A stretch of 49,041 bases of DNA from Bacteroidales bacterium (lineage in GTDB: Bacteria; Bacteroidota; Bacteroidia; Bacteroidales; UBA3824). The notes under the pieces were generated by a model, which saw only the letters and a program-made list of their open reading frames with translations, did no database searches and was not told the DNA's origin. Shown here one piece after another: positions 1 to 49,041 of this stretch. Position numbers and translations under genes: made by a program. How positions within the stretch are numbered: position 1 is the first letter of the stretch; each line of letters starts with the position of its first letter. The stretch covers positions 1 through 49,041 of the forward strand of contig JAKSLV010000008.1 of NCBI GenBank assembly GCA_024401025.1, written 5' to 3'.

Positions 1-52
1 AGCGCTCCTTGCCCGATTTCAATATTACTTTGGGATAATTGTACTGTCGCAT
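1..52 (-). CDS. N-terminus of an RlmI-like 23S rRNA methyltransferase (partial)
   Basis: A minus-strand ATG at 50-52 opens a frame running off the left edge, reading MRQYNYPKVILKSGKER. The KVILKSGKER stretch resembles the start of the PUA domain in the RlmI/YccW family of class I SAM-dependent 23S rRNA cytosine methyltransferases. The gene would be divergent from the ABC ATPase at 157, and TATCTTTG promoter elements on the minus strand lie just upstream of it. Only 17 codons are visible, so the family call is tentative. Confidence 0.45.
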   Translation of the reverse strand, partial: MRQYNYPKVILKSGKER

Positions 53-78
53 TTTTTTTACTATATATTTATAAAGTG

Positions 79-96
79 CAAAGATAATCAAAGATA
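79..96 (-). promoter_or_regulatory. Two overlapping-region -7 elements for the leftward gene
   Basis: On the minus strand TATCTTTG occurs twice (79-86 and 89-96), both matching the Bacteroidetes -7 consensus TAnnTTTG. They sit 27-44 nt upstream of the leftward ATG at 52. No clear TTTG -33 box was found at N19-21. Confidence 0.4.
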
Positions 97-127
97 TTTA
101 TTTACTGAAAATTTTTTTCTATATTTG
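97..127 (+). promoter_or_regulatory. Bacteroidetes-type promoter of the GldA-like gene
   Basis: TATATTTG at 120-127 matches TAnnTTTG. A degenerate -33 box, TTTA at 97-100, lies 19 nt upstream. The ATG at 157 follows 29 nt after the -7 box. Confidence 0.55.
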
Positions 128-156
128 CGATGTATTTATTTTGTCAAGGATAAGTT

Positions 157-1065
157 ATGTCACTTAAAATAGAGCATCTTGTAAAGACTTACGGCCAAAA
201 CAGGGCCGTGGACGATATCAGTTTCGAGATTGGCAGCGGCGAGGTTGTCGGTTTCCTGGGTCCTAATGGCGCCGGCAAGAGCACCACCATGAAGATCATA
301 ACCGGCTGCATTGCGGCCGACAGCGGCAGCGTGCTTATCAATGGCGCTGATATCAGCCAGGGCATGAAAGACCTGAAGCATCTGATAGGCTATCTGCCCG
401 AGAACAATCCGCTGTATCTGGGCATGTATGTGAGGGAGTATCTGGAGTATTCGGCACGGATGTATATGGCAGCCTCAGCCACAAAACAGGCCGTTGACTA
501 TTCCATTGATGCTGTGGGACTTGGCGAGCATCAGTTCAAGAAGGTTGGCGAGCTTAGCAAGGGCTACCGGCAGCGTACCGGAATTGCCCGCGCCATGGTG
601 CACAATCCCGAGATCCTGATACTGGACGAGCCCACCACAGGCCTGGATCCTAACCAGATTGTGGAGATACGAAACCTTATAAAGACCCTGGGCCGCGACA
701 AGACCGTGATCCTTTCCACCCACATCATGCAGGAGGCCGAGGCCGTCTGCAACCGCGCCATTATTATAAGGAAGGGCAGGATAGTGGCCGACGACAGCCT
801 GCAGGCCCTCAAGGAGCAGAATTCCAGAAATGTTGTTACAGTGGAGTTTGATAGGGAGGTAAGCATCAGCTCGCTGAAAAACATTGCCGGTGTGCTGGAT
901 GTGCAGGGCCAGGGACGCGAGTATCAGATAGTATCGGAAAACGATGCCGACGTGCGCCGCGCCGTTTTCGAGATGGCCGTCCGCGAGAATGCGCCTATTT
1001 TGCAGATGTACAAAAATAAGGGCTCGCTCGAAAATATTTTCCATGATTTAACATTCGGCAATTGA
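157..1065 (+). CDS. gldA: ABC transporter ATP-binding protein, GldA type
   Basis: Cytoplasmic ATPase subunit of an ABC-2-type exporter, 302 residues. Walker A is GPNGAGKST (about residues 35-43), the signature region is LSKGYRQR, and Walker B is ILILDEPTTGLDP, followed by the H-loop in LSTHIMQEAE. The C-terminal ~80 residues form the small extra domain seen in GldA-type proteins. In gliding flavobacteria GldA works with the GldF and GldG permeases; no permease gene lies beside it here, so its partners must be elsewhere. In non-gliding Bacteroidales this family is common and its substrate is unknown. The family call is strong and the gliding role is not implied. The gene has its own promoter and is followed by the ilvE promoter. 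Confidence 0.85.
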   Translation: MSLKIEHLVKTYGQNRAVDDISFEIGSGEVVGFLGPNGAGKSTTMKIITGCIAADSGSVLINGADISQGMKDLKHLIGYLPENNPLYLGMYVREYLEYSARMYMAASATKQAVDYSIDAVGLGEHQFKKVGELSKGYRQRTGIARAMVHNPEILILDEPTTGLDPNQIVEIRNLIKTLGRDKTVILSTHIMQEAEAVCNRAIIIRKGRIVADDSLQALKEQNSRNVVTVEFDREVSISSLKNIAGVLDVQGQGREYQIVSENDADVRRAVFEMAVRENAPILQMYKNKGSLENIFHDLTFGN

Positions 1066-1074
1066 TTTTTTGAT

Positions 1075-1082
1075 TACTTTTG
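1075..1082 (+). promoter_or_regulatory. -7 element of ilvE
   Basis: TACTTTTG matches TAnnTTTG and lies 45 nt upstream of the ilvE ATG, immediately after the preceding stop codon. No good -33 box was seen at the usual spacing. Confidence 0.45.
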
Positions 1083-1127
1083 CAGAATTGATGATTAAAA
1101 AAATTAAATAACATAATATAAAGCATT

Positions 1128-2168
1128 ATGAGCAGCAATAATGATTTCAATCCAGATTGGAGCAATATCGGATTCGGATATGTGAAGACCGATTACAATG
1201 TAAGATGCTACTACCGCGACGGCAAGTGGGGCGAGATAGAGGTTCACTCGGAGGAGACCATCACCATGACTATGGCAGCCACATGTCTCCACTACGGCCA
1301 GGAGAGCTTCGAGGGCCTGAAGGCTTACCGCGGCAAGGACGGCAAGGTTCGCCTGTTCCGTCCAGAGGAGAACGCAGCACGTATGCAGAGCACATCTCGC
1401 GGCATCCTGATGCCTGAGATGCCTACCGACCTCTTTGTGGAGATGGTAGAGAAGGTTGTGAAACTTAACGCCCGTTTTATTCCGCCTTACGGACACGGCG
1501 CTACACTTTATATACGTCCTTTGATGATTGGCGTGGGCCCTACAGTGGGTGTTAAGCCTTCACCAGAGTACCTGTTTATGATTTTCGTTACTCCGGTAGG
1601 TCCTTACTTCAAGGGCGGTTTCGCTACTGGCGATTATATGATTACCCGCGATTACGACCGTTCGGCTCCTCTCGGCACCGGCATCTACAAGGTGGGCGGC
1701 AACTACGCTGCTTCCCTCAAGGCCAACCACGAGGCTCACGCAAAGGGTTACATGAGCGAGTTTTATCTGGATGCCAAGGAGAAGAAGTATATCGACGAGT
1801 GCGGCGCTGCCAACTTCTTCGGTATCAAGGACAATACTTACGTTACTCCAAAGTCGTCGTCGATACTTCCTTCCATCACCAACAAGAGCCTCATGCAGCT
1901 TGCCGAGTACATGGGCCTGAAGGTGGAGCGCAGGGCTATTGCCGAGGACGAGCTGGAGACTTTTGAGGAGGCCGGCGCCTGCGGTACTGCCGCCGTTATC
2001 TCCCCAATCCACAAGATCGACGATCCTGTGGCTGGCAAGAGCTACGTTATTGCCAAGGACGGCAAGCCTGGTCCTATATCCACCAAGCTCTACGAGAAGT
2101 ACACTGCCATCCAGTTTGGCGAGTGCGAGGATCCATTTGGCTGGACCCGCGTTGTAGAGGGCATCTAG
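1128..2168 (+). CDS. ilvE: Branched-chain amino acid aminotransferase
   Basis: PLP-dependent class IV aminotransferase of 346 residues. It interconverts leucine, isoleucine and valine with their 2-oxo acids using glutamate/2-oxoglutarate. The fold-type-IV signature is clear: HYGQESFEGLKAYRG near residues 56-70, RPLMIG, and the PLP lysine in GIYKVGGNYAASL. The C-terminal part carries the conserved EAGACGTAAVISP phosphate-binding stretch. Length fits the IlvE group used by Bacteroidetes. It appears monocistronic, with its own -7 box upstream and a very strong intrinsic terminator downstream. Confidence 0.95.
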   Translation: MSSNNDFNPDWSNIGFGYVKTDYNVRCYYRDGKWGEIEVHSEETITMTMAATCLHYGQESFEGLKAYRGKDGKVRLFRPEENAARMQSTSRGILMPEMPTDLFVEMVEKVVKLNARFIPPYGHGATLYIRPLMIGVGPTVGVKPSPEYLFMIFVTPVGPYFKGGFATGDYMITRDYDRSAPLGTGIYKVGGNYAASLKANHEAHAKGYMSEFYLDAKEKKYIDECGAANFFGIKDNTYVTPKSSSILPSITNKSLMQLAEYMGLKVERRAIAEDELETFEEAGACGTAAVISPIHKIDDPVAGKSYVIAKDGKPGPISTKLYEKYTAIQFGECEDPFGWTRVVEGI

Positions 2169-2204
2169 TCCACCACTGATTTCATAGGCTTTTTTATTTA
2201 TATG

Positions 2205-2241
2205 ATGTGCGGATGTCTTTGGACGTCTGCACATTTTTTTT
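2205..2241 (+). terminator. Intrinsic terminator of ilvE
   Basis: A 13-bp stem (2205-2217 with 2222-2234, two G-T wobbles) closes on a 4-nt loop and runs into eight T residues. It lies 36 nt after the ilvE stop. Confidence 0.9.
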
Positions 2242-2339
2242 ATAAATTTTTATTTTATGTGACTGGTGTTATCTTATTAATTTATATGTTTTTATAAGTG
2301 TGATTGATAATTTTGACTAAAAAAAATCTTTTGAAAATA

Positions 2340-2370
2340 TTTGCAGTTGTAAAACAAAGTTGTAAATTTG
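2340..2370 (+). promoter_or_regulatory. Canonical Bacteroidetes promoter of the Panacea gene
   Basis: TTTG at 2340-2343, a 19-nt spacer, then TAAATTTG at 2363-2370: an exact match to TTTG-N19-TAnnTTTG. A TTG at 2368 that could open the frame earlier lies inside this -7 box, which is why the ATG at 2437 is preferred as the start. Confidence 0.85.
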
Positions 2371-2436
2371 CAACGAATTAACAACCGAAAAGGTTTCACG
2401 AAAAATCAGTTTTTTACAGGAAAAAATGAAAGAAAA

Positions 2437-2907
2437 ATGAAAAACGCAATTGAAATCGAGGACAGATACCTGTATCGCAGCCGGGAAGTATCTCTGATGC
2501 TGGCCGCGGCGTGCAATCAGCGGCGCCTCGTTGTTAACCACACCAAAATCCAGAAACTCCTGTTTCTGGTGTACGGATCGTATCTGGCCGTATACAACAA
2601 GCGCCTTACCGACGAGCATCCCGAGTGCTGGCCTTACGGGCCGGTGTTCCCAAAACTCAGGGAGGAGATGATGGGTGAGGATTTCTCGGAGGTTGCCATA
2701 GGCGACCGCCGGCTGTCCGGAATCCGCAACGACCGCAAGACGGCCGATGTGATAGACTTTGTGCTTGGCAAGTTTGGAGCGCAGACTATGGAAGCCCTTG
2801 TGGACTGGTGCGTAAACTCTGTTCCGTGCAAGGCCACTCCCGACAATGGCACCGTTATCAGCGACTATGTAATTAGAGATTTTTTCAACACTTTAATCAA
2901 GAAATAA
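2437..2907 (+). CDS. Panacea (DUF4065) domain protein, candidate antitoxin
   Basis: A 156-residue protein almost entirely made of the Panacea/DUF4065/SocA-like domain. The core TKIQKLLFLVYGSYLAVY and the following WPYGPVFPKLREEM motif match the family pattern (KLQKLLYF...GP.V). Panacea domains are known as versatile antitoxins that neutralise unrelated toxins encoded next door, and they also occur as proteolytic adaptors. The start at 2437 is chosen because the earlier in-frame TTG overlaps the promoter. The next gene begins 2 nt after the stop, so the two are certainly co-transcribed; it encodes a small membrane protein, which fits an antitoxin-toxin pair with the antitoxin first. Family call strong; TA function is inference. 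Confidence 0.8.
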   Translation: MKNAIEIEDRYLYRSREVSLMLAAACNQRRLVVNHTKIQKLLFLVYGSYLAVYNKRLTDEHPECWPYGPVFPKLREEMMGEDFSEVAIGDRRLSGIRNDRKTADVIDFVLGKFGAQTMEALVDWCVNSVPCKATPDNGTVISDYVIRDFFNTLIKK

Positions 2908-2909
2908 CC

Positions 2910-3284
2910 ATGGCAACCAAGAAAACCACCGAAACACAAAACAACAACGAGGCTTCAGAAAACAAGCGCTCATACACATGGCGCGGCAAGACATCCAAAA
3001 CCGAGCCTCAGAACGATCCCGACCTCAAGGACATTGAGTATCAGACCGGCATGCGCTACAATCAGGATACGCATCAGCGCAAGACAATGATGCGCTGGGT
3101 TATTATCCTGATATCCATCTGGCTGCTGGTGGTGCTCGTGTACATGGGCCTTAAGGGCGCCAGCATTTTCGAGTTCGAGACCACCGAGATTGTAACTCTG
3201 CTTACCACCACCACTGCCAATGTGATGGCTCTGGGGTATATCGTGCTCAAGGGACTCTTTGGCGATGTGTCGTTGAATAAGTAA
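2910..3284 (+). CDS. Small two-TM membrane protein paired with the Panacea gene
   Basis: A 124-residue protein not recognised as a known family. Residues 1-65 are highly charged and Asn/Lys/Thr-rich, predicted cytoplasmic. Two hydrophobic segments follow, around VIILISIWLLVVLVYMGL (residues 68-87) and the stretch ending in VMALGYIVLKGLFG (about 98-118). It starts 2 nt after the upstream Panacea gene, shares its promoter, and is followed by a terminator, making a closed two-gene unit. Small TM proteins are one of the toxin classes reported with Panacea antitoxins, so a membrane-active toxin is possible. It could equally be a membrane anchor or sensor partner. Function unknown. Confidence 0.75.
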   Translation: MATKKTTETQNNNEASENKRSYTWRGKTSKTEPQNDPDLKDIEYQTGMRYNQDTHQRKTMMRWVIILISIWLLVVLVYMGLKGASIFEFETTEIVTLLTTTTANVMALGYIVLKGLFGDVSLNK

Positions 3285-3293
3285 GAATGTGAT

Positions 3294-3346
3294 AAATTCC
3301 TATTGTATGTAGCGCTGCTGCATGCAATAGGAATTTTATTGTTTTT
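3294..3346 (+). terminator. Intrinsic terminator of the Panacea/membrane-protein unit
   Basis: A 12-bp perfect stem (3294-3305 with 3325-3336), extended by four more inner pairs, is followed by a T-rich tract. It starts 9 nt after the stop codon. Confidence 0.85.
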
Positions 3347-3435
3347 GTATTTGTATCAACCATTGGTTGATATCATTTTTTTGTATAATAATTAAAATAA
3401 TACACTTTAAATTTTTTTATTTACAAAATAGTATC

Positions 3436-3443
3436 TACATTTG
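3436..3443 (+). promoter_or_regulatory. -7 element of the lipoprotein gene
   Basis: TACATTTG matches TAnnTTTG, 55 nt upstream of the chosen ATG. The -33 region is T-rich but has no exact TTTG. Confidence 0.5.
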
Positions 3444-3498
3444 CCGCATCAAAAAATGCAATTAATTCTTTTTTTTGAAAACAACTAATTTAAATGAC

Positions 3499-4236
3499 AT
3501 GAAATCAACATTGTTTACTTTGTACCTCTTGATGTCTGTTGTGCTCTTTGCAGCTTGCGGAGATGCCGACGAAGAGGATACTAATGGGAAAAATGATGCT
3601 GGCGACTACATTGATGGCAGTATCATTGATAAGTTCTATGAGCCTGATACCCTTCAGGTTAGTTTTTGGTCAACTGCGCAGGGGTGTGATGCTACAGAAT
3701 TCTATTTGTACTTGGCTCGTATTGACAGTGTCGGAAAGTTTAAAGGGAACTACTGGAGTTCCATTTCAGAAAAGGGCAAGGACTATGTTGAATACTATGG
3801 AGATACAACTTTCTCTGGTTGGATAAATTTTTCTGCAGAGCGTTACTATGTCAGTGCTATGCCGCTGAACTCTATCTCGATAACAGCTGACAAGGATTTT
3901 GACGTAGAGCATCCTGCTGGCTCGTCTCTAAATGATGTTTTCACTTTGGAGTACGCAAGCGCTTACAACCTTATTCAAAGCAACTACAATCCTGATTTAA
4001 ACATTTTCCAATGGGGAGATTATCAAAAGATGCAGTTGTCGGAATTCAAGCCATTGCTATTGCCTTGCTTTAGGATGTATTTGATTTTCAACAAACTTCC
4101 CGAGAAACTCGGTACCTATCAATTTACTATCACATACGAGTATGGGAAAGATCCTGTCAGTGGCAAAGAGGTCAAGGTGGCTCCAGCGTTAGTAACTGCG
4201 GAGTTCACAGAGAAAGATTACGTGGCGAAAAACTAA
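3499..4236 (+). CDS. Lipoprotein of unknown function
   Basis: A 245-residue predicted lipoprotein. The signal peptide is MKSTLFTLYLLMSVVLFAAC with a lipobox LFAAC, then an acidic Asp/Glu-rich stretch, a common outer-surface export context in Bacteroidetes. The ATG at 3499 places the signal peptide at the very start; an upstream TTG at 3475 would add eight unlikely residues. The mature part has many aromatic and beta-prone segments and no motif I recognise. Base composition is visibly more AT-rich than the housekeeping genes around it, suggesting later acquisition. It stands alone between two terminators. Confidence 0.75.
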   Translation: MKSTLFTLYLLMSVVLFAACGDADEEDTNGKNDAGDYIDGSIIDKFYEPDTLQVSFWSTAQGCDATEFYLYLARIDSVGKFKGNYWSSISEKGKDYVEYYGDTTFSGWINFSAERYYVSAMPLNSISITADKDFDVEHPAGSSLNDVFTLEYASAYNLIQSNYNPDLNIFQWGDYQKMQLSEFKPLLLPCFRMYLIFNKLPEKLGTYQFTITYEYGKDPVSGKEVKVAPALVTAEFTEKDYVAKN

Positions 4237-4287
4237 CATATCCATATATTCTAAAAGGCATCTTGCCTTTGTGAATTCTAGATTAAA

Positions 4288-4334
4288 AATCCGGTTGCGT
4301 TTTATAAACCCAAATGCAACCGGATTCTTTTTTT
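4288..4334. terminator. Bidirectional terminator between convergent genes
   Basis: An 11-bp perfect inverted repeat (4288-4298 with 4316-4326) is flanked by an A run on the left and nine T residues on the right. It can therefore end the lipoprotein transcript on the plus strand and the ald transcript on the minus strand. Confidence 0.9.
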
Positions 4335-5528
4335 TTACAGCAGATACAAATCTATGCTTTTGCTTTCTATGCCCAGCATCTTGCCGAGGTGCGAGTTGGT
4401 GAGCAGGCCGCTGTAGCAGTATACCGAGGAGCGGAGCAGCGGCTCAAATGTTATCATCTGGTTTATTCCGCCGTTCTCTGATATCTCGTTTATAAGCGGA
4501 TACATCACGTTGCTTAAAGCGATGCTTGCTGTGCGCGGCACCAGTGATGTTATGTTGGGAAGGCAGTAATGTATTACGCCGCCGTGGCTGAATGTAGGCT
4601 TTTGGATGGTTGTGGGTCTCGAGGTTTCGAAACATGAGCCTGTTTCCACGTTCAGGTCCACAATCACCGAGCCTTTCTTCATCAGCGATATCATCTCCTG
4701 TGTTACGATGGGGTAGGGGTGGGAGTTTATCCTCTTGGCGCCTATCACCAGGTCGGCCGACTGCATGGCTTTCTCCAATACCTGAGGCTGAAGCACGGAT
4801 GTGAAGATGTCCTTGCCGAATTTCTGCGTGAAGCCAAGCAGCTTGTGCACCGTATCGTCGAAAATCTTTACCTCCGCGCCCAGACACTCCGCGGCCCTGG
4901 CTGCATACATTGCGGCGGTGCCCGTGCCTATTATCACCACTGATGCCGGCGATATTCCCGTGATGCCGCCCAGCAATACTCCCTTGCCTCCGCTCTGCTT
5001 GCCCAGCTGTCCGGCGCCTATCAGTATGGCGTTGCGCCCGCCTATCTCGCTGCTGATGTGGGTGATGGGGTAGAAGTCTTTCTCGGTTTGTATGTATTCC
5101 ATGGCCATGGCCACCACTTTCTTGCGCAGCATCAGCTCTATGCATTCACGGCTGGCGTGGGCTATCCCAAGGTGCGATATCAGGGTCTGGCCCTTCCTGG
5201 CCTTGGAGACCTCCTCTATGGTGAAGGCAGATGATTTTATCACTATGTCGGATTTCATCAGCTCTTCTTTGGAGGCTGATATGGTGGCTCCGGCTTCGCT
5301 GTATTGCCTGTCGCCGTAGCCTGCCTCCCTGCCGGCGCCCGATTCCACCATTATCCTGTGGTTGCCGGCTGCCAATACAGATACTCCCATGGGCGTAAGG
5401 GGCACTCGTGTGTCGGTATCAGGGTTGCTGCCCAATATGGATATCGACAGCTCGCGCCTGCCCAGCACCACCTCCTGCAGTTTCTCCTGGGGTATCACGG
5501 ATAATTCGGGTATGCACATTTCAGCCAT
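4335..5528 (-). CDS. ald: Alanine dehydrogenase
   Basis: NAD-dependent alanine dehydrogenase (L-alanine to pyruvate and ammonia), 397 residues. The N-terminal half carries VPLTPMGV and GAGREAGYGD, typical of the AlaDH/PNT family, and the Rossmann loop is IGTGTAAMYAARAAECLGAEV. The C-terminal VPRTASIALSN is also typical. The frame extends to 5645, but that would overlap tsaE by nearly 100 nt; the ATG at 5528 opens a normal N-terminus 20 nt after the tsaE stop. It is the last gene of the tetR-porX-tsaE-ald series and ends in a bidirectional terminator. It is slightly longer than classic AlaDH, as in other Bacteroidetes copies. Confidence 0.85.
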   Translation of the reverse strand: MAEMCIPELSVIPQEKLQEVVLGRRELSISILGSNPDTDTRVPLTPMGVSVLAAGNHRIMVESGAGREAGYGDRQYSEAGATISASKEELMKSDIVIKSSAFTIEEVSKARKGQTLISHLGIAHASRECIELMLRKKVVAMAMEYIQTEKDFYPITHISSEIGGRNAILIGAGQLGKQSGGKGVLLGGITGISPASVVIIGTGTAAMYAARAAECLGAEVKIFDDTVHKLLGFTQKFGKDIFTSVLQPQVLEKAMQSADLVIGAKRINSHPYPIVTQEMISLMKKGSVIVDLNVETGSCFETSRPTTIQKPTFSHGGVIHYCLPNITSLVPRTASIALSNVMYPLINEISENGGINQMITFEPLLRSSVYCYSGLLTNSHLGKMLGIESKSIDLYLL

Positions 5529-5548
5529 GGTGTTTTCTGTTTTTGGGG

Positions 5549-5977
5549 TTAGTGTATAGTCATCTGTCTGCTGTGGTCGCTTAGTTCCCTGATGTCTACG
5601 CAGATGTAGTTGTCGGGCAAGATGGGCTCCAGTATCTCGGGCCATTCTATCAGGCAGTAGTCTTGTCCGTAGATGTAGTCTTCGGCTCCGGCTGCCATTG
5701 CCTCCTCCAGGTCTTTTAGGCGGTAGAGGTCAAAATGGTATATGTGGCTGCCATCCTGGCATAGATAATCGTTTACTATAGAGAAAGTTGGCGAGCTTAC
5801 CTCATCCATTGCTCCAAGTGCCTTGCAGAGGGCTTTTATGAATGTTGTTTTGCCGCATCCCATGCCTGCGTTGAATATTATGCAGCGGCTTTCGGGATAT
5901 TTTTCTCTTATTATCTTCAGGAACTCCTGTGCTGTGTGGTCTATGGTGGCCAGCGTTTCTATTTTCAGTGTGTCCAT
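5549..5977 (-). CDS. tsaE: tRNA threonylcarbamoyladenosine biosynthesis ATPase TsaE
   Basis: A 142-residue P-loop ATPase of the TsaE/YjeE family, part of the TsaB-TsaD-TsaE complex that installs t6A at position 37 of ANN-decoding tRNAs. Walker A reads GMGCGKTTFIKALC (about residues 39-52), followed by the family motifs SSPTFSIVNDY and HFDLYRL, and LIEWPE near the C-terminus. The P-loop has Cys where most relatives have Ala. It lies 9 nt downstream of porX and 20 nt upstream of ald on the same strand. Confidence 0.92.
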   Translation of the reverse strand: MDTLKIETLATIDHTAQEFLKIIREKYPESRCIIFNAGMGCGKTTFIKALCKALGAMDEVSSPTFSIVNDYLCQDGSHIYHFDLYRLKDLEEAMAAGAEDYIYGQDYCLIEWPEILEPILPDNYICVDIRELSDHSRQMTIH

Positions 5978-5986
5978 TTTGTTTAT

Positions 5987-7552
5987 TTATATGTTTTTGG
6001 GTTTCAGTGTAATGAGCGGTATCAGCATTTCCTCCATAGATATGCCTCCGTGCTGGAAAGTGTCACGGTAATACTTGGCATAGTGGTTGAAGTTGTTGGG
6101 GTACGCCATGAAATCGCGGTTGCGGGCAAAGATGTACCTTGTGCTCAGGTTTGGCGATGGCAGCTGCGCTATCTTGGGCTCGCCCACGTCGAATACCTCT
6201 TTCCTGTTGTATTGGAGGTCTTTGCCTATCTTGTATCTTACGTTTGATGTAATTTCCTTCTCGCCGGTTACCTTTATTGGGTTTTGCACCCTCACGTTGC
6301 CGTGGTCGGTGGTAAGGATTACCTTGAAGTCTTTTTTGCCGAGTGTTTTTATCAGCGAGAGCAGGCTGGAGTGCTCAAACCATGTTTTTGTGAGAGCTCG
6401 GTATGATATCTCGTTGTCGGCCAGCTCGCGCATCATTGCGTTGTCGGTGCGGGCGTGCGATATCATGTCCACAAAGTTGTATACGGCAATGTGGAGCGGC
6501 GTGTCGGTGATGTTCTGGAGGTTTTCGGCTATCTTCTGCCCCTCGCGGTTGTTGAAAGTTTTTGTGTATGAGAATTTTATGTTGCAGCGGAAACGCCTCA
6601 GCATTGTCTGTATCAGCTCGGCCTCGTTGTTGTTTTTGGAGTGCAGCTCGTCCTCGTCGGTCCATAGGGTGGGGTAGAGGTCGTGTATCATAAGCGGCGT
6701 CAGGCCCGAGAACATGGCGTTTCTGGCATACTGTGTGGCCGTTGGCAGTATGGAGCAGAGTATTTCCTCTTTCTCCACGCTCAGGTATTCGGCTATTATG
6801 GGCTGCAGGGCCTTCCATTGGTCGAACCTCAGGTTGTCTATCACTATCCAGAACACCTTCTGACCCGAGTCTATCATAGGCAGTATCCTTTCCTTGAATA
6901 CGTCCATCTGCATCATCGGGCGTTTTTCCCTGGGGCCGTTCACCCATTTCTCGTAGTTTTTCTCTATGTATTTGCAGAACTCCTGTCCGGCCTCGTTTTT
7001 CTGATAGTTGAAAATCTCCGACAGGGCGGTTTTCTCTTCGTTTAGGTCCTGAAGCTTTATCTCCCATTCCACCAGCCTCTTGTATAGCGATGCCCATCCG
7101 TCGGTATCGCGCACCTGAGATATCTCGGCTCCCAGTTTCTGGAATTCCGACTGATACTCCTCGGCGGTTTTCTGGCTTACGAGGCGTTTGTTGTCGATGT
7201 TGCGTTTTATTGATGATAGTATCTGTAGCGGGTTTACGGGTTTTATCAGGTAGTCTGATACTTTGCTTCCAAGCGCCTCGTCCATAATCTCCTCGCCCTC
7301 GTTCTTTGTTATCATCACCACCGGCACGTCGTAGTTGATGTCGCGTATTGCCCTCAGGGTGTCTAGTCCGCTTAGTCCGGGCATGTTCTCGTCGAGAAAT
7401 ATAATATCGAAAGTGTTGTCCCTCACCAGGTCTATGGCGTCGGTGCCGTTGCTGGCCGTGGTTACGTCATAGCCCTTGCCCTTCAGGAATATTATCTGCA
7501 CCTTCAGGAGGTCTATCTCGTCGTCCACCCATAGTATTGTATTTCTCTTCAT
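5987..7552 (-). CDS. porX: PorX: response regulator with PglZ/alkaline-phosphatase-like domain
   Basis: A 521-residue protein with an N-terminal receiver domain (acidic pocket VDDEIDLL, phospho-acceptor Asp in IIFLDENMPG, Lys in YLIKPVNP) and a C-terminal PglZ phosphatase-fold domain. Metal-binding stretches in the latter include WIVIDNLRFDQW and LTTDHGNVRVQ. This is the architecture of PorX, which with the histidine kinase PorY controls T9SS gene expression in Porphyromonas gingivalis; PorX phosphodiesterase activity on cyclic oligonucleotides has been reported. No porY lies adjacent. It is 24 nt downstream of a TetR gene, so probably co-transcribed with it. Two other T9SS loci are in this window (porW at 10737, porP-porK at 46604). 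Confidence 0.92.
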   Translation of the reverse strand: MKRNTILWVDDEIDLLKVQIIFLKGKGYDVTTASNGTDAIDLVRDNTFDIIFLDENMPGLSGLDTLRAIRDINYDVPVVMITKNEGEEIMDEALGSKVSDYLIKPVNPLQILSSIKRNIDNKRLVSQKTAEEYQSEFQKLGAEISQVRDTDGWASLYKRLVEWEIKLQDLNEEKTALSEIFNYQKNEAGQEFCKYIEKNYEKWVNGPREKRPMMQMDVFKERILPMIDSGQKVFWIVIDNLRFDQWKALQPIIAEYLSVEKEEILCSILPTATQYARNAMFSGLTPLMIHDLYPTLWTDEDELHSKNNNEAELIQTMLRRFRCNIKFSYTKTFNNREGQKIAENLQNITDTPLHIAVYNFVDMISHARTDNAMMRELADNEISYRALTKTWFEHSSLLSLIKTLGKKDFKVILTTDHGNVRVQNPIKVTGEKEITSNVRYKIGKDLQYNRKEVFDVGEPKIAQLPSPNLSTRYIFARNRDFMAYPNNFNHYAKYYRDTFQHGGISMEEMLIPLITLKPKNI

Positions 7553-7576
7553 GGTACTGGTATTGTAGTTACTTGT

Positions 7577-8176
7577 TTATATTATGATTCCGTGCAGTAT
7601 CAGGTTCAGCAGCTGGTCGATCCTGGAGGTGAACTCCTCGGCGTCCTTGGTCCTGAATACGTAGTCCTCGATGCCCTTTACGGCCATTATCAGCGCCATG
7701 GCTGCCAGGTCGAGGTCCTGCACGTTGAACAGTTTCTTGTTTACTCCCTCTTCAAGTATGTCTTTAAACAGGCGTATCTCCTCCCTGTCGTACACGCGGT
7801 TTAGCCTTTCCACAAAATCTATATGGCGTAGTTTCGTGTTCTTGAGCGCGTTCTGGAAGTTGGTGTATATCTTTATGATGTTCATGCGTGTAAGCACGTA
7901 AACCTTTATCTTGTTTACCGGATTCTCGGTGGCGGCCAGCGCGTCTATTATGGTATGGCGGAATGCCACCGCCTCTGTGAGCACCACAGATTGGAATATC
8001 TGCTCCTTGCTCTTGAAGTAGTAATATATCGAGGCCTTTCCCTTGCCAGTGGCCTTGGCAATATGGTCCATTTTCGTCTTGTCGAATCCGTATTTGTTGA
8101 AAACCTGAGTCGCTATCTTTATGATTGCGTTTCGGTTTTGTGTTTTTTTCTCTGTCTCGTTTGGGTCCTTTGCCAT
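7577..8176 (-). CDS. TetR/AcrR family transcriptional regulator
   Basis: A 199-residue regulator with a TetR-type helix-turn-helix at residues 15-62: NAIIKIATQVFNKYGFDKT, then the recognition helix in KGKASIYYYFKSKEQIF. The C-terminal ligand-binding region is helical and not informative about ligand. It is the first gene of the minus-strand series tetR-porX-tsaE-ald and lies divergent from rprX across a 255-bp AT-rich gap. Autoregulation or control of the rprXY-porW side from the shared gap is plausible but not shown. Confidence 0.88.
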   Translation of the reverse strand: MAKDPNETEKKTQNRNAIIKIATQVFNKYGFDKTKMDHIAKATGKGKASIYYYFKSKEQIFQSVVLTEAVAFRHTIIDALAATENPVNKIKVYVLTRMNIIKIYTNFQNALKNTKLRHIDFVERLNRVYDREEIRLFKDILEEGVNKKLFNVQDLDLAAMALIMAVKGIEDYVFRTKDAEEFTSRIDQLLNLILHGIII

Positions 8177-8219
8177 ATTTTTTAGCCTTTATAGTGTTCC
8201 GTTTGTATCAAATTTGGCT

Positions 8220-8227
8220 CAAATATA
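8220..8227 (-). promoter_or_regulatory. -7 element of the tetR-porX series
   Basis: On the minus strand TATATTTG matches TAnnTTTG, 44 nt upstream of the tetR start. A TTTTG lies upstream but only 13 nt away, too close for a normal -33 box. Confidence 0.5.
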
Positions 8228-8375
8228 TTATCTTTTTTGGCAAAATAAAAACTTTTTTGCATTTTTTTGAATTTTTTATATTCTTGTCATTTGGTATAAT
8301 ATACTGATATAGTGTGTTATATGTTATTTTTTTGAAATTTTAATACTTTTATAACCATTATTAATACTTAGTTTT

Positions 8376-8407
8376 TTTGGTTAGATATAGTATTTTTTGT
8401 TACTTTG
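8376..8407 (+). promoter_or_regulatory. Promoter of rprX
   Basis: TTTG at 8376-8379, a 20-nt spacer, and TTACTTTG at 8400-8407. The -7 box differs from TAnnTTTG at one position, but spacing is correct and the same box with the same spacing precedes topA. Confidence 0.65.
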
Positions 8408-8431
8408 TGCTTTGATTTATAACCAACTAAC

Positions 8432-10000
8432 ATGAGCAAAAAACTGATTTGGGCGCTTGCCATCATCATGACGGGTACCGTGGTGTGGATGATAATCATC
8501 CAGGCATCATGGTTCAAGACCTCGTTTGAGCTTAGGCAGGAGCAGTTTAGCGAGCAGGTGATGAAAACCCTCAACGATGTGGTGAAACAGCTCGACGAGC
8601 GCGAGGTGATGATGCATATCAGCAACGATATCATCGCCCTCAGCTTCGATTCCATTCCTCCATTTGGCAATACACCCAGGCCTCAGACCTCTGATACTGC
8701 CGGTGGAGCGTCGTCGCAGCGTCCCGAGCTTGTGGGGCGCATACTGGCAGATTCCAACCGGAGCAGCACGCTCATGGTAAGGAACAACGACTCGCTGTTT
8801 TACCAGATTCTGGGCCGAGGCCACGACGGACGCATCAAGTTCGACCAGAACAGCATGAACCGCGAGCAATTCCAGAACGAGGTTAGCAAGCGTGTAAAGA
8901 TCGATAAGACAGTGTTTGTGGAAAAGGTTGTAAACCAGATTATCCGTAAGAAGGTGAACCTGGAAGACCGAATATCGCCCAAGGAGCTTTTGCAGATGCT
9001 AACCAAGGCTTTCGGCGAAAACGGCATATATTCCAGCTTCCAGTTTGCAGTGCTTAAGGAGGATGGAGGAAAGTTTTTCTCCACCGACGATTACGAGGTG
9101 GATAGGAGCGATGTAAACTATTATCCCATAGAGCTTTTCCCCAGCGACATCTTGTGGCCTAAATCCACTCTGAAGGTATATTTCCCTGATGAGGCCAAGA
9201 TTTCCAGGAGATCGCTCAACAGGCAGATGTTCACGTCCATAGTGCTGGTGGTGATTATCATGACCATATTCCTGGTGACAATCCTGATAATCTACCGTCA
9301 GAAAAAGCTCCATGAGATGAAGACCGACTTCATCAACAACATGACCCACGAGCTTAAGACGCCCATCGCGTCGATATCTCTGGCCAGCCAGATGCTGAAG
9401 GACCCCATGGTATCGAAAAACGAGCAGAGCTTCAACAATCTGTCGTCGGTGATAGAGGAGGAGTGCAAGAGGCTGGGATCGCACGTGGAGCGCGTATTGC
9501 AGATGGCCACTCTGGAGCGCGGACAAACCACCCTCAAGATAAAGGACGTATACGTAAACGACATCATCCGCAAGGTGGTGAAATCTGTGGAGCTGAAGCT
9601 GAAAGACCGCGGAGGACTCATCACATGCAAGTATGCCGCCAAGGACGATCTTGTGGAGGCCGACGAGGTGCACATCACCAACATCATAAACAACCTTCTG
9701 GACAACGCCATCAAGTATACCGAGAAGCAGCCCGAGCTTAGGATCACCACCGAGAACGTGAAGGATGGAGTGCAGATTTCGATAGCCGACAATGGAATAG
9801 GAATCTCGCGCGACGACCAGCGCCACATCTTCGAGCAATTCTTCAGGGTACATACAGGCAACGTGCACAATGTTAAGGGTTTCGGTATAGGACTCAGTTA
9901 TGTGAAACGTACCGTGGAGGCCCACAACGGCAGCATAAAGGTAAAGAGCGAGATGGGCAAGGGAAGCACTTTCATAATTTTCCTGCCTTTCAGCCATTAA
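8432..10000 (+). CDS. rprX: Sensor histidine kinase, RprX type
   Basis: A 522-residue membrane histidine kinase. TM1 is at about residues 5-24, a periplasmic domain of ~240 residues follows, and TM2 (SIVLVVIIMTIFLVTILII) is near 270-290. The HisKA H-box is MTHELKTPIA, and the HATPase has NNLLDNAIKYT (N box), IADNGIGIS (G1) and GFGIGLSYVK (G2). The pairing with an OmpR-type regulator 31 nt downstream and overall similarity match RprX/RprY of Bacteroides fragilis. The T9SS gene porW follows the pair with no gap, so this system may sense or respond to secretion or envelope state (inference). Confidence 0.88.
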   Translation: MSKKLIWALAIIMTGTVVWMIIIQASWFKTSFELRQEQFSEQVMKTLNDVVKQLDEREVMMHISNDIIALSFDSIPPFGNTPRPQTSDTAGGASSQRPELVGRILADSNRSSTLMVRNNDSLFYQILGRGHDGRIKFDQNSMNREQFQNEVSKRVKIDKTVFVEKVVNQIIRKKVNLEDRISPKELLQMLTKAFGENGIYSSFQFAVLKEDGGKFFSTDDYEVDRSDVNYYPIELFPSDILWPKSTLKVYFPDEAKISRRSLNRQMFTSIVLVVIIMTIFLVTILIIYRQKKLHEMKTDFINNMTHELKTPIASISLASQMLKDPMVSKNEQSFNNLSSVIEEECKRLGSHVERVLQMATLERGQTTLKIKDVYVNDIIRKVVKSVELKLKDRGGLITCKYAAKDDLVEADEVHITNIINNLLDNAIKYTEKQPELRITTENVKDGVQISIADNGIGISRDDQRHIFEQFFRVHTGNVHNVKGFGIGLSYVKRTVEAHNGSIKVKSEMGKGSTFIIFLPFSH

Positions 10001-10031
10001 TTTGTTTAACCCATTAAAAATATTTATAACT

Positions 10032-10736
10032 ATGGAAAGAAAAATCAATATTCTATTGGCCGAGGACGATGTTAACCTTGGATCGCTGCTGAAGCAGTAT
10101 CTCGACGCCAAAAACTATCAGACAGAGCTCTGCACCGATGGCGAAGAGGCTTCTGAGAGTTTCTCACATAACAACTTCGATATCTGCATACTCGACATAA
10201 TGATGCCCAAGAAAGACGGTTTCCAGGTGGCTCAGGAGATCAGGGAGATAAACGCCGCAGTGCCTATCATCTTCCTTACCGCCAAGAACATGAAGGAAGA
10301 CGTCCTGAACGGTTTCAAGATTGGCGCCGACGATTACATCACCAAGCCTTTCAATATGGAGGAACTTCTGCTTAGAATAGAGGCCGTGCTCCGCCGCTCG
10401 GGCGTTACCGATGCCGAGGTGGTTTCCGTATTCAAGATTGGCACCTACCAGTTCGACAGCAACAAGCAGACCCTCCAACACGGCGGCGACGAGCCTGTAA
10501 AACTCACCACCAAGGAGTGCGAGCTCCTGAGGCTTCTGTGCCTGAACCTCAACAAGGTATTGGAGCGCAATTTTGCCCTCAAGCAGGTTTGGGACGACGA
10601 CAACTACTTCAACGCCCGAAGCATGGATGTGTACATCACCAAGCTGCGCAAGCTTCTTAAGGCCGATGAGAGCATAGAGATTCTCAACATCCACGGCAAG
10701 GGATACAAACTTATTGTAAGCGACGATAACATTTAA
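10032..10736 (+). CDS. rprY: Response regulator, RprY type (OmpR family)
   Basis: A 234-residue OmpR/PhoB-type regulator. The receiver domain has LLAEDDVNLG, the phospho-acceptor Asp in ICILDIMMPKKDG and Lys in YITKPF. The C-terminal winged helix has LTTKECELLRLLCLNLNKVL and ARSMDVYITKLRKLL. The ATG at 10032 is preferred over a TTG at 10002 because it starts directly before the first beta strand. It is the cognate partner of RprX immediately upstream. Its stop codon (10734-10736) abuts the porW ATG, implying translational coupling. Confidence 0.92.
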   Translation: MERKINILLAEDDVNLGSLLKQYLDAKNYQTELCTDGEEASESFSHNNFDICILDIMMPKKDGFQVAQEIREINAAVPIIFLTAKNMKEDVLNGFKIGADDYITKPFNMEELLLRIEAVLRRSGVTDAEVVSVFKIGTYQFDSNKQTLQHGGDEPVKLTTKECELLRLLCLNLNKVLERNFALKQVWDDDNYFNARSMDVYITKLRKLLKADESIEILNIHGKGYKLIVSDDNI

Positions 10737-12992
10737 ATGAGTCTATACGGGAAAATATTGCCCTGCCTGTGTGCAGCGGCCGTTTGTGTGATGAGCGCGT
10801 GCAGCAATACCAAGAATACTGCGGCCACCCGCTCGTTCCACAATGTAACATCCAGATACAACGTGGTTTTCGAGGCCAGAGAGTCCTACAATGCGGGCGT
10901 GCAGGCTGTCGAAAACGGCTTTGTGCCCGATTTCACCGACCTGCTGCCAGTATACAAGTACGATTATCCTGGAGCCAGTCAGGTGGCGTCGGGATACATG
11001 GATGCCTGTGTGGAGGAGTGCGGAAAGAATATCCTGAAGCACTCCATCACGGCCAAGCCTCTGCGCAATTATTCCCGTTCAGGAATGTCGGACAACGATC
11101 AGGCATTCTACAACAAGCCCGAATACTGCAAGTGGATCGACGACACCTATCTGCTGATGGGAAAGGCCAACTACGTGGCCGGCGATTTGGACAGGGCCGA
11201 GTCGTCGCTTCAGCTCTGTGTCACCCGTTTCAGAAACGAGCCTTCCAAGTTTGAGGCGCAGCTGTGGCTGGCCAAAACTTTCTGGGCTCAGAAAAACTAT
11301 ACCGAGGCTCAGGAGCTTCTGGACAAGCTTCAGCGCGACCTCCGTCATCCCAAGCGCCTCGACGAGGATATTCAGAAATCATACGCCTGCATAGCCCTCT
11401 CCAAGCGCAACTATCCGCAGGCCATCCAGCATCTGGAAAACGCCCTGACCCTGGCCCGCAAGAAGGCCGACAAGGCGTGGATCACCTACATCCTGGGCGA
11501 CCTAAACCGCATGGCAGGCCGCTATCCCGAGGCCCGGAAGTGCTACGAGCAGGTGGTGAAGATGAAACCCGAATACTCGATGGTTTTCAATTCCAAGATT
11601 AACCTCGCGGTGGTTTTCACTTCGGGCGATGATGTGGACAAGATACGCGAAAGCCTCAGGAAACTGGCCTCCGACCCCAAAAACGCCCCCTTCCGCGATC
11701 AAATCTATTATGCCCTGGCCGAGCTGGAGTACCGCAATGGAAACATCAACCAGGCATTGTCAAACTACAGATTGTCAGCCCAATACAGCGCCGATAATAA
11801 TGCGCAGAAGGCCAAGTCGTATCTGGCCGCCGCCGATATCTACTTCTCCAAAAACGACTACATAAACGCCGGCATTTTCTATGATTCCACAATGCAGCAT
11901 CTTCCTGATACTTACTCGGATTATCAGGCAGTATCAGCCAAATCCAAAAACCTTTCGGCGCTGATATCCCAGATACGGGAGGCCGAGCATCAGGACAGCC
12001 TCCAGAAGGTGGCGCGCATGAGCGAACAGGAGCGCAAAAGGCTGATACAGGCCATAATCGCAGACGTGGTAAACAAGGAGGAAGAGGCCAAACTGCGTGA
12101 GTCTCAGCCATATTACCAAAGCCGCGACAACAGCTACGGCGTGGAATACACCGGACAGGACGGAAACCCAAATTTCAGCGGAAAATGGTATCTCTACAAT
12201 GTTACCGCTCTCAACTACGGACGTACCGAGTTCCTGAAAAAGTGGGGCACACGAAAGCTGGAAGACAACTGGCGACGCAAGAACAAATCTATATCGGCAG
12301 TATCAGGGGAAGACGAGGAAACCGAGGAGGAGCCCACCGCCGAGGCCGGCATCACCAACAAGATGCCCGAATTCTATACCCGCAACCTGCCGCTTACGGA
12401 TTCCGCCATGAAGGCCAGCATTGCCAAGGAGGCCGAGGCGTGGTTTGCCGCCAGCAACATCTACGAGGAGCGAATAGGCGATATCGACAAGGCAATAGAG
12501 ACTCTTCTCGGGATAAACGAGAGCCATCCCGACCATCCGCTGATGGCGCAGTCGCTGTATCAGCTAGTGAAGCTGTATCAGGCCAAAAACCAGCAGCAGC
12601 TGGCCGACTACAACAAGCAGAAGCTTTCGTCGATGTTTCCGCAATCGGGATACGCCAGGATTCTAAACGACCCCAACTATATGAAGAACGTGGCCGCGCG
12701 CAAGCAGCTGGCCTCGGATATGTACAACCAGGCCGTGGAGGCTTTTGCGCAGAAAAACTACCGCAGCTGTATGGAGATATGCCGTAATGGTCAGCAGGAA
12801 TATTCCGACCTGGACATAGCGCAGAATTTCATCTACATGGAGGCGCGCGCCTGCGGCAATCTGGGCTACGCCGATGTAATGCGCCAGCGTCTGGAGTATC
12901 TTGTGGAAAAGTATCCCAAATCCAGCCTGGTGGAAGCCGCCAACCGAAAGCTTCAGGTGCTGAAATCTGCCGGTGATGGGGTGGGAGAGTAG
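10737..12992 (+). CDS. porW: PorW/SprE: TPR lipoprotein of type IX secretion
   Basis: A 751-residue TPR lipoprotein. The signal peptide ends at the lipobox VMSAC (Cys22), and the mature start NTKNTAATRSFHNVTSRYNV is typical of SprE/PorW. Repeated TPR helices run through most of residues 120-420 (for example ADKAWITYILGDLNRMAGRY) and again near the C-terminus. PorW/SprE is an outer-membrane lipoprotein needed for T9SS function, reported to link the trans-envelope machinery to the Sov translocon. The ATG directly follows the rprY stop, so porW belongs to the rprXY operon. A gap of about 30 nt leads to the next lipoprotein gene. Confidence 0.85.
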   Translation: MSLYGKILPCLCAAAVCVMSACSNTKNTAATRSFHNVTSRYNVVFEARESYNAGVQAVENGFVPDFTDLLPVYKYDYPGASQVASGYMDACVEECGKNILKHSITAKPLRNYSRSGMSDNDQAFYNKPEYCKWIDDTYLLMGKANYVAGDLDRAESSLQLCVTRFRNEPSKFEAQLWLAKTFWAQKNYTEAQELLDKLQRDLRHPKRLDEDIQKSYACIALSKRNYPQAIQHLENALTLARKKADKAWITYILGDLNRMAGRYPEARKCYEQVVKMKPEYSMVFNSKINLAVVFTSGDDVDKIRESLRKLASDPKNAPFRDQIYYALAELEYRNGNINQALSNYRLSAQYSADNNAQKAKSYLAAADIYFSKNDYINAGIFYDSTMQHLPDTYSDYQAVSAKSKNLSALISQIREAEHQDSLQKVARMSEQERKRLIQAIIADVVNKEEEAKLRESQPYYQSRDNSYGVEYTGQDGNPNFSGKWYLYNVTALNYGRTEFLKKWGTRKLEDNWRRKNKSISAVSGEDEETEEEPTAEAGITNKMPEFYTRNLPLTDSAMKASIAKEAEAWFAASNIYEERIGDIDKAIETLLGINESHPDHPLMAQSLYQLVKLYQAKNQQQLADYNKQKLSSMFPQSGYARILNDPNYMKNVAARKQLASDMYNQAVEAFAQKNYRSCMEICRNGQQEYSDLDIAQNFIYMEARACGNLGYADVMRQRLEYLVEKYPKSSLVEAANRKLQVLKSAGDGVGE

Positions 12993-13021
12993 TTTTGTTT
13001 GTTTTGGATAATATACAGATA

Positions 13022-13987
13022 ATGAGCAGGATATTTTATTTACTTATAGTATTGGTTTGCGTGTCGTGCGCGGGCAGGAATCCTTCCGGGCAGCATCAGC
13101 AACAGGATACATTGCAGGCGGTTTCTTCTGATACTGCCTCTGATGCGCGCCGCCACAACGCCGACAACTTCTTTGCCTTCCACTACAAGGACGACGGCAT
13201 ATACGTGGGCAACAATGTGGAGATGCTTACGAAACTGGACCTCGGCAATGGCTACGCCCCGGTGTTGTCGCCCGGCGGCAACGTGCTGTGCTACACCGAA
13301 CCCGATTCCACGGCATCGAGGATACACCTTTATGATATATCTGCCGGATATGACAGGACCCTGAATTTTGGGCCGTACAGCTGCATGAGCGGCGATTTCT
13401 GCGCCAACGGACGCATGCTGGCGTATTCCATCCGCAACAACCGCAATATCTGGAATGTGTGCTTGTACGATACATTGAACCACGCCACCGAGGTGCTCTC
13501 GGCCGAACACTCGCAGGATGGCGATTACAGGCCCACCTTCTCGCCCGACGGACAGTTCCTGCTTTTCCACAATATGCGCAAGGTGATGATTTTCAGGATG
13601 GACGATCTTAGCGCCAAGCACTACAAGGATATATACTGCGAGAGTTTCTGCCAGAGAAACGCCCTTGTGATTACTCCAAGCAGCAAGTTCCAGATGACTG
13701 CCGACCACAAGAGCATAGTGTTTACCTGCGAGGATTATTCCACGGGTGTGCGCGGTTTCCAAAAGCTTTTCATCTACAACATAGCCACGTCGCGCATGAC
13801 CGACATCCTATCCGAGGAATATTCGTGCGGCGATTTCCAGGTTTCGGACGATGGACACATATATTATATACAGATACAGCCCGACGGATCGCGCTATCTG
13901 TACATGGTGCCCTTCGGCGACCTTAAGCCCGTGAGGGTTTCGCAGGAGAAACTCGGCAATTATCCCACATTATCGCTTGCTTATTAA
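13022..13987 (+). CDS. Beta-propeller (TolB/PD40-like) lipoprotein
   Basis: A 321-residue predicted lipoprotein; MSRIFYLLIVLVCVSC is a compact signal with a VCVSC lipobox. The ATG at 13022 is chosen over an in-frame start at 12995 because it begins the signal peptide. The mature part shows repeated PD40/WD40-like blades: YAPVLSPGGNVLCYT, YRPTFSPDGQFLLFHN, KFQMTADHKSIVFTCED and CGDFQVSDDGHIYYI. Such propellers usually bind protein partners or peptidoglycan-associated lipoproteins. As it follows porW in the same transcript, an accessory role in the T9SS or envelope is possible. No catalytic residues were seen. Confidence 0.72.
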   Translation: MSRIFYLLIVLVCVSCAGRNPSGQHQQQDTLQAVSSDTASDARRHNADNFFAFHYKDDGIYVGNNVEMLTKLDLGNGYAPVLSPGGNVLCYTEPDSTASRIHLYDISAGYDRTLNFGPYSCMSGDFCANGRMLAYSIRNNRNIWNVCLYDTLNHATEVLSAEHSQDGDYRPTFSPDGQFLLFHNMRKVMIFRMDDLSAKHYKDIYCESFCQRNALVITPSSKFQMTADHKSIVFTCEDYSTGVRGFQKLFIYNIATSRMTDILSEEYSCGDFQVSDDGHIYYIQIQPDGSRYLYMVPFGDLKPVRVSQEKLGNYPTLSLAY

Positions 13988-14092
13988 AAAAATGTTCAAA
14001 AAAAATTATTTTCTTTAAAAAAATATATTTATCTTTACAAAATGATAATAACGTGTTATTTGTAAATGTAATTTTTTAATACTCAATAAATT

Positions 14093-14590
14093 ATGACAAA
14101 GTTTAAATTGATGGGCCTGTCATTGATGGCATTGGCCATGGTAGCCCTGGTGGACTGCAAGGGAAACAAATCGGGAGCAGAGGCTAGCGAGACAGATACT
14201 CTCAGCAACTCTTTCGAGGATCAGTACAACTCTCCAATCTCTGAGCAGGAGCCTGCCGCTACTGCTGAGACTGCCGACAGCAACGACGCTACTGCCGATG
14301 AGTCGGTATACACAGAGACACAGAACGGCGAGATTTCCCGCGTTCCAGAGGAGCAGGTAACTTCTACCGGCAATTACTACATCGTGGCTGGTAGCTTCAA
14401 GCTCTACAGCAATGCTCAGAGCCTCAATCAGAAGCTTAAGGCTAAGGGCTTTGATTCCAAGATTCTGGAGCCATACGCTCAGTACAACCGTGTTACCGTT
14501 AAGCAGTTTAATACTGTAGAGGAGGCACGTGCCGCTCTGCCAGGTCTCCGCAGCCAGATCGACCAGACTCTCTGGATTCTTTCTCGCTAA
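14093..14590 (+). CDS. SPOR-domain exported protein
   Basis: A 165-residue exported protein with a hydrophobic signal (residues 5-20) ending at LVDC, an imperfect lipobox, so lipidation is likely but not certain. A Ser/Glu/Thr/Ala-rich linker covers residues 25-80. The C-terminal ~75 residues form a SPOR domain: NYYIVAGSFKLYSNAQSL, then LKAKGFDSKIL and YNRVTVKQFNTVEEARAAL. SPOR domains bind denuded glycan strands at septa. It is followed by a strong terminator and has no close partner. Confidence 0.85.
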   Translation: MTKFKLMGLSLMALAMVALVDCKGNKSGAEASETDTLSNSFEDQYNSPISEQEPAATAETADSNDATADESVYTETQNGEISRVPEEQVTSTGNYYIVAGSFKLYSNAQSLNQKLKAKGFDSKILEPYAQYNRVTVKQFNTVEEARAALPGLRSQIDQTLWILSR

Positions 14591-14618
14591 TTGTTGGTAT
14601 ATCACTTGATTTCACATT

Positions 14619-14669
14619 CCTGCGATTATATTTTGTTGTCCGCAACGAAATAATCGCAGGATTTTTTTT
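14619..14669 (+). terminator. Terminator of the SPOR gene
   Basis: A perfect 11-bp outer stem (14619-14629 with 14650-14660) with further inner pairing around a TCCG loop, followed by a run of eight T residues. Confidence 0.9.
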
Positions 14670-14726
14670 GTGCTTCCACAATTCTTTAATAAATTAGTGC
14701 CGCCAAAATCACTCGTCAGCAACAAA

Positions 14727-16160
14727 ATGGATCAGTACAAACAAAGTGAGCTTTTATTCCTGAATTCCAAGCTTGAGCATGAGATTATCTCCCTGAGAGA
14801 GAGGGTTCATGAGCTGGAGGTGCAGAATTCAAAGTCGAAGTCGGAGATCGACCGGCTTGAGACGCTGCTTGCGATGGTGCCCAAGGAGGCTTTGCCCAGC
14901 AGGGTAAGGCTCGATATCGGACACCGCAGTCTGCGTTTCAGGATGGTTACTGTTATGTACGTGGATTTCAGGGGGTTCAAGTCGATTGCCAACGAGACTA
15001 TGCCTTCATACGTGATAGACGAACTCGACAGGATTTTCATCAAGTTCGACGAGATTTGCGAGCGCCTTAATCTCCAGATTGTAAAAACCATAGGCGACGC
15101 CTACATGTGCGCCGGCGGCATTCCCGAAAAAAACATCACAAATCCCATCGACGTGGTGCTGGCCGCCATGGAGATGAACCGGCACATCAACGAGCTGCGA
15201 GCCGAATACGAGCGCGACCACCACAAATTCTGGGAGGTGCGCATTGGCATACATACCGGCCCGGTGATAGCCCTGCCATCAGGAAAGAAAAAAATCTCCT
15301 ACGACATCAAGGGCGAAACCGTAAACATTGCCACGCGAATGGCCTCCGCCGCCGACAACGGCAAAATCAACCTGTCGATATACACCTACGAGCTGGTGCG
15401 CGATTATTTCGTTACCGACTACAACGGCGTTACTCCGGTGAAGTATCAGGGTGACATGGAAATGTTTTACGTAAGGCGTCTGCGTCCGGCATTGTCGGTA
15501 AACAGGTCGGTGGGAGAGTTCCCCAACGAGATTTTTCAAATAAAGTACGCCCTTAGGCAATTTACTGACCTAGAGGAGGTTGTACTTGATAAGTTGGAGA
15601 AAGAGTTGCCCAAGTTTGTGCATTATCATAACTACAAGCATACTATCGATGTGGTAAATCAGGCCGAGCTTATTGGCCTTGGCGAGGGCGTGGACGACGA
15701 ATCGCTGCTGTTGCTGAAAACCGCCGCGCTGTTCCATGACGTGGGCCTCACAATATCGTTCGAGAACCACGAGTTTCTAGGCACTCAGATAGCCCGCGAG
15801 TATCTCCCAAAATGGAAATACACCCCCGAGCAGATCGACAAAATCTGCTCCCTGATAATGGCCACCAAGCTTCCGCCAAATCCGCAGAACCTTCTGGAGA
15901 AGGTGATGTGCGATGCCGACCTCGACTATCTGGGCCGCAGCGATTTTATCCCAATATCCAACGCGCTATACGAGGAGCTTATCGACCAGGGCAAGCAGAT
16001 CGACATCAACACTTGGAACAAGAATCAGGTGAAGTTTCTCACAAACCACCAATACTTCACCAACACAGCGCTCCGCCTGCGCGAGGTGGGCAAGGAGTAT
16101 CAGATAGAGCGTCTTAAAAAGCTGATAGCCGAGGAGGACGCCAAACTTGCAACCCCATAA
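14727..16160 (+). CDS. Class III adenylate cyclase fused to an HD domain
   Basis: A 477-residue soluble protein. Residues 1-55 are predicted coiled coil (LNSKLEHEIISLRERVHELE). The class III nucleotidyl cyclase domain spans about 70-250: the first metal Asp is in YVDFRGF, the second in KTIGDAYM, and RIGIHTGPV follows. The adenine-selecting pair (Lys of VKTIGD, Asp of YDIKGE) and the transition-state Asn and Arg in VNIATRM are all present, so an active adenylate cyclase is predicted. Residues ~295-440 form an HD domain (HYHNYKHTID, ALFHDVG, then CDADLDYLG), which in relatives hydrolyses nucleotides or phosphoesters. The combination could make and remove a cyclic nucleotide in one chain. The ATG at 14727 is preferred to an in-frame start at 14670 that lies next to the terminator. 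The DUF2851 gene follows 5 nt later. Confidence 0.85.
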   Translation: MDQYKQSELLFLNSKLEHEIISLRERVHELEVQNSKSKSEIDRLETLLAMVPKEALPSRVRLDIGHRSLRFRMVTVMYVDFRGFKSIANETMPSYVIDELDRIFIKFDEICERLNLQIVKTIGDAYMCAGGIPEKNITNPIDVVLAAMEMNRHINELRAEYERDHHKFWEVRIGIHTGPVIALPSGKKKISYDIKGETVNIATRMASAADNGKINLSIYTYELVRDYFVTDYNGVTPVKYQGDMEMFYVRRLRPALSVNRSVGEFPNEIFQIKYALRQFTDLEEVVLDKLEKELPKFVHYHNYKHTIDVVNQAELIGLGEGVDDESLLLLKTAALFHDVGLTISFENHEFLGTQIAREYLPKWKYTPEQIDKICSLIMATKLPPNPQNLLEKVMCDADLDYLGRSDFIPISNALYEELIDQGKQIDINTWNKNQVKFLTNHQYFTNTALRLREVGKEYQIERLKKLIAEEDAKLATP

Positions 16161-16165
16161 CAGCA

Positions 16166-17398
16166 ATGAACGAGAAACTTCTTGCCTTTGTCTGGCAAAA
16201 CCGTCTGTTTGATTCTGATGCTCTCGAAACCACTCAGGGAGAGCGTCTGGAGGTGGTGCGCACGGGCTACATCAACAATATGTCGGGTCCGGATGTGTCT
16301 GATGCTCAGATAAGGATAGGCAGCGTGCTGTGGACTGGAAACGTGGAATTCCATGTAAAATCCAGCCACTGGTATCTGCACGGGCATCAGGACGATCCCG
16401 CCTACAGCAAGATAATTCTCCATGTGGTTTTCGAGGACGACAGGCCACTCATCGACCAATATGGCAACATCGTGCCTACTTTGGTAATCAGGTTTAATGC
16501 CTCGTATATAGACCGTTACAATATTCTGGTTAATCAAAAGGATCAGCATACATGTCCGGCCGGAATATTCCAGATGAGCAGTTTCAACTCACTAACATTC
16601 ACCACCCGGCTCACCATCGACCGCCTGGAATCCAAGGCCGCCCTTATCCGCAAATCGCTGGACGGCAACCGCGGCGATTGGGTGGAAACCTTCTGGCAGT
16701 ATCTGGCCCGCACATTCGGGTTCGGAAAAAACTCTCTGCCCTTCGAGCTCATGGCCAGGGCGTTGCCATACAATCTAATCATAAAAAACTCGGGATCTTT
16801 TCTATCTGTGTTAGCCCTGATACTGGGTCAATCCGGATTCCTCTATTCCGACAAATACAAGCTCCCCGACCGCGACCGCCTCTTGCAGGAATACCAGTTT
16901 ATGCGCGCCAAATACAACATAGAGCCTATCGACATAGTGTCGTGGAAGTTTTCGGGCATGCGGCCTCAGAATTCACCCTTTGTACGTGCGCGTCAGCTGG
17001 CTTCGCTGGTATCGGGCAACATTCCGCTGTTCTCGCAGATTTTGGATGCCAGGTCTATCGACGAGCTGTTGCTGATGCTTGAGATAAAAGGCAATTCCGA
17101 GATTCCGCCCATCAGCCTGGATACCAAATACCTTATTATTATAAATCTTGTATGTCCGTTCCTTGTATGCTACTCGCAGTATATGGATAATTACGACTAC
17201 TCGGAATTTGCGGTGGATCTGCTGGAGAAAATTCCCGCCGAGAAAAACTCGATAGTGCAGGCCCGCAGGAAAGCCGGTTTCGATGTGCCGTCGGCCTACT
17301 ATTCTCAGGCTGTGCTTCAGCTGGAGAACGAATATTGCCGCAGCCGCAAGTGCGCTGAATGTCAGGTGGGTAGATACTATATCAGCAGACCTCTCTGA
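16166..17398 (+). CDS. DUF2851 family protein
   Basis: A 410-residue protein of the DUF2851 family, widely conserved in Bacteroidetes and without an established function. The family start is clear: FVWQNRLFDSDALETTQGE, NMSGPDVSDAQIRIG, then WTGNVEFHVKSSHWYLHGH. A cysteine motif near the C-terminus (SRKCAECQVGRYY) resembles a small metal-binding site. No signal peptide or TM segment. It starts 5 nt after the cyclase-HD gene, so co-transcription is likely. Confidence 0.85.
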   Translation: MNEKLLAFVWQNRLFDSDALETTQGERLEVVRTGYINNMSGPDVSDAQIRIGSVLWTGNVEFHVKSSHWYLHGHQDDPAYSKIILHVVFEDDRPLIDQYGNIVPTLVIRFNASYIDRYNILVNQKDQHTCPAGIFQMSSFNSLTFTTRLTIDRLESKAALIRKSLDGNRGDWVETFWQYLARTFGFGKNSLPFELMARALPYNLIIKNSGSFLSVLALILGQSGFLYSDKYKLPDRDRLLQEYQFMRAKYNIEPIDIVSWKFSGMRPQNSPFVRARQLASLVSGNIPLFSQILDARSIDELLLMLEIKGNSEIPPISLDTKYLIIINLVCPFLVCYSQYMDNYDYSEFAVDLLEKIPAEKNSIVQARRKAGFDVPSAYYSQAVLQLENEYCRSRKCAECQVGRYYISRPL

Positions 17399-17753
17399 TG
17401 CTTCCCCTATATACAAAAAAGAACGGGACCGGTGTTAGAAACCGATCCCGCCATCAAAAAATAAACAACTAAAAAAAGAAGTATTCTATAACATGAAACA
17501 CACCCATTTATACGAAAGAGAAAACAAAAGGTTTCCGTAAAAGTGTTAAAATATGTAAAAATTTCATTTTTTTTCGCACATTTCGCATTTTTCTTTTTTT
17601 CGGGGCATATTTTTTCGTTTTTTAATAATTTCTTTTTACTTTTGGATTTCGAAATACCTTGCATTTTTCTGCACCTATTATATATATTGGTGCAAAAATT
17701 GTTTGTCTGTATTTCGATAACTCATTAGCTGACACTTATTATATTTCACCGAA
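17399..17753 (+). other. 355-bp AT-rich intergenic region upstream of the sensor gene
   Basis: Holds one hairpin (17424-17450) near its left end and then a very T-rich stretch with no ORF I support. No good TAnnTTTG promoter was found for the downstream sensor gene; TATATTTC at 17740-17747 is the nearest match but would leave almost no leader. Confidence 0.6.
17424..17450. terminator. Hairpin after the DUF2851 gene
   Basis: A 10-bp stem with one mismatch (17424-17433 with 17441-17450) and a 7-nt loop. It is flanked by A runs on both sides rather than a T run on the plus strand, so it would act as a classical terminator only for leftward transcription. For the plus-strand genes it may be an RNA 3'-end stabiliser. 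Confidence 0.5.
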
Positions 17754-20030
17754 ATGAAGAATAATAATAAAAACATCGCTATACTCATCGTATCGTTGCT
17801 AACGGTATACAGCCTGTTGGCCGCATATTTTGTGCACGACGATTACGTGTTTAATCTGGACAAGACCATAAAGACATCCGACTCGTACTGCAAAAACAAG
17901 TCGGAGCAGATATCAGCTCACATCAACAGCTATGTAAGCACGGCCAACACCATTGCCGAGATGCTGTCGTCGGCCAAGGAAAAGTATGGTTTTTCTATGA
18001 TGCCTTTCTGCGAGCAGAGCCTCAAGAACATCTGCATCAGCAATCCAGAGATAGCATCAGTTACCGTTACTTGGGAATACTCGCAGGTGAATCCCGAATG
18101 GATAAAGCCCGTTGGACGTCTGGCCATGAAGGCCTATATGATAGACGGCATGCCCAAGATAGAGCGCGACACTGTGGATCTGGAGGGCGAGTATGTGTCG
18201 GAATCATACTATCAGATGAAGAACGGCACAGTGCACACGCTGTTTACCAGCCCCGAGCAGGTGGCTGCCGACTACTTGTCGCAAAACGGTGCGGTTCAGC
18301 TGTACACAATAGCCACAAGAATACTCCTGAACGGCGACTACATTGGTATGGTAACTCTGGAGCTTCCGCTCAAGGATATAGACCTGATACTTCAGGATAT
18401 GCCGCTTGACTACGCCGGCAAGCCTTTCCTGGTGGCCAGCGACGGCAAGATTTATTGCCACTACGACAACGAGGCCAACCGAACAAAGTTTTTCGACAAT
18501 TATTCGCAGATAGAGCGCAACGACGAGATTGCCCAGGTACTCAACGAGGGCGTGATAGGAAGCACCAACTACGTGGACGAGAAACGCGACGACGCCAAAT
18601 CGCACCTTACTCTTATCCCCATCGTGGTAAAGGACAGCGGAAAGCCATGGACCCTGGTATCAGAGATTTACTTTGGACGCATCGTAAACCAGTCTATAAG
18701 AAAGGTGGTGCCATTCTTCATCCTCTCTTTCCTGGGACTGATGATGATGGTATTCGTTACAGTGCAGTTTGCCAGAAAATCCACCAACCCAATGCAGAGG
18801 GTTATCACAGTGCTCCAGCAGATCGACAAGGGAGAGCACGACAAGGTGGAGCATCTGGAATCTGGCGACGACGAGGTAAACCACTTCTATCAGGCCGTAA
18901 ACCAGCTGGCTCAGCGTACACTCAGGACCACCGAGTTTGCCCGAAGCATCGGTACCGGAAACCTGAACATACAATACGACGTGGAGAACCCCAACGCTCT
19001 CGACCTCGCACTTCTGGAGATGCAGAAAAACCTGCGTCACGCCCAGCAGGAAGAGGAAAACCGTAAGCAGGAAAACGAGAAACTCTCGTGGTCGCAGAAC
19101 GGTTTGGCCCAGCTTGGCGAGTATCTGCGTATGAACAACGTGGACATCACGGAATTCGCATTCAACGTTATCAGCTTCCTCGTAAAATACGTGAAGGCCC
19201 TTCAGGGAGGCATCTTCATATCGGAGGAGCAGGACGGTCAGAAATACCTGAGCCTGAAGGCCGCATACGCCTTCGACCGCAAGAAACAGCTGGAGAGCCG
19301 TGTGGAATTCGGCGAGAGCCTTGTGGGACGCTGCGCGATAGAGGGCAAGTACATATTCCTTACCGATGTGCCCGACGGATACCTTTATATTACATCAGGC
19401 CTGGGAGAAAACAAGCCTCAGTGCATACTGTTGGTTCCGCTTAAGTTCGAGGACGAGGTGCATGGAGTTATCGAGATAGCGTCGCTGAACATGATAGAGC
19501 AGTATCAGATAGAGTTTTTCAACAATGTGGCCGAGCGTATCGCATCTTCCATCAGCAACATCAAGAAAAACATCAATACAGCCGAGCTCCTCAACAAGTT
19601 CCGTACTCAGAGCGACGAGCTTGCATTCCGCGAGAGCGAGATAGAGAAGTCGGTGCAGTCGATAGAATCCAGCAAGGCAAGCCTCGAGAAGCAGAACTTC
19701 GAAAACGAGGTGATCCTCGACGTTCTCAGCAAGTCATGTATCATTACCCAGTACGACGTGCTAGGCGTGGTTCGCGACCTCCGCGACAATTTCCTGGACG
19801 AGACCGGATACAAGATGTCGGATATCCTGGGCCACAACCTCAAGGAGATTCTGGCTCTCACAAAGAACGACATGGACAATTTCGACAAGTTCTGGAACGA
19901 CATCATACAGGGCAAGAGCAAGAGCCGAAAGTTTACCCGCGGCGACAGGTTGTTTAAGGAGACTTTCACACTTATAAAGGATGCCGACGGATATCCTAGC
20001 AAGGTGATAAGCGTGGCTATTCCCAAATAG
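17754..20030 (+). CDS. Membrane sensor: dCache, HAMP-like, GAF and PAS, no output domain
   Basis: A 758-residue membrane sensor. TM1 is at residues 7-26, a periplasmic double-Cache-like domain spans ~35-300 (TRILLNGDYIGMVTLELPL, FLVASDGKIYCHYD), and TM2 is ~313-336 (VVPFFILSFLGLMMMVFVTV). A HAMP-like segment comes next (MQRVITVLQQIDKGEHDKVE), then coiled coil, a GAF domain ~455-600 (SLVGRCAIEGKYIFLTDVP, ILLVPLKFEDEVHGVIEIAS), a second coiled coil, and a PAS fold ~655-755 ending six residues before the stop. There is no HisKA/HATPase, GGDEF, cyclase, phosphatase or methyl-accepting domain. It must signal by contact with a partner, or a separate kinase reads it. It is monocistronic. Confidence 0.82.
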   Translation: MKNNNKNIAILIVSLLTVYSLLAAYFVHDDYVFNLDKTIKTSDSYCKNKSEQISAHINSYVSTANTIAEMLSSAKEKYGFSMMPFCEQSLKNICISNPEIASVTVTWEYSQVNPEWIKPVGRLAMKAYMIDGMPKIERDTVDLEGEYVSESYYQMKNGTVHTLFTSPEQVAADYLSQNGAVQLYTIATRILLNGDYIGMVTLELPLKDIDLILQDMPLDYAGKPFLVASDGKIYCHYDNEANRTKFFDNYSQIERNDEIAQVLNEGVIGSTNYVDEKRDDAKSHLTLIPIVVKDSGKPWTLVSEIYFGRIVNQSIRKVVPFFILSFLGLMMMVFVTVQFARKSTNPMQRVITVLQQIDKGEHDKVEHLESGDDEVNHFYQAVNQLAQRTLRTTEFARSIGTGNLNIQYDVENPNALDLALLEMQKNLRHAQQEEENRKQENEKLSWSQNGLAQLGEYLRMNNVDITEFAFNVISFLVKYVKALQGGIFISEEQDGQKYLSLKAAYAFDRKKQLESRVEFGESLVGRCAIEGKYIFLTDVPDGYLYITSGLGENKPQCILLVPLKFEDEVHGVIEIASLNMIEQYQIEFFNNVAERIASSISNIKKNINTAELLNKFRTQSDELAFRESEIEKSVQSIESSKASLEKQNFENEVILDVLSKSCIITQYDVLGVVRDLRDNFLDETGYKMSDILGHNLKEILALTKNDMDNFDKFWNDIIQGKSKSRKFTRGDRLFKETFTLIKDADGYPSKVISVAIPK

Positions 20031-20185
20031 TGTGATGTTTTGCTGATGCCGGAGCATTGTTTTTTGCAAAAAAATAAAATTTTTTGCATATAATAATGTT
20101 TTGATTATCAGAACGATAATTAATTTTTTGCAAATTTAACAAAATCTTTATCTCAATTATTCTTTCTAATTTGGAGATAAATGCT

Positions 20186-20193
20186 TAATTTTG
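20186..20193 (+). promoter_or_regulatory. -7 element of the yceD-rpmF transcript
   Basis: TAATTTTG matches TAnnTTTG, 20 nt upstream of the yceD ATG. A TTTG at 20170-20173 is only 12 nt upstream, so the -33 box is unclear. Confidence 0.5.
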
Positions 20194-20213
20194 CACATTT
20201 TCAGTAGGAAACC

Positions 20214-20930
20214 ATGTCAACAAAGGGACTTGATTACATAATAGACTACAAGAGTCTGGAGTCTGGAACATACGAGGTTGATTATCATCTGGATAAGGAA
20301 TTCTTCGAGCTGTTTCCCGAGCCTCTTGTGGAAGATGGCAGCGTGGATGTCCACGTTGTTTTCAAGGTGTCGCTCGCAGCATTGCAGTTCCATTTCGATA
20401 TTCAGGGCACTCTGGATGTGGAATGTGACCGTTGCCTCGAGCACTTTGATATGCCTATAGAGGGCAGTTATGATATGGTGGCCAAGATAGGGGACGAGGC
20501 CACTCCCGAGGAGGAGAACGATGATTTTATCACCATATCTTCCAAGGACAGCGAAATCGACCTCAGCAAGCATCTCTACGAGTTTGTGATGCTTAGCCTG
20601 CCGCCTCAGAGGGTGCATCCCGACGACGAGGATGGCAATTCCACATGCAACCCCGATATGCTGGACCGTTTCTATGTTCAGGATACCGACGATGATGATA
20701 TCGACGAGTTGCTGGAGGGTTTCGACGATGATGACGAGGACTTTTTTGACGACGGCGATGATGACGACCTCTACGACGAGGAAGCGGATGCCGACGCAGA
20801 AACCGAGCATCAGGATGGCGAAGATGATGTTTTTGATGGTATGGAGATGGAGACCATCGAGCAGAAGCTTGCCAAGAACCCAAACTGGGAAAAACTGAAA
20901 TCATTACTAAATAAAGATATAAACAAATAA
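20214..20930 (+). CDS. yceD: YceD/DUF177 family protein with an acidic insert
   Basis: A 238-residue protein of the YceD (DUF177) family, conserved upstream of rpmF and linked to 23S rRNA and ribosome assembly. The conserved cysteine motif VECDRCLEHFDMPI lies near residues 70-83. Between about residues 155 and 208 sits a long run of Asp and Glu with almost no other residues, which makes the protein much longer than typical ~170-residue members. The C-terminal block PNWEKLKSLL is the normal family ending. The acidic stretch could bind basic ribosomal proteins such as L32, encoded 21 nt downstream (inference). Confidence 0.88.
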   Translation: MSTKGLDYIIDYKSLESGTYEVDYHLDKEFFELFPEPLVEDGSVDVHVVFKVSLAALQFHFDIQGTLDVECDRCLEHFDMPIEGSYDMVAKIGDEATPEEENDDFITISSKDSEIDLSKHLYEFVMLSLPPQRVHPDDEDGNSTCNPDMLDRFYVQDTDDDDIDELLEGFDDDDEDFFDDGDDDDLYDEEADADAETEHQDGEDDVFDGMEMETIEQKLAKNPNWEKLKSLLNKDINK

Positions 20931-20951
20931 TTTTTAAAACAATTAAGTAAA

Positions 20952-21140
20952 ATGGCAAATCCAAGAAGTCGTCACTCTAAGACAAGAAGAGACAAGAGAA
21001 GAACACATTATAAGGCAACCGCTCCTACACTTACAAAGTGCAGCAACTGCGGTGCTACTGTACAGATGCACTGCGTTTGTCCAGAGTGTGGTTACTACCG
21101 TGGTCAGCAGGCTATCGCCACAGAGGCTGCTGCTGAATAA
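20952..21140 (+). CDS. rpmF: 50S ribosomal protein L32
   Basis: A 62-residue L32. It starts with MANPRSRHSKTRRDKRR, the usual basic N-terminus, and carries a four-cysteine zinc ribbon, CSNCGATVQMHCVCPECGYY. Placement just after yceD is the standard bacterial order. It is followed by a terminator-like hairpin before fabH. Confidence 0.97.
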   Translation: MANPRSRHSKTRRDKRRTHYKATAPTLTKCSNCGATVQMHCVCPECGYYRGQQAIATEAAAE

Positions 21141-21167
21141 TTTGGGGTAGAGCAATCTAGAAAATGA

Positions 21168-21240
21168 GACAGATGAGATTAAGCTGCGCATACAACTTAT
21201 AGCGATTTTCCGTCGGCTTTAGCTCATTTGTCTTTTTTTT
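21168..21240 (+). terminator. Terminator or attenuator between rpmF and fabH
   Basis: A 10-bp stem (21168-21177 with 21223-21232, one G-T pair) with a further inner AAGC/GCTT helix, followed immediately by eight T residues. It lies in the middle of an otherwise conserved yceD-rpmF-fabH order and would reduce read-through from ribosomal-protein to lipid-synthesis genes. Confidence 0.75.
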
Positions 21241-21308
21241 GTATGTAACTTTCATTTTCTTCTTTTTTTTGCAACTTATTTTATAGAAGACAATTATTAT
21301 CTATCAGA

Positions 21309-22307
21309 ATGAATAATATTAACGCAGTAATCACTGGCGTTGGAATGTATGTTCCTGAGGACCGACTCACCAATGATGATCTGTCGAAGATGGTGGATAC
21401 CAACGACGAATGGATCATGAGCCACATGGGAATCAAGGAGCGCCGCATTCTCAAGGACAAGGACAAAGCTTCGGCTTTTCTTGGAGCTCAGGCTATCAAG
21501 AACCTGCTTGAGAAAACCGGAACCAACCCAGACGAGATAGACCTGGTGATATGTGCAACTGTAGCTCCAGACTATTTCTTCCCAGCCACAGGTCCTCAGA
21601 TCTGTGAGCAGGCCGGTCTTACCAACGCATACGCATTTGATGTGCATGCTGCTTGTTCCGGTTTCATATACGCGCTTACCACCGCCTCCAAGTTCATAAA
21701 GGCAGGCACCGAGAAAAAGGTTATCGTGGTGGGTGCAGAGAAGATGTCGTCGATTGTGGATTATACCGACCGCACCACATGCCCTATTTTCGGAGATGGC
21801 GCTGCCGCAGTATTGCTGGAGGCCACCGAGGAGAATGTGGGAGTTATGGATTATATACTCCGCAGCGATGCCGTAGGCGTAAAGCATCTCCGCATGAAGG
21901 CCGGCGGATCTTTGAGGCCAGCATCAGTGGAGACAGTACAGAACCACGAGCACTTTATCTATCAGGAGGGACAGCCAGTATTCAAGTACGCTGTTACCCG
22001 CATGGCTGATGTTTCTGCCGAGATAATGGAGCGCAACGGACTCAAGGCCGATGACGTGGCTTATCTGGTACCTCATCAGGCCAACCTCCGTATCATCGAC
22101 GCCACAGCGCGCCGCATGGAGCTGGATCCATCCAAGGTGATGATAAACATCCAGAAATACGGAAACACTACCGCTGCCACTATTCCGCTCTGCCTCTGCG
22201 AGTGGGAGAAGCAGCTAAAGAAAGGTGACAATCTTATCCTCGCTGCCTTTGGCGCGGGCTTCACTTGGGGCTCCGTTTGGCTTAAGTGGGGTTACGATAG
22301 CAAATAA
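21309..22307 (+). CDS. fabH: 3-oxoacyl-ACP synthase III (KAS III)
   Basis: A 332-residue ketoacyl-ACP synthase III that condenses acyl-CoA with malonyl-ACP to start fatty acid synthesis. The triad is visible: Cys116 in [11 protein letters not shown], His in [11 protein letters not shown], and Asn in [12 protein letters not shown]. The N-terminal [14 protein letters not shown] and [13 protein letters not shown] match the family. A plsX gene often sits between rpmF and fabH in other phyla; none is present here. It is followed by an octamer-repeat array and then accB. Confidence 0.96.
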
Positions 22308-22312
22308 GTAAC

Positions 22313-22402
22313 AATAAAAGAATAAATGAATGAAAGAATAAATGCCTTCCTGATGCGAACTCGTTTATTCGTTTATTCATTTATTCATTAATTCATTTAT
22401 TT
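22313..22402 (+). repeat. Octamer (8-nt period) repeat array between fabH and accB
   Basis: The right half (22361-22402) consists of five consecutive 8-nt units of the form TCGTTTAT/TCATTTAT. The left half (22313-22344) is made of the complementary motif. A perfect 12-bp inverted repeat (22320-22331 with 22375-22386) lets the whole fold into a hairpin. It fills nearly the complete fabH-accB gap. Confidence 0.8.
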
Positions 22403-22411
22403 AAAAACATT

Positions 22412-22924
22412 ATGGCAAATTTAAAGGAAATACAGGATTTTATCAGAGCCGTGTCAAAAATCGGAATCTCTGAGGTTGATGTACAGACCGACGACTTGAA
22501 ATTGAATGTAAAATTCCCTGCCGGCGAGGTTATCGCTCCTGCAGTTAGCGAGGGCTTCCAGATGCCTGCCTATCAGATGCCTGTTATGTCGGGCATGTCT
22601 CAGCAGATGGGTACACCTGTTCAGGCTGCTGCCACCACCACAACTCCTATCGAGTATCGTCAGGAGGCCAAGGAAGACGACAAGAAGTATCTTACTATCA
22701 AGTCGCCCATGGTTGGTACTTTCTACCGCCGCCCTGCTCCAGACAAGCCTATCTACGTAAACGTAGGCGACGAGATCACCAAGGAGAAGACCGTATGCGT
22801 TATAGAGGCTATGAAGCTTTTCAACGAGATCGAGGCCGGTGTTGCCGGTAAGATCGTAAAGATCCTTGTTGAAGACGCTACTCCTGTGGAGTTTGATCAG
22901 CCACTCTTCCTTGTGGAGCCCTAA
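22412..22924 (+). CDS. accB: Biotin carboxyl carrier protein of acetyl-CoA carboxylase
   Basis: A 170-residue BCCP. The N-terminal MANLKEIQDFIRAVSK is the usual start, a Pro/Ala/Gln-rich linker covers ~60-95, and the C-terminal biotinyl domain carries the lysine in VIEAMKLFNEIEAG. It carries carboxybiotin between the biotin carboxylase and the carboxyltransferase. The biotin carboxylase gene follows 38 nt later. The accA and accD genes are not in the window. Confidence 0.95.
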   Translation: MANLKEIQDFIRAVSKIGISEVDVQTDDLKLNVKFPAGEVIAPAVSEGFQMPAYQMPVMSGMSQQMGTPVQAAATTTTPIEYRQEAKEDDKKYLTIKSPMVGTFYRRPAPDKPIYVNVGDEITKEKTVCVIEAMKLFNEIEAGVAGKIVKILVEDATPVEFDQPLFLVEP

Positions 22925-22962
22925 TCATTTTTTTGATTTCTGATTTTTGAATTACAACATTC

Positions 22963-24309
22963 ATGTTCAAGAAAATATTAATCGCAAACCGTGGAGAGAT
23001 TGCTCTCCGCATCATCCGCACTTGCAAGGAGATGGGTATCAAGACTGTGGCTGTGTATTCCACCGCCGACCGCGATTCTCTCCATGTAAGGTTCGCCGAC
23101 GAGGCTGTATGCATTGGCCCTGCGCCCAGCACACAGTCTTATCTCAACATTCCTGCCCTGATATCCGTGGCAGAGTTGACTAATGCTGACGCTATCCATC
23201 CTGGCTACGGTTTCCTATCTGAGAATGCCAAGTTCTGCCGCATCTGCACAGAGCACGGCATCAAGTTCATCGGCCCTACCGAGGAGCACATCAACAAGAT
23301 GGGTGACAAGGCTACTGCCCGTCAGACCATGATTGCCAACAATGTGCCTGTTACCCCTGGTACCGACGGCGTTTTGGCCACTGTGGAGGACGGTATCCGC
23401 GAGGCCAACCGTATCGGCTACCCTGTAATGCTGAAGGCTACAGCAGGTGGCGGCGGCAAGGGTATGCGCATCATCCGCAACGATCAGGAGTTTCCTGAGC
23501 TTTGGGATCAGGCCAAGCAGGAGGCTAAGTTCTTTGCCAACGACGATGTTTACCTTGAGAAATACATCGAGGAACCTCATCATATTGAGATTCAGATTGC
23601 CGGCGACCAGTTCGGCAATGTATGCCACCTCTCGGAGCGTGACTGCTCTATCCAGCGCCGTCATCAGAAGCTCTTGGAGGAGACTCCTTCGCCTTTCATG
23701 ACCGAGGAGCTCCGTCACAAGATGGGTGAGGCCGCCTGCCGCGCCGCACGTGCCATCAAATATGAGGGCGTAGGTACTTGCGAGTTCCTTGTTGACAAGA
23801 ACCGCAATTTCTACTTCATGGAGATGAATACCCGTATCCAGGTGGAGCACGGTATCACCGAGGAGGTTACAAACCTCGACCTCATAAAGGAGCAGATAAA
23901 GATTGCTGCCGGCTATAAGATTGCCCAGCGCGACTACTATCCACAGGCTCACGCCATAGAGTGCCGTATCAACGCCGAGGATCCATTCGCAAACTTCCGT
24001 CCATGTCCAGGCCAGATTACAGGTCTTCACCTGCCTGGCGGCAACGGCATCCGCGTGGATACTCATGTTTACACCGGCTACAAGATTCCTTCGCAGTACG
24101 ATTCTATGATTGTGAAGCTCGTGGCAGTGGCTCAGACACGTCAGGAGGCCATCGACAAGATGCGCCGTGCCTTGGACGAGCTCGTTATCGAGGGCGTGAA
24201 GACCACAGCGCCTTTCCACCAGCAGCTTATGGAGGATCCCAACTTCCGCGAGGGTAATTACACCACCAAGTTCATGGAGGACTTCGTAATTAAGAATCCT
24301 GAGGAGTAA
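22963..24309 (+). CDS. accC: Biotin carboxylase subunit
   Basis: A 448-residue biotin carboxylase (ATP-grasp). It starts [20 protein letters not shown], has the glycine-rich loop [13 protein letters not shown], and the catalytic-region motifs [16 protein letters not shown] and [18 protein letters not shown]. It carboxylates biotin on the upstream AccB using bicarbonate and ATP. Length is that of single-domain AccC. A strong terminator ends the fabH-accB-accC group. Confidence 0.96.
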
Positions 24310-24330
24310 AATTCTTTTACGTTAGCATAT

Positions 24331-24371
24331 AAAAATCCGAATAGAATTTATGGTCTATTCGGATTTTTTTT
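24331..24371 (+). terminator. Terminator of the accBC transcript
   Basis: A perfect 15-bp inverted repeat (24331-24345 with 24354-24368) that ends in an eight-T run; the A run at the start of the left arm also allows it to work leftward for the GH5 gene. Confidence 0.93.
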
Positions 24372-24386
24372 GTTTATATGGTTTTT

Positions 24387-24406
24387 AGACGCACGTCCGT
24401 GCGTCT
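24387..24406. repeat. REP-like perfect palindrome
   Basis: Two perfect 9-bp arms (AGACGCACG and CGTGCGTCT) around a 2-nt centre, followed by CTAC. It lies between the accC terminator and the 3' end of the GH5 gene. The form is like the dispersed GTAGAGACGCAC-type palindromes I have seen in other Bacteroidetes and cyanobacterial genomes; only one copy is in this window. Confidence 0.6.
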
Positions 24407-24429
24407 CTACAAGCGTAAAATTCCCCTTT

Positions 24430-25581
24430 TTATTTCCTGAACACTGCCTTCCAGAAGTCCTTGTCGGCGGGCTTGGTCCATGTGGAATCCAGTACGCCGA
24501 AGGTCTCTATGTTGCCACGTACGCGGTTGTAGCCCGACGACATTGTGCCGTTGAGCGGCCAGTATGCCCATGAGGCGTCGCTCTGACGGAGGTATTGCGC
24601 CATCATGCCGGGATAGGCGTAGCGGTCGGGATTGCAGGGCTTGCCGTTGGAATCGTGGGGCTGAAGGCATCCGCCCCATTCGCTGATGTATACAGGCGCT
24701 ATGTTCTGTTCAAGCAGGAAATGCCAGCGCGGGCGCACCGAGGCGAAGAACTGCTGATAATTCTGAAGCTGCTCCATATTGTGGTTCCATGGGTAATCGT
24801 GAACCACATATACAAGCTTGTTTGGCACAGAGAATCTTACGGGACGGAATGCCACGTAGCTGAGGTCGCACTGATAGTCGATGCCGCCCACCATCACCAG
24901 GATGTCGGGGTTTACGGCCAATATCATCTCGCCACAGCGTGATGCGGCGTAATGCCAGTCGGTATCAGGGTTTCCGCTGCCCCAGGTAGGAGAGAGGTTC
25001 AGGATACCGTCTTTGCGGATTTCGTTCCTGAGCTCGGCGCCCACCACGAATTTGCGGTCCTTGTATCTCTCCACCATGAATCTCCAGTGCTTGAAGAAAA
25101 CCTCCTCGCTGTATTCCTTGGTGTGCCAGAGGCCGTCGCCGTGGTCGTAGTCGCAGCACCAGTCGCCCTTGCCGCGGTGACAGTCGAGGATTACCATGAT
25201 CTCGTGTTTGCCGCAGAGGTCGATGAGGATGTCCATGATCTCGAGGGCTGTCTTGCCTTTAAGTTGAGGATTGGCTGTAAGATACTGATCCTGAACCACT
25301 GGATTGCGGTCGATGAGCTCACTGCAGAATGGCAGTCGCATGGAGTTGAAGCCCGTTTTCTTCATCAGTTTCACGATGTTTTCCATAGGCTGGATGTCGA
25401 GGCCGCCCACTACCAACTCGCCCGATTCAGCTCCAAACCAGTTTACGGACTGAAGCTTCACTGTCTTGCCGTTGGCATCCACGATTTTTGCGCCGTCGGT
25501 TCTGAGGGGAAACGCCGGAAACTGCGCGAATGTGATGGCCGTAAGCATCAGGGCCACCGTTAATAAAAATACACGTTTCAT
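24430..25581 (-). CDS. Secreted glycoside hydrolase family 5 (cellulase/glucanase-like)
   Basis: A 383-residue exported enzyme with an N-terminal Sec signal (VFLLTVALMLTAITFAQ). The TIM-barrel motifs fit GH5: KLQSVNWFGAESG, TGFNSMRLPFCSELI, and VVGAELRNEI, whose Asn-Glu is the acid/base. It also has MVGGIDYQ, YVVHDYPWN (His-Asp-Tyr), and the nucleophile Glu in VYISEWGG. Likely substrates are beta-1,4-glucans or related polysaccharides; the exact specificity cannot be read from sequence. There is no lipobox, no carbohydrate-binding module and no T9SS C-terminal domain, so it is probably periplasmic or otherwise released. It is a lone gene, not part of a polysaccharide utilization locus. Confidence 0.85.
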   Translation of the reverse strand: MKRVFLLTVALMLTAITFAQFPAFPLRTDGAKIVDANGKTVKLQSVNWFGAESGELVVGGLDIQPMENIVKLMKKTGFNSMRLPFCSELIDRNPVVQDQYLTANPQLKGKTALEIMDILIDLCGKHEIMVILDCHRGKGDWCCDYDHGDGLWHTKEYSEEVFFKHWRFMVERYKDRKFVVGAELRNEIRKDGILNLSPTWGSGNPDTDWHYAASRCGEMILAVNPDILVMVGGIDYQCDLSYVAFRPVRFSVPNKLVYVVHDYPWNHNMEQLQNYQQFFASVRPRWHFLLEQNIAPVYISEWGGCLQPHDSNGKPCNPDRYAYPGMMAQYLRQSDASWAYWPLNGTMSSGYNRVRGNIETFGVLDSTWTKPADKDFWKAVFRK

Positions 25582-25605
25582 AAAAATTTAGTTTTGAGAT
25601 GTTAA

Positions 25606-25651
25606 TGAAAAAGGGTTTCAACCCTGTGCGATGTGTAGGATTGAAACCCTT
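25606..25651 (-). terminator. Terminator after pyrF (minus strand)
   Basis: An 11-bp perfect stem (25611-25621 with 25641-25651) lies 23 nt past the pyrF stop; read leftward it ends in four to five T residues. It separates pyrF from the GH5 gene. Confidence 0.75.
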
Positions 25652-25674
25652 GGTGAAAATTATCTTTGCTTTTC

Positions 25675-26505
25675 TTATTTCTTGCAGGTATCGAGCAATG
25701 TGGCCATCTGCTGCTGAAGTTCCTTGGCCTTCTCGCTGGCTACCTTGGCGAAGTCCTCACCGTTGGATGCGTAGATTATTCCGCGTGAAGAGTTCACAAG
25801 AAGTCCGCAATTCTCGTTCATACCGTACTTGGCAACTTCCTCGAGGCTTCCGCCCTGTGCGCCAACTCCGGGTACAAGCAGGAAGTTCTTTGGGGCAATC
25901 TTCCTGATGCCCTCGAACTTGTCGGCCTTGGTGGCACCGCAAACATACATTATGTTCTGCTCGGAGCCCCACTGCTGACCGTATTTGAGGGTCTTCTCGT
26001 AGATGAGCTCGTTGGTATCAGCATCCTTTACGTACTGATAGTCGGCTGCTGATGGATTTGATGTGAGCGCGAGGATTATCGACCACTTGCCCTCGTACTC
26101 GAGGAATGGAGCCACCGAATCCTTGCCCATGTATGGGGCGAGAGTTACGGCGTCGAAAGGCATCTCCTGGAAGAAAGCCTTTGCGTACATCTTGCAAGTG
26201 TTGCCGATGTCGCCACGCTTGCAGTCGGCGATGAGGAAAATCTCAGGGTATTTCTCCTTGATGTATTTTGCGGTTTTATCGAGCGCCATCCAGCCCTTGA
26301 TGCCCAACGACTCATAGAAGGCGGTGTTTGGCTTGTAAGCCACTGTATAAGGCGCTGTGGCGTCAATTATTGCCTTGTTGAAGGCGAATATTGGGTCTTC
26401 CTCGCTCAGGAGGTGCTGTGGTATCTTGTTGATATCAGTATCCAGACCTACGCAGAGGAAGGATTTTTTCTGCTGGATCTGTGCGGCGATTTCGTTGTAA
26501 TTCAT
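25675..26505 (-). CDS. pyrF: Orotidine 5'-phosphate decarboxylase
   Basis: A 276-residue OMP decarboxylase of the longer group-2 type, which converts OMP to UMP. Visible motifs are [14 protein letters not shown] at the N-terminus, [12 protein letters not shown], the catalytic DxKxxD in [13 protein letters not shown], and the phosphate-binding [12 protein letters not shown] near the C-terminus. The upstream gap holds an octamer array whose first unit touches the start codon. In related genomes pyrF commonly follows prfA and purM; here a four-helix gene separates them. Confidence 0.95.
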
Positions 26506-26553
26506 TGTTAAGTGTTGAAATGTTGAAGTGTTGAAATGTTTGAGCGTTTCAAC
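26504..26553 (-). repeat. Octamer array upstream of pyrF
   Basis: Consecutive 8-nt units of GTTGAAAT/GTTGAAGT begin at the pyrF start codon. The 16-bp sequence at 26504-26519 recurs exactly at 26953-26968 on the other side of the four-helix gene. A 7-bp inverted repeat (26530-26536 with 26547-26553) lies at the distal end. Confidence 0.8.
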
Positions 26554-26570
26554 GTATACCTTTTATTAAT

Positions 26571-26951
26571 CTACTCTTGAGAATTTCTTAATGACGATCT
26601 GATATGGACAATCATTTTTAGAATTTCCTCATTTTCTTCATAAAGCGGTTTTAATCTTTTTTCTTCCATTATGCCACTTTCGATGAGTAGTTCTATCCAG
26701 TACATAGATTCGTCTGTTTCCTCAATCACAATACTTATTTTGCTGATGCATTCGTTTTTTGAACGTGCTCGGCAAGCTGCCCTGTAATTTGCTCCAACAG
26801 AAGTCGCAGAGCGTAATAATTGTTTGCCTATTACATATGCCTCTCCTGTTTTGGGAAGGGCTTGATACAATTTTATTACGCGTAGTGCAAAATCCTTTGT
26901 GCGTTTTTTCAGACTTTCTCTATATTGTATTTGTTGGTCTGATAATGGCAT
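26571..26951 (-). CDS. Four-helix-bundle protein (23S rRNA IVS/bAvd-like family)
   Basis: A 126-residue all-helical protein of the four-helix-bundle family first seen inside 23S rRNA intervening sequences (S23/TIGR02436 type). Typical segments are KDFALRVIKLYQALPKT, GKQLLRSATSVGANYRAACR and ETDESMYWIELLIESG. Relatives include the Avd accessory protein of diversity-generating retroelements and orphan genes in repeat-rich intergenic sites. Biochemical role is unknown beyond nucleic-acid binding suggested for Avd. The start MPLSDQQIQYRE at 26951 is chosen; the longer frame to 27020 is translated repeat DNA. It is AT-richer than pyrF and prfA and is bracketed by octamer arrays. Confidence 0.85.
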   Translation of the reverse strand: MPLSDQQIQYRESLKKRTKDFALRVIKLYQALPKTGEAYVIGKQLLRSATSVGANYRAACRARSKNECISKISIVIEETDESMYWIELLIESGIMEEKRLKPLYEENEEILKMIVHIRSSLRNSQE

Positions 26952-26952
26952 G

Positions 26953-27047
26953 ATTGTTAAGTGTTGAAGTGATGAAGTGTTGAAATGTTGAAGTGATGAA
27001 ATGTTGATGCACTCAATCACTTCAACATTTCAACACTTCAATCACTT
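26953..27047 (-). repeat. Octamer array forming a long hairpin between prfA and the four-helix gene
   Basis: Eight-nt units of the GTTGAAGT/GTTGAAAT type fill the gap. A perfect inverted repeat (26975-26997 with 27016-27038) extends to about 31 bp per arm with a single-base bulge (26966-26997 with 27016-27047), around an 18-nt loop. It begins 2 nt from the prfA stop codon and could act as a 3'-end structure for prfA. Confidence 0.85.
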
Positions 27048-27049
27048 TA

Positions 27050-28141
27050 CTAGAGTCCTGATTCTTTCAAACGTTCTGCGTTTTCTGCAATCTGGAGTTT
27101 CTCGATGAGCTCATCAATCTCGCCGTCCATCACGATAGGAAGGTTGTAGAGTGTGAGGTTGATGCGGTGGTCGGTAACTCGCGACTGTGGGTAGTTGTAG
27201 GTACGGATCTTGGCCGAGCGGTCGCCGGTGGAAACCATTGTCTTGCGCTGAGAGCCTACCTTGTCGAGATATTTCTGATACTCGATGGCGTAGAGGCGTG
27301 AACGGAGCTCGCGCATGGCCTTCTCGAGGTTCTTGATCTGAGACTTCTCGTCCTGACATGTAACTACCAATCCTGTTGGGATGTGGGTGAGTCGGATGGC
27401 TGAGTATGTGGTGTTTACCGACTGTCCACCAGGACCTGACGAGCAGAATGTATCCTTGCGAACGTCTGACTCCTTGAGGTCCACGTCGAACTCGCCAGCC
27501 TCAGGCAATACTACCACTGATGCTGCCGATGTATGGATACGGCCCTGAGTCTCGGTATCAGGCACACGCTGTACACGGTGAACGCCCGACTCGTATTTCA
27601 TGATTCCGTAAACGCCCTCGCTTGATGATGAAACGGTGAACACTATTTCCTTGTAGCCACCCATGGTGCCCTCGGTGAATCGTGTAATCTCAACTTTCCA
27701 TTTGCGCTTCTCGAAATATTTGCAGTACATACGGTAGAGGTCGCCGGCAAAGAGGGCTGCCTCGTCGCCGCCTGTACCGCCACGGATTTCGAATATTGCG
27801 TTTTTCTCGTCCTCGGGGTCCTTGGGCAGGAGCATTACCTTGATCTCCTCCTCGCGTGCAGGAAGCTGCTCGATGAGTGAGTTCATCTCCTCCTTGGCCA
27901 TCTCGCGCATCTCCTCGTCCTTTTCCTCGGCAAGTATCTGCTTGGCTTCCTCGATGTTGGCGAGCATTGTCTTGTATTCGTCGTAAGCCTTTATGATAGG
28001 CTCCAGGTTCTTGAATTCCTTGTTGAGGGCCACGTAGCGCTTCATATCAGACATCACGTCTGCCGAGTTCACGAGTTCTGATACCTCGTCGAAACGCTGT
28101 TTAACGCCTTCAAGCTTTGATAAAATAAGATTTTCTGCCAT
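27050..28141 (-). CDS. prfA: Peptide chain release factor 1
   Basis: A 363-residue class I release factor for UAA/UAG stops. The GGQ catalytic loop is in [17 protein letters not shown]. The codon-recognition tripeptide is PDT (in [15 protein letters not shown]), the RF1-type PxT rather than the RF2 [21 protein letters not shown] is also typical. It is followed by a long repeat hairpin and is downstream of purM across a heptamer array. Confidence 0.96.
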
Positions 28142-28272
28142 TTATATAAAGTGTAAAGTGTATAGTTTAAAGTGTAAAGATTTTAGTTTGAAGTTTATAG
28201 TTTAAGGTTTAAAGTGTAATGAGCCTCCGATATAACAGAGTCTTTAAACTTTACACTTTACACTTTAAACTA
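28141..28272. repeat. Heptamer (7-nt period) array between purM and prfA
   Basis: From 28141 to 28217 the sequence is eleven consecutive 7-nt units around AAAGTGT/ATAGTTT. After a unique 24-nt spacer, four complementary 7-nt units (CTTTAAA/CTTTACA) follow to 28272. The halves include a perfect 17-bp inverted repeat (28163-28179 with 28256-28272). It fills the purM-prfA gap. Confidence 0.88.
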
Positions 28273-28287
28273 TCTTCCCACTTTCAA

Positions 28288-29457
28288 CTATCTATAATTA
28301 AAAGTGCCCTTGTCGGACTTGATGGTTACATTCTTTTCGTCGGCGGCCTCGCAGTAGCCGATGATCTGGGCGTCCACGTTGAACGACTTGGAGATCTCGA
28401 TGATGGCCTGGGCTGTCTCCTTGTCGGTGTAGAACTCGAAACGGTGACCCATGTTGAATACCTTGTACATCTCTTTCCAAGGTGTCTTGCTCTGCTCCTG
28501 GATGAGGGCGAAGAGTGGTGGCACTGGGAAGAGGTTGTCCTTAACGACGTGGATATTCTTGATGAAGTTGATTACTTTGGTCTGAGCGCCGCCCGAACAG
28601 TGGATCATTGCGGAGATCTTGCTGCGGTATTTCTCCAAAACCTTCTTTACGATAGGTGCGTAGGTGCGGGTGGGGGAGAGGACGAGCTTGCCTGCGTTTA
28701 CGTCAACGCCATCTACCTTGTCAGTCAGCTTCTTTGAGCCAGAGTAAACGAGGTTCTCGGGTATCGCGTGGTCGTAGGTCTCAGGATACTTGTTGGCAAC
28801 GTCCTTGCAGAATACGTCGTGGCGGGCTGATGTGAGGCCGTTGGAGCCTGTTCCGCCGTTGTACTCGCTTTCGTATGTGGCCTGACCGAATGATGCAAGA
28901 CCCACGATGACGTCGCCAGGCTTGATGTTGCACTCGATAACGTCGCTGCGCTTCATGCGGCAGGTAACGGTGCTGTCCACGATGATGGTGCGGACAAGGT
29001 CTCCAACGTCGGCAGTCTCGCCGCCTGTGCCGTAGATCTCGATTCCGTAGCTGCGGAGCTGGGCCATGAGGGCGTCGGTAGAGTTGATTACTTCAGAGAT
29101 TACCTCGCCTGGAATCACATTGGCGTTGCGGCCAATTGTAGAGCTTACGAGGATATTGTCGGTGGCGCCCACGCAGATGAGGTCGTCCACATTCATGATG
29201 AGCGAGTCCTGAGCGATGCCTTTCCAAACCGAGAGGTCACCGGTCTCTTTCCAGTATGCGTAAGCGAGGGAGCTCTTGGTGCCCGCGCCGTCGGCATGCA
29301 TGATTACACAATATTCGGGGTCGCCAGCCAAGATGTCTGGAACCACCTTACAGAAGGCGTTGGGGAAAACGCCCTTGTCGATATTCTTGATTGCGTTGTG
29401 GACCTCTGTCTTAGAGGCGGATACACCGCGCTGTCCATAGCGGAGTTCTTCTTCCAT
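28288..29457 (-). CDS. purM: Phosphoribosylformylglycinamidine cyclo-ligase (AIR synthase)
   Basis: A 389-residue AIR synthase of the longer type found in Bacteroidetes, acting in de novo purine synthesis (FGAM to AIR). Visible family stretches are YCVIMHADGAGTKSSLAY, MNVDDLICVGATDNILVSSTIGRN, GGETADVGDLVRTIIVDSTV and MIHCSGGAQTKVINF. It has its own strong promoter and heads the purM-prfA(-four-helix)-pyrF series. Confidence 0.93.
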   Translation of the reverse strand: MEEELRYGQRGVSASKTEVHNAIKNIDKGVFPNAFCKVVPDILAGDPEYCVIMHADGAGTKSSLAYAYWKETGDLSVWKGIAQDSLIMNVDDLICVGATDNILVSSTIGRNANVIPGEVISEVINSTDALMAQLRSYGIEIYGTGGETADVGDLVRTIIVDSTVTCRMKRSDVIECNIKPGDVIVGLASFGQATYESEYNGGTGSNGLTSARHDVFCKDVANKYPETYDHAIPENLVYSGSKKLTDKVDGVDVNAGKLVLSPTRTYAPIVKKVLEKYRSKISAMIHCSGGAQTKVINFIKNIHVVKDNLFPVPPLFALIQEQSKTPWKEMYKVFNMGHRFEFYTDKETAQAIIEISKSFNVDAQIIGYCEAADEKNVTIKSDKGTFNYR

Positions 29458-29489
29458 GGGTATCTATTGATTAAAATGTATATACACCG

Positions 29490-29521
29490 CAAAGTTAGTT
29501 GTAATTATTGAAAGTAACAAA
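29490..29521 (-). promoter_or_regulatory. Canonical promoter of purM
   Basis: On the minus strand TTTG (29518-29521), a 20-nt spacer and TAACTTTG (29490-29497): an exact TTTG-N20-TAnnTTTG. The ATG is 32 nt downstream. Confidence 0.85.
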
Positions 29522-29526
29522 AAAAA

Positions 29527-30960
29527 TTACAAAAACAAATCTTCCATAGTTACCGAGTTTTGCACTATGCCGGAATACATGTTCCGCTTTACGCCGAATG
29601 TGGTGATAAATGTTATGTAAACTGAGGCTTTCTTCGATAGTTTCTCAAGCAGTTTCTCGGTTCTACCATTTATCTTGCGCCAGTAGAGTTCTTCTATCGA
29701 GTATTCGTCGTTGCAGAATTTTATCTCGCAGAGGTTTGTCACGTTGTCGTTTCTCATAATGAGCATATCTATCTGAGTTTCTGCCTTGCCGTCCTCGTCA
29801 TAGATTATCAATGGCTGTTCGGTGCTTAGTATGCCCTTTATGCCAAGCGCTTCTTTTATTTCGTTTATATGGTTGAAGCATACATTCTCATACGCAATGC
29901 CTCGCCAAGTGTTTAATGCAGGGGAATTGTAGTTGGATTCCCAAAAGTTTTCTTTGGCTTTGCCGTCCTGCATAAATTGCAACCACATCAGGCAGAATGG
30001 ATCTGTAAGTTTGTATTTTACAGTTTTCTTGGTGCCGTATGGTTTGTAGCTGATGATGAAGTCGTTTTCCTGCAATGCTTCGATTATCTTGGAGATGCCA
30101 CCTCCTGTTGATGTACCCATTGTTTCAATTATCTCGTTTCTGGTGCAGCCGCTTCTTTTTTTTGCGATTGCTTTTATAACGTTTTCGTAGGCTTCAGGAT
30201 TTATAAATAGTGACCCGAACAGCCTTTTGAATTCTTGATTGAGTTTGGCGTTTTTGTTGAATATGATTTTGTCAAGGTTTTGAGCCACGCTAAGGCCTTT
30301 CTTGAATTGCTCAAGATACATTGGAATTCCTCCTAAAGCCATGTAGGTCTCTGTTATTTCATACTTGCTCATAGTGATGCCCTTGCTTTTGAAGAATTCC
30401 TCACATTCACTTAGTGTAAAAGGGGCAAGTTTTATGTGGTCGGTAAGTCGTCCGTACAGACCACCCACGTTGTTTATCAGATTGTGGACCATCCATGAGG
30501 TTGCCGAACCGCAAACTATCAATAGAACATTGTCTCTGTAATTGCACCAACTGTTCCAAAAATGCTCCAATGCCATTATGAACAGCGATTTGGGAGTGTC
30601 CATCCAAGGCAATTCGTCTATGAATATTACCATGCGCTGTCCTTCGTCGATTTTCGTAAGGGCTCTTTCGAGCATGAAGAATGCCTCCAGCCAGTTCATC
30701 GGTTTTTCTTCTGGTTCCAGTCCATAATGAGCCATGCTGTTGTAGAAAGCCTTTATCTGATTGTGCATTAGATTTCCGTCGTATTGGTCGAACGGAGACA
30801 GTCCTGTGTGGTAGAATGTAAAGCGGTTTTTGAAAAGTTCCCTTATCAGATAGGTTTTGCCTATACGTCGTCTGCCATACACAGCAACGAATTCGGATCT
30901 GTTGCTTTTGTACAGGTCTTCAAGGTTTTTTATTTCGTTTTTGCGTCCTATTATATTCAT
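29527..30960 (-). CDS. AAA ATPase with DUF234 PD-(D/E)XK-like C-terminus
   Basis: A 477-residue protein of the ATPase_2/DUF234 group common in archaea and Bacteroidetes. Walker A is VYGRRRIGKTYLI (about residues 29-41), Walker B MVIFIDELPWMD, and sensor 1 IVCGSATSWM. A winged-helix-like middle (KKRSGCTRNEIIETMGTS) leads to a C-terminal nuclease-like fold with TQIDMLIMRNDN and CEIKF, the Asp and Glu-x-Lys pattern of PD-(D/E)XK enzymes. Biological role is not established for the family; roles with mobile DNA or defence are often suggested. The ATG at 30960 is chosen over one 24 nt upstream, which lies inside the promoter. It is AT-richer than purM and marks the left edge of the accessory island. 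Confidence 0.85.
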   Translation of the reverse strand: MNIIGRKNEIKNLEDLYKSNRSEFVAVYGRRRIGKTYLIRELFKNRFTFYHTGLSPFDQYDGNLMHNQIKAFYNSMAHYGLEPEEKPMNWLEAFFMLERALTKIDEGQRMVIFIDELPWMDTPKSLFIMALEHFWNSWCNYRDNVLLIVCGSATSWMVHNLINNVGGLYGRLTDHIKLAPFTLSECEEFFKSKGITMSKYEITETYMALGGIPMYLEQFKKGLSVAQNLDKIIFNKNAKLNQEFKRLFGSLFINPEAYENVIKAIAKKRSGCTRNEIIETMGTSTGGGISKIIEALQENDFIISYKPYGTKKTVKYKLTDPFCLMWLQFMQDGKAKENFWESNYNSPALNTWRGIAYENVCFNHINEIKEALGIKGILSTEQPLIIYDEDGKAETQIDMLIMRNDNVTNLCEIKFCNDEYSIEELYWRKINGRTEKLLEKLSKKASVYITFITTFGVKRNMYSGIVQNSVTMEDLFL

Positions 30961-30981
30961 TGTGAGGTCTTTTTTATGCCG

Positions 30982-31012
30982 CAAATATAAGTCATTTTTA
31001 TTATCAGAACAA
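30982..31012 (-). promoter_or_regulatory. Promoter of the DUF234 ATPase gene
   Basis: On the minus strand TATATTTG (30982-30989) with TTG (31010-31012) 20 nt upstream. It lies between the gene and the 52-bp repeat block, whose first copy starts 14 nt further upstream, so the repeats may act on this promoter. Confidence 0.65.
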
Positions 31013-31025
31013 CTTTTTTATGATT

Positions 31026-31242
31026 ATAACTCGCCAAAATCGTAAAATTTTTGAGTTAATGGCGAGATATGATAGTGATAACTCGCCAAAATTCCATTTT
31101 TTTCGAGTTAATGGCGAGTTATGATGATGATAACTCGCCAAAATCTCTCAAAAATGCAACTTTTGGCAATTTAGTTGATGTTTATTTTGCCAAAAGTTGA
31201 TAATTTGGCGACTTTTGGCAAAATAGTGAATGATAACTCGCC
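31026..31242. repeat. Block of 52-bp-spaced palindromic repeats
   Basis: The decamer ATAACTCGCC starts at 31026, 31078, 31130 and 31233, that is at steps of 52, 52 and 103 nt. In the first two units it pairs with an inverted copy ending at 31070 (one mismatch) and 31122 (perfect), giving 45-bp palindromic units with a short AT loop. Where the third unit should close, the sequence changes to a different perfect 13-bp inverted repeat (31157-31169 with 31187-31199, core TTTTGGCAA). The block takes up most of the 340-bp gap between the DUF234 gene and the flavoprotein gene. Confidence 0.88.
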
Positions 31243-31301
31243 ATTAAACCTCCTCCCTCTGCCATAGTCAAATCGTTATAAACAAAACACTTTACTAACA
31301 A

Positions 31302-31928
31302 ATGAAAAAACTCATATTCCTTGCTTCGGCAATTGCCGCAATGATTTCATTTTCAGGATGCTCCAATAACGTTTCTGACAACAACAAGAAACTTACCGCT
31401 CAGGAGGCATGTATCACTGAGTGGAAATCAGTATCGACTGACGAGATTCCTTACAATCCCATAGCCGGTCTCCGTGACCAGTGGATGCTGCTGGCCGCCG
31501 GATGCGACACCGCCTACAATGCCATGACTATTGGATGGGGCTCTTGGGGAATGCTTTGGGGACGTCCCGTTGTGAATGTTTATGTGCGTACTTCTCGCCA
31601 TACCAACGAGTTTATGAAGTCGTCGCCATATTTCACAGTGACAGCCTTCCCCGGCGACGCGCGTCCAGCATTGCAATATATGGGCTCTCACTCGGGCCGC
31701 GACGAGAATGACAAGGCGGCGTCGGCAGGCCTTACCGTGGAATTCACCCAACTTGGAAACCCAGTCTTCAAGGAGGCCACACTCGCCGTGGAGTGCAAGA
31801 CTGTGTATTCCACCTTGCTCGATCCCACGAACCTTCCCGACCACATGCGCGCTATGTACACCAATGGCGACACCGCCGCTCATGTGATGTACGTAGGCGA
31901 GATTGTGAATGTGATGGTGAAGGAGTAA
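31302..31928 (+). CDS. Lipoprotein with flavin-reductase-like (FMN split-barrel) domain
   Basis: A 208-residue protein resembling the flavin reductase/flavoredoxin split-barrel family: YNPIAGLRDQWMLLAAG, AYNAMTIGWGSWGMLWGRPV, VYVRTSRHTNEFMKSSPYFTV. Unlike its cytoplasmic relatives it begins with a lipoprotein signal, KKLIFLASAIAAMISFSGC, so it should sit on the periplasmic or outer face. An exported FMN or haem-binding protein in redox or detoxification is possible. A DUF418 membrane protein gene follows 17 nt later and is likely co-transcribed. Confidence 0.78.
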   Translation: MKKLIFLASAIAAMISFSGCSNNVSDNNKKLTAQEACITEWKSVSTDEIPYNPIAGLRDQWMLLAAGCDTAYNAMTIGWGSWGMLWGRPVVNVYVRTSRHTNEFMKSSPYFTVTAFPGDARPALQYMGSHSGRDENDKAASAGLTVEFTQLGNPVFKEATLAVECKTVYSTLLDPTNLPDHMRAMYTNGDTAAHVMYVGEIVNVMVKE

Positions 31929-31945
31929 AAGTCTGCTGACAGATT

Positions 31946-33127
31946 ATGACAAACAATCCACGAATTCAGATACTTGACGCCCTGCGTGGCTTTGCGCTGT
32001 TGGGCATTGCGTTGGCAAATTTCCCCGAGTTCTCGCTGTACAGTTTCCTGCCCGAGAGTGTGGCGGCTGCCATGCCTTCCGCTGATGCCGACGGCGTTAC
32101 ACGTTGGCTTCAGTTGCTGCTTATCGATGGCAAGTTCTACACGATTTTCTCCGTGCTGTTCGGAATAGGATTCTCAATTATCATCGGCAACGCCAGGAAG
32201 CGTGGCGCCGATGGTATGAGGATTTTTTACCGTAGGATGCTGATGCTCGCCCTTTTCGGTTTCCTTCATCTGATGCTGATATGGAGCGGAGACATTCTCT
32301 TGCTCTACGCATTGATGGGAATGGTTTTGCCTGCATTCTACAGCCGTTCCAACAAGACTTTGCTGATATGGGCGTCGGCGCTTCTGATATTGCCCGTGGT
32401 TTGTGATGTCCTGATTGCCGTAAGCGGAATAGACCCTTCCAAGATTCCTTACGATTTGTGGTGGTATTGGGCCGGGAGGTTCGGTATCTGCGAGGAGAAT
32501 TTCCACACCTGGCTCCGCGACGCCGACAGTTATGTTGGGATGTCGCAGTTTCTTGTTCAGGGCGCTTTCGAGAGGATGTGGGAGTTTGTTGTCAGCCACA
32601 GATATTTCAAGGTTCTCGGACTCTTTGTCCTTGGCCTCTATATCGGCAAAAACGGTATCCATGCCAACATTGGGTCTCAGATGCCGCTTTTGAAGAAGGT
32701 CTGCAAGGTTGCGTTCTGCGTTGCCCTGCCGCTTTCGGGAATGTATGCGTGGAGTGTCGCTTGCGATTATCCGCTCGGCAAAATCGTGCACTCTATTATA
32801 TATGTGTTCTCGGTGTATCCGCTTGGTGTCGGATATATGGCCGCCTTGTCGATTCTGTATCTCTACACCCGCAATTCCTCAATTTGGAAATCGCTTGCAC
32901 TGCCCGGCAAGATGTCGCTGACAACGTATATCTCGCAGTCGCTGATGGGTGTTGTGCTGTTCTACGGCGTGGGCTTCGGCCTCGGATGCTCTCTCGGATT
33001 GTGGCAGACCGAACTCGTGGCAGTTGGCGTTTACCTTCTGCTGATGGCTTTCGCGTGGCTGTGGCTGAGAAGGTTCGACAGAGGCCCGTTGGAGTGGCTT
33101 TGGCGACGGGTGGTTTATGGGAAGTGA
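31946..33127 (+). CDS. DUF418 (YeiB-like) multi-pass membrane protein
   Basis: A 393-residue inner-membrane protein with about ten hydrophobic segments. It begins with the family motif IQILDALRGFALLGIALANF and carries the C-terminal DUF418 motifs FERMWEFV and LPGKMSLTTYISQSLMG. The family is related to acyltransferase-3-like and heparan acetyltransferase-like proteins, but substrates are unknown. It lies downstream of the exported flavoprotein and may form a functional unit with it. Confidence 0.85.
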   Translation: MTNNPRIQILDALRGFALLGIALANFPEFSLYSFLPESVAAAMPSADADGVTRWLQLLLIDGKFYTIFSVLFGIGFSIIIGNARKRGADGMRIFYRRMLMLALFGFLHLMLIWSGDILLLYALMGMVLPAFYSRSNKTLLIWASALLILPVVCDVLIAVSGIDPSKIPYDLWWYWAGRFGICEENFHTWLRDADSYVGMSQFLVQGAFERMWEFVVSHRYFKVLGLFVLGLYIGKNGIHANIGSQMPLLKKVCKVAFCVALPLSGMYAWSVACDYPLGKIVHSIIYVFSVYPLGVGYMAALSILYLYTRNSSIWKSLALPGKMSLTTYISQSLMGVVLFYGVGFGLGCSLGLWQTELVAVGVYLLLMAFAWLWLRRFDRGPLEWLWRRVVYGK

Positions 33128-33180
33128 AGGGGGAAGAAACTTTTTAGTGAAAAATATTTTTATAATCTAACTAAAAAGTG

Positions 33181-33188
33181 TAATTTTG
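33181..33188 (+). promoter_or_regulatory. -7 element of the mqsR-like unit
   Basis: TAATTTTG matches TAnnTTTG, 25 nt upstream of the toxin ATG. The usual -33 TTTG is not evident. Confidence 0.5.
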
Positions 33189-33213
33189 CTTTCGATAATT
33201 TTTGTTGTTAGTT

Positions 33214-33567
33214 ATGAGCAATATGATAAAAACACAGCAAGAGGTTGAGTCCTTTCTGCGTCACTTTATGCCCAAGTTTGATATTTTCGGCATTTTCTTT
33301 CTCAATAGAGAAAAGAATGAACGGGCCTTGCTTGCTTTGGGTATTACCCGAAAGTATAGGGAAGAGGTTGTAAGAAGTATCGAGGTAAGCGATTATGTGG
33401 AGACAATCTCTGATGCCGTGAGTTATGGCGATATGTGGGTTTTCGGCAAGGACGTGAATGAGCATGAGGTTTATATTAAAATAACGATGGGATATCCCAA
33501 CAGCAATACCATTTGCATATCATTCCATGAGGCCGAACACCCGATTAATTATGCGTTCAAAAAGTAG
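33214..33567 (+). CDS. mqsR: MqsR-family toxin (mRNA interferase)
   Basis: A 117-residue small protein. The C-terminal half, DMWVFGKDVNEHEVYIKITM followed by CISFHEAEHPI, is the diagnostic MqsR-family block (WVFGK..n...YIKl...CISFHEA). MqsR proteins are RelE-fold, ribosome-independent RNases that cut at GCU in E. coli. The ATG at 33214 is preferred to a TTG at 33202. The downstream antitoxin gene begins 10 nt after the stop, the toxin-first order typical of mqsRA. The flanks are AT-rich, in keeping with acquired DNA. Confidence 0.85.
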   Translation: MSNMIKTQQEVESFLRHFMPKFDIFGIFFLNREKNERALLALGITRKYREEVVRSIEVSDYVETISDAVSYGDMWVFGKDVNEHEVYIKITMGYPNSNTICISFHEAEHPINYAFKK

Positions 33568-33577
33568 GGAGGTGGTT

Positions 33578-34576
33578 ATGGAGAAAAAGTTGACTGCTTT
33601 GAGAAGCCCATTTACGGGCGGGCGTGTGTTTGAGGTTTTTGACGAGGAGGAGCGCGAGTTCCGCAAGGAGAAATTTCAGGTGCACTGCCGTTATTATGTC
33701 TGTGAGGATACCGGTGAACAGTTTACAGGCGATGATCAGGAAGATCTTTGGGTCAATGAGGTTTATAGTCAGTGGAGAATTCGCCACGGAGTTCCTTTCC
33801 CCGAGGAGATAACAAGTATCAGGCTCAGGTACGGAATGAATTATACACAAATCTCAAAAATAATGGGATTCGGTGTCAACCAGTGGAAACAATACGAGGA
33901 TGGATGTATGCCTTCGGAGTCCAACGGCAAAATGATACGTGCTGTCACAAACAAGTCAACTATGTTGTCGTTGCTCGAAAGTAGCCGTTCTGAGTTTTCG
34001 GAGTCTGAATATGACAAACTCTTGAGTCAGGTGAAATCTGTTGATGAGTTCAATCCTGATGATTCCCTGAAATCCATAATTTATGGTAGAAACCGTTCCG
34101 TTGACATTATGAATGGATATGGCTCACACAATCCGGCCAAGGTGTCTGCGATGGTAAAGTATTTAGTGACAAGATGCAAGGGTATTAGTCCTACCAAACT
34201 CAACAAGATGATGTTTTATTCCGACTTCTACAATTTCAGAAGATCGGGGTGCTCTATCAGTGGTTTGCAATATAGGGCAATCCAATTTGGCCCCGTACCT
34301 GATCATTACGATACTATTTACGACAATATTCCGGGATTGGAGAAACGTGTTCAGATTTATCACGAAATGGAATGTACCACTCTTTCTGCGGAATATGATG
34401 GCGATACTTCCATTTTATCAAAATATGAAATTGGCGTACTCGACGGTGTATTGTCAACTTTCGGCGCTCTCTCAACTTCCTCGATAATCGAGCGCAGTCA
34501 TCAGGAGACCGCATGGATCAATCACGAGAAGGAACACGGATTGATTCCTTACAGCGAGGCGTTCGGATTGAAGTAG
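33578..34576 (+). CDS. Antitoxin: MqsA-like/HTH plus Panacea (DUF4065) domain
   Basis: A 332-residue antitoxin for the upstream MqsR. The N-terminal ~65 residues have the layout of a YgiT/MqsA zinc domain, but the usual CxxC pairs are replaced (SPFTGG in place of CPxCG). An Xre/YgiT-type helix-turn-helix follows (LRYGMNYTQISKIMGFG, WKQYEDG). The C-terminal ~150 residues form a Panacea domain (SPTKLNKMMFYSDFYNF, QYRAIQFGPVPDHYDTIY). The ATG at 33578 has an unusually good Shine-Dalgarno (GGGAGG, 7 nt upstream), rare in this phylum, which would favour antitoxin over toxin synthesis. The HTH implies autorepression. Confidence 0.83.
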   Translation: MEKKLTALRSPFTGGRVFEVFDEEEREFRKEKFQVHCRYYVCEDTGEQFTGDDQEDLWVNEVYSQWRIRHGVPFPEEITSIRLRYGMNYTQISKIMGFGVNQWKQYEDGCMPSESNGKMIRAVTNKSTMLSLLESSRSEFSESEYDKLLSQVKSVDEFNPDDSLKSIIYGRNRSVDIMNGYGSHNPAKVSAMVKYLVTRCKGISPTKLNKMMFYSDFYNFRRSGCSISGLQYRAIQFGPVPDHYDTIYDNIPGLEKRVQIYHEMECTTLSAEYDGDTSILSKYEIGVLDGVLSTFGALSTSSIIERSHQETAWINHEKEHGLIPYSEAFGLK

Positions 34577-34614
34577 AAATTTTGAAGTCGCTTTGAAAAA
34601 TATTTCACAAATAT

Positions 34615-34646
34615 TTTGCATTTTGCTTCAAAATTGTATAGTTTTG
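34615..34646 (+). promoter_or_regulatory. Canonical promoter driving the structured RNA and the 34944 gene
   Basis: TTTG at 34615-34618, a 20-nt spacer, TAGTTTTG at 34639-34646: an exact TTTG-N20-TAnnTTTG. Transcription should start near 34653, nearly 290 nt before the next ATG. Confidence 0.8.
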
Positions 34647-34652
34647 GAGTGT

Positions 34653-34880
34653 GATAAAAGGAGGGCAGGTGAAATTCCTTGCCACTACATAACATATTAT
34701 TAACTAGCGTTTGCTATTTATTCGGAATTGCACCTAAAACCTGAGAAATTTTAGAAAACAGCAAAACCCACGAATAAGTCAGTGAATGCCTGCGTCTTTG
34801 CGTGGGCTTGACTTATCAGGGTTTTGCGGGCAGTTCTCAGGGCCTAAGGTGCTTGGATTAGTCTCCACGCATTTTTTGTG
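34653..34880 (+). ncRNA. Structured RNA (leader or independent) with a five-helix nested hairpin
   Basis: The expected transcript contains a 123-nt hairpin, 34730-34852, of five stacked perfect or near-perfect helices. They are 34730-34735/34847-34852 (6 bp), 34740-34747/34834-34841 (8 bp), 34761-34769/34819-34827 (9 bp), 34774-34781/34809-34816 (8 bp) and 34788-34794/34801-34807 (7 bp, two wobbles), with a 6-nt loop. An asymmetric 13/6-nt internal loop lies between helices two and three. Smaller hairpins lie upstream (GGCAGG with CCTTGCC; TAGC with GCTA). Downstream, CCACGC at 34865-34870 can also pair with the apical GCGTGG and is followed by six T residues, which suggests an alternative terminator form. 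I do not recognise a known family. Confidence 0.6.
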
Positions 34881-34943
34881 CCCTTGTAGAGAGCCCGCAA
34901 CACCGAAAAAGATAGGAAAGGCATAAAACGTAATGGTTTAATT

Positions 34944-36800
34944 ATGGATGTTAGCAGTTTGTTGTGCCCTCATTGTGGGTCTGCCGATTGTAAAATAGTA
35001 AAAACTATTGCTTCTACTTATGATTGTGAGGCTAAGGTTTATTATTTATGTAATTCTAATAGGGTAGAGTATTGCCGTTCATTTGATTTAAAGGAAAGTA
35101 GGAGTGCGTCAAACAGTCTCTTGAATAAGAGAATGTTTTGTTTGGCGATTGATGATTTGAGAAGAGACTATAATTCATATTTTAATGCAGTTAAGTTGTA
35201 TGATCTTCTTTTAGAATTTGTTGGTGAAAAAAGTGGGATTATAGAGGGTATATATTGTGGTAAGTTTCTTTCTTTGTATCTATTGGGTGATAGTTATATT
35301 AAAGATAATGTTGATGTTTCAAAGGGAGGAGAATGCTATAAGAAAGCTTTGTTATTATGTGAAAAAATATTGAAGATGGAGAGTTGTGAAAAGGAAGAAG
35401 GTCTGATAGAATTCTTCAATATTTGTCGTTCTTTGTTGTTGTATAATATGCCAAAGGAATTGTCAAAATTTGAAAGTAAGTATGATATTAGGCGTTGGGC
35501 ATTGTATGGCTCTTCTGAAATTTCTCTTTTAGAGGAAATGGCTAAAGATCATCCATTTTTTGCTGATTGTTGTCTTCAGTTTCCAGTTGTTTTGGAAAAA
35601 ACCGAAGAGTCTGTTTGGCAGGATTTTGATATGTACAAGAAGATTGATGTGAATTCTTCTCCTGAATTTATTCAGCAATGCAATGACTTGAAGTTTTCTA
35701 CAAGCAAGTATATACCTTTTGTTGACAGACAGTTTATTATGTTCGCCAAAAACAGCGAAGCTATTAAAAGGTATTATGATGTTGATGATAATATCAAATG
35801 GTTTTTTACCTTGGACAAATACCCTTCTGATATTCATATCGAGGGTTTCCCTCAAACTGGTGTTCTTTATATGGCCAATCCTGTAAAACCTAATGTTTAT
35901 ATCCCTGCCGCAAGTGCTGACGAGATGTTGTTTGATGACAAAATCCGAGAATTTGAATATCTTATGAGTTGTTTGGGGGCGACAAGAATTTCTTTCAGAT
36001 CGTTGAAAGGTCGTAAGATTTATTCTGAGAATTCATCAAGCAACAATATTGGCGCAAGTGTAGGGTTGGGCACATTGGGCGTGAATGGTAGTTATTCGTC
36101 ATCCGAATTTGGTAATAGTGACTCTGTATACTCTTCCGAGATAGGACGCGATCAGGAATGGAACCCAACAAAGTATCCATATTGTCCTGATGATTTGTAT
36201 TGGTTTAAATATGTTGATGCTTGGAAAACTTTGGTAAAGCAACGTTTGGAGGGTAATCAATTGTCCTTCAGATATGTGTTCAAGTCTTCCGAGTGTGTTC
36301 AATTGTCTAATCAGCGAAGACAAGAGATTTCTGTTTCGTTCAATCGATTGATGCTGTCTGCAAATGCCAATTACAATCAGGAAAGTTCTTCTGTGTTCAA
36401 AAGCCAAGAAGAAACCGAATGGGTTGTCGATGTTGTTTTCAAACCATTAGAGGAGTTTGTATCAGGCAAAAGTTCTTTGACGATGACGGACAGTGAACGG
36501 ACGTATTTGGAAGAGGTGAGATTTATTTTGGAAGATGGACCGATTGGTCAGCGTGAGCGTAATGCACTCATTCGTATGAGCAACCGACTTGGTATTTCCG
36601 TTGAAAGGGCCAGAGGATTAGAGGATTCTATCGTCCCTAAATTATCAGAGGAAGAACAACAGTATTATGATGAATTGTGTGCGATATTGGAAGATGGCGT
36701 TATAGGAGATAGAGAACGTAAGTCTCTTGATCGTTTCAAAAATCGACTCGGACTTTCTGATGCTCGTGCTTTGGAAATAGAAAAAATGGTGAAGAACTAA
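34944..36800 (+). CDS. Unknown 618-residue protein, Zn-ribbon-like N-terminus, C-terminal repeats
   Basis: Not recognised. Residues 1-44 hold CPHC (8-11) and further cysteines at 16, 28, 36 and 44, a probable zinc ribbon. Residues ~50-340 are mostly helical, then beta-rich. Around residues 364-396 lies a Ser/Gly/Asn-rich stretch with alternating hydrophobic residues (NNIGASVGLGTLGVNGSYSS), and a second such stretch lies near 462-486. This pattern is also seen in membrane-inserting hairpins of pore-forming proteins. The C-terminal 107 residues are two copies of a ~52-residue helical module (512-566 and 567-618) with the pattern Y-x2-(E)-x4-LEDG-x-IG-x-RER-x5-R-x3-RLG(I/L)S-x3-AR. No signal peptide is visible. 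It is strikingly AT-rich against neighbouring genes, hence probably acquired. It has a structured leader and its own promoter. Confidence 0.75.
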   Translation: MDVSSLLCPHCGSADCKIVKTIASTYDCEAKVYYLCNSNRVEYCRSFDLKESRSASNSLLNKRMFCLAIDDLRRDYNSYFNAVKLYDLLLEFVGEKSGIIEGIYCGKFLSLYLLGDSYIKDNVDVSKGGECYKKALLLCEKILKMESCEKEEGLIEFFNICRSLLLYNMPKELSKFESKYDIRRWALYGSSEISLLEEMAKDHPFFADCCLQFPVVLEKTEESVWQDFDMYKKIDVNSSPEFIQQCNDLKFSTSKYIPFVDRQFIMFAKNSEAIKRYYDVDDNIKWFFTLDKYPSDIHIEGFPQTGVLYMANPVKPNVYIPAASADEMLFDDKIREFEYLMSCLGATRISFRSLKGRKIYSENSSSNNIGASVGLGTLGVNGSYSSSEFGNSDSVYSSEIGRDQEWNPTKYPYCPDDLYWFKYVDAWKTLVKQRLEGNQLSFRYVFKSSECVQLSNQRRQEISVSFNRLMLSANANYNQESSSVFKSQEETEWVVDVVFKPLEEFVSGKSSLTMTDSERTYLEEVRFILEDGPIGQRERNALIRMSNRLGISVERARGLEDSIVPKLSEEEQQYYDELCAILEDGVIGDRERKSLDRFKNRLGLSDARALEIEKMVKN

Positions 36801-36956
36801 TAACTGCAATTGAATGTTGTCTTTTTTTCTTCCCAATAATTTCCATATTTGAAATTAATTGCCAGCCTTGTAACCTTAACAAATATCGCTATGTGTACTG
36901 TAACTATGACATTTGATGTTCCTGAGACAAGGAAAATAGATCCTTCCCCCCCCCCT
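36801..36956. other. Convergent gap with a C10 tract
   Basis: No gene or convincing terminator is seen between the unknown gene and the convergent membrane-protein gene. A run of ten C residues (36946-36955) abuts the stop codon of the minus-strand gene; AT-rich DNA to its left and GC-rich DNA to its right make this the island boundary. Confidence 0.6.
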
Positions 36957-37943
36957 CTAATATATCACCGGCAGCCTGTCCAAATAGAAACGCTCTTCCT
37001 CCAAATCCTTCTCTACGAAAGCCTTGAAAGCCTTGTCGTCGGTGTGTTTGGCGATGTTGTCGAGGTCCATGGCGCGCTGAATGTAGGGGTCGTTCCAGAG
37101 AACCTGGTAAACCACCGAGCGCAGCGAATACACGTAGGCGGTATCCTCGGGAGCCACAAGCTTCTTGAGGTCGGTGTATGGCCAGTTGCGGTCTCTGCGG
37201 TATTCGCCTATAATCCTGATGTTCCTCTCCTGAGGGATGTTTTCCCTGCCGCCGTATGCCAGAGCCTCAGCCTTGGAATCGAAATCCGCCTCCGACACTC
37301 CGTAGGCCTCCAAAACCTTCTCCTTCTTGAAACCGCGGCTAACGTCGTACCAGGCGGCTATCAGCTTGGCATCGTCGCGGGAGATGGGCACATTCACCAT
37401 CTCGCTGCTCACCAGCGATTCCACGAGCTCTGTCTTGGCGTGGTATGGCTCCATGCGGTGTCCGTAGAGCAGTATCAGCAGCCCGAGCGCAAGTCCTGCT
37501 ATTACACGCGGCATCAGCTCGCTCTTGCTGAAGGTGATGGGATGATTATCCTCGCTTGCGTTGTCTTGGGAATCGCTCTCGTCGCCCGCGGCTATCAGCA
37601 TTATGAACACCACCAACAGGGCTATCGAGCTGAGTATCAGCATCAGCGAACCGCCGGGGAAATGCTTGAACTTGAACATAATGCCTATCGACAGCATGGC
37701 CAGGGCTATAAGCGCGAAATTCCTGCGGCCTATCACCAGGGCGTTTTCGCCGCGCTCCATTCCCGTAAGGCTTATCCTGAACAGCGATACCATGTACACG
37801 GCCGCCAGCGCCAGCGATGTCACTATAAGCATCTGCCTTAGCATGGTGTCGTCTATGTCGAGCTTGGCGCAAAGCATTATTATGCCCAGCACCACCAGCT
37901 CTGCAACCTCGGCTATTTTCAATGTCTTGCTGATGTTTTCCAT
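36957..37943 (-). CDS. Membrane protein of unknown function
   Basis: A 328-residue protein with TM segments in the first ~170 residues: VAELVVLGIIMLC, MLIVTSLALAAVYMVSLF, FALIALAMLSIGIMF, LMLILSSIALLVVFIMLIA and VIAGLALGLLILLYG. A soluble C-terminal half of ~150 residues is charged and helical (DDAKLIAAWYDVSRGFKKE and so on). I recognise no family. It lies 12 nt downstream of the ABC-F gene and is the last gene of the PBP1A-DUF4249-folK-ABC-F series. GC-rich codon use matches its neighbours. Confidence 0.72.
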   Translation of the reverse strand: MENISKTLKIAEVAELVVLGIIMLCAKLDIDDTMLRQMLIVTSLALAAVYMVSLFRISLTGMERGENALVIGRRNFALIALAMLSIGIMFKFKHFPGGSLMLILSSIALLVVFIMLIAAGDESDSQDNASEDNHPITFSKSELMPRVIAGLALGLLILLYGHRMEPYHAKTELVESLVSSEMVNVPISRDDAKLIAAWYDVSRGFKKEKVLEAYGVSEADFDSKAEALAYGGRENIPQERNIRIIGEYRRDRNWPYTDLKKLVAPEDTAYVYSLRSVVYQVLWNDPYIQRAMDLDNIAKHTDDKAFKAFVEKDLEEERFYLDRLPVIY

Positions 37944-37955
37944 AACGTATGTGTT

Positions 37956-39929
37956 TTATTCTGCCGACGCCTCCTCGTACTTCATGGTGGCCTCCTCCCA
38001 GAAATTCATCTCGTTTTCCAGCTCGGCCTTTATGTTGTCGTATTGCTTAAAGAGGTCCATGTCGGTCTGGTTTTCAGGCAGTTCCAGCTTCTTCTCTATG
38101 GCCTGCATCTCGCTTTCCAGCTGGGCTATCCTCTGCTCGGATTTCTCCACCTGGGTCTTCAGCTTGCGGAGGTTTTTCTCCTTTTCCTTGCGCAGCATGT
38201 AGTCTTCCTTGCTGCCGGCGGCGGGTGCGGCGCTCTCGGCCTCGTTGTTTTTTGGGGCTGAGGCTTGCTGTTCCTGAACCTTGGCTGATGCTGGCTTCTG
38301 CGCCTCAAACTGCTTCATGTTCTCCAGCTTCAGCTTTTCCAGGAAGTAGCTGATGTCGCCCTTGTATTGCTTTATCTTCTGGTCTTTGAACTCGTATATT
38401 GTGTCGGCAAGGCCGTGCAGGAAGTCACGGTCGTGGCTTACGAGGATTATTGTGCCGTCGTAGGCCAGCAGTGCCTTCTTCAGGATTTCCTTGCTTCTGA
38501 TGTCGAGGTGGTTGGTAGGCTCGTCGAGCACCAAGAGAGAGTATGGCTCAAAGAGCAGCTTTGCCATCTCGAGACGCGCGCGCTCGCCGCCGGAGAGCAC
38601 CTTCACCTTCTTTTCGATGTCCTCGCCGCCAAAGAGGAATGCGCCAAGGATGTCGCGTACCTTGGTTCTCATGTCGCCGGTTGCTATGTCGTCCAAGGTC
38701 TGGAAAACTGTCTTCTCCAGATCCAGAAGCTCGTCCTGATTCTGAGCGTAGTAGCCGATTGATACGTTGTAGCCCAGCTTAAGCTCGCCGTCGTAAGGCA
38801 GCTGACCTATTATGCAGCGTGAGAATGTGGTTTTGCCCTCGCCGTTTCGGCCCACAAAGGCTACCTTCTCGCCACGCTCCAGCTGAAAATCTACGTCCTT
38901 CAATATCACCTTCTCGCCGAAAGCCTTGGTCATCTGATTGGCTTTCACCACAATCTGACCGCTTCTTGGAGCTGGAGGAAACTTGAAGTGAATGGTGCTA
39001 TTGTCCTCTAAATCAACCTCTAATCGTTCAATCTTGTCAAGCATTTTGATTCTTGACTGAACCTGGTTCGATTTTGTGGGTTTGTATCTGAAACGCTCTA
39101 TGAAATCCTCGGTCTCCTTAATCATCTTCTGCTGATTCTCGTAGGCCGATATCTGCTGCTGACGGCGCTCCTTGCGGAGTTCCAGATATTTGGTGTAAGG
39201 CGCGTTGTAGTCGTAAATCTTTCCGAGAGAGATTTCTATGGTGCGCTTTGTAACGTTGTCGAGGAATGTGCGGTCGTGGCTTATTAGCACCACGGCGCCG
39301 GGATAGTCCTTCAGAAAATCCTCCAGCCACTGGATGGATTCTATGTCCAGATGGTTGGTGGGCTCGTCGAGCAGGAACACGTTTGGCTTTCTCAGAATCA
39401 CCTTGGCAAGGATTATGCGCATCTTCCATCCGCCCGAGAACTCCGAGGTCTGACGTGTGAAGTCGGTCTGCTTGAAACCGAGACCTTTCAGTACAACCTC
39501 AGTCTCAGCCTCTCTCTTGCTGCTACCCATCATCTCCAGACGGTCGTTGGCCTCGGTCATGCGGTGTATGAGGTCCATGTAGCTGTCGCTCTCGTAGTCG
39601 GTGCGGGTGGCAATCTCGTTGCTCAGCTGTGCGATCTCAGCCTCCAGCTGCTTGGCCTCGTCGAAACAGGTAAGGGCTTCCTCCATCACCGTTCTGCCGG
39701 CCGGAAGGTCCATGTGCTGAGGCAGGTAGCCAATGCTTACGCCTCCCGGTATGGTTACCGATCCGCGCTCCAGCGGCTGCTCGCCCACAATCACCTTCAT
39801 CAATGTGGATTTGCCCGCGCCGTTTTTGCCGGCCAGACCTATCCTGTCCTTGGGGTTGATTACAAAACTTATATCCTGAAACAGGTCGTTGCCTGAGAAT
39901 GTAACAGTTACGTTGTTTACTGAGATCAT
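37956..39929 (-). CDS. ABC-F family ATPase (ribosome-associated)
   Basis: A 657-residue tandem ABC ATPase without TM segments. The first domain has GLAGKNGAGKSTLMK (Walker A), EFSGGWKMRIILAK (signature) and NVFLLDEPTNHLD (Walker B). The second has FVGRNGEGKTTFSR, VLSGGERARLEMAK and LLVLDEPTNHLDIRS. Between them is the charged interdomain linker typical of ABC-F proteins (KERRQQQISAYENQQKMI), and a C-terminal coiled coil spans ~560-650 (LRKLKTQVEKSEQRIAQLES). ABC-F proteins act on ribosomes as translation factors or antibiotic protection; length and the C-terminal coil suggest the Uup/YdiF side. Its start overlaps the folK stop by 4 nt (ATGA). Confidence 0.9.
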   Translation of the reverse strand: MISVNNVTVTFSGNDLFQDISFVINPKDRIGLAGKNGAGKSTLMKVIVGEQPLERGSVTIPGGVSIGYLPQHMDLPAGRTVMEEALTCFDEAKQLEAEIAQLSNEIATRTDYESDSYMDLIHRMTEANDRLEMMGSSKREAETEVVLKGLGFKQTDFTRQTSEFSGGWKMRIILAKVILRKPNVFLLDEPTNHLDIESIQWLEDFLKDYPGAVVLISHDRTFLDNVTKRTIEISLGKIYDYNAPYTKYLELRKERRQQQISAYENQQKMIKETEDFIERFRYKPTKSNQVQSRIKMLDKIERLEVDLEDNSTIHFKFPPAPRSGQIVVKANQMTKAFGEKVILKDVDFQLERGEKVAFVGRNGEGKTTFSRCIIGQLPYDGELKLGYNVSIGYYAQNQDELLDLEKTVFQTLDDIATGDMRTKVRDILGAFLFGGEDIEKKVKVLSGGERARLEMAKLLFEPYSLLVLDEPTNHLDIRSKEILKKALLAYDGTIILVSHDRDFLHGLADTIYEFKDQKIKQYKGDISYFLEKLKLENMKQFEAQKPASAKVQEQQASAPKNNEAESAAPAAGSKEDYMLRKEKEKNLRKLKTQVEKSEQRIAQLESEMQAIEKKLELPENQTDMDLFKQYDNIKAELENEMNFWEEATMKYEEASAE

Positions 39930-40411
39930 TGCTGTTTATATGGTTTTACGTTGCAGTTGTCGGTGCATTGCTGCAAAAGTTCGTTCATTGTCTTGTTGAT
40001 AGTGGGATGCATCAGGTTCCCGTCCAGCTGGCACATAGGTATCAGCACAAACTTCCTTTCCTGCATCCTTGGATGAGGCACCGTCAGGGTAGGGGAGTCC
40101 ACCACCTCGTTGCCGCATAGCAGAATGTCGATGTCAATTGTGCGGGCCTGATATCCTTGCCTGTCGCGTATGCGCCCCAGCTCGTTTTCTATCCGGCTTG
40201 TGGCCTTCAGGGTTTCCTCGGGGCTCAGCGTGGTTTCGCATACTATCACCTGGTTCAGGTAGTCGTTGTCCTGATACCCCCACGACTGGGTTTCGTATAT
40301 CGGCGATTTCCTTGTTACGCGGCCCACGCGCTGCTCTATCAGCTCTGTGGCCAGCTTCAGGAAACCCTCCCTGTCGCCAAGGTTTGTTCCTAATAATATA
40401 TGTGTGTTCAT
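39926..40411 (-). CDS. folK: HPPK, 2-amino-4-hydroxy-6-hydroxymethyldihydropteridine diphosphokinase
   Basis: A 161-residue HPPK of folate biosynthesis that transfers pyrophosphate from ATP to 6-hydroxymethyl-dihydropterin. Family motifs are LLGTNLGDREGFL, SPIYETQSWGYQDNDYLNQV, ENELGRIRD, and the signature ARTIDIDILL, followed by VPHPRMQERKFVL. It overlaps the ABC-F start by 4 nt, so the two are translationally coupled. Upstream lies a heptamer array of 126 nt. Confidence 0.95.
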   Translation of the reverse strand: MNTHILLGTNLGDREGFLKLATELIEQRVGRVTRKSPIYETQSWGYQDNDYLNQVIVCETTLSPEETLKATSRIENELGRIRDRQGYQARTIDIDILLCGNEVVDSPTLTVPHPRMQERKFVLIPMCQLDGNLMHPTINKTMNELLQQCTDNCNVKPYKQQ

Positions 40412-40413
40412 TC

Positions 40414-40539
40414 CTACTAACTACTATCTACCAACTACTATCTACTATCTACTATCTACTTTACACTTTACACTTTACACTTTCTACTTTCTACTATCTA
40501 CTATCTACTACCTACTACCTACTAACTACTCCCTACTCC
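40414..40539. repeat. Heptamer array upstream of folK
   Basis: Eighteen consecutive 7-nt units with no phase slip, built on CTACTAT. They drift in the middle to ACACTTT (three identical copies) and at the right end to CTACTAC and CTACTCC. The array fills the folK-DUF4249 gap and runs 7 nt into the 3' end of the DUF4249 gene. Confidence 0.92.
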
Positions 40540-41345
40540 ACCACCAAAGTATCAATGTATACCGTGTTGGCCGAGAAATATCCGGCGGTCTTCACCTGGC
40601 TGCGGTTGCATATCAGGTTGGTGTGCAGGTTTCCGTGGGCCTCGTCGAAATATCCGCCGCTCCACAGCTGCTCGGCCAGCAGCGATCTCAGGTAGGTCTC
40701 GTAGTTTTTGTCGATGCTGTATTTGCGCTCTATAAGTTGGGCTCCTGATGGGAACCTTGTTTCCTGAACCTTGGGCGCAAACAGCTGCGATATGTCCACC
40801 GTGGTGAGCGAATAGTAGTACAAGTTGGCCCGGCGGGGCTCTTCGCTGCTATGGTCGGTCCAGTTTACCTGCACCACGTACTTGGCGGGGTTTTCTGATA
40901 CGAAAGCCTCAGCAATATAGCCTATCGACCTGTTGCCGTCGGGATGGCTCTTGAATGTGATTTTCTCGGGCGGCGTTACGGGCAGCATCCTGCTCTCGGC
41001 CGATATGATTGTGGAATCGTTGATCCTTACGTGGAGGAAGTATACATTGCCAGCCACGCCCACAAACTTGGTTTCCGATGTGTATATTCCGTCCTCGGTC
41101 TCGTTGTAGTAATAAGTGCTGTCGCCCGATGATACCGCCACGTAAGCGCCTTTCAGCATGTTGCGGACGGTGTCCTCGTATGACGACAGCCTTGATATCT
41201 GCACCGTGTGGTGCATGTATTCGTTGGTGATGTAGCCTTCTATCACTATCGTGTTTTCGTCCACCTCGCCCTGCCTGAACGGAAATTCGTGAACGCAGGC
41301 GCTTGCCGAGATGGCCATGCCGACAGCCAATAGAAGCCTCCTCAT
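40533..41345 (-). CDS. DUF4249 lipoprotein
   Basis: A 270-residue lipoprotein with signal RRLLLAVGMAISASAC and a SASAC lipobox. The segment TIVIEGYITNEYMHHTVQISR and the Ig-like beta pattern that follows match DUF4249, a Bacteroidetes outer-membrane lipoprotein family usually found next to a TonB-dependent receptor. No receptor is adjacent here; the upstream gene is PBP1A, 1 nt away. The function is not established, and the last 7-nt repeat unit overlaps its end. Confidence 0.8.
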   Translation of the reverse strand: MRRLLLAVGMAISASACVHEFPFRQGEVDENTIVIEGYITNEYMHHTVQISRLSSYEDTVRNMLKGAYVAVSSGDSTYYYNETEDGIYTSETKFVGVAGNVYFLHVRINDSTIISAESRMLPVTPPEKITFKSHPDGNRSIGYIAEAFVSENPAKYVVQVNWTDHSSEEPRRANLYYYSLTTVDISQLFAPKVQETRFPSGAQLIERKYSIDKNYETYLRSLLAEQLWSGGYFDEAHGNLHTNLICNRSQVKTAGYFSANTVYIDTLVVE

Positions 41346-41346
41346 A

Positions 41347-43863
41347 TTAGAATTCCTCCTGATACTCGTTGAACTCCTCGAAATCCACGCTGTGCTCTAT
41401 GGTCTTGCCCTCGCTCAGGCTCTCGCTGTTCTCGTATTCGTCGTAGTTTTCGGGCTTGGCAAACTCCACGTCGTCGCGATAAATCTTAGAGAGCTCGGGG
41501 TCCTCGTAGATTTTCTTCATGTAGTATCCGAACACAGGCATTGCCATGCGCGCGCCCTGGCCTATCTCGCCGTTCGAGAACTGCACCGCGCGGTCCTCGC
41601 CGCCGGCCCATACTCCCGATACCAGCTGAGGGGTGATGCCCATGAACCATCCGTCGGCGCAGAGGTTGGTGGTTCCGGTTTTGCCGCCGATATCAGCCTT
41701 AAGGCCGAATACCGAAGGCATCATGAGGCGTGTGGCGGTGCCGCCGTGTGTTACGCCCCTTAGCATCTCCACCATCTTGTAGGCTGTAATCTCGGGGATT
41801 GCCTCCTTGTGGGTGGTGCTGAATGTGGCCACCTGGTTGCCGTTCTTGTCGCGGATCTCGGTTACGAATATCGGGCTTGTGCTCTGTCCCTTGTTGGCAA
41901 AGGCGCAGTAGGCCGATACCATCTCCTTTATCTTTAGCTCCACGGCGCCCACGCATATCGATGGCACGGGTTCGATGGGCGATATGATGCCCATGCGGTG
42001 CACAAAGTTGATGATGGTTTTGGGGTCGGTGGATTTCATGCACCATGCCGATATCTGGTTGAGACTTAGCGCAAGGCCGGTCTTCAGGGATATCATCTCG
42101 CCGTCGCGGCTCGATTTCGAGAATCTTGGTGTGTAGAATGGGGGAGTACCGCCCGGATTGTCGAAGCTGTATTCCACGTTGGCCAGCATGTGCTCAGGTG
42201 TTATCTCCTTTCTGTTCAGGAACATACCGCAGTATACGTAGGGCTTGAAGGTGGAACCCACCTGACGGCGTCCCAGGCTTACGTGGTCGTACTGGAAGTA
42301 TTTGTAGTTGATGCCGCCCACGTATGCCTTCACGTGTCCGGTCTGAGGCTCCATGCTCATCATTCCGCATCTCAGGAATCTCTTGTAGTAGAGCAGCGAG
42401 TCCATAGGCATCATCACGGTGTCATGTCCCTCGGGATGGCTCCATGTGAACACGCGCATGGGAGTCATCTCGAAAAACTGTTTTATTATCTGTACGGAAT
42501 CCAGACCTGCCGCCTTGCCGGCCTTCCAGCGCTCGCTGCGTTTTACGGCCTGGTTGATTATCTGCTTGGTCTGAGCCTCAGATATCCTGCTGCTGAACGG
42601 GCGGATAAAGTCGTGTCCGCCTATGTTCAGCTTCTTGTGGAGCTTTATCTCCGATCTCTCGAAAAGGCCCTGGAGAGGGTCGTACGAGAACTGTCCCACC
42701 TTGAAGCCTTTTCCCATGTGCATCGTTACGGCCTCCTCGGCAAACGCCTGCATGCGGCTGTCGATGGTGGTGTATATCGTAAGTCCGTCGTTGTAGATGC
42801 TGTAGTTTTCGCCGTTGGCCTTCTTGTTTTTGTTGCACCATCCGTACAGCGGGTTGGTCTCCCACATGAGCGAGTCCTCGTGGTATACGTCGTCCTGCCA
42901 TTCAGCATAGTTGGCGCGCTCGGGTTTCTTGGCGGTCATGAACAGCCTCAGGAACTCCCTGAAATATGGTGCGCCGCCCTCGGTGTGGCTCTCGGCTGTA
43001 AAATGGAGCTCTATGTCCTTGGCCCTCATCTCCTCCAGCTCGGCGTGCGAGTACAGGTGAAAGTCCTTCTCGCTCTTGGTGCCCTTGTAGATTTCTTTTA
43101 TGTCGGCCTGATACTTCTCTATCTGTCCCAAAACCGTGTTGCGGCGGGTCTTGGAAGCCTGAGGATGCGATTTTGGGCTGTATCTTGATGGAGCCTGAAG
43201 CAGACCCACTAGCACGGCGGCCTCGTCCTGGGTAAGCTCCTCGGGTTTCTTGTCGAAGAAGGTGCGTGATGCGGCCTCTATTCCGAAAGTGTTGTGTCCG
43301 TAGGTAACGGTGTTCAGGTACATGCTCATTATCTCGTCCTTGCAGTAGCGCTTTTCCAGCAGAACGGCAGTTACCCATTCCTGAAGCTTCAGGACAAACT
43401 TCTCGGTAATTTTCCTGTTCCTGATGTTTACATCCTCGCCACGCAGCTTGTAGAGGTTTTTGGCCAGCTGCTGTGTTACAGTGGAGCCTCCGGAAGTGGA
43501 TCCCGCGCCCATGAAGCCCTTCACCACGCGCAAAAGTGCGGTGAGGTCTATTCCGGCGTGGTCGTAGAAACGCACGTCCTCGGTGGACAGCAGCGCTGTC
43601 TTTATGTTTACGGGAATATCCTTGAAACGGTCGTTGGTGGTGCGGTTTTCCTTGTAGAATTTGCCCAGTATGGCTCCGTCGCTGGATTTGATGGTGCTGG
43701 CAAGGCTGCTCTTGGGGTTTTCCAGATCCTCGAAATCAGGAATGGTGCCCAGACTGCCTGTGCCTATCATGAAGAATATTACGAAAGCCGCTATTACCGG
43801 TATGATGAATGCGGCCCACAGGAATATGAAGAAATTCCTTTGTGTTTTTTGGCTTAGTTCCAT
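41347..43863 (-). CDS. Penicillin-binding protein 1A (bifunctional transglycosylase/transpeptidase)
   Basis: An 838-residue class A PBP. The ATG at 43863 puts a TM anchor at residues 12-34 (FIFLWAAFIIPVIAAFVIFF); the frame extends to 43935 but through the promoter. The GT51 domain has the catalytic Glu in STEDVRFYDHAGID and GSTSGGSTVTQQLAKNLY. The transpeptidase has SxxK as GSTFKPYVY, SxN as LSLNQIS and KTG as GGKTGTTN. It polymerises and cross-links peptidoglycan from the periplasmic face. The C-terminal tail is acidic and Glu-rich. It heads the minus-strand series and is divergent from topA. Confidence 0.93.
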   Translation of the reverse strand: MELSQKTQRNFFIFLWAAFIIPVIAAFVIFFMIGTGSLGTIPDFEDLENPKSSLASTIKSSDGAILGKFYKENRTTNDRFKDIPVNIKTALLSTEDVRFYDHAGIDLTALLRVVKGFMGAGSTSGGSTVTQQLAKNLYKLRGEDVNIRNRKITEKFVLKLQEWVTAVLLEKRYCKDEIMSMYLNTVTYGHNTFGIEAASRTFFDKKPEELTQDEAAVLVGLLQAPSRYSPKSHPQASKTRRNTVLGQIEKYQADIKEIYKGTKSEKDFHLYSHAELEEMRAKDIELHFTAESHTEGGAPYFREFLRLFMTAKKPERANYAEWQDDVYHEDSLMWETNPLYGWCNKNKKANGENYSIYNDGLTIYTTIDSRMQAFAEEAVTMHMGKGFKVGQFSYDPLQGLFERSEIKLHKKLNIGGHDFIRPFSSRISEAQTKQIINQAVKRSERWKAGKAAGLDSVQIIKQFFEMTPMRVFTWSHPEGHDTVMMPMDSLLYYKRFLRCGMMSMEPQTGHVKAYVGGINYKYFQYDHVSLGRRQVGSTFKPYVYCGMFLNRKEITPEHMLANVEYSFDNPGGTPPFYTPRFSKSSRDGEMISLKTGLALSLNQISAWCMKSTDPKTIINFVHRMGIISPIEPVPSICVGAVELKIKEMVSAYCAFANKGQSTSPIFVTEIRDKNGNQVATFSTTHKEAIPEITAYKMVEMLRGVTHGGTATRLMMPSVFGLKADIGGKTGTTNLCADGWFMGITPQLVSGVWAGGEDRAVQFSNGEIGQGARMAMPVFGYYMKKIYEDPELSKIYRDDVEFAKPENYDEYENSESLSEGKTIEHSVDFEEFNEYQEEF

Positions 43864-43904
43864 TTTGTTGCTGTAAAGTTGGTTTGTTGGTGAAAACTTA
43901 GGCG

Positions 43905-43935
43905 CAAAATTATAAATTTCAGTGCAATAAACCAA
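43905..43935 (-). promoter_or_regulatory. Promoter of the PBP1A series
   Basis: On the minus strand TAATTTTG (43905-43912) with TTG (43933-43935) 20 nt upstream. The ATG lies 41 nt downstream. It sits beside the divergent topA promoter. Confidence 0.7.
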
Positions 43936-43972
43936 GGTTTATAATATATAATGTGCGATTTTGAAAAAAAAA

Positions 43973-44004
43973 TTTGTCTATGGTCGCCAAATTTTATTAC
44001 TTTG
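43973..44004 (+). promoter_or_regulatory. Promoter of topA
   Basis: TTTG (43973-43976), a 20-nt spacer and TTACTTTG (43997-44004); the -7 box has one mismatch to TAnnTTTG and is identical to the one before rprX. The leader to the ATG at 44068 is about 57 nt. Confidence 0.7.
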
Positions 44005-44067
44005 CACCCTGATTTATCAGGCATTGCCTGCTTTTACAAAAACCAAACATTTTAGAATTTACACTAA

Positions 44068-46599
44068 ATGGCAGCAAACTTAGTAATAGTGGAGTCTCCG
44101 GCCAAGGCCAAAACCATTGCGAAGCTTCTTGGCGACGACTACCTTGTAAAACCAAGTTTTGGACATATCCGTGATCTTGCTAAAAAGAATTACGGTATCG
44201 ACATCGAGAACAATTTTGAGCCCAAATACGAGATCGACGCCGACAAGAAGGCCGTTGTGGCCGACCTGCGCAAGGAGGTGAAAGCCGCCAAGCAGGTATG
44301 GCTGGCATCCGATGAGGACCGCGAGGGAGAGGCTATAGCGTGGCATCTGGCCGTTACGCTTAAGTTGCCGGTAGATACCACAAAACGAATTGTGTTCCAT
44401 GAGATTACTAAGAAAGCCATCGAGGAGGCAGTAAAAAATCCACGCACCATAGATACCAACCTCGTAAACGCGCAGCAGGCCCGCCGCATTCTGGACCGCC
44501 TTGTGGGTTTCGAGCTCAGCGAGGTGCTCTGGAAGAAGGTGAAGAGCAGCCTTAGCGCCGGCCGCGTGCAGAGCGTGGCAGTGCGCCTTATCGTGGAGCG
44601 CGAGAGGGAGATCATCAATTTCGTGAGCACTCCTTCATTCAAGGCCCAGGCCAATTTCTCTGTGCCAAGCTCTGATGCCGCCTTCCGCGCCGAATACACC
44701 GGCGACCTGGCCGACGAGGATGCCGTAAAGAAATTCCTCGACGAGTGCAACGGCGCAGATTTCGTTGTCAACTCGGTGGTTACCAAGCCGGGCAAACATT
44801 CTCCGGCAGCGCCTTTCACCACATCCACACTTCAGCAGGAAGCCAGCCGCAAGCTAGGTTTCTCGGTTAGCCAGACAATGTCGCTGGCCCAGAGCCTGTA
44901 CGAGAGCGGTTTCATCACATACATGCGTACCGACAGCACCAACCTTAGCGACGTATGCATGAACTCATGCAAGGATTTCATCACCAAGGAATACGGCGCG
45001 GCCTACAGCAAGCCACGTCAGTACAAGACCAAGACCAAGGGCGCACAGGAGGCCCACGAGGCCATAAGACCTACCAGCATGCAGCAGGTGGTTTCGCAGA
45101 AGTGGGACGAGCAGCGTCTCTACGAGATTATCCTGAAGCGCACTCTGGCGTCTCAGATGGCTGATGCTCAGATAGAGCGCACCACCGTGAAGATCGACGC
45201 CAAGGGCACAAAGCATCAGTTTCAGGCCTCTGGAGAGGTGATAAAGTTCGACGGTTTCCTAAAGGTATATTCCGAGGGCACCGACGACGAGACAGCCAAG
45301 GACGAGCAGCTGCTGCCTGCATTGCAGGGAAAGGAAAGCATCAGCCTCAGCCAGATGGAGGTAAACCAGAGATTCTCGCGCCCCAACCCACGATACACCG
45401 AGGCAAGCCTCGTAAAGCGCCTTGAGGAGCTCGGCATAGGCCGTCCTTCCACATACGCGCCCATCATCACTACTATTATAAAGCGTGGATACGTGATAAA
45501 GGAAGACCGCAACGGCGTGGAGCGCGAATACGTAAGCTTCAGCCTTAAAGGCGGAAAGGTGAAGCGTCAGATAAAGAAGGAAAACACCGGCGCCGAGAAA
45601 AACAAGCTGTTCTGCACCGACATTGCTATGGTGGTGACCGACTTCCTCGGCAAGCATTTCCACGACATAATGGACTACAACTTTACCGCCACGGTAGAGA
45701 AGTATTTCGACGACATAGCATCAGGCGACCTGGAATGGACCAAGATGCTCCACGATTTCTACGAGCCTTTCCACGACACCACTCAGAAGAGCATCGAGGA
45801 GGGCGAGCGTTCGTCGGGTGAGCGTCTGCTGGGCACCGATCCCGAGAGCGGAAAGCCTGTGAGCGTGCGCATTGGCCGTTTTGGACCCATCGTGCAGCTG
45901 GGCAACAACGACGACGCCGAGAAACCAGTGTTCGCATCATTGCTGAAGAGCCAGCACATAGAGAGCATCACCCTGGAGGAGGCTCTGGAGCTTTTGAGCA
46001 ACGAGCTGGGCGGCACACTTCTGGGCGTGGACCCCAAGAGCGGAAAGAACGTGTATGCGCGTGTAAGCCGTTTTGGGCCAATGGTTCAGCTGGGCGAGGC
46101 CGACGACCCCGAGAAGCCAAAGTACGCCACCATCCTGAAGCCATACACCATCGACAACATCACCCTGGAGCAGGCCCTGAAGTTCCTGGAGCTGCCACGC
46201 GACCTGGGCGAGTACGAGGGTTACAAGATAAAGGTGGCCGTGGGCCGTTTTGGTCCATACGTGAGCTGGAACAGCAAGTTTGTGTCGCTTAAGAAAACCG
46301 ACGACCCTATGACTGTATCCTACGAGCGATGCATAGAGCTGATAAAGGAGAAGGCCGAGAAAGACGCCAACAACCTCATAAAGGAGTTCAACGACAACCT
46401 CCGCATAGTGAAAGACCGCTGGGGACACCCCACAATATGGTACAAGAGAAAGTACTTTAAGCTGTCGTCGCTTGTGGACCCTGCCGCGCTCACCGAGGAA
46501 GAGTGCCTGAAGATAGCCGGTGTGGACCCCGAGAAGGAGGCCGCAAAAAAGTCGGCATCAGCAAAAAAAACTACCACTAAGAAAACCGCAAAGAAGTGA
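44068..46599 (+). CDS. topA: DNA topoisomerase I
   Basis: An 843-residue type IA topoisomerase that relaxes negative supercoils. The TOPRIM domain has VIVESPAKAKTIAK and the acidic LASDEDREGEAIAWH. The catalytic tyrosine is in GFITYMRTDSTNLS, and ARRILDRLVGFELS and SAGRVQSVAVRLI are typical. Instead of CxxC zinc ribbons, the C-terminus holds three copies of a ~65-residue TopA C-terminal repeat (SVRIGRFGPIVQLG, YARVSRFGPMVQLG, KVAVGRFGPYVSWN). A Lys/Thr/Ala-rich tail follows. The porP gene starts 4 nt after the stop, so the T9SS cluster may share its transcript. Confidence 0.96.
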   Translation: MAANLVIVESPAKAKTIAKLLGDDYLVKPSFGHIRDLAKKNYGIDIENNFEPKYEIDADKKAVVADLRKEVKAAKQVWLASDEDREGEAIAWHLAVTLKLPVDTTKRIVFHEITKKAIEEAVKNPRTIDTNLVNAQQARRILDRLVGFELSEVLWKKVKSSLSAGRVQSVAVRLIVEREREIINFVSTPSFKAQANFSVPSSDAAFRAEYTGDLADEDAVKKFLDECNGADFVVNSVVTKPGKHSPAAPFTTSTLQQEASRKLGFSVSQTMSLAQSLYESGFITYMRTDSTNLSDVCMNSCKDFITKEYGAAYSKPRQYKTKTKGAQEAHEAIRPTSMQQVVSQKWDEQRLYEIILKRTLASQMADAQIERTTVKIDAKGTKHQFQASGEVIKFDGFLKVYSEGTDDETAKDEQLLPALQGKESISLSQMEVNQRFSRPNPRYTEASLVKRLEELGIGRPSTYAPIITTIIKRGYVIKEDRNGVEREYVSFSLKGGKVKRQIKKENTGAEKNKLFCTDIAMVVTDFLGKHFHDIMDYNFTATVEKYFDDIASGDLEWTKMLHDFYEPFHDTTQKSIEEGERSSGERLLGTDPESGKPVSVRIGRFGPIVQLGNNDDAEKPVFASLLKSQHIESITLEEALELLSNELGGTLLGVDPKSGKNVYARVSRFGPMVQLGEADDPEKPKYATILKPYTIDNITLEQALKFLELPRDLGEYEGYKIKVAVGRFGPYVSWNSKFVSLKKTDDPMTVSYERCIELIKEKAEKDANNLIKEFNDNLRIVKDRWGHPTIWYKRKYFKLSSLVDPAALTEEECLKIAGVDPEKEAAKKSASAKKTTTKKTAKK

Positions 46600-46603
46600 T
46601 TTT

Positions 46604-47527
46604 ATGAAGAAGACTCTACTATCCCTGATATCGGCGATGTGCATATCCGTGGCGGCCTTTGCGCAGCAGGATGCGCACTACAGCCATTTCATGTACAACC
46701 AGGTGGCCTACAATCCAGCCTATTGCGGAGCCAGCGACCTGATAAACGCCACCCTGATATACCGCAACCAGTGGGCGGGCATGGACGGCGGCCCCAGGAC
46801 TGCGATGCTCTGCGCCGATGCCCCGGTACGCCTCTTTGGCGCGCAGGGCGGTGTGGGCCTCTCCATCATAAGCGACAATGTGGGATATGAGTCGAATTTT
46901 ACAGCCAAGGCCGCATACGCGCAGCACATTCAGGTGGGTACCGGAAGCCTCTCGATAGGAGTGGACGCCGGAATCTATAACAAGAGTGTGGACGGCCAGT
47001 GGCAGTTTCCCGACCAGACCGAGGCCATTTTTGCGGGAAAAACCAGAAAACTTATCCTTGATCTGGGGGCCGGCCTTTATTACAATGTGGGCGACCTAAC
47101 TATCGGTGTATCATCGATGCACGTGGCAAAACCCACCCTGGATTTTTCCGAAGATGGCGAAACTTATCTGGCAAGACATTATTATTTTACCGGATCGTAC
47201 AATATTTCTATTCCCAACACGTTATTTGATGTGACGCCCTCAATAATATTGATGTCGGATGGAAACACAACACAAACTGATATAAATATTAATATTTTAT
47301 ACAATAAAAAGACATGGGGCGGCGTTACATATAGAAACGGCGACGCAATAACACTACTCGGAGGTCTTACGATAATGAAGGATTTGAAGGTAGGCCTGGC
47401 CTACGAGCTTGGAATCTCGAAACTTAGGAAAACCAATATGGGATCATTCGAGGTGATGCTGGGATACAGTTTCATGCCTGAGCGCAGCAAGCCAGCACAG
47501 AAAGTGAGAAGCGTAAGGTTTTTGTAG
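46604..47527 (+). CDS. porP: PorP/SprF family T9SS outer-membrane protein
   Basis: A 307-residue outer-membrane beta-barrel-type protein. A signal peptide spans residues 1-21 (LLSLISAMCISVAAFAQ). The family start QDAHYSHFMYNQVAYNPAYCGAS and LIYRNQWAGMDGGPRT is unmistakable, and the C-terminus ends in phenylalanine-rich barrel-like strands. PorP family proteins belong to the T9SS and link it to the outer membrane. The ATG at 46604, 4 nt past topA, replaces a longer frame overlapping topA. The porK gene follows 52 nt later. Confidence 0.93.
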   Translation: MKKTLLSLISAMCISVAAFAQQDAHYSHFMYNQVAYNPAYCGASDLINATLIYRNQWAGMDGGPRTAMLCADAPVRLFGAQGGVGLSIISDNVGYESNFTAKAAYAQHIQVGTGSLSIGVDAGIYNKSVDGQWQFPDQTEAIFAGKTRKLILDLGAGLYYNVGDLTIGVSSMHVAKPTLDFSEDGETYLARHYYFTGSYNISIPNTLFDVTPSIILMSDGNTTQTDININILYNKKTWGGVTYRNGDAITLLGGLTIMKDLKVGLAYELGISKLRKTNMGSFEVMLGYSFMPERSKPAQKVRSVRFL

Positions 47528-47579
47528 CGAAAAAAATAAAAAGTGTGTAATATCAACTTAGGAAAAATATAAAAGTATT

Positions 47580-49022
47580 ATGAAAAAGATTTTAGTGGCA
47601 GCAGCATCGGGCCTTCTGATGCTAAGCTCATGCAACAAGGGAGCAACGGGCGAGCTTACTGGAGCTCTAAACCGTCCTGCTAACTATGCAGAGGCAGACC
47701 CATACGGAATGGTTTTCATCCCTCAGGGTAGCTTCAACATGGGACCAAACGACCAGGACGTGCCTTTTGCGCTTACTTCACAGTCGAAGACAGTGACAGT
47801 GGATCCATTCTGGATGGATGATACCGAGATTACAAACAACGAGTACCGCCAGTTTGTGGAGTGGGTACGCGATTCCATCGCAATGCGCCTCTGCATCATT
47901 GCCGGCGCTGGCGAGGACAGCAAGGGAAACATGTTCAAGATCCACGTGGACGAGGACAAGGTCGACATCAACGAGTACGACCCAGAGAACCCAAAGACCT
48001 GCTGGCTGAACTGGGAAAACCGCGACAAGGTTTGGGACAAGAGCGGCAAGGGCGACGACCGTCAGGCCATCTCCGACGCCATCAAGGACCTCTACCTCGT
48101 AAAGGAGGAGCGTTTCAACAAGCTCCAGGAGATTGATACCCGTAAGCTCGTGTACGACTACGAGTGGGTAGACCTCAAGCAGGCTGCCCTCAAGGAAAAC
48201 CGCTACAACTTCAACGAGGACTACACCGGCGGTAAGTACGAGGGTACAGTAATCGACGCCAAGGGCAACGTAGTGCCTATCCAGGACAGACGCTCGTTCA
48301 TCATGAAGGGCCGCATCCCTGTATATCCTGATACTCTGGTTTGGATGAGCGACTACACTTACTCATACAACGAACCTATGGCAAGAAAGTACTTCTGGCA
48401 CGTGGCATTCGACAACTATCCAGTTGTGGGTGTTACCTGGAAGCAGGCCACTGCATTCTGCATCTGGCGTACCGACTTGCTCAACAACACACTCCGTCAG
48501 AGCCATCAGCCAATGGTGGAGCAGTACCGTCTCCCAACCGAGGCCGAGTGGGAATACGCCGCACGCGGTGGCCTCGCACTCTCGATGTATCCTTGGGGTG
48601 GTCCTTACACCAGAAACAACTCAGGCTGTTTTATCGCAAACTTCAAGCCTCTGCGTGGCCGCTACGCCGATGATGGCGCCGCCAAGACCATCGAGGTTGC
48701 TACATACGCTCCAAACGAGTACGGCCTCTACGATATGGCCGGCAACGTAGCCGAGTGGACATCAAACGCATTCGACGAGAGCGCATACTCTTACACCCAC
48801 GACCTCAACCCGGACTACAGCTACAACGCTATGGCCGACGATCCTCCAGTATTGAAGCGTAAGGTAGTACGTGGTGGTTCATGGAAGGACGTTGGATACT
48901 ATCTCCAGGTTGGCACACGTACCTACGAGTATCAGGACACAGCTAAGTGCTACATCGGCTTTAGATGTGTAAGGTCTTACATGGGACGCAACGCTACAGA
49001 TTGGGATTATGGCAACTTCTAG
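47580..49022 (+). CDS. porK: PorK/GldK T9SS lipoprotein (FGE-sulfatase fold)
   Basis: A 480-residue lipoprotein, signal KKILVAAASGLLMLSSC with lipobox LSSC. The formylglycine-generating-enzyme-like fold is clear: YGMVFIPQGSFNMGPNDQD, WMDDTEITNNEYRQFVEW, RLPTEAEWEYAARGG, YDMAGNVAEWTSNAF and VVRGGSWKDVGYYLQ, ending with IGFRCVRSYMG. PorK (GldK) and PorN build the periplasmic ring of the T9SS against the outer membrane. The catalytic Cys pair of true FGE enzymes is not in this region, as usual for PorK. The rest of the cluster (porL, porM, porN) presumably lies just beyond the window. Confidence 0.93.
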   Translation: MKKILVAAASGLLMLSSCNKGATGELTGALNRPANYAEADPYGMVFIPQGSFNMGPNDQDVPFALTSQSKTVTVDPFWMDDTEITNNEYRQFVEWVRDSIAMRLCIIAGAGEDSKGNMFKIHVDEDKVDINEYDPENPKTCWLNWENRDKVWDKSGKGDDRQAISDAIKDLYLVKEERFNKLQEIDTRKLVYDYEWVDLKQAALKENRYNFNEDYTGGKYEGTVIDAKGNVVPIQDRRSFIMKGRIPVYPDTLVWMSDYTYSYNEPMARKYFWHVAFDNYPVVGVTWKQATAFCIWRTDLLNNTLRQSHQPMVEQYRLPTEAEWEYAARGGLALSMYPWGGPYTRNNSGCFIANFKPLRGRYADDGAAKTIEVATYAPNEYGLYDMAGNVAEWTSNAFDESAYSYTHDLNPDYSYNAMADDPPVLKRKVVRGGSWKDVGYYLQVGTRTYEYQDTAKCYIGFRCVRSYMGRNATDWDYGNF

Positions 49023-49041
49023 AATTTCATAATACTTCATC

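Follow-up and report, generated by a model that had tools for sequence, protein, structure and literature searches.

Attenuation leaders and riboswitches are characterized by mutually exclusive helices together with a U-tract ahead of the start codon. JUMPstart, EAR and put are antitermination RNAs, i.e. leaders that affect the elongation of accessory operons, and the attC site of integrons is a structured repeat located next to exchangeable gene cassettes. The Bacteroid-trp leader (RF01692) and JUMPstart are listed in passages of PMC2864571, and passages of Weinberg 2010 present Flavo-1 (RF01705) and other motifs as Bacteroidetes candidate RNAs of no known function that occur in many places.

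The locus described here lies in a stretch of 49,041 nucleotides from a Bacteroidales bacterium, which as a whole is referred to as the window. A structured RNA was located at 34690-34930 on its + strand, as one copy of a repeated family with a size of about 190-250 bases per RNA. Judged from sequence comparison, the balance tips slightly towards a cis-acting, attenuator-type leader of a new, class-wide family of Bacteroidota. A description of this RNA was not found in the portions of the PMC literature covered, among them main-text passages of PMC2864571, PMC9723704, PMC6414381 and PMC8040213.

The RNA in the window and its relatives

Regarding stability, the minimum free energy of 34647-34890 was -80.7 kcal/mol against a shuffled mean of -62.5 (z -3.7), and 0 of 200 shuffles were as stable. 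Upstream of the RNA, the sequence TTTG-N20-TAGTTTTG, which we take to be the Bacteroidota-type promoter consensus, is present where the first-pass annotation had placed it. A related question concerns TAnnTTTG, quoted as a promoter element in passages of PMC6414381. Of the 76 subtype-assigned Bacteroidales copies with at least 220 nt of flank, 48 carry this element in the 220 nt upstream on their own strand and 18 carry it on the opposite one. Between promoter and core, a short ATG-starting reading frame overlaps a variable small hairpin in many copies (by eye; e.g. L004, L016 and L028), and is possibly a leader peptide. Directly upstream of the RNA, 33202-34576 of the window holds two genes: one for an MqsR-like toxin, its Pfam match lying just at the cut-off, and behind it one whose product has a SocA-Panacea domain and matches MqsA below the cut-off.

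The DNA of 34640-34890 finds matches in 14 of the 19 genomes of the genus (own included), with up to 7 per genome, and these matches, the own one aside, are 72-89% identical over the matched part. A genome collection was also scanned with an exact core pattern, which by its nature selects for the core. This yielded at least 119 stretches from Bacteroidales or other Bacteroidota, mostly from gut metagenome genomes where a source is named, the exceptions being two chance Clostridium matches and one ‘uncultured bacterium’. Within the order, 10 of 393 genomes (own included) carried the pattern and 0 the reversed control. After deduplication there were at least 126 copies, two of them the chance Clostridium matches and one (L066) counted twice; 116 had 300 nt and 107 lay below 90% identity. 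Among these 107, at least three subtypes could be distinguished: A (including A2) with 40 copies, B with 14 and C with 25. The 28 unassigned copies, one of which is a Clostridium match, were left out of the pairing tests.

To reach more distant relatives, R1 was used, a covariance model of the region from P3 to the U-run, built from 34 copies with the 5' core left out. With the own genome included in each count, R1 matches 17 of the 19 genus genomes at 100 places (up to 14 copies per genome), 16 of 296 phylum-wide genomes at E<=0.001, and 38 of 395 class-wide genomes at E<=1e-6, these belonging to 28 of 197 genera. The 32 class-level copies were found by R1, i.e. without using the 5' core motifs, and their upstream flanks contain AGC[GA]TT in 21 of 32 (shuffle mean 0.7) and ACATAT in 14 of 32 (shuffle mean 1.5). 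In L170, L179 and L182, small HTH-like or lipoprotein-like genes are preceded by what, judged by eye, is a longer subfamily of the RNA, its apical arm enlarged. A plasmid of Chryseobacterium sp. JJR-5R carries a copy (R1, 40.2 bits) ahead of a hypothetical gene. A phage- or plasmid-borne origin of the window copy was considered and found no support in the virus and plasmid collections searched; the exact core pattern occurs in 0 viral contigs, and a phage search with one class-level copy found none.

The first-pass annotation could not assign a family, and the Rfam scan gave none either. Rfam 15 had 0 matches in the window at the gathering cut-off. At E<=10, eight sub-threshold matches appeared in 34560-35000, the lowest E being 0.43 for Gut-1 (18.6 bits against a cut-off of 50), and in 9 class-level loci (E<=0.1) there was one sub-threshold match, away from the element. 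Bacteroidales-1 (RF01693) had no match in the own genome, which is 75% complete. An identity as tRNA or tmRNA was rejected. For a group I or II intron, no Rfam match was obtained at E<=10 (34560-35000) or at E<=0.1 (9 class-level loci). A 6S-like RNA, offered earlier as an alternative, is disfavoured: the 6S models, searched over the window, gave no match there at gathering threshold or in 34560-35000 at E<=10, and the RNA sits before open reading frames (ORFs) and has a branched, pseudoknotted fold.

The features of the window copy are given below. The z values come from a test in which each copy's own strands were compared with strands exchanged between copies; for subtype A this comprised 36 of the 40 copies (L053, L088, L093 and L136 left out). 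Relatedness among the sequences inflates these values; control pairings in the same set lie near 0.

34615-34646, +: promoter match TTTG-N20-TAGTTTTG, with TTTG at 34615-34618, 20 nt, and TAGTTTTG at 34639-34646
34690-34704, +: start of the conserved unit, TAACATAT..., a homology boundary between copies with unrelated flanks
34706-34715, +: P1, small 5' hairpin AGC-GTTT-GCT (AGCGTTTGCT); AGC[GA]TT in class-level flanks
34718-34724 with 34771-34777, +: P2, pseudoknot TTATTCG : CGAATAA; class-level z -8.7, B -4.0, C -3.1, and A -4.4 for the core against the stretch containing the CGAATAA strand
34731-34737 with 34845-34851, +: P3, CACCTAA : TAAGGTG; z -13.7, double changes in 6 of 7 pairs
34740-34747 with 34834-34841, +: P4, CCTGAGAA : TTCTCAGG; A -7.8, C -5.9, class-level -15.2
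34760-34769 with 34819-34827, +: P5, hypervariable stem AGCAAAACCC : GGGTTTTGC; z -22, class-level -14.1
34772-34780 with 34810-34817, +: P5b, GAATAAGTC : GACTTATC; 98.5% of cells paired, nearly invariant, swapped-strand z -1.1 (strand too invariant for that test)
34787-34795 with 34800-34807, +: P5c, apical hairpin TGCCTGCGT / GCGTGGGC; 99.3% of cells paired, z -5.5, class-level -4.8
34800-34807 with 34863-34870, +: P9, alternative to P5c, GCGTGGGC : CTCCACGC; A -2.9, B -5.4, C -7.3, class-level -4.7
34848-34877, +: T, local terminator-like hairpin and U-run TTTTTT (34872-34877); stem z -6.3 in A, weak in the window copy
34840-34843 with 34880-34883, +: P8, GGGC : GCCC, competing with P4; A -4.0, C -5.8, B -2.8
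34824-34831 with 34893-34900, +: P7, TTGCGGGC : GCCCGCAA; tested in subtypes A (-5.7) and C (-5.7)
34706-34931, +: P0, 5' core with the 3' strand adjoining the start codon; A -4.5, C -3.4, weak in the window copy (GCGTTT : AAACGT)
34944-36800, +: downstream gene, 618 aa, weak match to the candidate defence family PDC-S48

Covariation and competing folds

Covariation was counted in 34 A-type copies (L071 and L120 additionally left out). Over 39 pairs in six helices, 93.9% of the cells are paired, compared with 26.7-46.4% when the partners are slid. Cells changed on both sides number 148 against a shuffled mean of 54.7, and 0 of 500 shuffles attained the covariation score. Double changes are present in 17 of the 39 pairs, a count that 26 of 500 shuffles also attained. 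In the exchange tests, control pairings stayed between z -1.2 and 1.4 throughout; three controls gave -0.1 to 1.2 in the 36 A copies and three gave -1.2 to 0.1 in the 32 class-level copies. The first-pass annotation had regarded an absence of covariation as fatal to its proposal, and the pairing was found to be kept by covariation. The five nested helices it had described are present, and both the 34 related copies and the exchange tests place them beyond chance. Two points were added here: the conserved unit starts already at 34690 and includes the small hairpin P1, and the pseudoknot P2 had been absent from the earlier description.

Changes that turn a pair into G-U rather than A-C inform on the strand. 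The ratios of G-U to A-C are 74:0 in P5c, 22:3 in T, 8:8 in P4 and 32:28 in P3, counts in which the P3 columns were partly and the P5b columns mostly off register. Thus, the G-U excess in P5c and T points, on balance, to an RNA of the + strand.

Several of these helices compete. In P9, the 3' half of the apical hairpin is bound by the strand immediately ahead of the U-run, which excludes P5c, P8 takes the 3' strand of P4, and T and P9 likewise share a strand. These alternatives are mostly supported by covariation, except for T class-wide and P4 in subtype B. In the window, the duplex energy is -12.7 kcal/mol for P9 and -11.3 kcal/mol for P5c, the loop cost not being counted. Since both pairings are supported and share a strand, this indicates two mutually exclusive folds of similar duplex energy. 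At the level of single strands, the pairing of CCACGC (34865-34870) with GCGTGG (34800-34805), followed by six T, and that of GCCCGCAA with TTGCGGGC on the right arm had both been predicted and both exist in the sequence. The proposal that such pairings exclude each other stood for P9 against P5c in A, B, C and class-wide, for P8 in A, B and C, and for P7 and P4 in A and C; in the case of P4 in subtype B it did not, the exchange test not being significant (z -1.2).

The U-tract lies approximately 10-120 nt ahead of the start codon. At least 6 T in an 8-nt window are present in 38 of 40 A, 8 of 14 B and 20 of 25 C copies, and at least 5 T in 8 nt in 31 of 32 class-level copies. Some results speak against an attenuator: a consecutive run of at least 6 T occurs in 24 of 40 A, 4 of 14 B and 5 of 25 C copies, a pattern scan found no terminator-like site in 34400-37000, and a terminator stem formed by P9 would have a loop of about 55 nt. 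The local hairpin T was dropped as a universal terminator in favour of P9 with the U-tract; it is unsupported in the 32 class-level copies (z -1.3, not significant).

Neighbouring genes and flanks

The protein encoded at 34944 resembles PDC-S48 at the level of the whole protein (PADLOC, E 1.2e-8), with no single stretch passing and the best residues at 502-567, and has no Pfam match above cut-off. In the other 18 genomes of the genus only two partial matches of 27% were obtained; no full-length relative was found that would allow a co-occurrence comparison.

To describe the neighbours, 105 of the 107 copies were examined (Clostridium and L066 left out), of which 101 had an ORF downstream, chosen as the longest with preference for starts at least 200 nt past the core. 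The spacing from core to ORF was 196-267 nt in 73 of 77 subtype-assigned copies, a constancy that is partly by construction because of this rule; under a first-ATG rule, many but not all starts fall within the same range. The 101 downstream proteins form 33 clusters and the 99 upstream proteins 76. As to the check proposed earlier, whether homologues of the RNA always precede homologues of the 34944 gene, the genes behind other copies are unrelated to it. As the RNA is class-wide, multi-copy and placed before unrelated genes, a role as dedicated partner of the 34944 protein, which had also been suggested, is unlikely.

Among the 25 downstream Pfam families tallied (of 48), there were 31 N6_Mtase, 18 N6_N4_Mtase, 4 C5 DNA methylase and 2 D12 matches, with overlap between families possible. 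DNA methyltransferases thereby appear to make up about half of the genes behind Bacteroidales copies. The motif [DNS]PP[YFW], a motif for the catalytic site of N6/N4 methyltransferases, is present in 44 of 101 downstream and 4 of 99 upstream proteins, many downstream proteins being truncated where the contig or locus ends. The 25 most common of the 157 upstream Pfam families, of which the rarest has 2 members, include no DNA methyltransferase family; YhcG nucleases account for 10 of the 99 upstream proteins. Restriction helicases, a DarT-like protein, YhcG nucleases and a dynamin-like protein were also found behind Bacteroidales copies, and the remaining genes encode fimbrillin-like proteins, acyltransferases, HAD proteins or unknown products.

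At the class level, 27 of 32 copies have an ORF start within 130 nt downstream on the same strand, compared with 9 of 32 for a divergent control, and the targets include small ORFs. Of 29 ORFs present, 20 were scanned: 2 of the 20 are methyltransferases, one is NucS-like, and the rest belong to secreted or uncharacterised families or have no match. The link to defence is therefore strongest in Bacteroidales.

Important insight can be gained from the flanks of similar copies. Among 89 pairs with at least 84% identity of the element, 61 share neither flank, 9 the upstream flank only, 7 the downstream flank only and 12 both; six of the 61 lie near a contig end, in six the downstream proteins are homologous, and the pairs are not independent, one copy occurring in many. 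L069 and L116 have 98.4% identity over the 190 bp that run from TAACATAT to the U-run, and neither their genes nor their flanks are related. Similar copies before unrelated genes and in unrelated flanks indicate that the RNA behaves as a portable module, and from these alignments it seems to travel separately from the genes, via several exchanges or another route. Orthologous upstream flanks carry different modules in L028/L128 (98.4% to +42), L095/L110 (96.5% to +62) and L003/L144 (96.9% to +34, L144 without the structured RNA), with homology stopping just past the core. The 3' junctions of the element vary between the U-run, the P7 region and the ATG.

Some copies are reduced. L012 is without about 155 nt of the RNA domain (around +68 to +71 from the core), which the otherwise similar L008 has, and keeps the core and an HsdM-like gene, an observation counted in favour of a regulatory leader. 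A core without structured RNA was seen near start codons at L060 6764 and 7862, L138 1460 and L150 6158 (oriented coordinates), mostly before DUF1016/YhcG nuclease genes (two by Pfam, the others by eye) and partly in series. From 3449 of L144 onward, the core is adjoined by two inverted genes resembling cytosine methyltransferases, with their 3' end next to it. In L110, sequence of the 3' end of pyruvate:ferredoxin oxidoreductase (Pfam POR) flanks the methyltransferase module on both sides, at -1258 to -1033 and +2308 to +2526 from the core, which suggests the insertion of an island.

Possible function and comparison with known systems

The covariation of both folds, the U-tract, the position before ORFs, the same-strand promoters, the G-U excess and the promoter-side flank shared by different modules together support a regulatory leader. 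The first-pass annotation had proposed an attenuator or riboswitch controlling the 34944 gene; a leader of attenuator or riboswitch type is still the best reading in view of the covariation, and the specificity for this one gene had to be given up. We infer regulation and its direction as follows. Transcription would begin just upstream, at the promoter match, and co-transcriptional folding would build the pseudoknotted domain P1-P5c. The strand before the U-tract would then pair with the apical 3' strand (P9) or, in Bacteroidales, with its local partner (T), and the strands after the U-tract would pair back on P4 and P5 (P8, P7) and on the 5' core (P0). The two folds would thereby set whether the polymerase stops or reads through at the U-tract, and in the read-through RNA P0 may close the region of the start codon.

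The mobility of the copies could also be read at the DNA level, as a module for recombination, i.e. a cassette junction or repeat, with the core as a marker of places at which defence genes are exchanged, and with transcription that is incidental. Similar elements in unrelated surroundings, the orthologous flanks with homology ending just past the core, the core-only copies and, by eye, a likeness of the element's 3' end to the reverse complement of the core would all fit. Such a module would not call for strand-specific G-U pairs, nor for a pseudoknot and alternative helices kept by compensation, and same-strand promoters, a uniform orientation before ORFs, the variable 3' junctions and the absence, in 19 genomes, of any integron integrase above the curated threshold weigh further against it, so that we consider it unlikely. 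A small RNA standing on its own, with an action in trans or as partner of the downstream protein, is improbable: the unit common to L069 and L116 does stop at the U-run, and 5 of 32 class-level copies are without an ORF start within 130 nt, but the downstream proteins span 33 clusters and the strands past the U-run are likewise kept by compensation.

Little probability is likewise given to an RNA that modifies the polymerase, by processive antitermination, for the reading of long accessory operons rather than as a signal-controlled switch. One pseudoknotted leader near a promoter match and before unrelated genes, several of them the first genes of restriction-modification loci, is what such an RNA would look like; the conserved U-tract and the competing strands within the leader speak rather for a local decision, and small ORFs are among the class-level targets. 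Hardly credible is a self-cleaving or self-splicing ribozyme between core and start codon, whose removal would give the core-only form of L060 and L150. P0 does join the two ends, and there are core-only alleles, but no Rfam intron or ribozyme matched even at a permissive threshold, and a conserved catalytic core is not recognisable in the RNA.

For the cis-acting leader, a broader role can be put forward tentatively, at less than even confidence: a generic, portable control module, in which one ancient pseudoknotted switch moves between loci as a unit of its own and defence and other newly acquired genes are coupled to it, so that restriction-modification genes and surface genes unrelated to one another would all be expressed alike in response to infection or entry. 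As a rule, a leader RNA controls a single type of gene; here a single fold stands before dozens of unrelated genes. If it is a true switch, it would be a shared control point for acquired anti-phage defence, and how Bacteroidota restrain newly arrived restriction-modification genes would become directly testable, R1 and the strand pairs listed above being sufficient for the design of mutants.

Among known systems, attenuation leaders and riboswitches such as Bacteroid-trp share with the RNA the 5' leader position, the exclusive helices and the U-tract. It differs from them in that one pseudoknotted family without an Rfam match stands before dozens of unrelated genes, with no shared metabolic theme or ligand evident; regarding riboswitches in particular, the pseudoknot domain is conserved and the downstream genes share no metabolic pathway. 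JUMPstart, EAR and put differ in structure and taxa, and the present RNA has its U-tract within the leader. With attC it has in common a structured repeat beside exchangeable genes, and some class-level cores resemble TAAC..GTTA; however, the copies are dispersed rather than arrayed and the structure is 5' of the gene. Integron attC was rejected, as the integrase TIGR02249 is over cut-off in 0 of 19 genomes; sub-cut-off partial matches occur in 19 of 19 and likewise in 13 of 14 control genomes. Flavo-1 is also a Bacteroidetes candidate RNA with many copies, but neither the window nor the 9 class-level loci gave a Flavo-1 call in the Rfam scan. Altogether, the RNA looks like a new family among the structured leader RNAs, unusual in that it is shared by, and seems to move among, unrelated accessory genes.
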